Positions 1 to 50,654 of a stretch of DNA of 50,654 nt are shown here, in pieces (position 1 is the first letter of the stretch; each line of letters begins with the position of its first letter). The notes beneath the pieces were generated by a model. That model was not told the DNA's origin and searched no databases. It worked only from the letters and a program-made list of their open reading frames with translations. Source of the stretch: Methanobacteriota archaeon (GTDB lineage Archaea > Undinarchaeota > Undinarchaeia > Undinarchaeales > Undinarchaeaceae); NCBI GenBank assembly GCA_002687935.1, contig NZBN01000004.1, positions 1 to 50,654 on the forward strand, in the 5' to 3' direction. The position numbers were made by a program, and so were the translations under genes.

Positions 1-1
1 C

Positions 2-175
2 GCGGCGGAATATGGCATGGACGTATTGGTAGAAGTCCATGATCGCGCATAGCAAAAGCTTGAACAAGGACATGAATTTGAAGAATATGCTCATAAATTA
101 TTTCCTGATGCTGTTAATCTTGCAGAATTAGAATTCAATAGAAATTTAGAAAAGACAAAAGAGTTAATATTCTAA
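2..175 (+). pseudogene. Possible trpC-like remnant at the window edge (AAEYGMDVLVEVHDRA, TAG stop at 50-52, then unrelated-looking in-frame sequence to TAA at 173-175)
   Basis: Frame from base 2 reads AAEYGMDVLVEVHDRA, resembling the GxxVLVEVHD motif of indole-3-glycerol-phosphate synthase; only about 16 residues are visible. Confidence 0.3.
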
Positions 176-182
176 ACGAGTA

Positions 183-533
183 TTGAAAGAAAGCATAACA
201 CAATTTATTGGAACTGATAGAGTTTGTAAAGGATGTGTCACAGTATTTGAACCGGCATCGTGGAACCAATTATATTGTAATAAAATGTGTCGTTTGAATA
301 ATTATTGCCCGCCAACCATAAAATGTAAGGTTTGTGGAAATAAACGAGAGAAATATGGACGCGGGATGTGTAGAAGTTGTTGGAAAAGGAGTTACCTCTT
401 AAAGAAAAATCCAATAAAACAGAAAAAATGTAAAAAATGTAGTAAGACATTTGAAACACGTTTTTCATTTAAGATTTTTTGTTCAAATGAGTGTAAAATT
501 AGATACCATTCGGAAAACCAAAAATCTAAATAA
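183..533 (+). CDS. Small protein with several Cys-pair (zinc-ribbon-like) motifs
   Basis: Supplied ORF; CKGC...YCNKMC, CKVC...CRSC and CKKC...CSNEC pairs; TTG start; visibly AT-rich compared with the following operon. Confidence 0.5.
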   Translation: MKESITQFIGTDRVCKGCVTVFEPASWNQLYCNKMCRLNNYCPPTIKCKVCGNKREKYGRGMCRSCWKRSYLLKKNPIKQKKCKKCSKTFETRFSFKIFCSNECKIRYHSENQKSK

Positions 534-548
534 TCCAAGCGCCGAGGA
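527..548. repeat. Direct-repeat copy 1 of taaataatccaagcgccgagga (tRNA-Ser 3' end plus trailer)
   Basis: Exact 22-bp match to 585-606, which covers the tRNA-Ser 3' end. Confidence 0.9.
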
Positions 549-579
549 TCAGATTCACTTCGTGAATAACCCCTCGTCG
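540..579 (+). repeat. Stem-loop element 1 (plus orientation): CGCCGAGGATCAG-ATTCAC-TTC-GTGAAT-AACCCCTCGTCG
   Basis: Inner 6-bp stem 553-558/562-567; outer arms 540-547/572-579 with one mismatch; same TCAGA...TAACCC flanks as the three elements below. Confidence 0.7.
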
Positions 580-584
580 CGGGT

Positions 585-606
585 TAAATAATCCAAGCGC
601 CGAGGA
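585..606. repeat. Direct-repeat copy 2 of taaataatccaagcgccgagga, at the tRNA-Ser 3' end
   Basis: Exact 22-bp match to 527-548. Confidence 0.9.
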
Positions 607-681
607 GGGGATTTGAACCCCCAAATCCCGAAGGAAACTGAGTTAGCAACCCAGCGCAATACCAGATTATGCGACCTCGGC
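598..681 (-). tRNA. tRNA-Ser(GCT)
   Basis: Acceptor GCCGAGG/CCTCGGC, discriminator G, T-arm GGGGGTTCAAATCCCC, anticodon loop with GCT, long variable arm; no encoded CCA. Confidence 0.93.
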
Positions 682-701
682 TTTGTGTTGACTTCTTCTG
701 A

Positions 702-750
702 GCCAAGGGTTATGCAGTATCTAATTGCATTGTCTGCATCTGACCTCGGC
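702..750 (-). repeat. Stem-loop element 2: outer GCCGAGG/CCTTGGC, inner ATGCAG/CTGCAT
   Basis: Arms at 744-750/702-708 and 712-717/734-739; one G-U wobble in the outer stem. Confidence 0.8.
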
Positions 751-770
751 TTTGTGTTGACTTCTTCTGA

Positions 771-819
771 GCCGAGGGTTACATAGTAACCAAGTTCAAG
801 GTCTATGTCTGACCTCGGC
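771..819 (-). repeat. Stem-loop element 3: outer GCCGAGG/CCTCGGC, inner ACATAG/CTATGT
   Basis: Arms at 813-819/771-777 and 781-786/803-808; inner stem covaries with element 2. Confidence 0.8.
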
Positions 820-885
820 GAACTTATAGCTCTAATCTCTTTCTAAGTTCTAGAAAAAACTAATAGAAAAGCTAGGATATAAAAC

Positions 886-1197
886 TTAAGTTTTGACCTG
901 AATTTCAATATTAACAGCGTCAGGAATTGGTATTCGCATAATTTGCCTCATGACTCTCTCATTCGGCTCGACGTCCATCAGACGCTTGTGAATCCTCATC
1001 TCCCAGCGGTCAAAAGTCGCTGTTCCCTCTCCATCCGTCGACTTGCGAGTGGTGACCTTGAGCTTCTTTGTAGGAAGTGAAATAGGTCCTGAGAACTTTA
1101 CCTTGCTGTCAGAGGCAATGCTCTTTATATTCTCACAAATATCATTAAGAAGGCCTATTTCTCTACCTGTTAGTCTTATTCTTGCTTTTGTCGTCAT
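886..1197 (-). CDS. rps10: 30S ribosomal protein S10 (uS10)
   Basis: [10 protein letters not shown]...[22 protein letters not shown]...[11 protein letters not shown]; position downstream of EF-1A. Confidence 0.95.
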
Positions 1198-1259
1198 AAA
1201 AAGAAAGAGTGAGGAGGAAAAGAATTACTCCTTTTCCTCTTCACGATATTTTTATTGGC

Positions 1260-2540
1260 TTAGTCCGACTTCTTAGGTGTTACCTTAGTAACTACACCAG
1301 CACCGACTGTTGCTCCCATATCCCTGATAGCGAATCTACCAAGAGGTGGGAAATCAGCGGCTGTCTCCAGAACAAAAGGCTTAGTTGGTCTAAACCTGAT
1401 GACTGCAGAGTCGCCAGACTTGAGCATTTCCTTGTTTTCAGTTACTTCCTGCCCTGTCTTCGGATCCATCTTCTTGACAATCTCTTCGATTGTGCAAGCT
1501 ACCTGCGCTGTGTGGCAGTGGATTACCGGTGTGTATCCTGCGGTTATTGCGCTTGGGTGCTGTAGAATAACAACCTGTGCCTCGAAAGTCTCTGCGACCT
1601 GAGGTGGATTGCTTACTTCTCCAGCTACGTCTCCGCGCTTTACCGAGCCTTTGTCAAGGCCGCGAACGTTTATTCCGACATTGTCCCCAGGCTCAGCCTG
1701 TGGAAGCTGTTCGTGGTGCATCTCAACAGTCTTAACTTCTCCAGTTGCCCCGCTTGGTTGGAATAGCAGCTTCATGCCTGGCTTGAGAAGTCCTGTCTCA
1801 ACACGGCCAACAGGAACAACACCAACACCAGTAATGCTGTATGCATCCTGGATTGGCATCCTGAGTGGCTTGTCTGTTGCCTTTTCAGGCGGAACTAGCT
1901 CGTCGAAACGCTTGATGAGTGAAGGTCCTTTGTACCATCCCATATTCTCTCCAGCATCTGCTGTCATGTTCTCTCCTGTTACGAAAGCTGCTGTTGGGAT
2001 GAAAGTTACTTCATCTGTCTTTACGCCGACCGGCTTTAGAAGGTCTTCAACAGTCTTCTTGACTTCATTGAATCGCTCTTCCTTCCAGTCTACTTCGTCC
2101 ATCTTGTTGATGGTTACGATTAGCTGGTTAACGCCGAGTGTTTTAAGAAGCCATGCGTGCTCCTTAGTCTGTGGCTGAATTCCCTCTTTGGCCGAGACGA
2201 CCAAAACAGCTGCATCAGCTTGGGAAGCGCCTGTGATCATGTTCTTGACGAAATCCCTGTGACCGGGTGCGTCAATGATCGTAAAGTCGTACTTCTGAGT
2301 CTTGAACTTCTTATGAGCTACATCAATGGTCAGACCTCTTTCTCTCTCTTCCTTTAGCCTGTCCATGACGAAAGCCAATCCGAATGTCTCCTTACCCAGA
2401 GTCTTCGCTTCCTCCTGGATCTTCTTCATTTCCTGCTCAGGGATGTTTCCTGTATCAAACAGTACTCTTCCGACTGAGGTGGACTTTCCGTGGTCCACGT
2501 GGCCAACGAAGACCAGATTCATGTGTGCTTTGTCTGCCAT
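1260..2540 (-). CDS. tuf: Translation elongation factor 1-alpha
   Basis: [21 protein letters not shown] GTPase motifs; about 426 aa. Confidence 0.98.
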
Positions 2541-2635
2541 GTTTTTTTCTCCTTGCGAACGATATGGTCATGCCATAATCGCGAGCATTATGATGTTATT
2601 ACACCTATATATAGGTTTATATGTGATTTTCGCCA

Positions 2636-4840
2636 TCAACCGAGCAAGTCGCTCGGAGTCTGTGGATTCTCGCTAAGACCCTTCCTCTGCCTGATTTCAG
2701 AAACGGTTTTTGCCTGCAATTCCTTTGGAATCTTCTCGAAACCAGAAACTTCCGTGCTCCAGAGGACTCTTCCCTCAGTAGCGCTTCTTATTGCGCCTGC
2801 AAATCCAAACATTTCTGCTACAGGGGACTTTGCGACTATTTCCATTTGGTCTCCTTCCTGTTTAATATCAAGTATCTGACCTCGCCTGCTCTGCATTTCC
2901 TTGTTTACAGAACCCATATGAGTTTCAGGAACACGGACGAATACCTTCTGTATAGGCTCTGTTAGGCTTATTCCAGCTGTCAGCATAGCTGCCTTTATTG
3001 CATTCCTTACTGCAGGGATTACCTGTGCAGGTCCCCTGTGAATAGCATCTTCGTGAAGTTTGACATCGTGAAGAACAACTTTTAGTCCAGCACATCGTTC
3101 ATTTGAAAGCGGACCCTTCTTTACAACATCGTCAAATCCATCCATACAGAGTTCCATTACTTCTCCAAGGTGGACTTCTCCCTTGACAACGCTCATGAAG
3201 ATATTATTTCCGTGGATGCTTGAAACTCCCTTTGCAAGCTTGCTGTCCATTCCAAGCTCTGTGAATTTCTTTACAATCTCTTTCTGTGTCTTCTTCTTTA
3301 TTCGGCCCTGGGGAAGCTCTCCCTTAAGAATTGCCTCTGAGATTTCCTCTTCCAGTGGGTGAACACTGATGTAGAATTTGTTGTGCTTGTTCGGGCTCTT
3401 TCCTTCGAGTTGAGGACTCATTGACTCAGTAGTTTCTCTGTAAACTACAATTGGGTCAGATGAGTTGATTGGAATTTTATGGTCATTCTCTATTCTGTAT
3501 TTCCAGATTTCAAGGTGAAGCTCTCCTGTACCAGACATCTTGCACTCTCCGGTTTCTTCGTCGACTTCAATCTGGATTGCAGGGTCTTGTTTTGCGATTC
3601 TGTAAAGAACTTCAACAAGTTTTGGCAGGTCCTTTGTACTTTTTGCCTCTATAGCTTCTGTAACGACCGGCTCAGTCTCCTGAATTCTTTCGAAGGGGTC
3701 AATCAGCTGAGAGGGAATGCATCCGGTTTCTCCTGAGCGGGCTGTCTTCAGACCGCTTACAGCGACAATGTTTCCGACAGGGACTTCCTCAATCTGGACT
3801 CTGTCATTTGTCATGTAGAGAGCCAATTGCTGGATTCTGAAATCCTGATTTGCGTTTATTAAATGAATATCACTTCCTGCTTTGAGAGTTCCTGAGTAAA
3901 GTCTTCCGAGAGCAACGTCTCCTGCGTGGGGGTCAGAATGAATCTTGGTTATCATAAAAGCAACTGGACCATCTTTATCGCAGGCCTTTAGTTTTTCTCG
4001 GACCTCATCATCTTCTCCAGGCCAGATTGCAGGAATTCTGTATTTCTGAGAGTCTACAGGACTTGGGTGGTGCTTGACAACAAGGTCAAGGGCTATTTTT
4101 GAAAGTGGTGCCTTGTCTGCGAGTTCCTTCCACTTGTCGTCTCCTTCACTGTATGCGTTGATTATATCACCGAATGATATGTTGAGCTCCTTCATGTGAG
4201 GAACTGAAAGTGCCCATCGATGGAAACCTGAACCGAACATAACGGAGCCGTCTTCAACTCTGACCTTCCAGTCATGCTCGAAATCATCAGGAAGATTCTT
4301 TGCAATTAGCTGGTTTACCTTTGCGATTATTTTTACAAAGCGCTCCTGCATCTGCTCCGGTGTCAGTTTAAGTTCTCTTATAAGTCTGTCAACTTTGTTT
4401 ATGAAAAGAAGTGGCTTTACTCTTTCTCTGAGAGCCTGTCGTAAAACTGTTTCTGTCTGAGGCATGCAGCCTTCAACAGCATCGACGAGAACTAGTCCGC
4501 CGTCAACAGCACGCATTGCTCTGATGACGTCGCCACCGAAGTCAACGTGACCGGGAGTGTCGATAAGATTTATAAGATAATCTTCTCCTTCAGAATTGTG
4601 GACCAGAGTAACATTTGCCGCATTAATCGTGATTCCACGAGCCTGTTCCTGCTCGTCGAAGTCGAGTGCTCTCTGCTGTCCTGCAAGTTCTTCAGAAATA
4701 AGTCCAGAGTCTGCAAGAAGGCTGTCAGAAAGTGTTGTCTTTCCGTGGTCTATGTGGGCTATAATTCCCATGTTCCTGATTTTATCAGGAGTCTTCATCA
4801 ATTCCTTTATCTGTTCAATTAAATCTTCTCTTCGTCCCAT
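2636..4840 (-). CDS. fusA: Translation elongation factor 2
   Basis: AHIDHGKTTLSDSLL, DTPGHVDFGGDV, NKVDRL; C-terminal EF-2 domains. Confidence 0.98.
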   Translation of the reverse strand: MGRREDLIEQIKELMKTPDKIRNMGIIAHIDHGKTTLSDSLLADSGLISEELAGQQRALDFDEQEQARGITINAANVTLVHNSEGEDYLINLIDTPGHVDFGGDVIRAMRAVDGGLVLVDAVEGCMPQTETVLRQALRERVKPLLFINKVDRLIRELKLTPEQMQERFVKIIAKVNQLIAKNLPDDFEHDWKVRVEDGSVMFGSGFHRWALSVPHMKELNISFGDIINAYSEGDDKWKELADKAPLSKIALDLVVKHHPSPVDSQKYRIPAIWPGEDDEVREKLKACDKDGPVAFMITKIHSDPHAGDVALGRLYSGTLKAGSDIHLINANQDFRIQQLALYMTNDRVQIEEVPVGNIVAVSGLKTARSGETGCIPSQLIDPFERIQETEPVVTEAIEAKSTKDLPKLVEVLYRIAKQDPAIQIEVDEETGECKMSGTGELHLEIWKYRIENDHKIPINSSDPIVVYRETTESMSPQLEGKSPNKHNKFYISVHPLEEEISEAILKGELPQGRIKKKTQKEIVKKFTELGMDSKLAKGVSSIHGNNIFMSVVKGEVHLGEVMELCMDGFDDVVKKGPLSNERCAGLKVVLHDVKLHEDAIHRGPAQVIPAVRNAIKAAMLTAGISLTEPIQKVFVRVPETHMGSVNKEMQSRRGQILDIKQEGDQMEIVAKSPVAEMFGFAGAIRSATEGRVLWSTEVSGFEKIPKELQAKTVSEIRQRKGLSENPQTPSDLLG

Positions 4841-4845
4841 TTTAA

Positions 4846-5448
4846 TTAACGTGCGCTTGCTGCAACCCTCTCAAGTTCATCTCTTTTGCTGACAGCATAG
4901 CACTTCTGGTCACCATTGCCTGCTGCAATAATTTCAGCCGCAAGAGAAGTTTCCACACTCTGCCTAGATTTGAAGGCTCTTGAGCTTGCTCCATGGCTGA
5001 TGAATCTGAGTGCAAGGTCAACTCTCCTGATTGGAGAAACATTAACAGGTCTGTGAGCGATTATTCCACCCTGCCTAATTCTTGTTGTTTCCTCAATTGG
5101 GGCACTGTATTCTACCGCGCGAACGAGGACCTGAAGAGGATTTTCTGATGTCTTTTTTTCTATGATTTCAAGAGCTTTTCTGACTGATGTAAGAGCCTTC
5201 TGCTTCTTTCCTGAGTCACGACCGCTGATTTTCTTGTGAGTTCTGTTATCCTTCAAGTGCCCTGTGACCATCATCTTGTTTGCCAGCCTCTCGACCATTG
5301 AATAGTGAAGGTTACCGAATTTTACCTTTGCATATTTTCCGTAAGAATGTGGGACTATGTTTCCGCCGGTGTTAAGATATGCTTTAAGACCAATGTCTCG
5401 TACCAGAAGACTTGAGGTTTCCCATTTGCCAAAAACTTTGAAATCCAT
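4846..5448 (-). CDS. rps7: 30S ribosomal protein S7 (uS7)
   Basis: VRAVEYSAPIEETTRIRQGGI...PVNVSPIRRVDLALR. Confidence 0.96.
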   Translation of the reverse strand: MDFKVFGKWETSSLLVRDIGLKAYLNTGGNIVPHSYGKYAKVKFGNLHYSMVERLANKMMVTGHLKDNRTHKKISGRDSGKKQKALTSVRKALEIIEKKTSENPLQVLVRAVEYSAPIEETTRIRQGGIIAHRPVNVSPIRRVDLALRFISHGASSRAFKSRQSVETSLAAEIIAAGNGDQKCYAVSKRDELERVAASAR

Positions 5449-5885
5449 TACTTGAGTGACCTCTCTTTCTTACCTCTGATGAGTTCCGGAAGGGAAACTC
5501 CATTGACTTTAATAACTTTGAATCTGACACCAGGGATGTCCCCTTTTGACTTACCCATTGGTCCACTGATTCCGACAATATCGACTTCGTCGTGCTCATT
5601 TATGAAGCTGATAGCATTATTTCCGGGCATGAAGGCAGTAACCATTTTATTATTCTTTGTAAGCTGAACTCTGACACACTTCCTGATAGCAGAGTTAGGC
5701 TGTTTTGCCTCAAGACCGACCTTTTCAAGAACGATTCCCTTAGCCTGAGGAGAGCCTGCAAGGGGTGAAGAACGGATATTTAGAGCAAGAGCTCGTCTTT
5801 TGTAGAGGCGGTCACTCCATCTAAAGCGCTGCCTTCTTTTCTTCAGCTTTCTTGCTGTAAACAGTCCGGTTGGTTTTCTTGCCAT
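5448..5885 (-). CDS. rps12: 30S ribosomal protein S12 (uS12)
   Basis: [17 protein letters not shown]...[13 protein letters not shown]...[10 protein letters not shown]. Confidence 0.97.
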
Positions 5886-6292
5886 TAGTTTACCTTCACC
5901 TGCAAATTATAGTGTCTTTTTAGTAAGGAACCTAGTATTTTAACCTTTTTGCCACCTTTTCCAATTACTCTTCCCTTGTTGTAGTCGTCTGTGTTTATCA
6001 AGAGAGTGTCGTCTTTAAGCTCAATTGAATACTCCATTCCATTTCCGAGATAATTCCTGACGAAGTTTACAGGATCCTCTGGCATTTCTACGATGCGGAC
6101 ATTTTTTCCTACATCTCTTGTCAGACGCTTTGCATTTTCCCCGTTTTTTCCTATTGCAAGGCGGGCATCGCCTTCCTGTACGATGTAAATGAGCTCGTTT
6201 TCAGAATCAATACACTCAATAACACGGGCATTTGAAATTTTTTCAAGAGCGCTTACAAGTGCAAGGGTATCATTCGTTATAAGGAGCGTCAT
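5885..6292 (-). CDS. nusA: Archaeal NusA-like KH-domain transcription factor
   Basis: Two KH-like GKxGxxxK motifs ([21 protein letters not shown]); syntenic between rpoA2 and rps12. Confidence 0.93.
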
Positions 6293-7428
6293 TTCTTATC
6301 TACCTTTTTCATTATCAGCTCTGGAACACCGGTTCCAAGGTTTATTACCTGCCCGACAATTATATTCTCAACAACACCGTTTAGAGGGTCGTCTTCATTG
6401 TATGCTGCTGCCTTTAGAAGATGCTTTACAGTTTCTTCGAAGCTTGCTCTTGCGAGGACTGATGCCTTGTCTCCGGAAATTCCGTGCCTTCCGACAGCTT
6501 TAACCCGGCCATCAGCGCACATTGTGTCAGAGACAAGGGTTATGTGCCTGTTGTCAACAGATAGACCTGCATCGTCGAGTGTGAGAATTGTCTCTTCAAC
6601 AAGCATGTTTCTTGCGGCTTCGATTCCGAAGACCTTCTCTGTTTCAAGTATATCATTGCTCTTTGTTCTGGAAGCGTCGACACCAGGAACAATGAGAGTG
6701 TCTTTTAGATTTGTTCCACTTGTGTAAAGTACAAAGTCTCGGTCCTTCTTCTGTACGACGACATAGCTTATTCCGCCAATTCCTGAAAGATGAGTTTCTC
6801 GCAAATCTTCCTTTAACTTCTGTAAGAGTGATGCAATTTTTTTCTCTGTCTTTACTACTACCTTATTTCCGCCTTCAACTGAGACGCGATTTCCATAGAT
6901 TTCTACAAGCTGATTCTCAAGCTTCTTCGGAGTTATGTTTCGCTTCTTCAGCTCCTCTTTGTCCAGAGTTGCAGTAACTGAATATTTTGCGAAGTCAGTT
7001 GACATTTCAGTCATTATGTTCTTTATTCGGGTCTCCTTAAGACGGTGAGCCATTGATTCTGCCTTTTCAATTGTGTTATTAGACTTGTCAAGATAAATTT
7101 CCATCATTGGAGTCTTAGGAGTTCTTCGTGCATCGAAGATTTCAATAAGCCGGGGAAGACCACGAGTAACGTCCATCGCAGTTCCTGCGTAGTGCTTGGT
7201 TCTCATCATCATTTGAGTTCCAGGTTCACCGAGAGACTGGGCGGCTATAACACCGACTCCTTCTCCTGGCTCTACCTTTGCCTTATTATATGTTGAGTTA
7301 ACGAGACTTAGAAAGTCCTCAGACTGCTTCTTATTCTTTACATTGCCTGCAAATGCCTCTGCCTCTTTCTTTAGCTTTGGAGGCAGTTCAAGTTCATTCA
7401 CTTCTGATGTATTTGACTTTTCACTCAT
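6289..7428 (-). CDS. rpoA2: DNA-directed RNA polymerase subunit A''
   Basis: [31 protein letters not shown]. Confidence 0.97.
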
Positions 7429-9986
7429 TTGTTTTCCACGTCCTTCATTGTTTTTTCCAGATTTACGGATTTTCCAAGGTCTGTCTTTGCCGGATCGACT
7501 CCATCTTCACCATAGTTAAATTGTATAATAACTCCACGACCGTCTCTGACAGTCTCATTGTAATCAACAATAATGTCCTGCATAGCATTGATGAGTCTTC
7601 TCTGGAGATAACCTGATTTTGGAGTTCTCATAGCTGTGTCAGTCAGAGACTCTCGACCCCCCATTGCATGGAAGAAGAATTCAATGGGACCCATTCCACT
7701 CTTGTAGCTGGAACTAACGAATCCACGGGATCTTGCACCAAGATCATTTTTAGCGAAGTGAGGAAGAGTCCTCTCCCTATATCCTCTGAGAATTCTCTGA
7801 CCTCTGATAGCCTGCTGACCAATGCATGCAGACATTTGTGTAATGTTAAGCATGCTTCCTCTTGCTCCAGTCTTTGCCATGAGAAGAGCAAAGTTATTCT
7901 CCTCGAGGTGATCTTTTGCGAGAGTTCCTGCCTTGTTCCTTGCATTGTTTAGTTCAATCATGATTAGCTCTTCGAGCGTGTCTATGACACTCTTTCCTTT
8001 GGATGGAACAAGTTTTCCTGCTCTGTATTTTGAAACCAATTCGTCGACCTTCTTCTCTGCGCCAGAGAGAACCTTTGAAATGTCCTCCATTGTCTTTTCA
8101 GGAAGGTCTTCTTCATCAAGTCCTGTTGTGAAACCTCTCTTGTCAAGGTAGGCAATAGCGAGTTTTGTGATAGAGTTTAGGAAGTTCTTTGCCCCTTCAG
8201 GACCGTGCTTTCTCAGAACTTCATCAAGAAGCTTTCCTGCCATAACACCGACAGATTTGTCATCAATTGAACCCTTCTTCAGAATTCCATTTTTTATGAC
8301 AACGAGACCATTATCCTTTGCAGTATATTCCATATTTATGTCATCAGGTATGAAGAGGCTGATAATATCCCGGCCCTGTATTCTTCCTGTGCCAAGTTTG
8401 AATTCTTCTGCATATCCTGCTCTACTTGCCAGTTGGAAAGCCTCTTTTGAATTCAATTCATCCTTGCTTAGAGAATAAAGTCCAGAAATGTGGTCGTGTA
8501 TACATCCGATAATAGGTCCTCCGAATCTTGGAGACCTTATCTGGTTCTGGACTGACATAAGAAGACGTGCCTCAGTTCTTGCTTCCTCAGTCTGTGGAAC
8601 GTGAAGGTTCATTTCGTCTCCGTCGAAGTCAGCGTTATAAGGTGTGCAGACACAGAGATTTAGTCTGAAGGTCTTTCCGGGAAGAATTCTTGCTCTGTGA
8701 GCCATCATTGACATCTTGTGAAGTGAAGGCTGTCTGTTGAAGAGAACTATATCTCCGTCAATAAGATGTCTCTCAACGATGTAGCCAACATCAATTTCTT
8801 CCAATATTTCATCAATACTCTCTGATGTAAGTCTCTTTCTTCGTCCGTCCGGTCTGATTACGTAGTTTGCTCCAGGATATACATCACGATTTTTGACATA
8901 AGTCAGAATTCTTTCTTTGTTAAGTGTGGTAATTCTTTCAGGTATTGTAAGCTCTGTTGCAATTTCATAAGGAATTCCTACCTCATCGATGCTGATATTG
9001 GGGTCAGGAGAAACAACAGTTCTTGCCGAGAAGTCAACACGCTTTCCTGCAAGGCTTGACCTGAATCGACCTTCCTTACCCTTAAGCCTCTGTTTTAGAG
9101 TCTTCAGTGGTCTTCCTGACCTGTGCCTTGCTGTTGGAACTCCAGTTACTTCATTGTCCATCAAAGTGGTTACGTGGTACTGTACAAGCTCCCACTGATC
9201 CTCAACAATTAGGTGAGGAGCACCTGCTTCAATATTTTCACGAAGTCTCTGATTTAGCCTGATTATATCAACAAGTTTGTGAGTAAGATCGTCCTCAGAA
9301 CGCTCTCCTGTTTCAAGCGTAATACTCGGTCTTGTGGTGACAGGTGGAACAGGGACAACAGTCAGTATTGCCCACTCAGGTCTTGAACTCTCAGGTTTTA
9401 GCCCAAAGAGGAAAATATCGTCGTCAGGTATTTTTTCGAACCATTCTTTTATTTCTGTCGGCATGATTCTTGCGCCGTCCTCAGTATAGCCAGTTGGTTT
9501 TTCAAATTTGATTTTGAGTTTTTTCTCAGAACAATGGGCGCATGCCTTTGGTTTTCTTGCTTCTGTTGTGGTTTTCTTGACCATGTCCTCAAACTCTTCA
9601 GCACCAACGGCCTTTGCCTCCCTGAGTTTTATTTTGTAATCATCTATATCGCTCTGAGGAAGAAGAATTCTTCCGCAGGGTCTGCAGGTCCCTCTGAGAA
9701 CATTGTATATTAGCTTTGCAAATCCAACGTGGATAACAGGTCTTGCAAGATCTATAAATCCGAAGTGCCCAGGGCATTCTCCCATCTTGCTTTTGCAAGT
9801 TCTGCACCTGAGTCCTGGATCTATAACTCCGAGACGTGGATCCATAAGACCAGATTTGATAGGATATCCGTCAGTATCGTGTGTGTCAGGAGTGATAATT
9901 TTAGCAACAGACATTCTCTTTATCATTTTAGGAGAGAGCATCCTGAACTCTATGCTGTCAATTTTACTTTTTATGAATTTGTTCAT
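7425..9986 (-). CDS. rpoA1: DNA-directed RNA polymerase subunit A'
   Basis: [15 protein letters not shown] active-site motif; [17 protein letters not shown]. Confidence 0.98.
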
Positions 9987-11800
9987 CCTTTATCACCAAC
10001 CAAAAGTCTTGGGTAAATGCAGAGAGACTTCATTTCATCAAGAAGAAGCTTGAATGCGTATGACATCTCAACCATTTTTGCCTCAATGTTTTCGCCGCAA
10101 ACTGTGCAGAAGTACATATCTCGGAATCTGTCGTAGACAGCAACTAATCCACAACCATTGCAGACTGGAACAGTTGTCTTGTCAGACTCGTCGAGAAGTC
10201 TTTCCTTCAGCAATAATGAAGCTCCGTGAGCTACAAAGGTATCCTTTTCCATTTCTCCGACTCGCAGACCACCATCTCGTGCCTTTCCTGCAGTTGGCTG
10301 ACGAGTAAGAATCTGAACAGGCCCTCTTGAGCGGGCTCTTATCTTGTCAACGACCATGTGCTTAAGCTTCTGATAATAGACGACGCCGACGAAAATTTCT
10401 GCCTCGAGTTTTTCTCCAGTAACTCCATTGTACATGACTTCCTTTCCTGTGTTTGTGAAACCGTGCTTTTCAAGCTGGGCTCTCATATCGTCTTCAGACT
10501 CTCCAGTGAAGGGGCTTGCATCAATTCTTCGTCCTTCGATTGAGCCAAGCTTTCCTCCAATTGACTCCAGAAGCTGTCCGATAGTCATTCTTGAAGGAAT
10601 TGCGTGGGGGTTAACTATTAGGTCAGGAATAATTCCAGAAGCTGTGAAAGGTGAATCTTCTTGGGGAAGAACCTGTCCGACAACTCCCTTTTGACCGTGT
10701 CTTGAGGAGAATTTGTCTCCAAGTTCAGGAACTCGTGGGTCACGGAGTTTTACTTTTACCTGTTTGTCTCCCTCAAGGTTTTCTGAAATAAGAATTGTGT
10801 CCGCTATTCCGCCCTCTCCTGTCTTTGCTCCGAGAGAGCTTTCTCTCCTGTTCTTGACAGAGATTCCGAATTCCTCCATTACTTCAAGGAAACGTGGAGG
10901 TGAGGTCTTTCCGATTATGACGTCCTCTTCACCTATAAGAGATTCCGTCTCGGCAATTCCGTCTTCTCCGAGATGTCTGTAGCAAGTCTCTGAACGGTAG
11001 CCTCTTACTTCCTTATCAGGAACTTCTATTGAATCAATCTGACCTCCAGGATATCTCTGCTCCGAGGCTTTGTAAGTTCTGAAGGATACTGTTCTGCCAA
11101 TTCCTCTCTCGATTGAAGCCTTATTCAGTATGATTGCATCCTGCATATTGTAACCGCCCTGTGAAAGGATGGCGACGACAAGGTTTTGTCCTGATGCTCT
11201 CTCGTCGTAGTTTACAAGGTCCATTGGAACTGAACGGACAAGTGGCATCTGAGGATAATTGAGAAGGTGCTTCTGTGTATCAGTTCGAATTGAATAGTTT
11301 GAAGCGTAAAGTCCTGTTCCTTGTTTTGACATGTTTGCCCCGAGGGTTACACGGGTCGCCATGTTGTGGTTCAGGAAGGGGACAAAATTTCCGCAGACTC
11401 CGAATATTGCTGCAGGGTCAATTTCAAGGTGAGTGTGTTCCTCAGTAAGTTCAGAATCGTTTAGAGCTATGAAAGTATTTTCCTCTTCAGAAGCGTCAAG
11501 GTATTCTATAATTCCTCTTCGGACTAGATCTCCCCAAGACATCTCATCATTTTTTACCTTGTTAAGATAGTCTTCAGTTAGAATGGGAACACCCTTTTCA
11601 ACTCTGATTAGCGGTCTTACAACACGACCTTCGTCCGTGTTTATATGAAGCTCATTTTCAGTGTCAATGTATGAGATGCTGACATCAGAGGCTATAACGC
11701 TCTGCCGTCTTAGATTTCTCATCTCATCAGAAAGTTTTAGTGCGTCGTCCGTGTTGCCGACAATTCTTCCATTCAGATATACGTCTGTCGGCCTTTCCAT
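9983..11800 (-). CDS. rpoB1: DNA-directed RNA polymerase subunit B' (C-terminal half of split RpoB)
   Basis: GDKFSSRHGQKGVVGQVLPQEDSPFT; RARSRGPVQILTRQPTAGKARDGGLRVGEMEKD. Confidence 0.97.
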   Translation of the reverse strand: MERPTDVYLNGRIVGNTDDALKLSDEMRNLRRQSVIASDVSISYIDTENELHINTDEGRVVRPLIRVEKGVPILTEDYLNKVKNDEMSWGDLVRRGIIEYLDASEEENTFIALNDSELTEEHTHLEIDPAAIFGVCGNFVPFLNHNMATRVTLGANMSKQGTGLYASNYSIRTDTQKHLLNYPQMPLVRSVPMDLVNYDERASGQNLVVAILSQGGYNMQDAIILNKASIERGIGRTVSFRTYKASEQRYPGGQIDSIEVPDKEVRGYRSETCYRHLGEDGIAETESLIGEEDVIIGKTSPPRFLEVMEEFGISVKNRRESSLGAKTGEGGIADTILISENLEGDKQVKVKLRDPRVPELGDKFSSRHGQKGVVGQVLPQEDSPFTASGIIPDLIVNPHAIPSRMTIGQLLESIGGKLGSIEGRRIDASPFTGESEDDMRAQLEKHGFTNTGKEVMYNGVTGEKLEAEIFVGVVYYQKLKHMVVDKIRARSRGPVQILTRQPTAGKARDGGLRVGEMEKDTFVAHGASLLLKERLLDESDKTTVPVCNGCGLVAVYDRFRDMYFCTVCGENIEAKMVEMSYAFKLLLDEMKSLCIYPRLLVGDKG

Positions 11801-13272
11801 TATTCTAACCTCTTAACTCCCTTCTTTCTCAGAGTTTCTTCAATAAGTGCATCATCTGACTCAGTTGTAAGTTTTGTAGTGAGTGCCAGATTTTTAACAA
11901 GTCCTATGTTTGAACCTTCAGGAGTTTCAGACGGACACAGTCTTCCCCAGTGAGTTGAGTGCAAGTCACGGGCTTCGAAATGCGGCTGTGTGGTGCTGAG
12001 AAGCGACCTGACACGCCTTCTGTGAGAAATTGAGGATATGAAATTCATTCTGTCAAGGTGCTGTGAGACTCCCTGTCTGCTTCCAATCCAGGCTCCGGTT
12101 GCTACAGCGTGCTGAATTCTTTCTGTGAGGAAATTACTGCGAATTGAATTTCTTATTGCGAGTTTCCTATTCCTCTTGTATGCTTTTTCAAGTGAATAAG
12201 TGGTATTGTTGACAAGTGCTCTGAAAGCAACTCTAAAGAGGTCTTCCAGAAGACTTCCTGCAAGTCCAAGTCTCTTGTTTGAATAGTGATCCTTGTCATC
12301 GACATCGACCATGTTGAGATGGAGTCTGATTACTTTGTTTGCCATTCTGCAGAGATAGACAGCCTTGTAAATTCTGTCCTCAGGCATTGTTCCAATATGA
12401 GGAAGAAGGAATGTATCAAGAACTCTTTCTGCCCTCTCCATTCTGGCTTCCTTTTCCTGACCAAAGGCCACCTTCTTTCCGAGAAGGTCGAGTGCATCAT
12501 TTCTGTTCTTTGCTTCTTCTGCTTCTTCAAAGCTGACGTAAAGCTCAGAAGCCAGAGAAGGGTTACTTGCAATTTCCTTTACTATGTCAGAATCCTTTTC
12601 CATTCCAAGTGCTTTTAGAACTGCTATGAAAGGTACTGGTTTTGAGAAAGGTGGCATCTCCATTATAAGACCGCCGTCTTTCTTTCTGCTGACTGAGTTT
12701 CTTCTTCTGTACCAGCCTCCTTCTGAGAAGACACGGGCACTCTCAGTTGTTGGACCGAGTTTGACGTGGCTGACATTCATCAGATTCGGAGCCAGGTCTT
12801 CAACAAGTATAAGAACTCTCTCTGTTCCATTGACAACGAAATATCCTCCGGGATCATTTGGGTCCTCATTAACTCCTATAAGCTCGTCTCTGTCCATTCC
12901 ATAGAGATTGCAAATTTTTGAGCGAAGCATTGTCGGGAGAGAGCCAATTGGAACTTCCATTTTTGGCTGCTCAACTTCATTTTGAATTGGAGTAAGTTCT
13001 AGGATGAGTGGAGATGCATAAGTAAGATCTCTGAGGCGAGCCTCATTAGGGAAAATTTGTCTGACTGCACCGGTTGCTTCCTTGATGGAAGGCTTTCCAA
13101 CTCTGATTCCGTCGAGTCTGACTTCGAAACCCTCGATGTCAGGATTTATGACTCCGATTTCGTCTATGACACTCTGAAGTCCGTTCTCAATAAATGAATT
13201 GTAAGAAGATATATGGTGCTCCACAAGTCCGTTTTCTTCGAAAAATTTGTTAACAAGCGAGCGACGTTCCAT
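11800..13272 (-). CDS. rpoB2: DNA-directed RNA polymerase subunit B'' (N-terminal half of split RpoB)
   Basis: GYFVVNGTERVLI; RMNFISSISHRRRVRS; HWGRLCPSETPEGSNIGLVKNLAL. Confidence 0.97.
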   Translation of the reverse strand: MERRSLVNKFFEENGLVEHHISSYNSFIENGLQSVIDEIGVINPDIEGFEVRLDGIRVGKPSIKEATGAVRQIFPNEARLRDLTYASPLILELTPIQNEVEQPKMEVPIGSLPTMLRSKICNLYGMDRDELIGVNEDPNDPGGYFVVNGTERVLILVEDLAPNLMNVSHVKLGPTTESARVFSEGGWYRRRNSVSRKKDGGLIMEMPPFSKPVPFIAVLKALGMEKDSDIVKEIASNPSLASELYVSFEEAEEAKNRNDALDLLGKKVAFGQEKEARMERAERVLDTFLLPHIGTMPEDRIYKAVYLCRMANKVIRLHLNMVDVDDKDHYSNKRLGLAGSLLEDLFRVAFRALVNNTTYSLEKAYKRNRKLAIRNSIRSNFLTERIQHAVATGAWIGSRQGVSQHLDRMNFISSISHRRRVRSLLSTTQPHFEARDLHSTHWGRLCPSETPEGSNIGLVKNLALTTKLTTESDDALIEETLRKKGVKRLE

Positions 13273-13518
13273 TTAAATCACAACCCTATAATAAAGTGTT
13301 TTGCCAGCCGTCTCACTTTTTCTGGTGATACAGATGACCTGACCCTTTGAAGGCTTCATATGTTTGATAGCCGGATCATTTTTGTTAATCTTTGGAAGCT
13401 GTCTTCGCTCTGCGCCATACTTTGTCAGTACAGCCTCGACATCCTTTTCTTCAAGTATTTCGTGTTTCGGAACAAGTGAATGCGCTGACACATCGAATGT
13501 TTCTTTCTCTTCTACCAT
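13273..13518 (-). CDS. rpoH: DNA-directed RNA polymerase subunit H
   Basis: FDVSAHSLVPKHEIL...YGAERRQLPKINKNDPAIK...GQVICITRKSETAGKTLYYRVV. Confidence 0.95.
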   Translation of the reverse strand: MVEEKETFDVSAHSLVPKHEILEEKDVEAVLTKYGAERRQLPKINKNDPAIKHMKPSKGQVICITRKSETAGKTLYYRVVI

Positions 13519-13569
13519 TTATGAATATCCTTCTGCCTTTTAGGCAATCTTCTGTACTATATTGGGCTA

Positions 13570-13643
13570 TGGGCCCGACGGGATTTGAACCCGCGACACC
13601 CTGGTTAAAAGCCAGGCGCTCTCCCAGCCTGAGCTACGGGCCC
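13570..13643 (-). tRNA. tRNA-Lys(TTT)
   Basis: Acceptor GGGCCCG/CGGGCCC; anticodon stem-loop CCTGG-CTTTTAA-CCAGG; GCGGGTTCAAATCCCGT T-arm. Confidence 0.95.
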
Positions 13644-13678
13644 AATGAGGCCCTTTTTTGGTGTTGCGTGGGCCAAGC

Positions 13679-13750
13679 GCCCTGACTGGGATTTGAACCC
13701 AGGTCACGACCGTGACAGGGTCGTATGCTAAACCACTACACCATCAGGGC
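13679..13750 (-). tRNA. tRNA-Asp(GTC)
   Basis: Acceptor GCCCTGA/TCAGGGC; anticodon stem-loop CGACC-CTGTCAC-GGTCG; discriminator G. Confidence 0.95.
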
Positions 13751-13844
13751 ATTTTGCGAGACTCCCGACTGATATTGTAAGTCTGTTGGGTGGTTTTATA
13801 TTTGGCCTGACATCGGTGATCTCCGCGAACGGATGAGTATGGTG

Positions 13845-13960
<116 letters not shown>

Positions 13961-14058
13961 CTCCATTTATGAGTACCCTGAGGTATATAAGGCTTGTGGT
14001 AACTTAAACGAGAGGAAGCCCACATAAACTATATATAGCGAGACTCTTTAGAGCGACT

Positions 14059-14286
14059 ATGATTTGGGGATTTGAAGCCATACTGTACTACCTCTTCGTT
14101 TTAGACAGTAGTATATATTTTGTGATGGCTTTTTCGAGGGGAAAGTTACACAAAAAGACAATGCACTGGTATTCAAACTATGCTAAATACTTTTTTAATT
14201 TCCCTATAAATCGTGGTGTTGCAATAATGTATTTGGCACTTATTGTATGGATAGGACTTTCACTATCCCGACTTGGAATTATTTAG
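14059..14286 (+). CDS. Small membrane protein
   Basis: Supplied ORF with two hydrophobic stretches; follows an AT-rich promoter-like region. Confidence 0.5.
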   Translation: MIWGFEAILYYLFVLDSSIYFVMAFSRGKLHKKTMHWYSNYAKYFFNFPINRGVAIMYLALIVWIGLSLSRLGII

Positions 14287-14551
14287 AAGATTTCTTTTTG
14301 TAGATAGTTGCAGTAAATCCGACAGTATTTATGAGAGAAGAGTCAGTCCTCTCGGCAAGCTCTTTGAATAAGTCATTTTTATTGTCCTGAATTGCAGTGT
14401 TTAGAAATTTAACCTTGATAAGTTCAGTATTTTCAAGTCGCGCCTTTATTTCAGATATAACTTCTTCAGTAAGACCTGATTTTCCAACTCTGATTGAGGG
14501 AGGTAATTGATTAGCTCTCTTTTTGAGACTTAGAACAGTTTCAGAACTCAT
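14279..14551 (-). CDS. YhbY/CRM-domain RNA-binding protein
   Basis: LKKRANQLPPSIRVGKSGLTEEVISEIKARLENTELIKVKFLN. Confidence 0.85.
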   Translation of the reverse strand: MSSETVLSLKKRANQLPPSIRVGKSGLTEEVISEIKARLENTELIKVKFLNTAIQDNKNDLFKELAERTDSSLINTVGFTATIYKKKSSK

Positions 14552-14793
14552 TTCTTTTTCTTTATTTTTCGCCCAAGTATATCCTTCTTGAAGCGATCCT
14601 TTCTGAAGAGAAATAGATAGGCTATTTCCAACACACCAAGTGTATTAACAACAAGTAAAACAATGAACCATTTCTTTTGCAGATTTCTTGCGGAGTGCCA
14701 CAGAGCAAACCCCTTCCATATAACTGCCCAGATTAATGCAAACCAGAAGAGAAGGTATGACGGGCTTGAAAGCATTGTAAGATAACTTACCAT
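14548..14793 (-). CDS. Small membrane protein, resembles DUF5652 family
   Basis: WFALIWAVIWKGFALWHSARNLQKKWFIVLLVVNTLGVLEIAYLFLFRK. Confidence 0.7.
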   Translation of the reverse strand: MVSYLTMLSSPSYLLFWFALIWAVIWKGFALWHSARNLQKKWFIVLLVVNTLGVLEIAYLFLFRKDRFKKDILGRKIKKKK

Positions 14794-14823
14794 AAGCTAA
14801 GTTGTGCTTAGTTCTTTATAAAG

Positions 14824-14925
14824 TTATTTTTTATTTTTCGCGCAATTGCAAGTTCCGGTGCTGTGTCCAACACAACCTATGAGCCAGTGCTTCCTGCATC
14901 CGCAAATTATGCATTTCCTCTTCAT
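14824..14925 (-). CDS. 33-aa Cys-rich microprotein (not in ORF track)
   Basis: Minus-strand ATG at 14925 reads MKRKCIICGCRKHWLIGCVGHSTGTCNCAKNKK, stop TAA. Confidence 0.45.
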   Translation of the reverse strand: MKRKCIICGCRKHWLIGCVGHSTGTCNCAKNKK

Positions 14926-15079
14926 TGATTGAAACCCTTTACGCGTGTGTACAGAGATAAACCTAAGTCTGCTTTGGAACGCATAAACTACAATTAGAAT
15001 GCTAACTTATTATTCTTTGTGAAGCTCGAAAATAGCTTAAAGCCTAAGCTAATAAAAATCAATTCAGAAAGTCCAGTAA

Positions 15080-15157
15080 TTACTGCATGTACATGAAGTA
15101 ATAGACGAGAGCGGCCGCGATAACAACGACGACACCCCCAACCAATAGTTTGTTCAT
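15080..15157 (-). CDS. 25-aa single-TM microprotein (not in ORF track)
   Basis: Minus-strand ATG at 15157 reads MNKLLVGGVVVVIAAALVYYFMYMQ, stop TAA. Confidence 0.45.
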   Translation of the reverse strand: MNKLLVGGVVVVIAAALVYYFMYMQ

Positions 15158-15264
15158 GTGCGATATAAAGTTAAGAGCCTTATAAAGCTTTCTTGATAAC
15201 CCGCAACTACATGGGATTTGTGTTAAATAGATTTCTGTGCCACTTTAAGTGTAGAGGTGAGCTT

Positions 15265-15594
15265 ATGGAAAAGCTGGTGATAAAAATAGGAAAAGTAGTA
15301 GGAACATCTCTTGCAGGGCTTCTTGCACTGTGCAACGCAGCCTATGCAATAATACCACCAAACACAACAGAAGTTCCTGATGAGATACTGCAACCATTTT
15401 GGAATGCTTATGCCCTTATAAAAGGAATAGCAACAGCCGCAGTGGCGGTTGCACTTGCATACAATTTTATGCAATGGTCAGCAGCATCTGGAAATCCTGC
15501 AGAGCGAGAACAGGTGAAGAAGCAGATGCTTGCAGTAATACTTGGCTATGCAGGAATACTGCTTGCAGTTCCAATAATAAATTATTTAGTATAA
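15265..15594 (+). CDS. VirB2/TrbC-like pilin subunit
   Basis: Internal ATG at 15265 after gaggtga; signal peptide ending NAAYA, then two TM segments (IKGIATAAVAVALAYNF, MLAVILGYAGILLAVPII); upstream of VirB6/VirB3/VirB4-like genes. Confidence 0.7.
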   Translation: MEKLVIKIGKVVGTSLAGLLALCNAAYAIIPPNTTEVPDEILQPFWNAYALIKGIATAAVAVALAYNFMQWSAASGNPAEREQVKKQMLAVILGYAGILLAVPIINYLV

Positions 15595-16554
15595 ATGAAA
15601 AAACTGAGAATTTTTCTTGTAGCGGCAGCTCTGGTATTTGTATTAGGGACTGGTTCAGCGACAGCTGTAGGAGATATAGGAGGAAGTTCAATAGGCCTGA
15701 TAGACTTAAGTCCCATAACTACATCAATAAATCAGCTGAACACAGATATACAGACAAAACTTCCCATAATTATAGCAAATGAAAGCGAAGCAAGAATAGA
15801 CAAGGGTATTGACACATTCAGACAAAAAGTTCTCTTAGAGCCAGGGGAGAAGAGCTATCAGAATTTTATGGAGGTTTACTCCAAGAAACCAGAGCTTGAT
15901 GAGAAAAAAAGTGCGAAGGTTACAGGATTCTTAGTTGCCGCATTTGTCCTTGTGCTTTTCAGCTACAATCTACTTCCTCTTGTTGTTGGAGGGATGGGAA
16001 GTCCCGTCGCAAGAGAAACAATGAAGGGGCAATTGAAAAATCTTGTTTTCATGCTTGCAGGCCTCTATGCTTCATACTACATATACACCTCAGTTTACGA
16101 AATGTCACTTGCGGGCGCAAAATATTTGATATGGAAAGAGAAAGTACAGTTCCTGAATCCTGTAAATGCCAGTGCAGACTTTTTTACAACACTCTATACA
16201 GTAATTGTTGTAAGCATGGCAGAGATTTTCGTAAAAACGAGACTCTTCTTAACAGAATTTGGAGTCTTGATTCTACCCTTTGCTTGGGTTATGTACAATT
16301 CAAGTTGGGAAGAATTTGAAGCACTGGGAGCCAAGGCAATTGCGACACTTACTCTCTTTCTGGCGATGCCAATTGTAGACGCACTTCTTCTTATGACACT
16401 TACAGGAACGACTGACTTTGTTTTTGTCTCTCTTCTAGCCTTTGTTATAATAAATTACTATGTGATAACTGGAACTCTCAAATCCCTTGTAAGCCCAGTG
16501 AAGGATGCAATAGGATCTCTTAGAAGATTTACTGTGGTAGGGGTGATTCGATGA
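15595..16554 (+). CDS. Polytopic membrane protein, VirB6/TrbL-like by position and topology
   Basis: N-terminal signal-like segment, multiple TM helices, between the pilin-like and PrgI-like genes; starts immediately after the upstream stop codon. Confidence 0.6.
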   Translation: MKKLRIFLVAAALVFVLGTGSATAVGDIGGSSIGLIDLSPITTSINQLNTDIQTKLPIIIANESEARIDKGIDTFRQKVLLEPGEKSYQNFMEVYSKKPELDEKKSAKVTGFLVAAFVLVLFSYNLLPLVVGGMGSPVARETMKGQLKNLVFMLAGLYASYYIYTSVYEMSLAGAKYLIWKEKVQFLNPVNASADFFTTLYTVIVVSMAEIFVKTRLFLTEFGVLILPFAWVMYNSSWEEFEALGAKAIATLTLFLAMPIVDALLLMTLTGTTDFVFVSLLAFVIINYYVITGTLKSLVSPVKDAIGSLRRFTVVGVIR

Positions 16555-17423
16555 CTGAAATAAAATCCGGATACGATGTTCCACAGAGTATGCGTTATGA
16601 AGAGAAAGTATTAGGAGCACTAACTTTCAGACAGGTAATCTATCTCCTCCTCGGAGGAATTGTAGCAATCTTCTTCTGGAAACTGCCACTGATAGAGACT
16701 GTAAGAATATCTCTCTCTGCTATTTCACTTATTTTAGGACTTATACTGGGCTTCGCCAAAGTAAAATCAAGGAATGCTGATGAACACCTCTATAGTATCG
16801 CTAGGTATCACCGCAGGCCAAAGCGCTTCGGCTACCTTGATGCTGAAATGGCGAAGCTCATTGGAGTTAGTGGAATAAAAAACGGGGCAGTTCTTATGGA
16901 TAACGGGACAGTTCTCGCGATAGTACAGGCAAGTCCGATAAACTTCACTATGCGTTCTGAAGAAGATAAGGAGGCAATAATAGGACGCTACAGAAGGTTT
17001 CTTGACTCTCTGGATTTCCCCATACAGATACTTGTGAGGACTGTGAAGTTAGATATCGAACCATATTTGAAATCAGTAAAAGAGCGGGCCAATAAGTCAA
17101 AAGGAAAGAAGGCAGGAAAACTCTTCGAACATTTCTGTAAGTATTTTGAGAAGACTATTAAAGAGAGGAATGTGAAAAACCGTCTCTTTTATGTTATAGT
17201 TCCGGCGGGAAAGACGCGAAAGGATCAAAGTGAAATTGATTCAAGAGTTTCTCTTTGTATAGACGGACTATCCGGCTGTGGGATAAAAGCAAGAAGACTA
17301 AACTCAGGAGAACTAGCACCACTTCTGGCCAGTTTTCTTGAAGGCCATATTGAAGAAGATTGGGGCTACATCTCTCCGATTACAGTACTTGGAAATTTCG
17401 AAGGAAGGAAGGAAAATGTTTAA
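16551..17423 (+). CDS. PrgI/VirB3-like protein with extended C-terminal region
   Basis: YDVPQSMRYEEKVLGALTFRQVIYLLLGGIVAIFFW...GLILGFAKVKSRNADEHLYSIARYHRRPKRF; ATGA overlap with the preceding gene. Confidence 0.75.
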   Translation: MTEIKSGYDVPQSMRYEEKVLGALTFRQVIYLLLGGIVAIFFWKLPLIETVRISLSAISLILGLILGFAKVKSRNADEHLYSIARYHRRPKRFGYLDAEMAKLIGVSGIKNGAVLMDNGTVLAIVQASPINFTMRSEEDKEAIIGRYRRFLDSLDFPIQILVRTVKLDIEPYLKSVKERANKSKGKKAGKLFEHFCKYFEKTIKERNVKNRLFYVIVPAGKTRKDQSEIDSRVSLCIDGLSGCGIKARRLNSGELAPLLASFLEGHIEEDWGYISPITVLGNFEGRKENV

Positions 17424-19161
17424 TCTGAAAAGAAAGCAGAGTGAGGAAAAGGGAGTACAGGAAATTCTGAAACCCAGCTCAGTTTCTATTGGACAAGATA
17501 AAATAAACATAAATGACAGGTACAATCGAATAGTGATGGCAGCTGGCTGGCCCGGAAGAGTTCAGGAAGGTTTTCTTGACAGAATTATTACAGCAAAGGG
17601 AGAGTTTGACATAAGCCTGCATATCCATCCAATGACAAATGATGACAGTAGAGTTTATCTGGACAATGCCATAAAAAAGATGGATGCAGATAATTTCAGC
17701 CTTAAGAAAACAGGTAGTAGTAGTGCCACTCTGGCAAACAAAATAGCTGACGCTAATTCAACCCTGAAAAGAGTTGAATTCGGAGAAGAGAGACTTTTTG
17801 ACACATCACTCTATGTAAATGTAAAGGCTTATGATGACAGCGAACTGGAAAGGCAAACAAAAAAAGTCGAGTCCATAATGAGCTCAGTAAAAATTATTCC
17901 GAGGAGACCAGGATATAGAATGAGAGAAGGTATTGAAAGCGTTCTCCCCTTTGCTAGAAACAGACTTAGTGTAAAGAGAGCCCTGACGACTTCTGCTCTG
18001 AGTGCACTCTTTCCATTCACCACAAGTTATCTTGAACTCGAAGACGGAGGTGTTTTCCTTGGAGTCAATGAAAAGAACAACATACCTATAATACAGGACA
18101 TCTTCAGATTCAGGAACCCGAATGGAATAGTTGTCGGATCTTCTGGAAGCGGAAAATCCTTCGCGGCGAAACTGCTCGCAACAAGAGTTATGTGGAACGG
18201 TGCAAAGGTAAGAATAATAGATCCTGAAGGAGAGTACGCAGCCCTCGCCTCGGCACTAGGAGGGAAAGTTGTGAAAATTTCAAGGGATTCAAAGACCTGT
18301 ATTAATCTTCTTGACTTTATGGGACAGGATTATAGTGAAAAGCGGGAATCTCTTATGAGCTCCTTCGCCGTTCTTTTTGGAGATATGTCAAGCTATCAGA
18401 AATCCAGACTTGAGAGAGCAATATTGTCCGCCTACAAAATGAAGGGGATTGAAAAAGAAGTCAAAGAAAGTTGGCAAAATTCTCCGCCGATTTTATCTGA
18501 CCTCTATGAGGCACTTTCAGAAGAAATGGGAAAAGCAGAAACACAGAAACAGAAAGATGAGATTTTATCCATTATGTGCAAGATGGATATGTTCATTGAA
18601 GAGGACGGACTTTTTTCTTATCTTAACTCAAGAACTCAGATGGAATTTGAAAATCAATTAGTCGTATTTGATATATCTGAAATGTCTGAGCACGTCCAGC
18701 CCTTAATATTGCATATGATACTGGAATATCTGAACTATGAAATGAGAAGAGACAGGGAAAGAAGCTTCGTCGTAGTTGATGAGGTCTGGAAACTCCTTAG
18801 AGAACCAGCAGTAGTTGACCACATTTTCAAAATGGTTAAGACATCGAGGAAGTGGAATATGTCCCTCATCCTCATTACACAACAGGTAAGAGACCTTACG
18901 AATAGTGAGGCAGGAGAAGCCGTCCTGGCGAACACTAGTTTCAAATATATTTTTGGTCACGAGGCAAGTGATATGAAATACAGCCAACCCTTCTTTGGAC
19001 TGAATACAAGAGAAAAACAAATACTTCTGACAGCGAAACCAGGGGAGGGAGTCTTGATGTTGGGAGACAGTCATTACAATATAAAGATTGAAGCATCTCC
19101 AGAGGAAACTGAAATTATTACAACTGACGCAGATGTTCTCAGAAAAGTGGAAATTGATTAA
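17416..19161 (+). CDS. VirB4/TraC-like conjugation/pilus ATPase
   Basis: Walker A GSSGSGKSFAAK, FVVVDEVWKLL Walker B, RKWNMSLILITQQV; ATG at 17416 after aaggaagg. Confidence 0.88.
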   Translation: MFNLKRKQSEEKGVQEILKPSSVSIGQDKININDRYNRIVMAAGWPGRVQEGFLDRIITAKGEFDISLHIHPMTNDDSRVYLDNAIKKMDADNFSLKKTGSSSATLANKIADANSTLKRVEFGEERLFDTSLYVNVKAYDDSELERQTKKVESIMSSVKIIPRRPGYRMREGIESVLPFARNRLSVKRALTTSALSALFPFTTSYLELEDGGVFLGVNEKNNIPIIQDIFRFRNPNGIVVGSSGSGKSFAAKLLATRVMWNGAKVRIIDPEGEYAALASALGGKVVKISRDSKTCINLLDFMGQDYSEKRESLMSSFAVLFGDMSSYQKSRLERAILSAYKMKGIEKEVKESWQNSPPILSDLYEALSEEMGKAETQKQKDEILSIMCKMDMFIEEDGLFSYLNSRTQMEFENQLVVFDISEMSEHVQPLILHMILEYLNYEMRRDRERSFVVVDEVWKLLREPAVVDHIFKMVKTSRKWNMSLILITQQVRDLTNSEAGEAVLANTSFKYIFGHEASDMKYSQPFFGLNTREKQILLTAKPGEGVLMLGDSHYNIKIEASPEETEIITTDADVLRKVEID

Positions 19162-19209
19162 CTTTCCAAGTTAAATCAAATTTATAACTTAAACCACGAA
19201 GTTTCCATC

Positions 19210-19578
19210 ATGGCGATACAAATAAGGGCGATAGAGGAACTTTATGTATATCTGAAGCAATTTGGGCTTACAGATTATCAAGCACAAGGAACAGCTGCTG
19301 TGATGATTCTTGGAAAGGCAACTGCTAGGGAAGTCAGTAAGAATACAAACATACAGATGAAACACGTCCACAGAACTATGCAGGAACTTGGATATTTTGG
19401 GCTGATAGAAACTATAGAGACACGACCAATGTTGTATATCGCAAAGCCAGATGAGGTTCTTGAACGTCTAATAGGCATGAAAGAGGAGAAACTTGAAAAA
19501 CTTCAGAGCAAGAGAGAGGACCTTCTTGGCACAATAGAGGACTACCAGAGCTCAGTGAAGCTGACAATAGAAGTCTGA
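19210..19578 (+). CDS. TrmB-like winged-helix transcriptional regulator
   Basis: YLKQFGLTDYQAQGTAAVMILGKATAREVSKNTNIQMKHVHRTMQELGYFGLIE, followed by a coiled coil. Confidence 0.7.
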   Translation: MAIQIRAIEELYVYLKQFGLTDYQAQGTAAVMILGKATAREVSKNTNIQMKHVHRTMQELGYFGLIETIETRPMLYIAKPDEVLERLIGMKEEKLEKLQSKREDLLGTIEDYQSSVKLTIEV

Positions 19579-19907
19579 TGGAACAACACTTGCTCGACGC
19601 AAAGGCAGAGGCATTCTCTTATTCTGCAAGATTTCCAGAAAAGCGATGGCGACGAATTGAACTGATGCAGAGAGTTGCAAAGGCGATTCAGAGGACAAGA
19701 GATAGTTGGTGTTTTTCTGATATTATTTATGCAATTGAACTTGCATATGGAGAAGAAACAGTAAACGAAAAACTTGTTGAGACACTTGCACTTGAGGGGG
19801 AAGAGTGGATAAACTCTTCTGAGAATATAGAATCATTGGGAGAAGATGGGATCGAAGAAGCCTTTGCTTTCATCTCTAAGACAGAAGACGACGATCTATA
19901 TTTTTGA
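19578..19907 (+). CDS. Conserved-looking acidic hypothetical protein, coupled to the HTH gene
   Basis: TGATG stop/start overlap with the upstream gene; ORF of 109 aa. Confidence 0.6.
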   Translation: MEQHLLDAKAEAFSYSARFPEKRWRRIELMQRVAKAIQRTRDSWCFSDIIYAIELAYGEETVNEKLVETLALEGEEWINSSENIESLGEDGIEEAFAFISKTEDDDLYF

Positions 19908-19910
19908 ATT

Positions 19911-20054
19911 CTAGTTCTTTCTGAATCTCTGCGGAATTACACGATTGAAAAATTTCTTGTATTTCTTGACTAGAACGGTTCCAAGAACTGCAAGTACGGC
20001 CAGTTTCACTAGAACGTAGATTCCATATACACCGAGTAGTAATTTTATGGGCAT
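19911..20054 (-). CDS. 47-aa single-TM microprotein (not in ORF track)
   Basis: Minus-strand ATG at 20054 reads MPIKLLLGVYGIYVLVKLAVLAVLGTVLVKKYKKFFNRVIPQRFRKN, stop TAG. Confidence 0.5.
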   Translation of the reverse strand: MPIKLLLGVYGIYVLVKLAVLAVLGTVLVKKYKKFFNRVIPQRFRKN

Positions 20055-20134
20055 GATACCTCCGCTACGAGTATTTTTAACTATAAAAGCATTGTGGAAG
20101 CAACATATTTATATCAACCAAAACTATGTGAGTT

Positions 20135-20656
20135 ATGGCAGATTACAAAGACTCAGATATATACAAAGGATATACTAAACCATTTCAGGCTCTCATTAAC
20201 ACTACGTTTAGAAATAAAAGGCGCGAATGGATTATAGTCCCGATGGGAACTGATGAAGAGCATCACTATAAATGGCTGGCAAGCTCATATTTCATACGAG
20301 ATTTATGCAAAGATGCACCACAGAGCGCCCAGTACGGATTCTATACAGTTCTTCCATACATTACAATAATGTGGGAAGGGAGAGGAATAACCTTGAACCA
20401 GGTCAGAGAAACTATTGATGGACAGAATTGGGCAGTATTGTTCAGGAGTGGAAACACCAGAGATAACACTTCTGCATTGTTTGAACAGATTAAAGGTCAT
20501 TTACAAACTCAATTCGGAGCAAGTTATGAAATCATTGAAGGAGTCGAGATTTCAGGAAATGGTTATAATTTGAACAGAGAGCTTAGAGAGAAGCTTGAGA
20601 AACAAATATCAGATTTCAGGCCAGTAAGAAAAATTGGTGTTTTTAAGAAGAAGTAG
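20135..20656 (+). CDS. Hypothetical protein
   Basis: ORF of 173 aa with TATA-like atatttatat upstream. Confidence 0.6.
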   Translation: MADYKDSDIYKGYTKPFQALINTTFRNKRREWIIVPMGTDEEHHYKWLASSYFIRDLCKDAPQSAQYGFYTVLPYITIMWEGRGITLNQVRETIDGQNWAVLFRSGNTRDNTSALFEQIKGHLQTQFGASYEIIEGVEISGNGYNLNRELREKLEKQISDFRPVRKIGVFKKK

Positions 20657-20669
20657 CTAAAGTTCGCTT

Positions 20670-22283
20670 TTATTCTTCCTCTTCAGAAGCTCCACTTTCA
20701 ATCCATTTATTTAGAAATTCTGCTGCAAGAGCTTTTATCCTCATAACTTCTTTGTTGTAGGATTTTCCGTAAGAATACTTTTCTGAATATTCCCCAAAGT
20801 TGTGCTTTGCAGTATCAAAATACTCTGCAATATCGTCAGAACCCATATTTTCAAGGCTATCAATATGAAGTAGCCCCATTGCAGTTCGACGCCAACGCTG
20901 ATACTTTTCTGTGATTTCAGTAGCGTTCATCTCCTTCCATTCCCCTTCTGAAAGGGCGTCCGAAAAATCTTTCCACTCAGAGGGTATGTCCCCCTTCTTT
21001 TTGTAGTCCCTAGTCTTCCCCTCAAAAGGATCGAAAACAGGTGGAATATAACCAAGGGGTAGTAAGCCTGAAAGTATAACAGGTGGCTCAACAAGAAGCT
21101 TCAGAAGAAGCTCTTCAGTAATCCACACATAACCCCCTTCTCCAAAGCCCTTACCCCAACTATTCCTGATTTTGAAAGCCTTGACTCCACCACCTTTGTG
21201 TGGATAGTGTGAGTGGTAACCAACAATCGTCATTGCATGACATTCGTCTTTACCACCTGAAGTTTTTGTATAAAGAGATTTTGTATGATGGTTGAAATTT
21301 CCATAAGTATCCATAGCTATGTATATTGGGTCTCCTTGTTTCAGCCAAGATATCCACTCTGAAGTGTCAGTTCTGGAAAGTTTTAATGACTTCTGTGCAC
21401 CCCTTCGTCTTGCATCGTCTTCTATAATAGTAGCATTTTCAGGTTCCTCTGTAGGATTCTTTTTGAACTTATTTGGCTCATCTGATTCTTGATCCTTGTA
21501 GCTCCACAAAGCCTCGGTGCAAATTCCTTTATATGAAGCACGTGATTCATCTGTAATGCATGAAAAAATATTTTGAGTTAAGCTACCCACATCAGAATTT
21601 TTAGCTTCAACCCCTCTCCCGAAATAGTAAAGGAAGAGAGGAGAAAGTACCTCACTCTTTCCGTCAATATTGTGGTAGTATTCCACCATACAAGAGGCAG
21701 CAAATGCAGCGCAGGAACCTAGCCCCCCTTGTGACCTTACACCCAGAAAATTTTCAGAAAGGTCAATTAAAATTTCTTCAGTATTAATTTCTTCTTTTTC
21801 GGAATCTGATAGCTCATCAGCCTCCTCTATTTCATCGAGGTCTTCGTCGACGTGGAGCTGAGGCTCTTCACGCTTTTCATCCGGCATATCTGGATCACTA
21901 TCTACAGAGTCTGCCAAATCTACCAGACCTTCAGGGTCTATTCCCTCTCGTCGCTCGCCAGCGTCTTCTTCATCCGCAGGCGCAGGAGGAGTAGGTCTTC
22001 TTCTGCCAGGTCCTCCGTCAAAGCCTAATCGACGAAATAAGAAAATAAGTGCCACTACAGCTACCAGGAGGATAATTATTCCAGAGCCGCCCCCTCCGCC
22101 GCCAGTTGCTCCGCCACTGCTTCCGCCACTAACAGCAGAACCTCCACCTCCGCCGAAGGAAATACCACCAAAACTCTCCATTATGCCCAGACCAAGGAGT
22201 CTGTCAGCAAAGAAGAGTGCGCCTATAATTACAATAAGGACTATGAGGATTTTACCAAATTTCCCATACTTTTTCTTAAACAT
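20670..22283 (-). CDS. Membrane-anchored papain-like (C1 family) cysteine protease
   Basis: SQGGLGSCAAFAASCMVEYY (Q, C), DECHAMTIVGY (H), KIRNSWGKGFGEGGYVWI (N); two N-terminal TM segments separated by a Gly-rich loop. Confidence 0.85.
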   Translation of the reverse strand: MFKKKYGKFGKILIVLIVIIGALFFADRLLGLGIMESFGGISFGGGGGSAVSGGSSGGATGGGGGGSGIIILLVAVVALIFLFRRLGFDGGPGRRRPTPPAPADEEDAGERREGIDPEGLVDLADSVDSDPDMPDEKREEPQLHVDEDLDEIEEADELSDSEKEEINTEEILIDLSENFLGVRSQGGLGSCAAFAASCMVEYYHNIDGKSEVLSPLFLYYFGRGVEAKNSDVGSLTQNIFSCITDESRASYKGICTEALWSYKDQESDEPNKFKKNPTEEPENATIIEDDARRRGAQKSLKLSRTDTSEWISWLKQGDPIYIAMDTYGNFNHHTKSLYTKTSGGKDECHAMTIVGYHSHYPHKGGGVKAFKIRNSWGKGFGEGGYVWITEELLLKLLVEPPVILSGLLPLGYIPPVFDPFEGKTRDYKKKGDIPSEWKDFSDALSEGEWKEMNATEITEKYQRWRRTAMGLLHIDSLENMGSDDIAEYFDTAKHNFGEYSEKYSYGKSYNKEVMRIKALAAEFLNKWIESGASEEEE

Positions 22284-22344
22284 CGTATAATATTAAGGAA
22301 CTTTATAGCTATAATAGTTTTTCAAATTGAATTTTGAAAAAAAG

Positions 22345-22438
22345 TCCCCCCGGCTGGATTTGAACCTGCAACCTTCCGGTATCAGCACATACTGATGACG
22401 TTCTACAGCCGGACGCTCTGCCATTGAGCTACAGGGGG
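22345..22438 (-). tRNA. tRNA-Tyr(GTA) with intron
   Basis: Starts CCCCCTGTAGCTC; anticodon loop CTGTAGA interrupted by about 22 nt before CCGGA; C1-G72 pair. Confidence 0.9.
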
Positions 22439-22674
22439 ATAACATTTTGATGAATGTTTGCTTATTTAAATCTAGTGGGGTGCTTGCTTGTCTCGATGCT
22501 ATTATAGTTTAGTTCTGGCAAAGCTTATTTGGGAAGTATTATACTTATCTTTTTAAGCCTTGAATTATGGAGAAAATATACTTTTTTCATAATCTCCCTT
22601 GCATTATTTAACTGATCTTTAGTAAGACATTATTATATCAGAACGGAGTGAAATGGTTGAAGAGGGGAGTGTAG

Positions 22675-22748
22675 TGGGCCCGACCGGATTTGAACCGGCG
22701 ACCTTTACCATGTGAAGGTAACGTCATACCGAGCTAGACCACAGGCCC
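22675..22748 (-). tRNA. tRNA-Val(CAC)
   Basis: GGGCCTGTGGTCTAGC...TTACC-TTCACAT-GGTAA...GCCGGTTCAAATCCGGTCGGGCCC. Confidence 0.94.
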
Positions 22749-22760
22749 ACAAGTATTCTT

Positions 22761-22801
22761 TGGGTAGGGGTTACGCGCTTGCGCGTCTGACCACAGGCCC
22801 A
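22761..22801 (-). repeat. Stem-loop element 4 with a copy of the tRNA-Val 5' end: TGGGCCTGTGGTCAG-ACGCG-CAAG-CGCGT-AACCCCTACCCA
   Basis: TGGGCCTGTGGTC is identical to the tRNA-Val start plus the preceding T; inner 5-bp stem; TCAGA...TAACCC flanks as in elements 1-3. Confidence 0.75.
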
Positions 22802-22816
22802 TCTGCATTCAATCGT

Positions 22817-23386
22817 TTAAAGCCAATCACCAGAAGGTCGCTCTTTTGGCTTCTCATCTTCTGCAGACTCTGTAGCTTCGCTTGTCTCTGCTACAGGGGC
22901 TTCATCTGACGATGAACCAGGAAGGTCGAAAAATGCAAAGCTCGAAGGTGACTCTGTAGAAGCAGGCATAGCAGCTCCGCTTTTGACAAGAGCTTCAGGA
23001 TATTTTATTCCAAGCACCCTCAGAGCAAGATAGGCGGCATTTTTTCCATTATCAACGCCGACAGCCGCAACTGGAACTCCGGCAGGCATCTGTACTGTCG
23101 AAAGAAGGCTGTCCAGACCTCCGAGTTTTGCATCTACTGGAACTCCGATAACTGGTTTCGCGGTTATGCTTGCAACAAATCCTGGAAGTGCAGCAGAAAG
23201 ACTGGCCACGCAAATAAAAACATCTGATGCGGAATCCAGCACTATTTCTCGAACTCTGTCAGGATTTTTGTGTGCAGAAGAGACTTCACAAAGATAGGGA
23301 ACTTCGTAGACATCCAGAACTTTTTTTACAGACTCGGCTATATGCATATCTGTTTCCGAGCCGACTAATAGTGTTATGTGCTTCAT
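22817..23386 (-). CDS. purE: PurE-like 5-(carboxyamino)imidazole ribonucleotide mutase/AIR carboxylase
   Basis: LLVGSETDMHIAESV...VSSAHKNPDRV...KPVIGVPVDAKLGGLDSLLSTVQMPAGVPVAAVGVDNGKNAAYLALRVL; start at MKHITLL. Confidence 0.88.
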   Translation of the reverse strand: MKHITLLVGSETDMHIAESVKKVLDVYEVPYLCEVSSAHKNPDRVREIVLDSASDVFICVASLSAALPGFVASITAKPVIGVPVDAKLGGLDSLLSTVQMPAGVPVAAVGVDNGKNAAYLALRVLGIKYPEALVKSGAAMPASTESPSSFAFFDLPGSSSDEAPVAETSEATESAEDEKPKERPSGDWL

Positions 23387-24297
23387 TCGATTGCCTCTTG
23401 CACGCTTTTTGCGAGCAGCTTCTCCATTGTTGGAAGACCTTCTCTTGCACCCATGTGCTGGATACATAAGGATGCAACTTTGCTTCCCATTTTTCCAGAC
23501 TCAGACAAAGTCCGTCCAGCAAGGATTCCGGCAAGGAATCCTGCGGCGTAGGCATCACCTGAACCTGTGCTGTCCACCACATTTGCAGGATATGTTGGGA
23601 TATTATATGACTCTTTCCTTGATGCGACATAGGAACCTTCCTTGCCACGAGTTACAGCAATTCTTTTGACTCCCAGCTTGAAGAGCCGGCTACACGCGCC
23701 TTCGTAGGACTCGTCCATGAGATATTTTATTTCCTCCTCATTTATGAGAAGGATGTCCGTCTTTTTGAGTATTGGAATTAATTCACTGTAACCGAAATGG
23801 GACATTACCTTGCCAGGAGAAAAACTTAGTTTTGTTTTTCCCAGTTTCTTGACAAGAGCCTTTTGAAGGTCCAGTTTACTGGAATCAACAAAGGAAGACA
23901 TATGAAAATATTTTGCCTTCTTAATTTGCTCAGTATTTATGTCACTTAGCTCGAGCTCTTTTGCCACGCCAGAATCTCTGTAAAAAGTTGAGGCACCAGA
24001 TTTATCAATTATAGCAAGTATTTTAGAAGTCTGCCCTTTTTTCTTTGAAACTCCTGATATTTTGACAGACTCTTTTTTGAGAATTTCCATAATATCCTTT
24101 CCTGCAGAATCAGAACCTACAACACCCAAAGCGGCTGTTTTGAAACCTAATCTTGAAAGTCCGACAAGAGTATTTGCGGCTGAACCGCCTGCCTCTTCTT
24201 TTTGTTCAAGTATACAAGCCTCTCGACCGTATGATGCAGAATCAACCCTATACAGAATATCCGTATTCAGATTTCCGAAGCCGATTACATCAGACAT
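23383..24297 (-). CDS. PfkB-family carbohydrate/nucleoside kinase
   Basis: EAGGSAANTLVGLSRLG...GVVGSDSAGKDI...VDSTGSGDAYAAGFLAGIL. Confidence 0.9.
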   Translation of the reverse strand: MSDVIGFGNLNTDILYRVDSASYGREACILEQKEEAGGSAANTLVGLSRLGFKTAALGVVGSDSAGKDIMEILKKESVKISGVSKKKGQTSKILAIIDKSGASTFYRDSGVAKELELSDINTEQIKKAKYFHMSSFVDSSKLDLQKALVKKLGKTKLSFSPGKVMSHFGYSELIPILKKTDILLINEEEIKYLMDESYEGACSRLFKLGVKRIAVTRGKEGSYVASRKESYNIPTYPANVVDSTGSGDAYAAGFLAGILAGRTLSESGKMGSKVASLCIQHMGAREGLPTMEKLLAKSVQEAIE

Positions 24298-25588
24298 TTT
24301 GAATTTCCTCCATTTTTTTCATAGCTTTCTGAGCAAGTCCTATAGTCCCTATATCCTTTCTATAGAATATGTTTTCGGACTTTACTGCAGAAATAGCGGA
24401 CTCAACTAAATCTTCCGAATCCTCGTGAGAGTCTTCTAAAGCAAGAATCGCGAGTGACCTACCTTCAGAGGTGTATAATTTCCCGTTCTTGATATTGACA
24501 CTATTGTAGTACAGCTCGGCGCCTGCCTTAGATATTTTATCCTCGTCAACACTAAGAGAGACACCAATCTTCGGTTTTTCCGGATAGCCAACAGGAACTA
24601 AATATTTGCAAACAGATGCCTTCTTTTTGAATTCTATGCTTGGCCATAATTTCCCCTCGAGAATGGACATACACAAGTGAGAAAAATCTGTCTTTAGAAG
24701 AGATAAGACATTGAGTGCTTCAGGATCTCCAAAACCGGCAGAAATATCAAGAAGTTTTGGACCCCCTGCAGTCATCACAAAGCGAGCGCAGAGAACCCCC
24801 TTATAGACTGAATTGTGTTCTGATTTCAAAGCTCTTAGAAGTTTTTGGAGAATTGACAAAGAATTTTCTGCATCCTCAGTGCTGATATATGGCAGAAGGT
24901 GGTTTGACTCAGAATAAGTTCCTACATCTTCACTTAAGTGGATTTTGTCATTTTCTGAGATTTTGTAACTCTTTACAAGAGGCATTGGAGAGAGTGTTTC
25001 ACCGTCAGTGAAAACCTGTAAAGTAAATTTTTCCCCTTCTGCTTTTTCCTGGAGAACAACTGAGGTAGAACCGGAAGACTTGTCCCCAATCGATCTGTAA
25101 GCGTATTCCCTGGCAAGGTAGGGGGTTTCAAAGTGATTTTCTGGACTTTCGGAAGTGCTGACAGAAAGAGAAGTTCCAATATCTCTGAATGCATTATTGA
25201 TTTCGTGACGGCTTTCACATGCAGCAAATTTCAGGGAGGCTTCAGAAGCATGATCCTGAATAAAAAATCTGAAGAAGGCAGAGTCCCAATCCAGCCTTGC
25301 TCCGGCTCTGCTTGGAGCCACTACCTGGAAACCGGCTTCTGAAAGAGCATCACCAACGCCGGCGGCGATAACAGTCCCCGGACCAATGAATATGTAATCA
25401 GGGATGACGTGTCTGGCAAAGAGGATTGCTTCATTAGCATCAAGAATATTGCCTACTTTTATTTCAGAAGCGAGGGAAGAAATTCCCGGATTGTCTAAGG
25501 AGACAAAAGCATAAAGCTCGGAACCTTCGACCATCCTTTTTGCTATGGCGTGCTCGCGAGCACCACCACCTATAAGAAGCGACTTCAT
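24290..25588 (-). CDS. Divergent PurD-like phosphoribosylamine-glycine ligase (ATP-grasp)
   Basis: IGGGAREHAIAKRM; ISAGFGDPEALNVLSLLKTD; ATP-grasp organisation. Confidence 0.75.
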   Translation of the reverse strand: MKSLLIGGGAREHAIAKRMVEGSELYAFVSLDNPGISSLASEIKVGNILDANEAILFARHVIPDYIFIGPGTVIAAGVGDALSEAGFQVVAPSRAGARLDWDSAFFRFFIQDHASEASLKFAACESRHEINNAFRDIGTSLSVSTSESPENHFETPYLAREYAYRSIGDKSSGSTSVVLQEKAEGEKFTLQVFTDGETLSPMPLVKSYKISENDKIHLSEDVGTYSESNHLLPYISTEDAENSLSILQKLLRALKSEHNSVYKGVLCARFVMTAGGPKLLDISAGFGDPEALNVLSLLKTDFSHLCMSILEGKLWPSIEFKKKASVCKYLVPVGYPEKPKIGVSLSVDEDKISKAGAELYYNSVNIKNGKLYTSEGRSLAILALEDSHEDSEDLVESAISAVKSENIFYRKDIGTIGLAQKAMKKMEEIQNV

Positions 25589-25629
25589 CCCAACCTCAAG
25601 ACAAATAAGAAAGGACTCTTATTAAACTT

Positions 25630-26004
25630 TTATCTGGAGGCGATGATGTGGCAGTCTTCAACAGAAACTTCAACAAAGTGTGTCGCCTCTCCATTTATGT
25701 AAGACTCACATTGATTAGACTGATCTCTGTCAACTTCTTCACGCGGATCGTGACCGGAATCACATACCCAGCCTTCAACTATGCTGTTTGAGAGACAGGG
25801 ACCTACACTTAAATCCTGACCTGCAGATTTGGAATCCTGGCAGAGTTTAACGCAAAGACTTTGAGGATTTTCAAGTAAATTACCCCCTACATTTGGAATA
25901 ACGATTTCACTGACACCCTGATAGAGATTTTCCTCAGCACTCGAACCGGCCAGACAGCCTGAAATTAGAAGTGGAAATACCATAATAAGAACTAATTTTT
26001 TCAT
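25630..26004 (-). CDS. Putative lipoprotein
   Basis: MKKLVLIMVFPLLISGCLAGSS lipobox; several Cys. Confidence 0.6.
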   Translation of the reverse strand: MKKLVLIMVFPLLISGCLAGSSAEENLYQGVSEIVIPNVGGNLLENPQSLCVKLCQDSKSAGQDLSVGPCLSNSIVEGWVCDSGHDPREEVDRDQSNQCESYINGEATHFVEVSVEDCHIIASR

Positions 26005-26028
26005 AAACTGACTATTGTAGAGAACTTT

Positions 26029-26559
26029 TTAAGACTTTGGGAGCCACATTTCAAGGATGATAATATCAGAATATACTCCATCTCTTTTCGAGTGTTTCTT
26101 GCGGGAAGCAACTCTTGAAAATCCAAGTTTTTCGTAGAATTTCAAAGCCCCTTCATTATTGGAGTCGCAGTAAAGTTCTACAAGTTCCAGACCCAAGTCT
26201 TTTGCCGAGTCAAGAGTCTTTTCAAAGAGTAATTTTGCTAAGCCGCTACCGCGCCAATTAACTGAAACACTTATGTCCATAATGGCTACGTGGTCCATAG
26301 CACTTTTCTTCATAAAGTCTCTGTTGATTCCACAGATACCGATAATTTTACCGTCGTGCAGGGCGACAAGGGTCACTCCTCTGTCAGTTTCACGCATTTC
26401 CTGAACGTAGGAAAGAAATTTCTGCTCTTCTTCGAGTGTAAATTTTTCAAGATGGGCTATGTAAGCATCCTCATCAATGAGGCAATTTATGTATTCCATA
26501 CAAATTTCAGCGTCTTCGATAGAGGGCTGCCTGAATTCAACTTCACTGAGATTCATCAA
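26029..26559 (-). CDS. GNAT-family N-acetyltransferase
   Basis: MDISVSVNWRGSGLAKLLFEKTLDSAKDLGLELVELYCDSNNEGALKFYEKLGFSRV. Confidence 0.88.
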   Translation of the reverse strand: MMNLSEVEFRQPSIEDAEICMEYINCLIDEDAYIAHLEKFTLEEEQKFLSYVQEMRETDRGVTLVALHDGKIIGICGINRDFMKKSAMDHVAIMDISVSVNWRGSGLAKLLFEKTLDSAKDLGLELVELYCDSNNEGALKFYEKLGFSRVASRKKHSKRDGVYSDIIILEMWLPKS

Positions 26560-26873
26560 TTTCTCCTGAATTGTTCAAGTTGGCGCCTTTCCTCAGCAGG
26601 CATATGCTGCTTCTTTTGGAGTCCCTTGAAGTTGTTCTGAACTCCTTTGAACTTCTGAAGGACTCTTCCAGTGTCAACTTGAGGACCATCAGGGAAGAGA
26701 ACTTTCGAGCACTCTTCTACAAGATCCAAAAGGTCACGAAGAGAGTATGCTATTGCATCCTCAGTGCTCTCTCCTGGATATTTGTTAACCAGCTTAAGGT
26801 TTCTCTGATGGTAGTCAAAAAATTCCTGCAACCACAAGTATGCTTGGGTCCATTCTTCAAATTTGCGTGCCAT
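26556..26873 (-). CDS. Hypothetical protein coupled to the GNAT gene
   Basis: 4-bp overlap with the GNAT ORF. Confidence 0.55.
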   Translation of the reverse strand: MARKFEEWTQAYLWLQEFFDYHQRNLKLVNKYPGESTEDAIAYSLRDLLDLVEECSKVLFPDGPQVDTGRVLQKFKGVQNNFKGLQKKQHMPAEERRQLEQFRRN

Positions 26874-26949
26874 ATTTTTCTTTAGGTTTAACAGAATAAA
26901 TACCTTTCATGAAGACAGAAATATATAGGAGAGACAACAAATTCAAGAC

Positions 26950-27276
26950 ATGAGTAAGGAAGATAAGGAACTGGAAGAAAATATCAAGGATATGTGGAAG
27001 AGGCTGAGGATAACTTACAATTCTACAATACAGGAATATATTGAAGCTCTTACAGGACATATAAAAAATCTTGAAAGAAGAAGAGAGTCCCCTCAAGAAA
27101 AATTAAAAGCTGTACAAAAAAGAGTTGATAAGATAAATGAAGAACTACAAGAAATAGATGACGAAATTGTTTTTGCTAAGGGTGAACAAGCAAAATATTT
27201 TACACTAAAACTTGAGAGAGGAGAAAGGACCAAACTAGGAGAGATAAAAATATCTGAGAAAAGAGACAGAAATTAA
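26950..27276 (+). CDS. Predicted coiled-coil protein
   Basis: Charged, heptad-like 108-aa ORF. Confidence 0.5.
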   Translation: MSKEDKELEENIKDMWKRLRITYNSTIQEYIEALTGHIKNLERRRESPQEKLKAVQKRVDKINEELQEIDDEIVFAKGEQAKYFTLKLERGERTKLGEIKISEKRDRN

Positions 27277-27280
27277 AGAA

Positions 27281-27649
27281 TTATCTGGATTTGGATTTTC
27301 TCCTGTTTCTTTGGCTTCTTCTTCGTTTATCCTTACTGAGGAGAGTTACCCACTGACTGTGAGTTTTACTGTCCATTGAAGGTAAATTATTTACAACCTC
27401 AGAAACACCTTTGAGAAAATCTTCAACTCTTATTTCAGAATCACCAACTGAAGATGACAGAAGCTCGCGATTTTGCTTCCTCCAGTTATCAATTAGTAAA
27501 ATAAGTTTCATTTTTTCATCATCTAGTATATATTCTCTGTTGCTTGTTCTTGTAAAAACAGGAGCAACTAAAGCATTTATTTCTGCAAGACGAGAATCCA
27601 GCTGAAGAAGATGCAGATCATTTATACTTACGCTCTTTTTTGAGGACAT
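27281..27649 (-). CDS. Hypothetical protein with basic Arg/Ser-rich C-terminus
   Basis: ORF ending KDKRRRSQRNRRKSKSR. Confidence 0.45.
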   Translation of the reverse strand: MSSKKSVSINDLHLLQLDSRLAEINALVAPVFTRTSNREYILDDEKMKLILLIDNWRKQNRELLSSSVGDSEIRVEDFLKGVSEVVNNLPSMDSKTHSQWVTLLSKDKRRRSQRNRRKSKSR

Positions 27650-27724
27650 AATTATTGTAATTCCTAGATGTATTTAAAGAATTCGATAAAAGCACAAACT
27701 GGGCGCTGAATTTGATAACTTACA

Positions 27725-27741
27725 CCCCGACTGGGACCCAG
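27725..27741. repeat. Partial copy of the tRNA-Glu 3' region lacking the T-loop (ccccgactggga-cccag)
   Basis: Matches tRNA-Glu from 27807 exactly apart from a 6-nt ttcgaa deletion. Confidence 0.7.
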
Positions 27742-27804
27742 AAGCACTTTTTTAGAAAAAAAGTTGCACAAAAAACCCCTCGCTTCGCTCGGGAGTAAAC
27801 CAAG

Positions 27805-27879
27805 CGCCCCGACTGGGATTCGAACCCAGGTCACCAGGATGAAAACCTAGTATGATTGGCCGGACTACACCATCGGGGC
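27805..27879 (-). tRNA. tRNA-Glu(TTC)
   Basis: GCCCCGATGGTGTAGTCCGGCCAATCAT; anticodon stem-loop CTAGG-TTTTCAT-CCTGG; discriminator G. Confidence 0.94.
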
Positions 27880-27882
27880 ATG

Positions 27883-27985
27883 TGGGCCAGCCGAGATTTG
27901 AACTCGGGACCTCGCGCTTTCTTAAGCGAGTGTACGAAACGACGCCTTATAAGACGCGCGCTCCACCAGGCTAAGCTACTGGCCC
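27883..27985 (-). tRNA. tRNA-Ile(TAT) with intron of about 29 nt
   Basis: GGGCCAGTAGCTTAGCCTGGTGGAGCG-CGCGT-CTTATA[intron]A-GCGCG-AGGTC-CCGAGTTCAAATCTCGG-CTGGCCC-A; short variable loop. Confidence 0.8.
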
Positions 27986-28125
27986 ATGATACGCAAACTT
28001 ACCAGTGCCCCCATCACCATCGAAAAGAGGCACGCGGCTTCGCTGAGATTAGGTTCGTATTATTCCTATCTCAACTGAGCTGTGCATGACAGTATAGGGG
28101 AAATGCTCTCTTAAATAGTTTTCAC

Positions 28126-29412
28126 TTAGTTTTTAATGAGAAGGTAGAACAACAGTCCAATAATTAACACAAAGAAGCCATATAGAAGAATTGTAGACCC
28201 AAGATTGAACAACATCAGAAATGACGTCAGAATTCCGAGTACAGCAGGAAGAGGAATATTTGCCACATTGAATGGGATTCTGAAAATTCTTTTGAGATCT
28301 GGGGATTTGTAACGCAAAATTATAACCGAGCTATTTATTATTATGAAAGTAATGAATATTGAAAAATTTGTGAGGTTCGCAACAGCCTCTATATTTCTGA
28401 GAAGAAGAATTATCACTATTGCCAATGCAGACACAGAAAATGTTGAAACATACGGAGTTTTTAGTTTGCTATGAACTTTGGAAAAGACTTTTGGAAAACT
28501 CCCGTCCTCACTCATTCCATATGAGAGTCGTGAAGCAGAAAGAAGCATAATTAGGACTGTATTTGCTGTTGAAAATAAAGCAATAACAGCGAGAACAGTA
28601 AATGCACTCGGACCAAATCCTATTGCGGCAACGTCAGCCAGAGGAGATGATGAGGTTCCAAGAGATTCCCATCCGACAACTGAAACTATCGCAAGAGAAA
28701 CCAGAATATAGAGAATAGTTGTTACACTAATAGAGATTAGAAGGGCAAGGGGGATATTTTTGGTTGGGTTTTTTGTTTCCTCTGCTAGCTGAACTATTTC
28801 CTCAAAACCAATATATGCAAAAAATATCAGAGCCGCTGCAGCCATGATGCCTGAAAAACCGCTTGGCATTTCAAGATAATTTACAGAGCCAAGATGAGGA
28901 AGCCCAATCCATAGAATAATAAGAAGCCCAACAATTTCCAGTAGAGTACAGCCAATTGCAAACCAAGCTGATTGTTTTATTCCGTAACTTAATATGAGAG
29001 AAACCAAGACAATAAGAATAACTGCAGAAAGGATTATTTCTGTCCCGAAAAGTGCTGAGAAATAGCCAGCAAATCCGAGGGCTACCGCCGCAGAACCTAT
29101 TCCAAGTCCAACTATGAGAAGCCAGCTAACGAGATATGCGACAAAAGAACCAAAAGCATATTTTGCATAATAGTATTCTCCTCCAGCCTTTGGTATGAAG
29201 GAACTTAGCTCTGCGTAGCTTAAACCAGTAAGAGCAGCTACAAAAGCAGCCATTATGAAGGACATCCAAACAGCGTTTCCTCCAAGGGCTGCTGCCTTTC
29301 CTATAAGAGCATAAATGCCCGCTCCAAGAATAACTCCAATCCCCATAAGGGAACATTCAACAAGCCCTAATGAACGTGAAAGTTTGGCAGTCATAATCAG
29401 ACTATGATACAC
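28126..29412 (-). CDS. APC-family amino acid permease
   Basis: GVILGAGIYALIGKAAALGGNAVWMSFIMAAFVAALTGLSYAELSSFIPKAGGEYYYAKYAFG. Confidence 0.92.
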   Translation of the reverse strand: MYHSLIMTAKLSRSLGLVECSLMGIGVILGAGIYALIGKAAALGGNAVWMSFIMAAFVAALTGLSYAELSSFIPKAGGEYYYAKYAFGSFVAYLVSWLLIVGLGIGSAAVALGFAGYFSALFGTEIILSAVILIVLVSLILSYGIKQSAWFAIGCTLLEIVGLLIILWIGLPHLGSVNYLEMPSGFSGIMAAAALIFFAYIGFEEIVQLAEETKNPTKNIPLALLISISVTTILYILVSLAIVSVVGWESLGTSSSPLADVAAIGFGPSAFTVLAVIALFSTANTVLIMLLSASRLSYGMSEDGSFPKVFSKVHSKLKTPYVSTFSVSALAIVIILLLRNIEAVANLTNFSIFITFIIINSSVIILRYKSPDLKRIFRIPFNVANIPLPAVLGILTSFLMLFNLGSTILLYGFFVLIIGLLFYLLIKN

Positions 29413-29422
29413 TAATATTAAT

Positions 29423-30244
29423 CTATTGCACTTCTTCGTTTAAGGCCTCTTCTATATCAAGAATTTCCAGGTCGAACAGAAGTGTTTCTCCTGCCATTGG
29501 ATGATTAAAGTCTGTGTAAATGAATGTGTCGTCAATATCCTCAATATAGCCAAGGCGACCATCTAACTGAATTGGATTACCGACCTTTGCAAGGTTTTCA
29601 ACAATGTAACCATCGTCTGTCACATCAATAACCTTGAGTGAATATGGATAGTTGAAAATGTAATAGAGAGAGCCGTTGACAAGGTGATGTGTTATGTTTA
29701 CAGTATCTCCTGAAATTGAACCAACTGTTGTTTTCCAGTGAGTTCCAGGTAATTTTATATCAACACCATAGCCCAGTGGAGTATCGCCAAGTATTTCTTC
29801 AATATAACTCTTGTCAGCCTCAGTTGTCAGAGGGAGACTGATGTATCTGAACTGTTTGGCAACTAATGAAAGATTTTTCTCTCCGTAACCGTCTTTTGGA
29901 AGAACTCTTATACTAATCTTGTCTCCGACAGAGCTTCCCAAGAGGGCAGATTCGACACCAGGAATTAGCCTGCCACCTCCAAGAACTACTGTAAGGTTTC
30001 CTGACTCAGGAAGACCTCCGTTTGCAGTCTGGACTGAATAAAAGAAAGTGATAGTGTCACCAGATTCAGCACCACCTGAAGGGAAAAATAATGAAAGTGT
30101 AGCTATTACGAGCACTACCATTCCAATAAGAAGAATCTTCTGTGCAGGCGTCCTTGTGCTTAGGAATTTTTTTGCCCTTTTGAAAGTGTCAGATTTCTTG
30201 CGAACTGTGTTTTTCTTTTTGCTTGTACTTTTTTTCTTTGCCAT
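29423..30244 (-). CDS. Membrane-anchored FKBP/SlyD-like peptidyl-prolyl isomerase
   Basis: N-terminal TM; DTITFFYSVQTANGGLPESGNLTVVLGGGRLIPGVESALLGSSVGDKISIRVLPKDGYGEKN. Confidence 0.82.
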   Translation of the reverse strand: MAKKKSTSKKKNTVRKKSDTFKRAKKFLSTRTPAQKILLIGMVVLVIATLSLFFPSGGAESGDTITFFYSVQTANGGLPESGNLTVVLGGGRLIPGVESALLGSSVGDKISIRVLPKDGYGEKNLSLVAKQFRYISLPLTTEADKSYIEEILGDTPLGYGVDIKLPGTHWKTTVGSISGDTVNITHHLVNGSLYYIFNYPYSLKVIDVTDDGYIVENLAKVGNPIQLDGRLGYIEDIDDTFIYTDFNHPMAGETLLFDLEILDIEEALNEEVQ

Positions 30245-30280
30245 AAGACCACACTAACCTAATCACTGATAAATACTTTT

Positions 30281-31612
30281 CTACATACCAGGGAAGCCTT
30301 TAAAATTCTTCATCATTTTTTTCATAGCTCCTTGGTTCTTTCCGAAGCGCTTCATCATTTTCTTTGTCATTTTATACTGCTTCAACAGAGTTCTCACATT
30401 TTCAACGCTTGTTCCGGCACCACTTGCTATTCTCTCAACCCTACTCTTGTCAAGAAGCTCTGGGTTCTCAAGCTCCATGTTTGTCATAGAATCCATAATA
30501 ACCATGAAAGAATTCATTCTGTCCTGGGACATGTCCATCTGATCCTTAGGAATGTCGGCCCCCATAGGCATCATCTCCATAACTTTCTTGAGAGGTCCCA
30601 TTTTTTTCATGCCCTCTATTTGTTTGTAAAGGTCTTTGAGATTGAAGTCACCCTTGAGCATTGACTGAACTTGATCTTCCTCAACTTCTCCGAAAATTTC
30701 CTGCGTCTTCTTCAGAAGAGATTCCAAATCACCCATACCAAGGAGTTTTCCGACGAATTTATCAGGTTTAAAGGCCTCAAAATCCTCAGAGCGTTCACCC
30801 AGACCTACGAATTTTATCGGAACATCAAGAGCAGAGCAGGCTGAAAGTGCACCTCCACCTTTTGCAGTAGAATCTAGCTTAGTAAGTATTACGCCGTCGA
30901 TTCCTACAAGTTCATTGAAACCTTTTGCAACGGGTTCTGCCTTTTGACCAAGGTCCGCTGGAATGACCAGGAGTTTCTCCTCTGCCTTGAACTCCTTGTC
31001 GAGTTTTTTCAGTTCCTTTGAAAGCTCTTCATCAACAGTATCACGTCCTGCCGAGTCGACTATGACAACGTCAAATCCTTTTGTCTCCTTTAGAGAATTT
31101 TTTAAAACCTTTAGGGCTGACTTCTCCTTGGGATTTCCGAATACAGGAACATCGATTTCCTCACCAATCTGTTTCAGCTGTTCATATGCAGCAGGTCTCC
31201 AAGTGTCAGTAGATATGAGAGCTACTTTTAAACCCTGCTTCTTTAGATGGCGGGCGAGTTTCCCACAAGTTGTTGTCTTTCCTGAACCGAAAAGTCCGAC
31301 CAGCATTATTCTTGAAACTTTTCCAATATCCTTTGCCTCTACCTTGCCCCCGAGAGCGGTGGTTATTTCTTCATAAACTATGTTGAGTATATGCTCGCGT
31401 TTTGAGAGTCCTTCGGGTGGCTTCTCATCCCAGGCACGCGATTTTATATTCTCTGTCATACCAAAAACAAGTTTAACATTAACATCAGCAGACAGCATTG
31501 CCCTCTGAATATCCTTGACAACTTCATCGAGAGTATTTTTGTCGACATAACCAGCTTTCGCTATCCTACGAATTCCGTCTCTCAATGATTTGCCAAGTCC
31601 CTCAAGAACCAT
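30281..31612 (-). CDS. srp54: Signal recognition particle protein SRP54
   Basis: GLFGSGKTTTCGKLARHLKKQG, DTWRPAAYEQL, DSAGRD, TKLDSTAKGGGALS; Met-rich M domain. Confidence 0.97.
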   Translation of the reverse strand: MVLEGLGKSLRDGIRRIAKAGYVDKNTLDEVVKDIQRAMLSADVNVKLVFGMTENIKSRAWDEKPPEGLSKREHILNIVYEEITTALGGKVEAKDIGKVSRIMLVGLFGSGKTTTCGKLARHLKKQGLKVALISTDTWRPAAYEQLKQIGEEIDVPVFGNPKEKSALKVLKNSLKETKGFDVVIVDSAGRDTVDEELSKELKKLDKEFKAEEKLLVIPADLGQKAEPVAKGFNELVGIDGVILTKLDSTAKGGGALSACSALDVPIKFVGLGERSEDFEAFKPDKFVGKLLGMGDLESLLKKTQEIFGEVEEDQVQSMLKGDFNLKDLYKQIEGMKKMGPLKKVMEMMPMGADIPKDQMDMSQDRMNSFMVIMDSMTNMELENPELLDKSRVERIASGAGTSVENVRTLLKQYKMTKKMMKRFGKNQGAMKKMMKNFKGFPGM

Positions 31613-31647
31613 AATACAACAGTAACTGTTCGCTTTTATAACTCTTA

Positions 31648-32934
31648 TTAGTTCATAATACTGCCCATTAACTGCCTTGCTCGGGCTTCAGAATGAGCTT
31701 CTACTGTAATACGCACTTTTTCCTCTGTGCCTGACTTTCTTACAAGTATCCAGGCATCTTCCAATTGAATCCGAATTCCGTCTGTCTCACTTAGTTCTCC
31801 GCCAAGTTTCTTCGCATTTTCAGACAGTTTTTTGAAGGATTTTTCCCTGTCTCCTTCAACGACGCCCCTCAGAATTGGGTAGCTGGGAATCTCGGCAACG
31901 AGTTCTGACATACTTTTTCCAGAAATCTCTATTGTTTCCAGAATTTTCATGGCAGCAAGAAGCCCGTCAGGGCAGAGATGGACTTCCGGAAATATGTAGC
32001 AACCGCTTGCTTCTCCGCCAAATGTTCCTTTTTCTTTTTTGAGAGCCTCAGAAACATAAACGTCACCGACTTTTGTACGAATAACTTTTGCTCCAATTTC
32101 GTCGATTGCCATTGAAGTGTCAACAGGAACTGCTATTGTGGCATTTTTTCCTATTTCAGATTTTGCAAGGATTGCTAGTAGAGTGTCCTGCTTTACGAAG
32201 TCGCCCTGATTATCAATTACAGCGACTCTGTCACCGTCACCGTCGAATGCAAAGCCGACATCCGCTTTAGATGTGATAACTTTTTTCTTGAGCTCTGAAA
32301 GATTTTTCTCAGAGGGTTCTGACAGCCGATTTGGGAACATACCATCTGGCTTGTCAAAAATTGAAACATTGTTAGAAACTCTGCTCAGGATTTCAGGAGC
32401 AGTTAGTGTTGCAGAGCCATTTCCGCAGTCAGAAACTGTTTTCAAGCCACCTTCCAGTGAAAAGGCTGCTGTGATACCCTCCATATATCTCTCAAGAGCC
32501 TCTATTGGACGGGAATTCTGTATATCCTCCCAACCAACACGCTTAACTTTACCAGATTCAATAAGATTTTCTATCTCCTTTTCCATTTCAGGAGAATACG
32601 CAGAACCGTCTGACTGCCACAATTTAACTCCGTTGAATTCAGGAGGATTGTGGGAAGCAGTTATAATGGCGCCTGCAGATGCCTTGAATTTTTTTGTTGC
32701 ATATGCAAGAACAGGTGTAGGGCAGGCACCGGCATCGAGAACTTCGGCACCAGTAGAAAGGAACCCAGAAACCAAGGCTGATTGCAATTGTTTTGAGCTT
32801 GTTCTGAAGTCCCTTCCGACGCAGACGACTCCTTCTGCCTGAGTTCCAAGTGAGAGTCCTATTTTTGTAAAAAGCTCTGCGCTCACAAAATCCGGATAAA
32901 GACCACGTATTCCCGAAGTTCCGAAAAGTTTCAT
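31648..32934 (-). CDS. glmM: Phosphoglucosamine mutase/phosphomannomutase family
   Basis: FGTSGIRG; ITASHNPPEFNGVK; FAFDGDGDRVAVID; EASGCYIF; RKSGTEEKVRI. Confidence 0.92.
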   Translation of the reverse strand: MKLFGTSGIRGLYPDFVSAELFTKIGLSLGTQAEGVVCVGRDFRTSSKQLQSALVSGFLSTGAEVLDAGACPTPVLAYATKKFKASAGAIITASHNPPEFNGVKLWQSDGSAYSPEMEKEIENLIESGKVKRVGWEDIQNSRPIEALERYMEGITAAFSLEGGLKTVSDCGNGSATLTAPEILSRVSNNVSIFDKPDGMFPNRLSEPSEKNLSELKKKVITSKADVGFAFDGDGDRVAVIDNQGDFVKQDTLLAILAKSEIGKNATIAVPVDTSMAIDEIGAKVIRTKVGDVYVSEALKKEKGTFGGEASGCYIFPEVHLCPDGLLAAMKILETIEISGKSMSELVAEIPSYPILRGVVEGDREKSFKKLSENAKKLGGELSETDGIRIQLEDAWILVRKSGTEEKVRITVEAHSEARARQLMGSIMN

Positions 32935-32991
32935 AACAAATAATAGAACTTAGGCTCATTATAAATAATTCTACGACTATATTTTTTCCCT

Positions 32992-33828
32992 ATGAAGTGT
33001 TCTGCAGTCCTACTATCTCCAGGCTCACAGGAAGGAAGGAATCCGTCCTTCCTTGATGTCTATGGGGAAACAATACTGGAAATAGCTTTCAGAAACGCCA
33101 AGAAGGCTTTCAAGAGAACTCTTGTTGTAGCTGAGGATTACAAAACTCAGAAAGAATACGAAAAAATTGTTGATTGTGATGTTGTAGTAGACATGAGTGA
33201 AGAAAAAAGCGTTCTCAGCCGGCTGAATACCGGACTAAGGGTTTGTGGAACAGATTATGCCTTCATTACAACATCTGCTATGCCCTTAATCGATCAGAAA
33301 GCTGTAGAATTGATGAAGTCTAAAATAGATGGGCAGGAGTATGACTCCGTTGTTCCAAGAATTGGAAATTCTTTGGAACTTCTGCACTCAATTTATCGAG
33401 CAAAGACTGTCTCAAAATCACTAGAAGCCGGAGAAGGGGACCTTTCCTACAATCTTGAGACTGCTCTTACAAAGATGAACACACTTTTTATTCCCGAAAG
33501 TGAATTTTCAGAACTGGATTCAAGTCTTTCAAGCTTTTTCAAAGTGAGGAGTGAAATAGACTATCAAACACTCAAAAATAGATACAGGAAAAAGACTTAT
33601 AGAAACAGGCTGAAAAAAGCCAGTAGGATTTCATCAGAAATAATTGCCGAAATAGAGACTGAAAATACTGCATATTACAGAGTGCCAGGAACAGAAAAGA
33701 GTCATGAAGTAGTACTCAATAAAAGGAAGGATATGTGGAGCTGTGATTGCCGCTATTTCACGATGAGAGGAAACTACTGCTCACATATACTTGCGAGCCA
33801 GAAAAAAAGGGAGAAAGATGCTGAGTAA
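32992..33828 (+). CDS. Degenerate MobA/GlmU-like nucleotidyltransferase domain fused to a C-terminal SWIM zinc-finger motif
   Basis: CSAVLLSPGSQEGRNPSFLDVYGETILEIAFRNAKKA...DYAFITTSAMPLID; C-terminal WSCDCRYFTMRGNYCSHILA (CxC...CxH). Confidence 0.65.
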   Translation: MKCSAVLLSPGSQEGRNPSFLDVYGETILEIAFRNAKKAFKRTLVVAEDYKTQKEYEKIVDCDVVVDMSEEKSVLSRLNTGLRVCGTDYAFITTSAMPLIDQKAVELMKSKIDGQEYDSVVPRIGNSLELLHSIYRAKTVSKSLEAGEGDLSYNLETALTKMNTLFIPESEFSELDSSLSSFFKVRSEIDYQTLKNRYRKKTYRNRLKKASRISSEIIAEIETENTAYYRVPGTEKSHEVVLNKRKDMWSCDCRYFTMRGNYCSHILASQKKREKDAE

Positions 33829-35299
33829 TTTTAAGATAGCAGAAGAAACGCGAAAGGATTTGAAGACTCCGATTGGAGAGCTCATAGAAGAGCTTCCAAG
33901 AAGCGGAGACGGGCTCATAGCAGTCGGAGATATCACAACACTGAGACTACTGAAAGAAGGTATAACTCCAGATATATGTGTTATTGACTATAAAGCAGAG
34001 CGAGAGCCTCTTTCAGAAGAAGATGTAAAAACTCTGAAAGCTTTGGATGTACAGGAAATTAAAGCAGAAAATAATGCCGGAGAAATATCACTTTCAGCTT
34101 GGAAGGCTTTTGAAGACGCTCTCAAAAATACCCCTGCGAAAATTGTGATTGATGGAGAAGATGACCTTCTTGCTCTTGCCGCGCTTTTCCTTGCACCTGA
34201 AGGAAGTAAGGTGATATACGGACAGCCAGATATTGGAACGGCAATGTTTGAAGTGTCGGACAAACTAAGACAGAAATATGTTGAAGTTCTTATTCACGGA
34301 AAAGGCAGAGAATTCCTAAATTCCATACAGGGAAAGGTTGTAATCGTGCACGACAGCGATGCTGACGGAGCCTGTTCTGCAATAGTATTCGCAAAATATC
34401 TCGAGGATAGGAAGGTCGAAGTTGTTCTGATGGAAAGCAGTGACCCGTTGATACACAGTAACACAAAAAAAGAAATTAGAAAGACAGAAGCAGAAAATCT
34501 CATTGTTCTTGACCTTGGAAGCGAAGCTTATGACTCTTTGAAAGAATTAAGTGAGGAAATGCACGTGATGGTTCTTGACCACCACAAGGTAGTTGGAAGT
34601 CCTGATTTTGGGAAAACTCTTGTTCTTAATCCTCATTTGTTTAAACTTCCAGATGAAGTTGTCGGACCAACTTCTTACCTAGCATATGTTATATGCCAAG
34701 AACTTGACTGGGTCGCCATTATAGGAACTATAGCAGACAAAGGTTTCTATCCTGCAGAGGAACTTCTTAGCTCTGTCAAAAAACGATACAAAGTTGACTT
34801 TGAAAGACTGAGTCAGATGTTTGAAGCAGGTGCAGTACTGAGGAAGTTGGCAGAGACTAGAGATGCAGTCAGAAATGCAGAATCGCCTGAAGAAGTGGAA
34901 AAATCTGAAACCTTGATTGGTTTTGAAAAAGAATATTTACAGGAGCTTGAGAGGCTGAAAAAACTTCATGAGACTGATGCTGAGGAACTAGCAGAAGGAA
35001 GAATAATTCTTTTTGATTTCACTTCAGAATACAGAGTACGGGGAATGGTGTCAAATATGCTTCAGTCCATGTATACGGAAAAATCAATAATAGTGGCAGA
35101 AAAGGTCGGACAGCACTACTATTTCAGTATGCGGGCAGGCGGACAAAAAGTTGACTTGGTTAAAATAATAAAATATGCGATTGAAGGACTTGCCGAATCG
35201 AATGGCGGAGGACATACAAAGGCAGCCGGTGCCAGAGTAATGGCAGGAGACCGTGACAAGTTCATAAGCGGCTTTGTTGAAAAGTTCAAAGAAATATAG
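33818..35299 (+). CDS. Predicted fusion: GTP-dependent dephospho-CoA kinase-like (DUF359) + DHH/DHHA1 phosphoesterase
   Basis: N-term GLIAVGDITTLRLLKEGITPDICVIDYKAER...IDGEDDLLALAALFLAPEGSKVIYGQPDIG; C-term VVIVHDSDADGACSAIVFAKYL, VLDHHK, GGGHTKAAGARV; start at MLSNF. Confidence 0.8.
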   Translation: MLSNFKIAEETRKDLKTPIGELIEELPRSGDGLIAVGDITTLRLLKEGITPDICVIDYKAEREPLSEEDVKTLKALDVQEIKAENNAGEISLSAWKAFEDALKNTPAKIVIDGEDDLLALAALFLAPEGSKVIYGQPDIGTAMFEVSDKLRQKYVEVLIHGKGREFLNSIQGKVVIVHDSDADGACSAIVFAKYLEDRKVEVVLMESSDPLIHSNTKKEIRKTEAENLIVLDLGSEAYDSLKELSEEMHVMVLDHHKVVGSPDFGKTLVLNPHLFKLPDEVVGPTSYLAYVICQELDWVAIIGTIADKGFYPAEELLSSVKKRYKVDFERLSQMFEAGAVLRKLAETRDAVRNAESPEEVEKSETLIGFEKEYLQELERLKKLHETDAEELAEGRIILFDFTSEYRVRGMVSNMLQSMYTEKSIIVAEKVGQHYYFSMRAGGQKVDLVKIIKYAIEGLAESNGGGHTKAAGARVMAGDRDKFISGFVEKFKEI

Positions 35300-35334
35300 A
35301 AACGTTTATAAGAAGCATTTCATTAACAGCAAAT

Positions 35335-35703
35335 ATGAAAAGGCAAGTCTGGAAAGTTTTCCAGTTCACAGGCTGGTTCGTTGTTCTTCTTGCAATTACG
35401 CTTGGCCTTCTCTACGCAAGCATACTTATTGGAGAGCAGATATACGGAAGCGCATTACTGATTGTAGTTGGAATAATCCTTGTAATATTGGGTGAGCACT
35501 TCATATCAATAAAGTATGCAAAACGCTACCTTCTAGTGTGGCAGGCAGGTTCAATCGCAGGAGCATTTTCAATAACTATTGGAGTAATCTGGTTAGTTAT
35601 ACAATTCCTACAGGAGTACCAGTCATGGTACAGCATACTCATCCTTCTCGCTCTGGGCATAGGACTCATAGTAGTAGGGGAGAACTTTAAACTAGAAAAA
35701 TGA
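35335..35703 (+). CDS. Small polytopic membrane protein
   Basis: Hydrophobic 122-aa ORF. Confidence 0.6.
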   Translation: MKRQVWKVFQFTGWFVVLLAITLGLLYASILIGEQIYGSALLIVVGIILVILGEHFISIKYAKRYLLVWQAGSIAGAFSITIGVIWLVIQFLQEYQSWYSILILLALGIGLIVVGENFKLEK

Positions 35704-35948
35704 AGGAGAAGACCAAGTTTATGCTCGTTGCGACGCTTGTTATAATGCTTGTTTTAAGCGCAGCGATTGAGGCAAGGTCCAGCAGAACTGCTGATGCACC
35801 AGCAAAACAGGATAGTGGCGGTGTTGGTGGTCAGTTTCTTCAGAGTTTCACCTGTATATTCACGCAGTGTGGCTGGCCTGCTATCATAATACTAATACTA
35901 CCTGTTTTCGGAATGTGGGTTTACAAGAAATATTTCAGTCTTTGGTAG
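35700..35948 (+). CDS. Small secreted/membrane protein
   Basis: N-terminal signal-like helix, CIFTQC, C-terminal TM; ATGA overlap upstream. Confidence 0.55.
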   Translation: MKEKTKFMLVATLVIMLVLSAAIEARSSRTADAPAKQDSGGVGGQFLQSFTCIFTQCGWPAIIILILPVFGMWVYKKYFSLW

Positions 35949-35997
35949 ACATGGGTAAAATATATAAGGAAAATAATGCACTTAATAGGTGATAACA

Positions 35998-36477
35998 ATG
36001 GCTACGGTAGCACCAAAAGTAAAAGAAGAACTTAAAAGAACCCTTCATCGGGTATTTAGACCTCTTGAACCAAGAGTAGAAATTAAACTTTTGAAGGATT
36101 CAGAACCGATAACAAAAGATATCATAGATACTGTTGTAGATATTGTAAGAAATGCTGAGAAAGGAACAGATATTAAGGATTTAACTGAGGAAGTTCACAC
36201 GATAGCTGAAGAAAAAGTCAGATCAGGAAAATGGAACCTCCATTCAGCAATAGTTGCAGTAGGGGATTTGCTTCAAAGTTCAAAATCCCTAAAAGGACTT
36301 GACAACGACCAGCAGGCAAAGGTTAGAATTCTTATCGGAGACGTTATTGGATCATCTATGGCGGAAGTCGTTGAATCTCTTGACAGACTTGAGGGAGCAG
36401 CAGGAATTGAAAGTAGGTCTATCGTTAACAGAGTGAAAAGTGCCTTCTCCAGAAAATGGATAGAACGGGCTCTGTAA
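35998..36477 (+). CDS. Hypothetical protein
   Basis: ATG at 35998; tatataagga TATA-like box upstream. Confidence 0.6.
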   Translation: MATVAPKVKEELKRTLHRVFRPLEPRVEIKLLKDSEPITKDIIDTVVDIVRNAEKGTDIKDLTEEVHTIAEEKVRSGKWNLHSAIVAVGDLLQSSKSLKGLDNDQQAKVRILIGDVIGSSMAEVVESLDRLEGAAGIESRSIVNRVKSAFSRKWIERAL

Positions 36478-36550
36478 TCTCTGAGTTTTAATTGTTTTAA
36501 AAACGTAGTGCGAGCTCAGAATTTAATTATTTTTATTAAATAAAGCGAAC

Positions 36551-37093
36551 TTAAGACTTGGCTCCATCTAGTGTTTCGTGGGCTTCCTTTCCGGCTATTC
36601 GAACCTCGTGACCCCAGAGCCTCCAGGTTTTCTTTCCGGTTTTCTTTGACTCAATCTCAGCCAACTGGCGTATATTCCTTGCAGCCGACATAAGAGGACC
36701 TTCCCCAGTCCAAGTTGTCACTCCGCGCTTGATACTTGTGGAGAAATTAAGGGAAGATAGAATTTTATCAATGTGAACTTTCTCATCTTCAGACGCTGCT
36801 TTCTTTCTCTCAGTGTAATAGGTAATAAGATTGCGAAACATTGAAACTATGGCAAGTGAAATTATGAATATATTCTCATCCTCCCCCTCGTGCGCTTCTG
36901 CAGCCATTTCAGGGTGTTTGAGTTCCTTTTTCAGAGAATGAATCGCTTCCTTCAGATTTGATGCAACATCACGATGCCTTACAGCTATGGGGTGAACAAT
37001 TTTGCCAAGAATTTCTTCCAGAGCCTCAAGCTCTTTTTCTACATCCTCTTCACCTTCAGAAATAACACTTATTTCCTGTATATCATCTACCAT
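36551..37093 (-). CDS. Hypothetical helical protein
   Basis: ORF of 180 aa. Confidence 0.55.
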   Translation of the reverse strand: MVDDIQEISVISEGEEDVEKELEALEEILGKIVHPIAVRHRDVASNLKEAIHSLKKELKHPEMAAEAHEGEDENIFIISLAIVSMFRNLITYYTERKKAASEDEKVHIDKILSSLNFSTSIKRGVTTWTGEGPLMSAARNIRQLAEIESKKTGKKTWRLWGHEVRIAGKEAHETLDGAKS

Positions 37094-37166
37094 AGAGACT
37101 TTTTGTATATTTGCATATAAAACACTTGCGATAAAAACTATTAAATAAGAAAGACTAAAAGATACT

Positions 37167-37835
37167 ATGTCAGACCCTATTATGCTCGGAACTGAGAAAG
37201 AATATACTGATTGTGTCCTGAGACTTATTGATGAAGCAGCTAGTTTTATAGATGATTTAAAATCCAGAAAAATAAAATATTTAACTGCAAGTAGCCGAGG
37301 CAGGATAGACGAACTTATAGAAAATGCCAGTTCCTGTGAAATGCAGAAAGTTAAGTCAATTGCGCCTTCTCTGCAGGCTCTTAATGGTGAACTGTCTACA
37401 CTTCTGAAGAAATTTCATGTGATAAAGAGTGCTTACAGAACTGATGAAAGTTTGAAGAGCTTCTTAGGAGATTACAGTCAAAATCCCTCAAATTCCTGCA
37501 CCAAATTAATAAGTTTTATAGACTCCAGTATAGCTCAGATGGACTCAGTAATAGTAAAGTATTCAGATGTTGACAGGGCAAAAAAACCAGCACACACATG
37601 GATACTAACTATTCTATCCAATCAAACAGGAGATAGTGTTTCAAAAAAGGCTAGGAAAGCCAGAATAGTTCTTGAATCTATCAGAAATTTGATAGGAGAG
37701 TTACAGGGGATGTGTCACTCCTCAAAGCTTGAGCTTCTGAATATACGAAATACTGCAAGTAAGACTCTGTCAAAAACTGGACGACTGAGTTATAAATCTC
37801 CTTTTGATGGAGGCTCCGAACCAGGAGCAGCCTAA
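37167..37835 (+). CDS. Hypothetical helical protein
   Basis: ORF of 222 aa. Confidence 0.55.
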   Translation: MSDPIMLGTEKEYTDCVLRLIDEAASFIDDLKSRKIKYLTASSRGRIDELIENASSCEMQKVKSIAPSLQALNGELSTLLKKFHVIKSAYRTDESLKSFLGDYSQNPSNSCTKLISFIDSSIAQMDSVIVKYSDVDRAKKPAHTWILTILSNQTGDSVSKKARKARIVLESIRNLIGELQGMCHSSKLELLNIRNTASKTLSKTGRLSYKSPFDGGSEPGAA

Positions 37836-37867
37836 AAAGTTATAAATCTTTCTGACTATCTGAAAAT

Positions 37868-38527
37868 ATGAGCAAATTTTTCCCTGAAAAAATAACAATT
37901 CTGTCCGCTTCGGAACTGCAGGAACAATTTCACGAAGAATTGATTCTTGAAGATGAGATTCCTGTTAATTTGGAAACAATTGGGGGAGTAACAAGTTATT
38001 CCAGAGGAAGTATAATAAAGGTGGCTATGTCCATTCTGAAAATAAAGGATAATTATTCAAATTTTGAAATTTTGAAACAGGATTTTGTTGAAGACACAAG
38101 CAGAATCCCTGAGCTCCCGACATTCGGAGGGTTCAGAGAAGGACGAGTAATAGCAGACACTATAACGAGTTTTGACATACCAGATATATTGATGATTAAA
38201 GGACATGGACTAAACCACCCAAGAAAGTTTGGAATTGCCTGCCATGTAGGACTCTCAATGAACATAGCAACGATAGCGGTTTCAACTGAGCTTCTTTGCG
38301 GAGAAGTGAAAACTATTGACGGGAAAAATCTGATAATGGACGATGAGGAAATTGTAGGAGAAGTTGTAAAAAAAACAGCAACATCGCCAAGACTTTACGT
38401 AAGCCCTGGTCACAGAGTATCTGTAGAAACTGCTGCAGAAATTGTAAGAAAAACGACTCTTGAAAAAATACCTGAGCCTCTGAGAATTGCAAATGAAGAG
38501 CTCGTAAAGAGAATGAGCCAGAAATGA
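37868..38527 (+). CDS. Endonuclease V-like protein, predicted catalytically altered
   Basis: IGGVTSYSRGS, TFGGFREGRVI, PDILMIKGHGLNHPRKFGIACHVGLSMNIATIAVS, LYVSPGHRVSVETA follow the EndoV fold order. Confidence 0.75.
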   Translation: MSKFFPEKITILSASELQEQFHEELILEDEIPVNLETIGGVTSYSRGSIIKVAMSILKIKDNYSNFEILKQDFVEDTSRIPELPTFGGFREGRVIADTITSFDIPDILMIKGHGLNHPRKFGIACHVGLSMNIATIAVSTELLCGEVKTIDGKNLIMDDEEIVGEVVKKTATSPRLYVSPGHRVSVETAAEIVRKTTLEKIPEPLRIANEELVKRMSQK

Positions 38528-38826
38528 TGTATCTGACATACACTCCGGTAAAAACCACAGAGGAAGCGAAGACACTTGGAAGACAATTGCTTGAAGAAAA
38601 ACTTGCTTTCTGTGTAAATATTATTCCTAACTGTAGCTCAATTTATTTAGAAAAGAGTAAAATAAAGGAATCTGACGAAGCCATTCTTATTATGAAAACG
38701 AATGCAGATTTTGAAACACTTAAAAAACGAATAAGTGAACTGCACAGCTACGAAATACCTGCAATATTAAAAATAAATGTTGAAGATGTAAACAAGGAAT
38801 ATCTGGACTGGAATTCTCAGCCGTAA
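38524..38826 (+). CDS. cutA: CutA1-like divalent-cation tolerance protein
   Basis: TYTPVKTTEEAKTLGRQLLEEKLAFCVNIIPNCSSIYLEKSKIKESDEAILIMKTNADFETLKKRISELHSYEIPAILKI. Confidence 0.85.
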   Translation: MMYLTYTPVKTTEEAKTLGRQLLEEKLAFCVNIIPNCSSIYLEKSKIKESDEAILIMKTNADFETLKKRISELHSYEIPAILKINVEDVNKEYLDWNSQP

Positions 38827-39203
38827 AGCCTTTGATACCTTATTCTGTCCATTTCAGTCAATGTTTTTTCAACTGAATAAATTATAGCATCTCTTATATC
38901 CTCAGGAGACTTTTTTGCTAGTTTATCCTGAATCTCGCTGAAAACCTGCTGAATTCCAAAAACAACATCATATTCAGCCCCGTCAAGATCCAAAAGCCAT
39001 TCATCCAAATCCCCGGCTCCCTCTACATCTGACATTTCGCCAAGAACTAACGGGAGTATATTTGTAGCCCAGGATCTTGCATCCGAACAGCCGCTGGACT
39101 GAAGAAGTTCCGTTACACGGGAGATGCATAGTTCAGCCAGCTCAGAGTCGTCTTGTTTGAGTTCTTTCAAAACTAGGCGAACTTTGCTTGGAATTTTAGT
39201 CAT
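38817..39203 (-). CDS. Hypothetical protein
   Basis: ORF of 128 aa. Confidence 0.5.
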   Translation of the reverse strand: MTKIPSKVRLVLKELKQDDSELAELCISRVTELLQSSGCSDARSWATNILPLVLGEMSDVEGAGDLDEWLLDLDGAEYDVVFGIQQVFSEIQDKLAKKSPEDIRDAIIYSVEKTLTEMDRIRYQRLYG

Positions 39204-39235
39204 GTTTGTTAAGATGGAGCAGAAATTATTTAAAG

Positions 39236-41083
39236 CTATTCTTGTCTCTCTAGAGGAAGATAAACCCTGACACTTCCCCAGTCTGTGACCTGGTCAAAAG
39301 TCTTCGCAAGATAGTAGTTTTCAGAGAGAGCTTCCATAATTAACGCGCTGTCCTCAAGAGGAATTAGCTCAAAGAACTTGTCTGTTTTTCTCTGACTCAT
39401 TACAACAGCAGAGGCATCTCTGCTTTCCAAATGTTCTGCATAAATTTCAGAGTTCATACCGTTGACAGAACGGGCTTTATCACTATCGAATAAGAAGAAG
39501 CCAAAGTAGCCCCGCTCAAAGCCGTGAATCACCGCACGGTCTGCTTCCAGTGCAATGGGAATTTCGAAGGTTATTATTTTACTTTCTTCTGCTGTGTTAA
39601 GCCTTACAAAATCTGCGACTTCCGAAACTTCATTCACAGGGAAGCGGAGAGAACCGTCCTCACTATAATCGAGGCGGAAACGTGGATACTGGAGAAGAGA
39701 AAATGAAACAGTCAAAATGATGAGAACTCCTGCTATGGCGAGAAGTTTTTCCCGAGGATAATTATGAAGAAGGTGTTTCAAGCCGACTGATGCGACAATT
39801 GCCCCCAGTGGCAGGAATGACAGACTGTAACTGTAGCTAGCAGGAGTTGGAACTAGAGAAGAAACCGCAGTGATTGCAACAAAGACTCCGAAGAGGAGAA
39901 TATACATTTTTCTATCCTCAGACGACCATTTTACCCTTCCTGACCTGAACAGAGCAAATGCAGTTATAGCAATCGTTCCGTAGATAATAAAATTATAGAA
40001 AATAGTGAGAGACAGAACAAAGAGTTTGTCAAAAACCGCGGAGGACAGTGTGCCCTGTGTTATTTCAAAGAGGAAATAATTGACTGTTCTTTCTGCTGGA
40101 AATATAGCACTCCTAGTAAGAGGAGCTCCAGCAAAGCCAAAGAAGGTTTTCTGGAAATCCGCGGCGAAGAAGGGAAGATAAACCACTAGCAAAAATCCTA
40201 TACCTGTTATGAGAGACAGAAGAAGGTTTTTTATTCCGGATTTCAGCTTCCATAAGTACCACAATAAGAAAAGAATTGCAGGAGCCGCAAATGCTCTTGT
40301 AGCAATTGAAGCAGAAAATAAAAGAGTTGATGCAATAGCTTTTTTGGAATTTGGAATTTTCCAGGTCAGAGAATGGAGACCAAATAGAAGGAAGAGTACA
40401 GGAATTGTTGAAGAAGTATCCAGAGTTGCAGTGCTTCCCTGATACATTAAATGGAAGGCCAGCAAGGATGTGGCAAGGACACCATACCATTCACTTTTTG
40501 TCAGACGTTTTGTAACTGAGAAAACCAAATAGAACATAAGCAATTTTATCAGAAGCGCCGCAATACGCCCACCATATAAATCAAAGCCAAGGAACAAAAG
40601 AGGGAAGCCTGCGACATAGGTAAAAAGCGGATCTTTCAGATAAATGAAATCAACATAGGGCATTTGCCCTTCGTACGCAAGTTTTGCGCTGTTTATGTGT
40701 ATACCCTCATCCTGGCCTTCAATTCTCTGAAAGAACAGCAAGAAGGTTCCTATCACAACGACAAGGAACATTACAAGTCCGAATGAGAAAAGAGCCTTCT
40801 TCTTTGAACTCATAGACGAAAACAGTTTTGAAACTCGGTTGAAATTACCTATAATATAGGAAACTGCAAGAAGAATAAAACCTGAAATAAGGAGTTCATA
40901 TGGAAGTGTGGCAACACGGGCCATCTTACGTAGGTAGAGACTATTCGAAGTGTCAGAATTAAGGATAATATATTGAAGAATATCCTGACGATAGAAAATA
41001 GCAAGAACACCAAGAATAGCAAGGACAATTCCGGCAATGAGTGGAAGTAGATAAAGTTGTAGAAGATTCTTGGAGTTTTTCAT
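39236..41083 (-). CDS. Polytopic membrane glycosyltransferase, GT39/ArnT-like
   Basis: DEGIHINSAKLAYEGQMPYVDFIYLKDPLFTYVAGFPLLFLGFDLYGGRIAALL in the N-terminal membrane region. Confidence 0.75.
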   Translation of the reverse strand: MKNSKNLLQLYLLPLIAGIVLAILGVLAIFYRQDILQYIILNSDTSNSLYLRKMARVATLPYELLISGFILLAVSYIIGNFNRVSKLFSSMSSKKKALFSFGLVMFLVVVIGTFLLFFQRIEGQDEGIHINSAKLAYEGQMPYVDFIYLKDPLFTYVAGFPLLFLGFDLYGGRIAALLIKLLMFYLVFSVTKRLTKSEWYGVLATSLLAFHLMYQGSTATLDTSSTIPVLFLLFGLHSLTWKIPNSKKAIASTLLFSASIATRAFAAPAILFLLWYLWKLKSGIKNLLLSLITGIGFLLVVYLPFFAADFQKTFFGFAGAPLTRSAIFPAERTVNYFLFEITQGTLSSAVFDKLFVLSLTIFYNFIIYGTIAITAFALFRSGRVKWSSEDRKMYILLFGVFVAITAVSSLVPTPASYSYSLSFLPLGAIVASVGLKHLLHNYPREKLLAIAGVLIILTVSFSLLQYPRFRLDYSEDGSLRFPVNEVSEVADFVRLNTAEESKIITFEIPIALEADRAVIHGFERGYFGFFLFDSDKARSVNGMNSEIYAEHLESRDASAVVMSQRKTDKFFELIPLEDSALIMEALSENYYLAKTFDQVTDWGSVRVYLPLERQE

Positions 41084-42093
41084 ATCTTAATGAGCCTCCT
41101 GATGAAACCTATTGCATAGGAAGAATGTTGGACAATAAGAACTGGAATTGCCAAAAGTCCTGAAAGAAATCCTCTCCAGCGGACCGTAAGAAGGGCTGAA
41201 AAGCTGAGGATAGCAAGATAAGCCAGAGCTAAATTTGTAAAAAGATGAAGAGCTAGCGGATTTAGTATAGAATATGTAAGAAGTATGAGAAGAAGGAGAT
41301 AAAAAGCTGAAACAGTAGCACTGTACCAGAATCTTCTGAGACCGCGAAAACCCTGTTTTCTTATAATATCGACAACTGCTGAACCATAGACGCGCATTCT
41401 TTTAGAATATGAAGAAATTGTATCATCACGTTTGTGGTATACTATTGCAGAAGGGATTTGGAGGAATTTCCAGCCCTGTTCTGAAAGTCGTAGGTTAAAC
41501 TCAGCATCCTGACCTTTGATGAAGGACTCATCCTGTTGATTCTCTGTCCAGCACTCACTACGATAAAGCGCATTGCAATTAGGAATGGAAGTGACAAAGC
41601 GCTTCCTTCTCCTTGTAGAAGTCTGAGCACTTATTGAACCCCCTCCCATAAAAGAGCTTTCTGCCCTTGCAATTGCTTTTGGCATAAGTGAACTTTCCTT
41701 TGAGAGATTTATCCCTCCGACACAACCAACACTTGGAGGCTGAGCATCCATTTCGGAAACAAGATTTTCCAGCCAGTCTTTTTTGGCTATACAGTCAGAA
41801 TCAATGAAGGCAAAATAATCCACTTTACCTGCTTTTCGAGTCCCTAGATTTCTGTGAGCCGCAGAACCGCGCTTTTTGTCCTGTATAACTATTACATTTT
41901 TTCGTGATTTGGCAAATTTCTGTGCTGTATTTTTTATTTCTTTTGAGCAGGCAGAATCAAGAATAATGTAAAAATCAAAATTACAGTATGTCTGTGCTGA
42001 AACTGCATTAAGGGCATCCTCAAAGAGCACCGGTTCTTCCCTGTATGCAGGAAGGATTACAGCTACATGGGCTTCTTTTTTCATGTTACGCAT
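41080..42093 (-). CDS. Family 2 glycosyltransferase with C-terminal TM segments
   Basis: VAVILPAYREEPVLFEDALNAVSAQTY...GSAAHRNLGTRKAGKVDYFAFIDSDCIAKKDWL. Confidence 0.88.
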   Translation of the reverse strand: MRNMKKEAHVAVILPAYREEPVLFEDALNAVSAQTYCNFDFYIILDSACSKEIKNTAQKFAKSRKNVIVIQDKKRGSAAHRNLGTRKAGKVDYFAFIDSDCIAKKDWLENLVSEMDAQPPSVGCVGGINLSKESSLMPKAIARAESSFMGGGSISAQTSTRRRKRFVTSIPNCNALYRSECWTENQQDESFIKGQDAEFNLRLSEQGWKFLQIPSAIVYHKRDDTISSYSKRMRVYGSAVVDIIRKQGFRGLRRFWYSATVSAFYLLLLILLTYSILNPLALHLFTNLALAYLAILSFSALLTVRWRGFLSGLLAIPVLIVQHSSYAIGFIRRLIKI

Positions 42094-43748
42094 TAGTCAT
42101 AGATTGGCTCTATTTTAATATTAACGCTGTCGTCTACTTGGATTAAAAACCCGTTCCTTGGGCTTGTTGAAAAGGACGATGCAGAAGATTCGTCAAGAGT
42201 AATTTTGTAAGAAGATGTTGAAACAGCATACCATTCAGGGAAGGCATTCAGCCTTGGATAGTTTTTTTCAAGTCCCATAATATCAGAATGGCGGGGGGTA
42301 TCAAACCTAACACTTACTGTTCTCGGTTCATCAAGAGCGATATGGAGATAAAGTGTATCTCCTTCAATATGGCCGCCTATTCTGGTTCCAGGATTCCAGT
42401 CTTCAATATAGGCACCTTTTGTATGATAAAGTGCATACATCAGACTCGTCCGGATATAATTCCCATCCTTATAGTCGTGCTCAAGACCTATCCTGTTCAT
42501 ATTACCCATCATTTCGTCCATCCATCTGAAAACACTATCCGGCATTTCAATATAGCCTGCCAAATAAAGTGCGCTCTCTACAGTGTCAGCGTAGGCATCC
42601 GTTCGCCCCCAAACCGAATACTTGTGCAAGTTCTCAAGTGAATTGCTAATAACGTCAAGATACTTTTCTTCCCCTGTTAGAAGATAAAACTGGTAGTAAG
42701 CATTCAGTAGATAACCCCAATTGTCATTCAACTTAGTATTTGATATCCAGATGTGATCTTCATTAATACCAATTTCCAGCAAAGAGTCGAGCATAAGCCT
42801 TATAGATTGACTATGTCTGGCGTATGCTTCCGGGTCCTCTGATTTTTCAAGATAGAGAAGTTCCAGCATTCCGGGAACAACCTCATTTCCGTGGTCTCTG
42901 AGATTGAATTCACGAATACAGTTTCCGGAAAGGAAGTCCCAGTCACAAGGAATTCCGTTTCGTCTGTCCAGGATGTCTGAATAAAAATCACCTATATTTT
43001 GTGCGGCTTCAAAATATTTGCTGTCACCAGTAAACAAGTATGCTCGAGTCAAACTCTGCAACATTTCCCCATTAGCCTCAGTACCACTTGAGGGAATTTT
43101 TCCGAACTCAGTATCATAAGGAGCGCTTTCCAGTATCTCATCAAGAATTTCAAGAGCCCTATCAGACCATATACTGTTTCCCTTTAACTCAATAATCGGA
43201 AGCAGACCGTCTTTTACATATTCTGATGCTCCAAATATTTCCGCGTCAAGTGAGCTTAGTGAACTGTCACTCTGGACACGTGTAGGAATTATATTTCCAC
43301 TTCTTATGTCTATATTCTTTGGTAGACCTTCTCCAGAAATTGCTCTTTCCATTTCCATTGCAAACTCTAGGGAGCCAGAGTATGAGGAATTTAGATAGTA
43401 AGAGCCTGTAACGAGGAAGGGATACAAATCAGCCGCACTATTTTCAGTTGTCCAGTGATATGAGTCTTTTTTTAACCACTCACGGGCTACATCGACCGGA
43501 GTATGGACAGGATGCTGAGGGAAGAGCTTCGTACCCTGATTCTGATAATCCATCCATATATTAAGAGCATTATTAGCCTTTGAAAAAGCCCAAGAGGCCT
43601 TATAGCTGTTTGACTCCGCAAGCTCATATGGCCCTGATGGACTCTTAATTGGAGACTCCGGAAGCGCCGACGGAACAAACACTGACACCGCAAGCAAAGC
43701 AGCAAGAAGAGCCAATATTGGAACATATCTTTTCATATTATCAAGCAA
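42093..43748 (-). CDS. Secreted protein, possible alpha/alpha-barrel (six-hairpin glycosidase-like) fold
   Basis: Signal peptide; repeated helical NGEMLQSLTRAYLFTGDSKYFEAA/NWGYLLNAYYQFYLLTGEEKYLDVI units; coupled to GT2. Confidence 0.5.
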   Translation of the reverse strand: MLDNMKRYVPILALLAALLAVSVFVPSALPESPIKSPSGPYELAESNSYKASWAFSKANNALNIWMDYQNQGTKLFPQHPVHTPVDVAREWLKKDSYHWTTENSAADLYPFLVTGSYYLNSSYSGSLEFAMEMERAISGEGLPKNIDIRSGNIIPTRVQSDSSLSSLDAEIFGASEYVKDGLLPIIELKGNSIWSDRALEILDEILESAPYDTEFGKIPSSGTEANGEMLQSLTRAYLFTGDSKYFEAAQNIGDFYSDILDRRNGIPCDWDFLSGNCIREFNLRDHGNEVVPGMLELLYLEKSEDPEAYARHSQSIRLMLDSLLEIGINEDHIWISNTKLNDNWGYLLNAYYQFYLLTGEEKYLDVISNSLENLHKYSVWGRTDAYADTVESALYLAGYIEMPDSVFRWMDEMMGNMNRIGLEHDYKDGNYIRTSLMYALYHTKGAYIEDWNPGTRIGGHIEGDTLYLHIALDEPRTVSVRFDTPRHSDIMGLEKNYPRLNAFPEWYAVSTSSYKITLDESSASSFSTSPRNGFLIQVDDSVNIKIEPIYD

Positions 43749-43823
43749 GAGAGGATTGTTATGCTTAAATATATGTTGAATAGCACTTGAAAACCTTAAA
43801 TTCTAATAAGTATAAGGTAAAAT

Positions 43824-44609
43824 GTGCCAAAAATAAAATTAAACGGAATTGAAACTTATTATGAAGTGCAAGGAACGGGACAGCCACTAGTCTTGGTTCA
43901 TGGAGCTGTCGGAACCCACGACATATGGAAGCCCCAGATTGAGCACTTTTCAAAGAAATACAAAGTAATTACCTATGACCTAAGAGGTCATGGAAAAACT
44001 GAGAAGGGAGAAGGGGAATACAGTATAGGACTTTTCGCTGATGATCTCAATGAACTCCTTAAAAAACTGAATATAGAGAAGCCAATAATCTGCGGTCTTT
44101 CATTAGGAGGAATGATAGCGCAGGCTTACGCTGTAAAACACCCTGACAATGTCAAATCCCTTGTTCTTTCTGACACCTGGGCTTCTTCTTCTCTAACGAT
44201 GAGAGACAAGATAGTGAAGCATGTTCTGCCGGAAACTGTTATGAAGCTTATGATAAGACACTTGAGACCGGAAACTTATTTGAAAATAATTACATTCTTC
44301 TTCAAAAAGAGAGGTGTAAAACTGAAGAAGGGAATGACTGATAGATGGGAAGGTACTGAAAAGGAGGAGATTGTAAAAACGCTGGGCGCAGTTTATAGGT
44401 TTAGCGTACAAGAACTTGAGAAAATCGTTGCACCAACTCTGATAATAGTTGGAGAACTAGAGAGAAAAAACGTCTTCAAGCATGCAAAATATATGAGCAG
44501 GCAAATAGAGAACTCATGGATTGAAACAGTTCCGGGAGCAATACACATATCTAATCTGGAAAATGTGGAGTATTTTGATGAGCTTCTTGAACTAATTGCA
44601 CCTCTTTAG
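43824..44609 (+). CDS. Alpha/beta-hydrolase
   Basis: LVLVHGAVGTHDIW...YDLRGHGKTEKG...CGLSLGGMIAQAYAVKHP; GTG start. Confidence 0.9.
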   Translation: MPKIKLNGIETYYEVQGTGQPLVLVHGAVGTHDIWKPQIEHFSKKYKVITYDLRGHGKTEKGEGEYSIGLFADDLNELLKKLNIEKPIICGLSLGGMIAQAYAVKHPDNVKSLVLSDTWASSSLTMRDKIVKHVLPETVMKLMIRHLRPETYLKIITFFFKKRGVKLKKGMTDRWEGTEKEEIVKTLGAVYRFSVQELEKIVAPTLIIVGELERKNVFKHAKYMSRQIENSWIETVPGAIHISNLENVEYFDELLELIAPL

Positions 44610-44651
44610 AACCTAAAAACATTAAAAACGACATCAACATAATATGTGGCT

Positions 44652-47315
44652 ATGGAGCATCGCAAAATAGAGAAAAAATGGCAGAAACACTGGGAAAGTA
44701 AAGGAGTATTCAAAACCAGAGAGGACTCCTCCAAAGAAAAGTATTACGTTCTTGAGATGTTTCCATATCCGAGCGGCAAGATTCATATGGGTCACGTCCG
44801 GAATTATTCCATAGGAGATTCTTTTTCCAGATACAAGAGAATGCAGGGCTGGGATGTTCTTTACCCAATGGGTTACGACGCTTTCGGACTTCCGGCTGAA
44901 AACGCGGCAATTGCAAAGAAAACGCACCCTTCAGAATGGACAAATAAGATGATGGAAGAGATGACGAAGCAATTAAAGTCCCTTGGACTCAGTTATGACT
45001 GGGACCGCGAAGTTCAGACCTGTAAGCCCGACTATTATAGATGGAATCAGTGGATTTTCTTGAAAATGTTGGAAAGGGGACTGGCTTACAAGAAGGCGGC
45101 TCCTATAAACTGGTGTGATTCCTGTGGAACTGTTTTGGCAAATGAACAGGTAGAGGAAGGGAAATGTTGGCGTTGTAAGAGTCCAGTGTCAATGAAGGAC
45201 CTTGAGCAGTGGTTCTTTAAAATTACGGATTATGCTGAAGAATTACTGGATGATATAAACAAATTGGAAGAGTGGCCTGACAAAGTAAAAATAATGCAGA
45301 AGAACTGGATTGGAAAGTCTGAAGGAACTCTTATAAATTTCAGGATGAAGGAGACAGAGGAAGACATTAAAGTGTTCACAACAAGACCAGACACTATTTA
45401 CGGAGCAACTTATATGGTCTACGCTCCAGAACATCCGAAAGTTGCAGAGCTCGTCAAGGGAACAAAGTATGAAAAAGATGTCAAGAAATTTGTGGACAAG
45501 GTACTTCTTGAAGAAAAATTCTCCCGCTCTGCTGAAGACTACACAAAAGAAGGAATGTTTATCGGAAAATATGCGATAAACCCACTTACCGAAGAAGAGA
45601 TTCCAATATACATAGCAAATTTTGTCCTTATGGACTACGGAACCGGAGTCATAATGGCAGTTCCGGCTCACGATCAGCGAGATTTTGAGTTCGCAAAGAA
45701 ATACAAAATACCAATAAAAGTTGTTATACAGCCTGAACGGGAAAAACTGAAGCCTGAAAAAATGACAGAGGCCTATGTCGATGAGGGAATTATTGCTAAC
45801 TCAGGAAAATTCGACGAGATGGGAAGCCTCGAAGCCATAAAAGCAATATCAAAGTATATTGAAAAGGAAAAATTAGGGAAGAAAGAAGTTCAGTACAAAC
45901 TTAAGGACTGGCTTCTTTCTAGGCAGAGATATTGGGGAACACCGATTCCGGTAGTATATTGTGAAAAGTGTGGGATGCTTCCTGTTCCTGAAAAGAACCT
46001 TCCTGTAGAATTACCACTCGATGTTAAATTTACAGGCAAGGGAAATCCACTCGCTTTGAATGAATCTTTTGTTAAAACAAAGTGTCCAGACTGTAAAGGA
46101 CCTGCAGAAAGAGAAACCGACACAATGGACACTTTTGTAGATTCTTCATGGTACTTCTACAGATATCTTGACCCGCAGAATTCAAAGGAGCCATTCTCCA
46201 AGAAATCCGCAGAGTTTTGGGCACCAGTCGACCAGTACATCGGAGGAATAGAACATGCCATAATGCACCTCCTCTACGCAAGATTCTTCTCAAAGGTCTT
46301 GCGCGATATTGGCTTGGGTGGAACTGACGAACCTTTCAAGCGCCTTCTTTGTCAAGGAATGGTCATAAAAGACGGGGCAAAGATGAGCAAGTCACTTGGA
46401 AATGTTGTTGATCCTGGAGAAATAATAGAAAAATACGGAGCAGATACAGCAAGAACTTTTATGCTTTTTACAGCACTTCCTGAAAAGGAGCTTGACTGGA
46501 GTGATTCGGGAGTCGAGGCAGTGTATAGATTCATAGTAAGAGTTAACTCACTTGTTGAGAAGAACCTGAAAAAGATTAAGAAAGGAAAATATGGAGAACT
46601 GAGCAGCAAGGATATGCACATTCTTGCGAAGACGCACAGGACAATAAAAAAGGTCTCAGAACACATGGAAAAGTTCCAGATGAACCTTGCAATAGGGTCG
46701 CTTATGTCTCTTGTGACAGAATTAAACAAATATGCTGAAAATGCAAATTCAGCTGTTTTTGCTGACTGTATAGAAAATATGCTGAAAATGTTCAGTCTTT
46801 TTGCCCCTCACCTGGCAGAGGAGCTGTGGGAAAAGCTAGGAAAGAAGAAAATACTTTCAGCAGAAAGCTGGCCGGAGGCTTCAGAGGAATATCTTGATGA
46901 AAAAATGGAGCTTGGGGAAAAAGTGTTAAGAAATACTGCAAGCGACATCAGAAAAGTTGTTGAACTTGTTGGAAAAGAGCCGGGAGAAATAACACTTTTC
47001 GTAGCGCCGGCGTGGAAATATCTTGCTTATTCGGAATTTAAGGCAGGAAAAGATATTGGAACCATGATGAAGAATTCTGAATTAAAGAAGTATGCCAAGG
47101 AGCTCGTAAAATATGCTCAGAGACTGCAGAAAAGGAAATTTGAACTTCCAGAGGTCATACTGAACAAAGAAGAGGTCAGAAAGTCTCTTGAAGAGGGTAT
47201 TGGACAGCTAAAAGCAGAGTTTGGATGTGACATTCAGCTTATTGACGCAGAAGAAAGTGAAAATGAAAAAGCCAGTACCGGTGATGTTATGAAACCAGCA
47301 ATATTTGTAGAGTGA
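44652..47315 (+). CDS. leuS: Leucyl-tRNA synthetase, bacterial-type body with archaeal-like C-terminal tail
   Basis: [53 protein letters not shown]-terminal [29 protein letters not shown]...PAIFVE. Confidence 0.95.
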
Positions 47316-48149
47316 TTAAGGTAGTAGTCGCTCGAGCTCTGCAGAGCTCCACAAATGCACTATAATGATAACATTTGGTTCACGTCCGAGCTCCTTTTCA
47401 AGCTCTCTGTATCTTTTGGTGATTTTTGACGCCATAAAACGCTCTCTGAGAACATCCATTTCTCCGAGGATGTAGCCAACCTTGATTGCATCCTTTAACT
47501 CGCGACTCAAGGGCATATGCATAAACAATGGAAGAACAAGCCTCTGAACCCAGCGGTCATATTTCGCTCCGAGTTTTGCCATCTTATTTTCATTTATGTT
47601 ATGTATAAAGGGATTAGTGATTTTTATTGAAGGATTCCTTACCAGCCTCTCGAGGAAGTAGAATGGGTAGTGGAACAAGTCGGCTAATTCCCAGGCAATG
47701 AAGGGCAATCTCTTGGTACTGAAGGCAACTTTTGCCATATTTAGATGCTCTTCTTTTACTTTCTTAGTCAGATATGGGTCAAGCTTGTCCAGAGGAATAT
47801 CTACAGCGTGAAGCTCGGCACCGACTTTCTTTGCAGCTTTCATCACATGGAATTCACGACCTTCAGTCTCAATTGACTCAAGCTCCTCCATCTCCAGCTC
47901 TCCAACAATGAACTTGTCAACAAGATCATGATCTATTTCTTTTTCCTCAATAGAAATTGCGGCAAGAAGTTTCTTTTTTAGTTGAGCGTCAGTGAGTTTT
48001 CCGGAGCTATATGCAGACAGAATTTTTTGGAAAGGAGTTGAGGGAAGCTCGAGGAAAACGGCATCCGGTCTCTTCTTTAGTATTTCCCTCGATTCAAACA
48101 CAGAATGCGCAACATCATGCGCCCCTTCAGCGATAATTTCTATACTCAT
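47316..48149 (-). CDS. TraB/PrgY-like family protein
   Basis: IAEGAHDVAHSVFESREILKKRPDAVFLELPSTPF; EMDVLRERFMASKI; NVIIIVHLWSSAELERLL. Confidence 0.6.
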   Translation of the reverse strand: MSIEIIAEGAHDVAHSVFESREILKKRPDAVFLELPSTPFQKILSAYSSGKLTDAQLKKKLLAAISIEEKEIDHDLVDKFIVGELEMEELESIETEGREFHVMKAAKKVGAELHAVDIPLDKLDPYLTKKVKEEHLNMAKVAFSTKRLPFIAWELADLFHYPFYFLERLVRNPSIKITNPFIHNINENKMAKLGAKYDRWVQRLVLPLFMHMPLSRELKDAIKVGYILGEMDVLRERFMASKITKRYRELEKELGREPNVIIIVHLWSSAELERLLP

Positions 48150-50654
48150 TTGTACCTCCTGTTTCCATAGCTCCTGTACTGCTGCCGCACATAGCGTGCA
48201 TAGTCAGGATGCCTCTTATAATATTCTGCCCACTCTTTTTTCAGTCCTGCCTGTTTTTCAGGAGACATAGTAGGAGTTGGAACTTCTGGCTTTCTATCAG
48301 GGGCTGCAGGATGTTTAGAAACCTGCTTTCCAAGTGGCTTTCCTGGCTTTAATCTAGTTCTTGGAGACATATCTGCAGGTTTCTTCAGGAAGCCGGCAAG
48401 ATGTAGTTTTTCGAATACTGCCATTGCTTTCTCGGACTTGTATATAGGAATCCAGCCCTCCCTCAAAGAAAGTCCAAGTGCAGCAATCAAGATAAGAACT
48501 CCAAGTCCGGCAAAGAGAGGTGTCAAATTTCTCTTTGTCTTTTTCTTGCTTGACTCTGACTGCATTTGAATCTGCCTTACAATTTCATCAGCACTACTGA
48601 GTTTTGAGTTAATCTGACCTATCAAAGTCTTGACTTGGTCACTTCTTCCTTGTTGAGCTGACTGAGTCACCTGCTGAAGAATTGAGTTAACTTCAGACAT
48701 CATAGTCTCCGCCTCATTGAGTGAAGCTGTCATCTCACCTGAGAGTTTTCCGAGTCCAGCCTGCGCCTTAAGGGTGTCAATTCCTCTTTGTGTAGAAGAG
48801 TATCTCCCCTGAGCTGATGAAACAAGAGAAACTAGATCTTCCTTGACCTCAATTGTTACTGGGATTGAAATTGTCTCGAGAATAGTTCCTTTGTAGGAGA
48901 ATTTGAAGAATATTTTTCCTCTGTAGAGACCTTCAGTATCTGGGGCTGTTAGTGTCGCGGTGACGGACGGAGTTTCGTTTACTCCGCCTATTGATAAAGT
49001 TGATGATGAAAGGCTAATGGCATTTTTGATTGAAGTTTCCAAACTTATAGTTGCAGTAATATCCTTAGTGTCACCGGAAAGAACTGTTGTTGTGAAAATC
49101 TTTGTGTCAGAAGTTCCAGGAGAAACCGTTCCCAAATCCCATGTAGCTGGTGCCACATCCATTTTTGGAGCAGGGGGAGCAGAAGGAACTGTGTAGCTTA
49201 CAGGGAAGGTAGTAGACACACCTGCACTCTTGAAAGTAACTGACTCTGCCTTGAAACCTGCATCAGCATCAGAAGATACTGAAACAGTAACAGACCCTGT
49301 TATTGAGCCGTTTACTGGAATTGATGTAGCACTGAGACTTACTGAGAATTCATTAGGTGCTGTGAAACTAAGACCTGAAACTGCGGCGTTTCCGCCGTTC
49401 ATTATGCTTATATTCTGAGTCATCGACTCCCCGCGTTCTATTGTTCCGAAGGAAATTGAAGGAGGACTGAATGAGAGAGCACCGAGCTGCTTTTTCAGCT
49501 GGTAGGAGACAGGAATTGTTATATTTCCTCCACTGTGTGAAATCGTGACACTCTCTGTATAATTTCCGTCTGCCATGCTACTCGTTGTTAAAAGAGTTAG
49601 TTTCAAGGACTTTGTGGCACTGGGAGCTACATCGAAAGGACCCTCATCATCAATAGACAGCTCAGTTGCGCTTGTGCTGACAGTTATATTTGTAACATTT
49701 GCAAGACCAGAGTTACTCAGGATTATAGTACTTGATTTATTTTCATCCTGTTGTAAGGATCCAAAATCAACATTTGATGGAGAGGCAGAAAAGGCTGACT
49801 GGAAGTTGAACTGAAGTGTGTATATGACAGACTTCAGAGTTCCTGAAGTCGTACCGTTAATTGTTATTACCTCGTTAAAAGAACCATTTATAGCGTCGGA
49901 AGGTGCCGTAACATTTATTGTAAGAATTGTACTTTGATTCACTCCAAGACTTGACTGGCCCAAACTTACGCTAAGGTTTGTGTTATTGGAGTGTGCAGAA
50001 AGACCTGTGAACTGGGCAATACCACTGTTTGTCAGTGTGACATTTCTTATGACAGAAACGCCAGCCGGAACAGAACCCAGATTGGCTGACGACTCACTTA
50101 GAGTGAGGTCACCAAGTGCCCGTTCGAAAGTGAACTCAAAGAGGGCTCCTCCAGAGAGTGGACCAGAATGCATCGCCTCCTGGAAGAGAAGCTCTCCAAC
50201 ATAATGGCAGGTCTGACCCTGAGAACAGTCTGTCGGCTTTGTTACACTGAGGTCAAATGAGCTTGCAGGATTTAGATTGTTGACTGCTCCGACAAGGTTT
50301 AGGCTACCTGAAGAGATTAGACCGCAGTCGCTAACCTTGTAAAGCTGGTAGAAAAGACCACGGTGTTTAGAGATATCTGCATCATGAACTATGCTTGAAT
50401 TTAAGTCTATCTGCTGGAAAATACTATAATTGTTGTCGTTAAATGAACCGAAATTGTGAGGCTCTCCTTTGCCGAAATTTGAGGGACTAGAAACCTTGAG
50501 CGAGCCTCCTAATAGTACACTCGGTCGGCTTTGTTGATTGGATGAACTATCCTTCCAGATCTCAAAGGAGTAGGTGTCAGAACCACTTAAGTTCATTTCC
50601 AGAGTAGAGCCTGAAGAAGACGGGCAGGCATCACTAATTGTTCTTATAGTGTAA
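48146..50654 (-). CDS. Large surface protein with repeated Ig-like/CARDB-type beta domains and C-terminal TM plus basic tail (5' end outside window)
   Basis: Repeated VDFGSLQQDENKSSTIILSNSGLANVT / ISFGTIERGESMTQNISIMNGGNAAVS / WDLGTVSPGTSDTKIF units; TM LTPLFAGLGVLILIAALGLSL; frame stays open from 50596 to the window edge. Confidence 0.7.
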   Translation of the reverse strand, partial: YTIRTISDACPSSSGSTLEMNLSGSDTYSFEIWKDSSSNQQSRPSVLLGGSLKVSSPSNFGKGEPHNFGSFNDNNYSIFQQIDLNSSIVHDADISKHRGLFYQLYKVSDCGLISSGSLNLVGAVNNLNPASSFDLSVTKPTDCSQGQTCHYVGELLFQEAMHSGPLSGGALFEFTFERALGDLTLSESSANLGSVPAGVSVIRNVTLTNSGIAQFTGLSAHSNNTNLSVSLGQSSLGVNQSTILTINVTAPSDAINGSFNEVITINGTTSGTLKSVIYTLQFNFQSAFSASPSNVDFGSLQQDENKSSTIILSNSGLANVTNITVSTSATELSIDDEGPFDVAPSATKSLKLTLLTTSSMADGNYTESVTISHSGGNITIPVSYQLKKQLGALSFSPPSISFGTIERGESMTQNISIMNGGNAAVSGLSFTAPNEFSVSLSATSIPVNGSITGSVTVSVSSDADAGFKAESVTFKSAGVSTTFPVSYTVPSAPPAPKMDVAPATWDLGTVSPGTSDTKIFTTTVLSGDTKDITATISLETSIKNAISLSSSTLSIGGVNETPSVTATLTAPDTEGLYRGKIFFKFSYKGTILETISIPVTIEVKEDLVSLVSSAQGRYSSTQRGIDTLKAQAGLGKLSGEMTASLNEAETMMSEVNSILQQVTQSAQQGRSDQVKTLIGQINSKLSSADEIVRQIQMQSESSKKKTKRNLTPLFAGLGVLILIAALGLSLREGWIPIYKSEKAMAVFEKLHLAGFLKKPADMSPRTRLKPGKPLGKQVSKHPAAPDRKPEVPTPTMSPEKQAGLKKEWAEYYKRHPDYARYVRQQYRSYGNRRYK

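Follow-up and report, generated by a model that had tools for sequence, protein, structure and literature searches.

How does a tRNA gene come to be preceded by a second copy of its own 5′ end, with a short hairpin between the two? This arrangement occurs at tRNA-Val(cac) in the window, by which we mean the whole stretch of 50,654 nucleotides that was analyzed. It belongs to a MAG (G000; 666,542 bp, 86.6% complete) of the Undinarchaeota, a little-known group of small archaea, and the EF-1alpha encoded in it is 98% identical to that of the Candidatus Undinarchaeales MAG SRR5007147.bin71 and to that of UBA55. Read directly, the minus strand from position 22801 gives TGGGCCTGTGGTC, then AGACGCGCAAGCGCGTAACCCCTACCCAAAGAATACTTG, then TGGGCCTGTGGTC again, running into the tRNA. 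We consider it probable (at roughly 0.8) that this feature is one copy of a group of very small non-coding hairpin mobile elements, moved in trans and inserted at tRNA gene ends in Undinarchaeota.

The tRNA-Val locus and similar sites in the window

The insert at tRNA-Val starts with AGA-CGCG-CAAG-CGCG-TAAC, continues with an arm complementary to the tRNA copy, now decayed, and has a short tail (Table 1). Because this arm has decayed, the window copy has a weak folding z-score (-1.29). The preliminary description had reported here a 13-nt repeat of the beginning of the tRNA, a TCAGA-hairpin-TAAC core and then the intact tRNA, and both the sequence and ARAGORN confirmed this; the units at tRNA-Ser that it had matched to the site through their TCAGA/TAACC core were also as described, both reading GCCGAGGTC-AGA-hairpin-TAACC. 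It had missed a third TCAGA/TAACC copy, which lies 3′ of this tRNA-Ser(gct) on the opposite strand (549-570, plus strand), as well as a related insert 3′ of tRNA-Glu(ttc).

A search of the window for the gapped pattern GGTCAGA...TAACCC gave a single match, against none expected from shuffles. Across the whole of its own genome there are 25 matches to TCAGA-N-TAACC, of which six have a perfect Watson-Crick stem of 4–5 bp. All six of these sit at tRNA ends (Ser gct, Ser tga and Val cac); the remaining 19 have stems of 0–2 bp only. This was the genome-wide test for which the preliminary description had called.

Some other features of the window were seen in passing. Two intron-containing tRNAs on the minus strand, tRNA-Tyr (22345-22438) and tRNA-Ile(tat) (27883-27985), were found by Rfam and missed by a plain ARAGORN run. 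Just downstream of the tRNA-Val/tRNA-Tyr pair lies a gene for a papain-family cysteine protease with an N-terminal hydrophobic stretch (20670-22283, minus strand). An operon at 15193-19161 (plus strand) encodes a PrgI-family protein and a VirB4/TraG-type ATPase, and resembles part of a conjugation or secretion apparatus within a very small archaeal genome.

Table 1. Positions in the window of the tRNA-end elements, their target duplications and the tRNAs that they adjoin.
Feature	Sequence or content	Position	Strand	Remark
tRNA-Val(cac), outer target duplication	TGGGCCTGTGGTC, upstream copy of 5′ end, 13 nt	22789..22801	-	empty orthologous site in G001
tRNA-Val(cac), 39-nt insert	AGA-hairpin-TAAC, cognate complementary arm, short tail	22750..22788	-	
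Inner hairpin of the insert	ACGCG-CAAG-CGCGT	22773..22786	-	inside UCAG/AAC internal loop
Decayed arm of the insert	CCCTACCCA, complementary to tRNA-Val copy	22761..22769	-	counterpart in sister genome G002: CCACAGCCCA
tRNA-Val(cac), intact		22674..22748	-	ARAGORN; second copy of the duplicated 13 nt at 22749-22737
tRNA-Ser(gct) 5′ element, unit 1	GCCGAGGTC-AGACATAG...CTATGTAAC-CCTCGGC-spacer	751..819	-	
tRNA-Ser(gct) 5′ element, unit 2		682..750	-	
tRNA-Ser(gct)		597..681	-	ARAGORN
tRNA-Ser(gct) 3′ element	TCAGATTCACTTCGTGAATAACC...	549..584	+	mirror orientation
tRNA-Ser(gct) 22-bp 3′ duplication, first copy	TCCTCGGCGCTTGGATTATTTA	585..606	-	inside and just after the tRNA
tRNA-Ser(gct) 22-bp 3′ duplication, second copy		527..548	-	
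tRNA-Glu(ttc) 3′ insert	family C hairpin, plus strand CCCAGAAGCAC-TTTTTTAGAAAAAAA-GTTGC	27737..27806	-	
tRNA-Glu(ttc) 3′-end copy	TCCCAGTCGGGG	27725..27736	-	original within the tRNA at 27818-27807

Insertions with target duplications in Undinarchaeota genomes

Six Undinarchaeota genomes (G000–G005) were compared, among them two of the same genus as the window's genome (G001 and G002) and one that is 98% complete (G003). Direct copies of the 5′ end upstream, or of the 3′ end downstream, were sought at the 172 tRNAs of G000, G001, G002, G003 and G005, and the null was obtained by swapping flanks among the tRNAs within one genome. Copies were present at 12 5′ ends and 28 3′ ends (40 in the five genomes), some of them reflecting likeness to a neighboring tRNA (e.g. 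Asp/Lys), against means of 2.05 and 4.6 (about 7 in total) and maxima of 4 and 9 with swapped flanks. G004 adds two 5′ cases, one of them a 22-nt copy at Leu(gag). The inserts enclosed by the copies measure 19–168 bp and fall into several families, each common to different tRNAs.

Since tRNA ends are alike, some short repeats would arise by chance resemblance (2–5 per 172 tRNAs per side). However, the observed numbers exceed the permuted means about sixfold and the maxima about threefold, the insert families are conserved, and 35 tRNAs taken from the genomes of three other archaea yielded no end copy. We give chance virtually no credence: the flank permutation and the three control genomes reject it, as do the pairs of filled and empty loci.

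These pairs were found by comparing orthologous tRNA loci between sister genomes. At 5′ ends, Val(cac) has an element in G000 and in G002 where the site in G001 (L183) is empty; G001 has one at Ser(cga) where the site in G000 is empty, and G002 has one at Ser(tga) where the site in G001 is empty. At 3′ ends, G001 has elements at Thr(tgt), Val(tac) and Arg(gcg) where the sites in G002 are empty, and at Phe and Lys(ctt) where those in G000 are empty. In every pair, the filled allele differs from the empty one by the insert and a single additional copy of the tRNA end, bar ordinary substitutions between genomes. The occurrence of the same loci in filled and empty form therefore shows that these are insertions with target duplications, and the mobility of the elements is well supported by these comparisons; as the genomes are incomplete MAGs, we infer transposition from comparison only. 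G001 and G002 seem to be the more closely related pair, yet the Val(cac) element is absent from G001, a distribution that requires loss, independent insertion or transfer; precise loss or independent insertion is possible. Runs of N lie in or at element copies at the G002 loci L206 and L333, so that some copies in this genome are unreadable.

Recurrent formation or insertion at tRNA ends, with the end of whichever tRNA is adjoined, had been proposed in the preliminary description; it holds at many tRNAs in the six genomes, and is borne out by the filled and empty orthologous loci. The 5′ end is indeed one site of insertion, but the proposed restriction to it was dropped, as 3′ ends are used more often and in mirror orientation. 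The copy of the tRNA 5′ end, which the element had been thought to carry, is present and is best interpreted as a target-site duplication that arose when the element inserted. Likewise, the TCAGA/TAAC family is real, but it is only one of several sequence families into which the hairpins fall.

Clean target duplications are 9–23 nt long overall (16–23 nt at 3′ ends and 9–22 nt at 5′ ends). For 10 of the 12 clean cases at 3′ ends, the inner boundary fell within -15 to -17, whereas the outer boundary ranged from 0 to +12. Elements at the two tRNA ends are mirror images around the tRNA. Terminal inverted repeats were not detected among 31 inserts (mean score 4.8, compared to 5.2 for shuffled inserts).

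Insert families and their structure

Family A (TCAGA-hairpin-TAAC) was found at Ser, Val and His; family B (about 90 nt, with three hairpins) at Thr, Val, Arg, Ile, Phe, Pro, Glu and Leu in G001; and family C (AGCAC-TTTTTTAGAAAAAAA-GTGC) at Lys, Val and Glu. In G005, family D (92–97 nt) lies upstream of Ala, Arg, Thr and Tyr and, as the reverse complement, downstream of Lys, whilst family E lies 3′ of Gln, Leu and Ser. Whole-genome searches placed all 16 located copies of families B and D next to tRNAs (B, 9/9 in G001 and 2/2 in G002; D, 5/5 in G005), the zone within 150 bp of a tRNA amounting to about 2% of the genome. Each family D copy has the end of its own tRNA duplicated, and most family B copies are flanked by that of theirs. 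The second family B copy of G002 abuts the reverse complement of a tRNA-Ser broken by an N gap. At G001 Leu(gag) and Leu(tag) (L264 and L265), family B stands reversed next to the tRNA 3′ ends with no clear flanking tRNA copy.

Stems covary in the second hairpin of family B, which has six different stems around a loop of ACAAG (ATAAG once); all four pairs vary on both sides, and 95.8% of cells are paired. The family B copies at Pro(tgg) and Glu(ctc) stop just after the first hairpin, with the head intact and the tail hairpins missing, and are therefore truncated at the tail. Rfam covariance models gave only tRNA and sub-threshold chance matches at 11 loci, and only 5S rRNA and tRNA matches on the window.

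Family A has a further property, in that the heptamer following TAAC pairs with the heptamer of the tRNA copy that precedes TCAGA. Examples are GCCGAGG/CCTCGGC (Ser), GCCGCGG/CCGCGGC (Ser tga, G002), GCCCGGA/TCCGGTC (His) and CCTGTGG/CCACAGC (Val, G002). Over six distinct elements, 37 of 42 positions pair, which is the single best of 720 permutations, and four elements have fold z-scores of -3.8 to -5.0. A complementary-arm test over all inserts was mostly not significant, so the cognate arm is a property of family A.

This arm repeats the adjoining tRNA end in inverted form, which is what fold-back copying would yield, and there are tandem arrays at Ser and Pro. Both observations would suit an origin of stub and hairpin together through local events alone, such as slippage, tandem duplication or template switching, with no mobile element. 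Families B and D, however, place the same sequence at many unlinked tRNAs, and single insertions bring 41–95 bp that are missing from the empty allele. Sequence common to different tRNAs refutes a purely local origin for families B, C, D and E, and as a general account we regard it as very improbable.

The covarying stems and cognate arms could also mean that the hairpins are functional leader or trailer structures of pre-tRNAs (terminators, processing signals or decoys), kept under selection together with the tRNA copies. As 3′ inserts, families B and C bring T-runs to a position immediately downstream of the tRNA, where they could serve termination in archaea. Against this, presence at the same tRNA is patchy between close sisters, orientation is mirrored at the two ends, and most of the 172 tRNAs have no end copy at all. 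We find selection for such a function a distinctly unlikely explanation of the structures; a later role for copies that have become fixed is possible.

Mechanism, candidate enzymes and related elements

Profiles for tyrosine integrase (PF00589), Cas1 (PF01867) and reverse transcriptase (RVT_1, PF00078) found no match in five of the six genomes (G000, G001, G002, G003 and G005), which include the 98% complete one. RVT_1 matched in G004 only, which also has two PF00589 genes on short contigs, one of them beside an IS91-like transposase reading frame; Cas1 had no match in any of the six incomplete MAGs. A virus, a plasmid or a host archaeon may therefore supply the enzyme, or it may be of another family. 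Searches of viral contigs gave no matches to families B, C and D, and the Ser-type pattern matched in 14 viral contigs, as a pattern match alone.

The 3′ inner boundary lies in the T-arm, which is a place that integrases use. Larger tyrosine-integrase elements at tRNA genes are the usual source of tRNA fragments, and the stubs and hairpins might be remnants of such elements with their interiors lost. In archaea, integrated elements are commonly flanked by tRNA fragments (PMC9897764). Integrated islands and proviruses of the SSV, pNOB8 and SNJ2 types share with our elements the tRNA target and the tRNA fragment as flanking repeat (PMC9897764), but they are of kilobase size, with an integrase and a fixed att core. 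Such a core cannot match each of at least five different tRNAs, whereas every family D copy and most copies of family B carry the end of their own tRNA. Independent interior deletions, moreover, would need identical end bases to leave the 92–97 bp core in four copies. With no common att core in all copies and the integrase search negative in five of six genomes, we do not place the elements in this group, and consider an origin as integrase remnants unlikely.

Our preferred reading, a non-coding element moved in trans, would work as follows. An enzyme supplied in trans would make two staggered cuts: a fairly fixed inner cut within the tRNA gene, about 15–17 nt from the 3′ end (T-arm) or about 8–16 nt from the 5′ end, and an outer cut, looser in position, just outside the tRNA. 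The hairpin end would be joined at the inner cut, and gap filling would then duplicate the tRNA end, so that an intact tRNA is kept beside a stub of itself; duplication of the adjoining end at insertion thus leaves a complete tRNA gene in place. The inner cut is precise and the outer one loose, there are no inverted termini, a conserved hairpin stands at one end and some copies are truncated at the tail; these traits fit a target-primed mechanism, with a structured RNA or single strand as the template, no less well than they fit a cut-and-paste DNA transposase. A reverse transcriptase could be supplied by a plasmid, a virus or the host archaeon. In family A, the complement of the duplicated tRNA end gives a longer hairpin; this complement would be a product of fold-back copying during insertion, or else be kept by selection for masking the extra tRNA stub. 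Several findings count against our reading: the profile searches in five of the six genomes and the scans of viral contigs for families B, C and D found nothing, the Val element is present in G000 and G002 but not in G001, the window's own Val copy folds weakly, some of the end copies reflect likeness to a neighboring tRNA, the varying length of the duplication is unusual for a single DNA transposase, and simple insertion leaves the cognate arm of family A unaccounted for.

No description of such tRNA-end hairpin elements was found in open-access papers, but several known systems share some of their traits. At E. coli tyrT, copies of the tRNA 3′ end follow the gene as they do here, but at a single locus and in tandem 178-bp units that are not known to have spread among tRNAs; here many tRNAs are involved. 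SINE/LINE-type retroposons that target tRNAs (e.g. Dictyostelium TRE) have variable target duplications, with a structured end that is recognized and another that is truncated. The elements here have the variable duplication (9–23 nt) and the one-end truncation (Pro(tgg) and Glu(ctc)), but differ in that RVT_1 was not found in five of the six genomes. IS200/IS605-type transposition is not known to make a target duplication; with duplications present and empty sites known, we rejected derivation from that group. Palindrome-ended elements derived from it (PATEs and REPs) also have palindromes near their ends and are non-autonomous (PATEs: PMC3119063).

The mobile palindromic elements of mitochondria (yeast GC clusters and the double-hairpin elements of Allomyces) are likewise tiny, sporadic, non-coding hairpins with putative target duplications, and no moving enzyme has been identified for them either (PMC4478555). 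Their duplications are of 2–3 nt and their sites generally intergenic, as against 9–23 nt and tRNA ends here, so they are nearest in size and look, not in target. Casposons are Cas1-mobilized transposons, and that of Aciduliprofundum boonei lies at tRNA-Pro, where the insertion overlaps the tRNA 3′ end and duplicates a segment of it; the motif TCAAATC, recognized upstream of the duplication, resembles the tRNA T-arm (PMC6614799). In contrast to casposons, which have terminal inverted repeats, Cas1 and a duplication of 14–15 bp, our elements are non-coding, 19–168 bp long and without inverted termini, they use 5′ ends too, with duplications of 9–23 nt, and Cas1 was not found in the six genomes. 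We therefore did not class them as casposons.

Outside the genus, GGTCAGA..TAACC matched in 45 of 60 archaeal genomes, mostly at control level, and by itself was too weak a probe. Large elements are well known to land at tRNA genes, normally with a fixed matching core. Here, tiny elements without genes have spread over many tRNAs and each time duplicated the tRNA's own end, which suggests that tRNA genes are recognized as a class and not by any one sequence. With filled and empty alleles at hand in close relatives, the transposition step can be put to a direct test. Spare tRNA stubs can also mislead the annotation of tRNAs and islands.

We tentatively suggest, as a possibility that we hold well short of an even chance, that archaea harbor a general class of structured non-coding mobile elements that would recognize tRNA ends as such, whatever the sequence of the tRNA, cut in the coding region of the D- or T-arm, join a conserved hairpin and duplicate the tRNA end, perhaps by target-primed RNA copying. 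This class would include the elements of Undinarchaeota and, apparently with an independent origin, comparable structures in Halobacteria, for which integrase remnants are a live alternative. At haloarchaeal tRNA-Ala(cgc), beside the EF-1alpha/S10 genes, a 13–15 nt copy of the 3′ end with an adjoining hairpin lies downstream in seven loci (L084, L093, L094, L118, L135, L139 and L140) and is absent in several others. In one Halegenticoccus genome (G060, tRNA loci L334-L363), 3′-end copies were found at 11 of 31 tRNAs tested, and all four copies of one insert family were at tRNAs.
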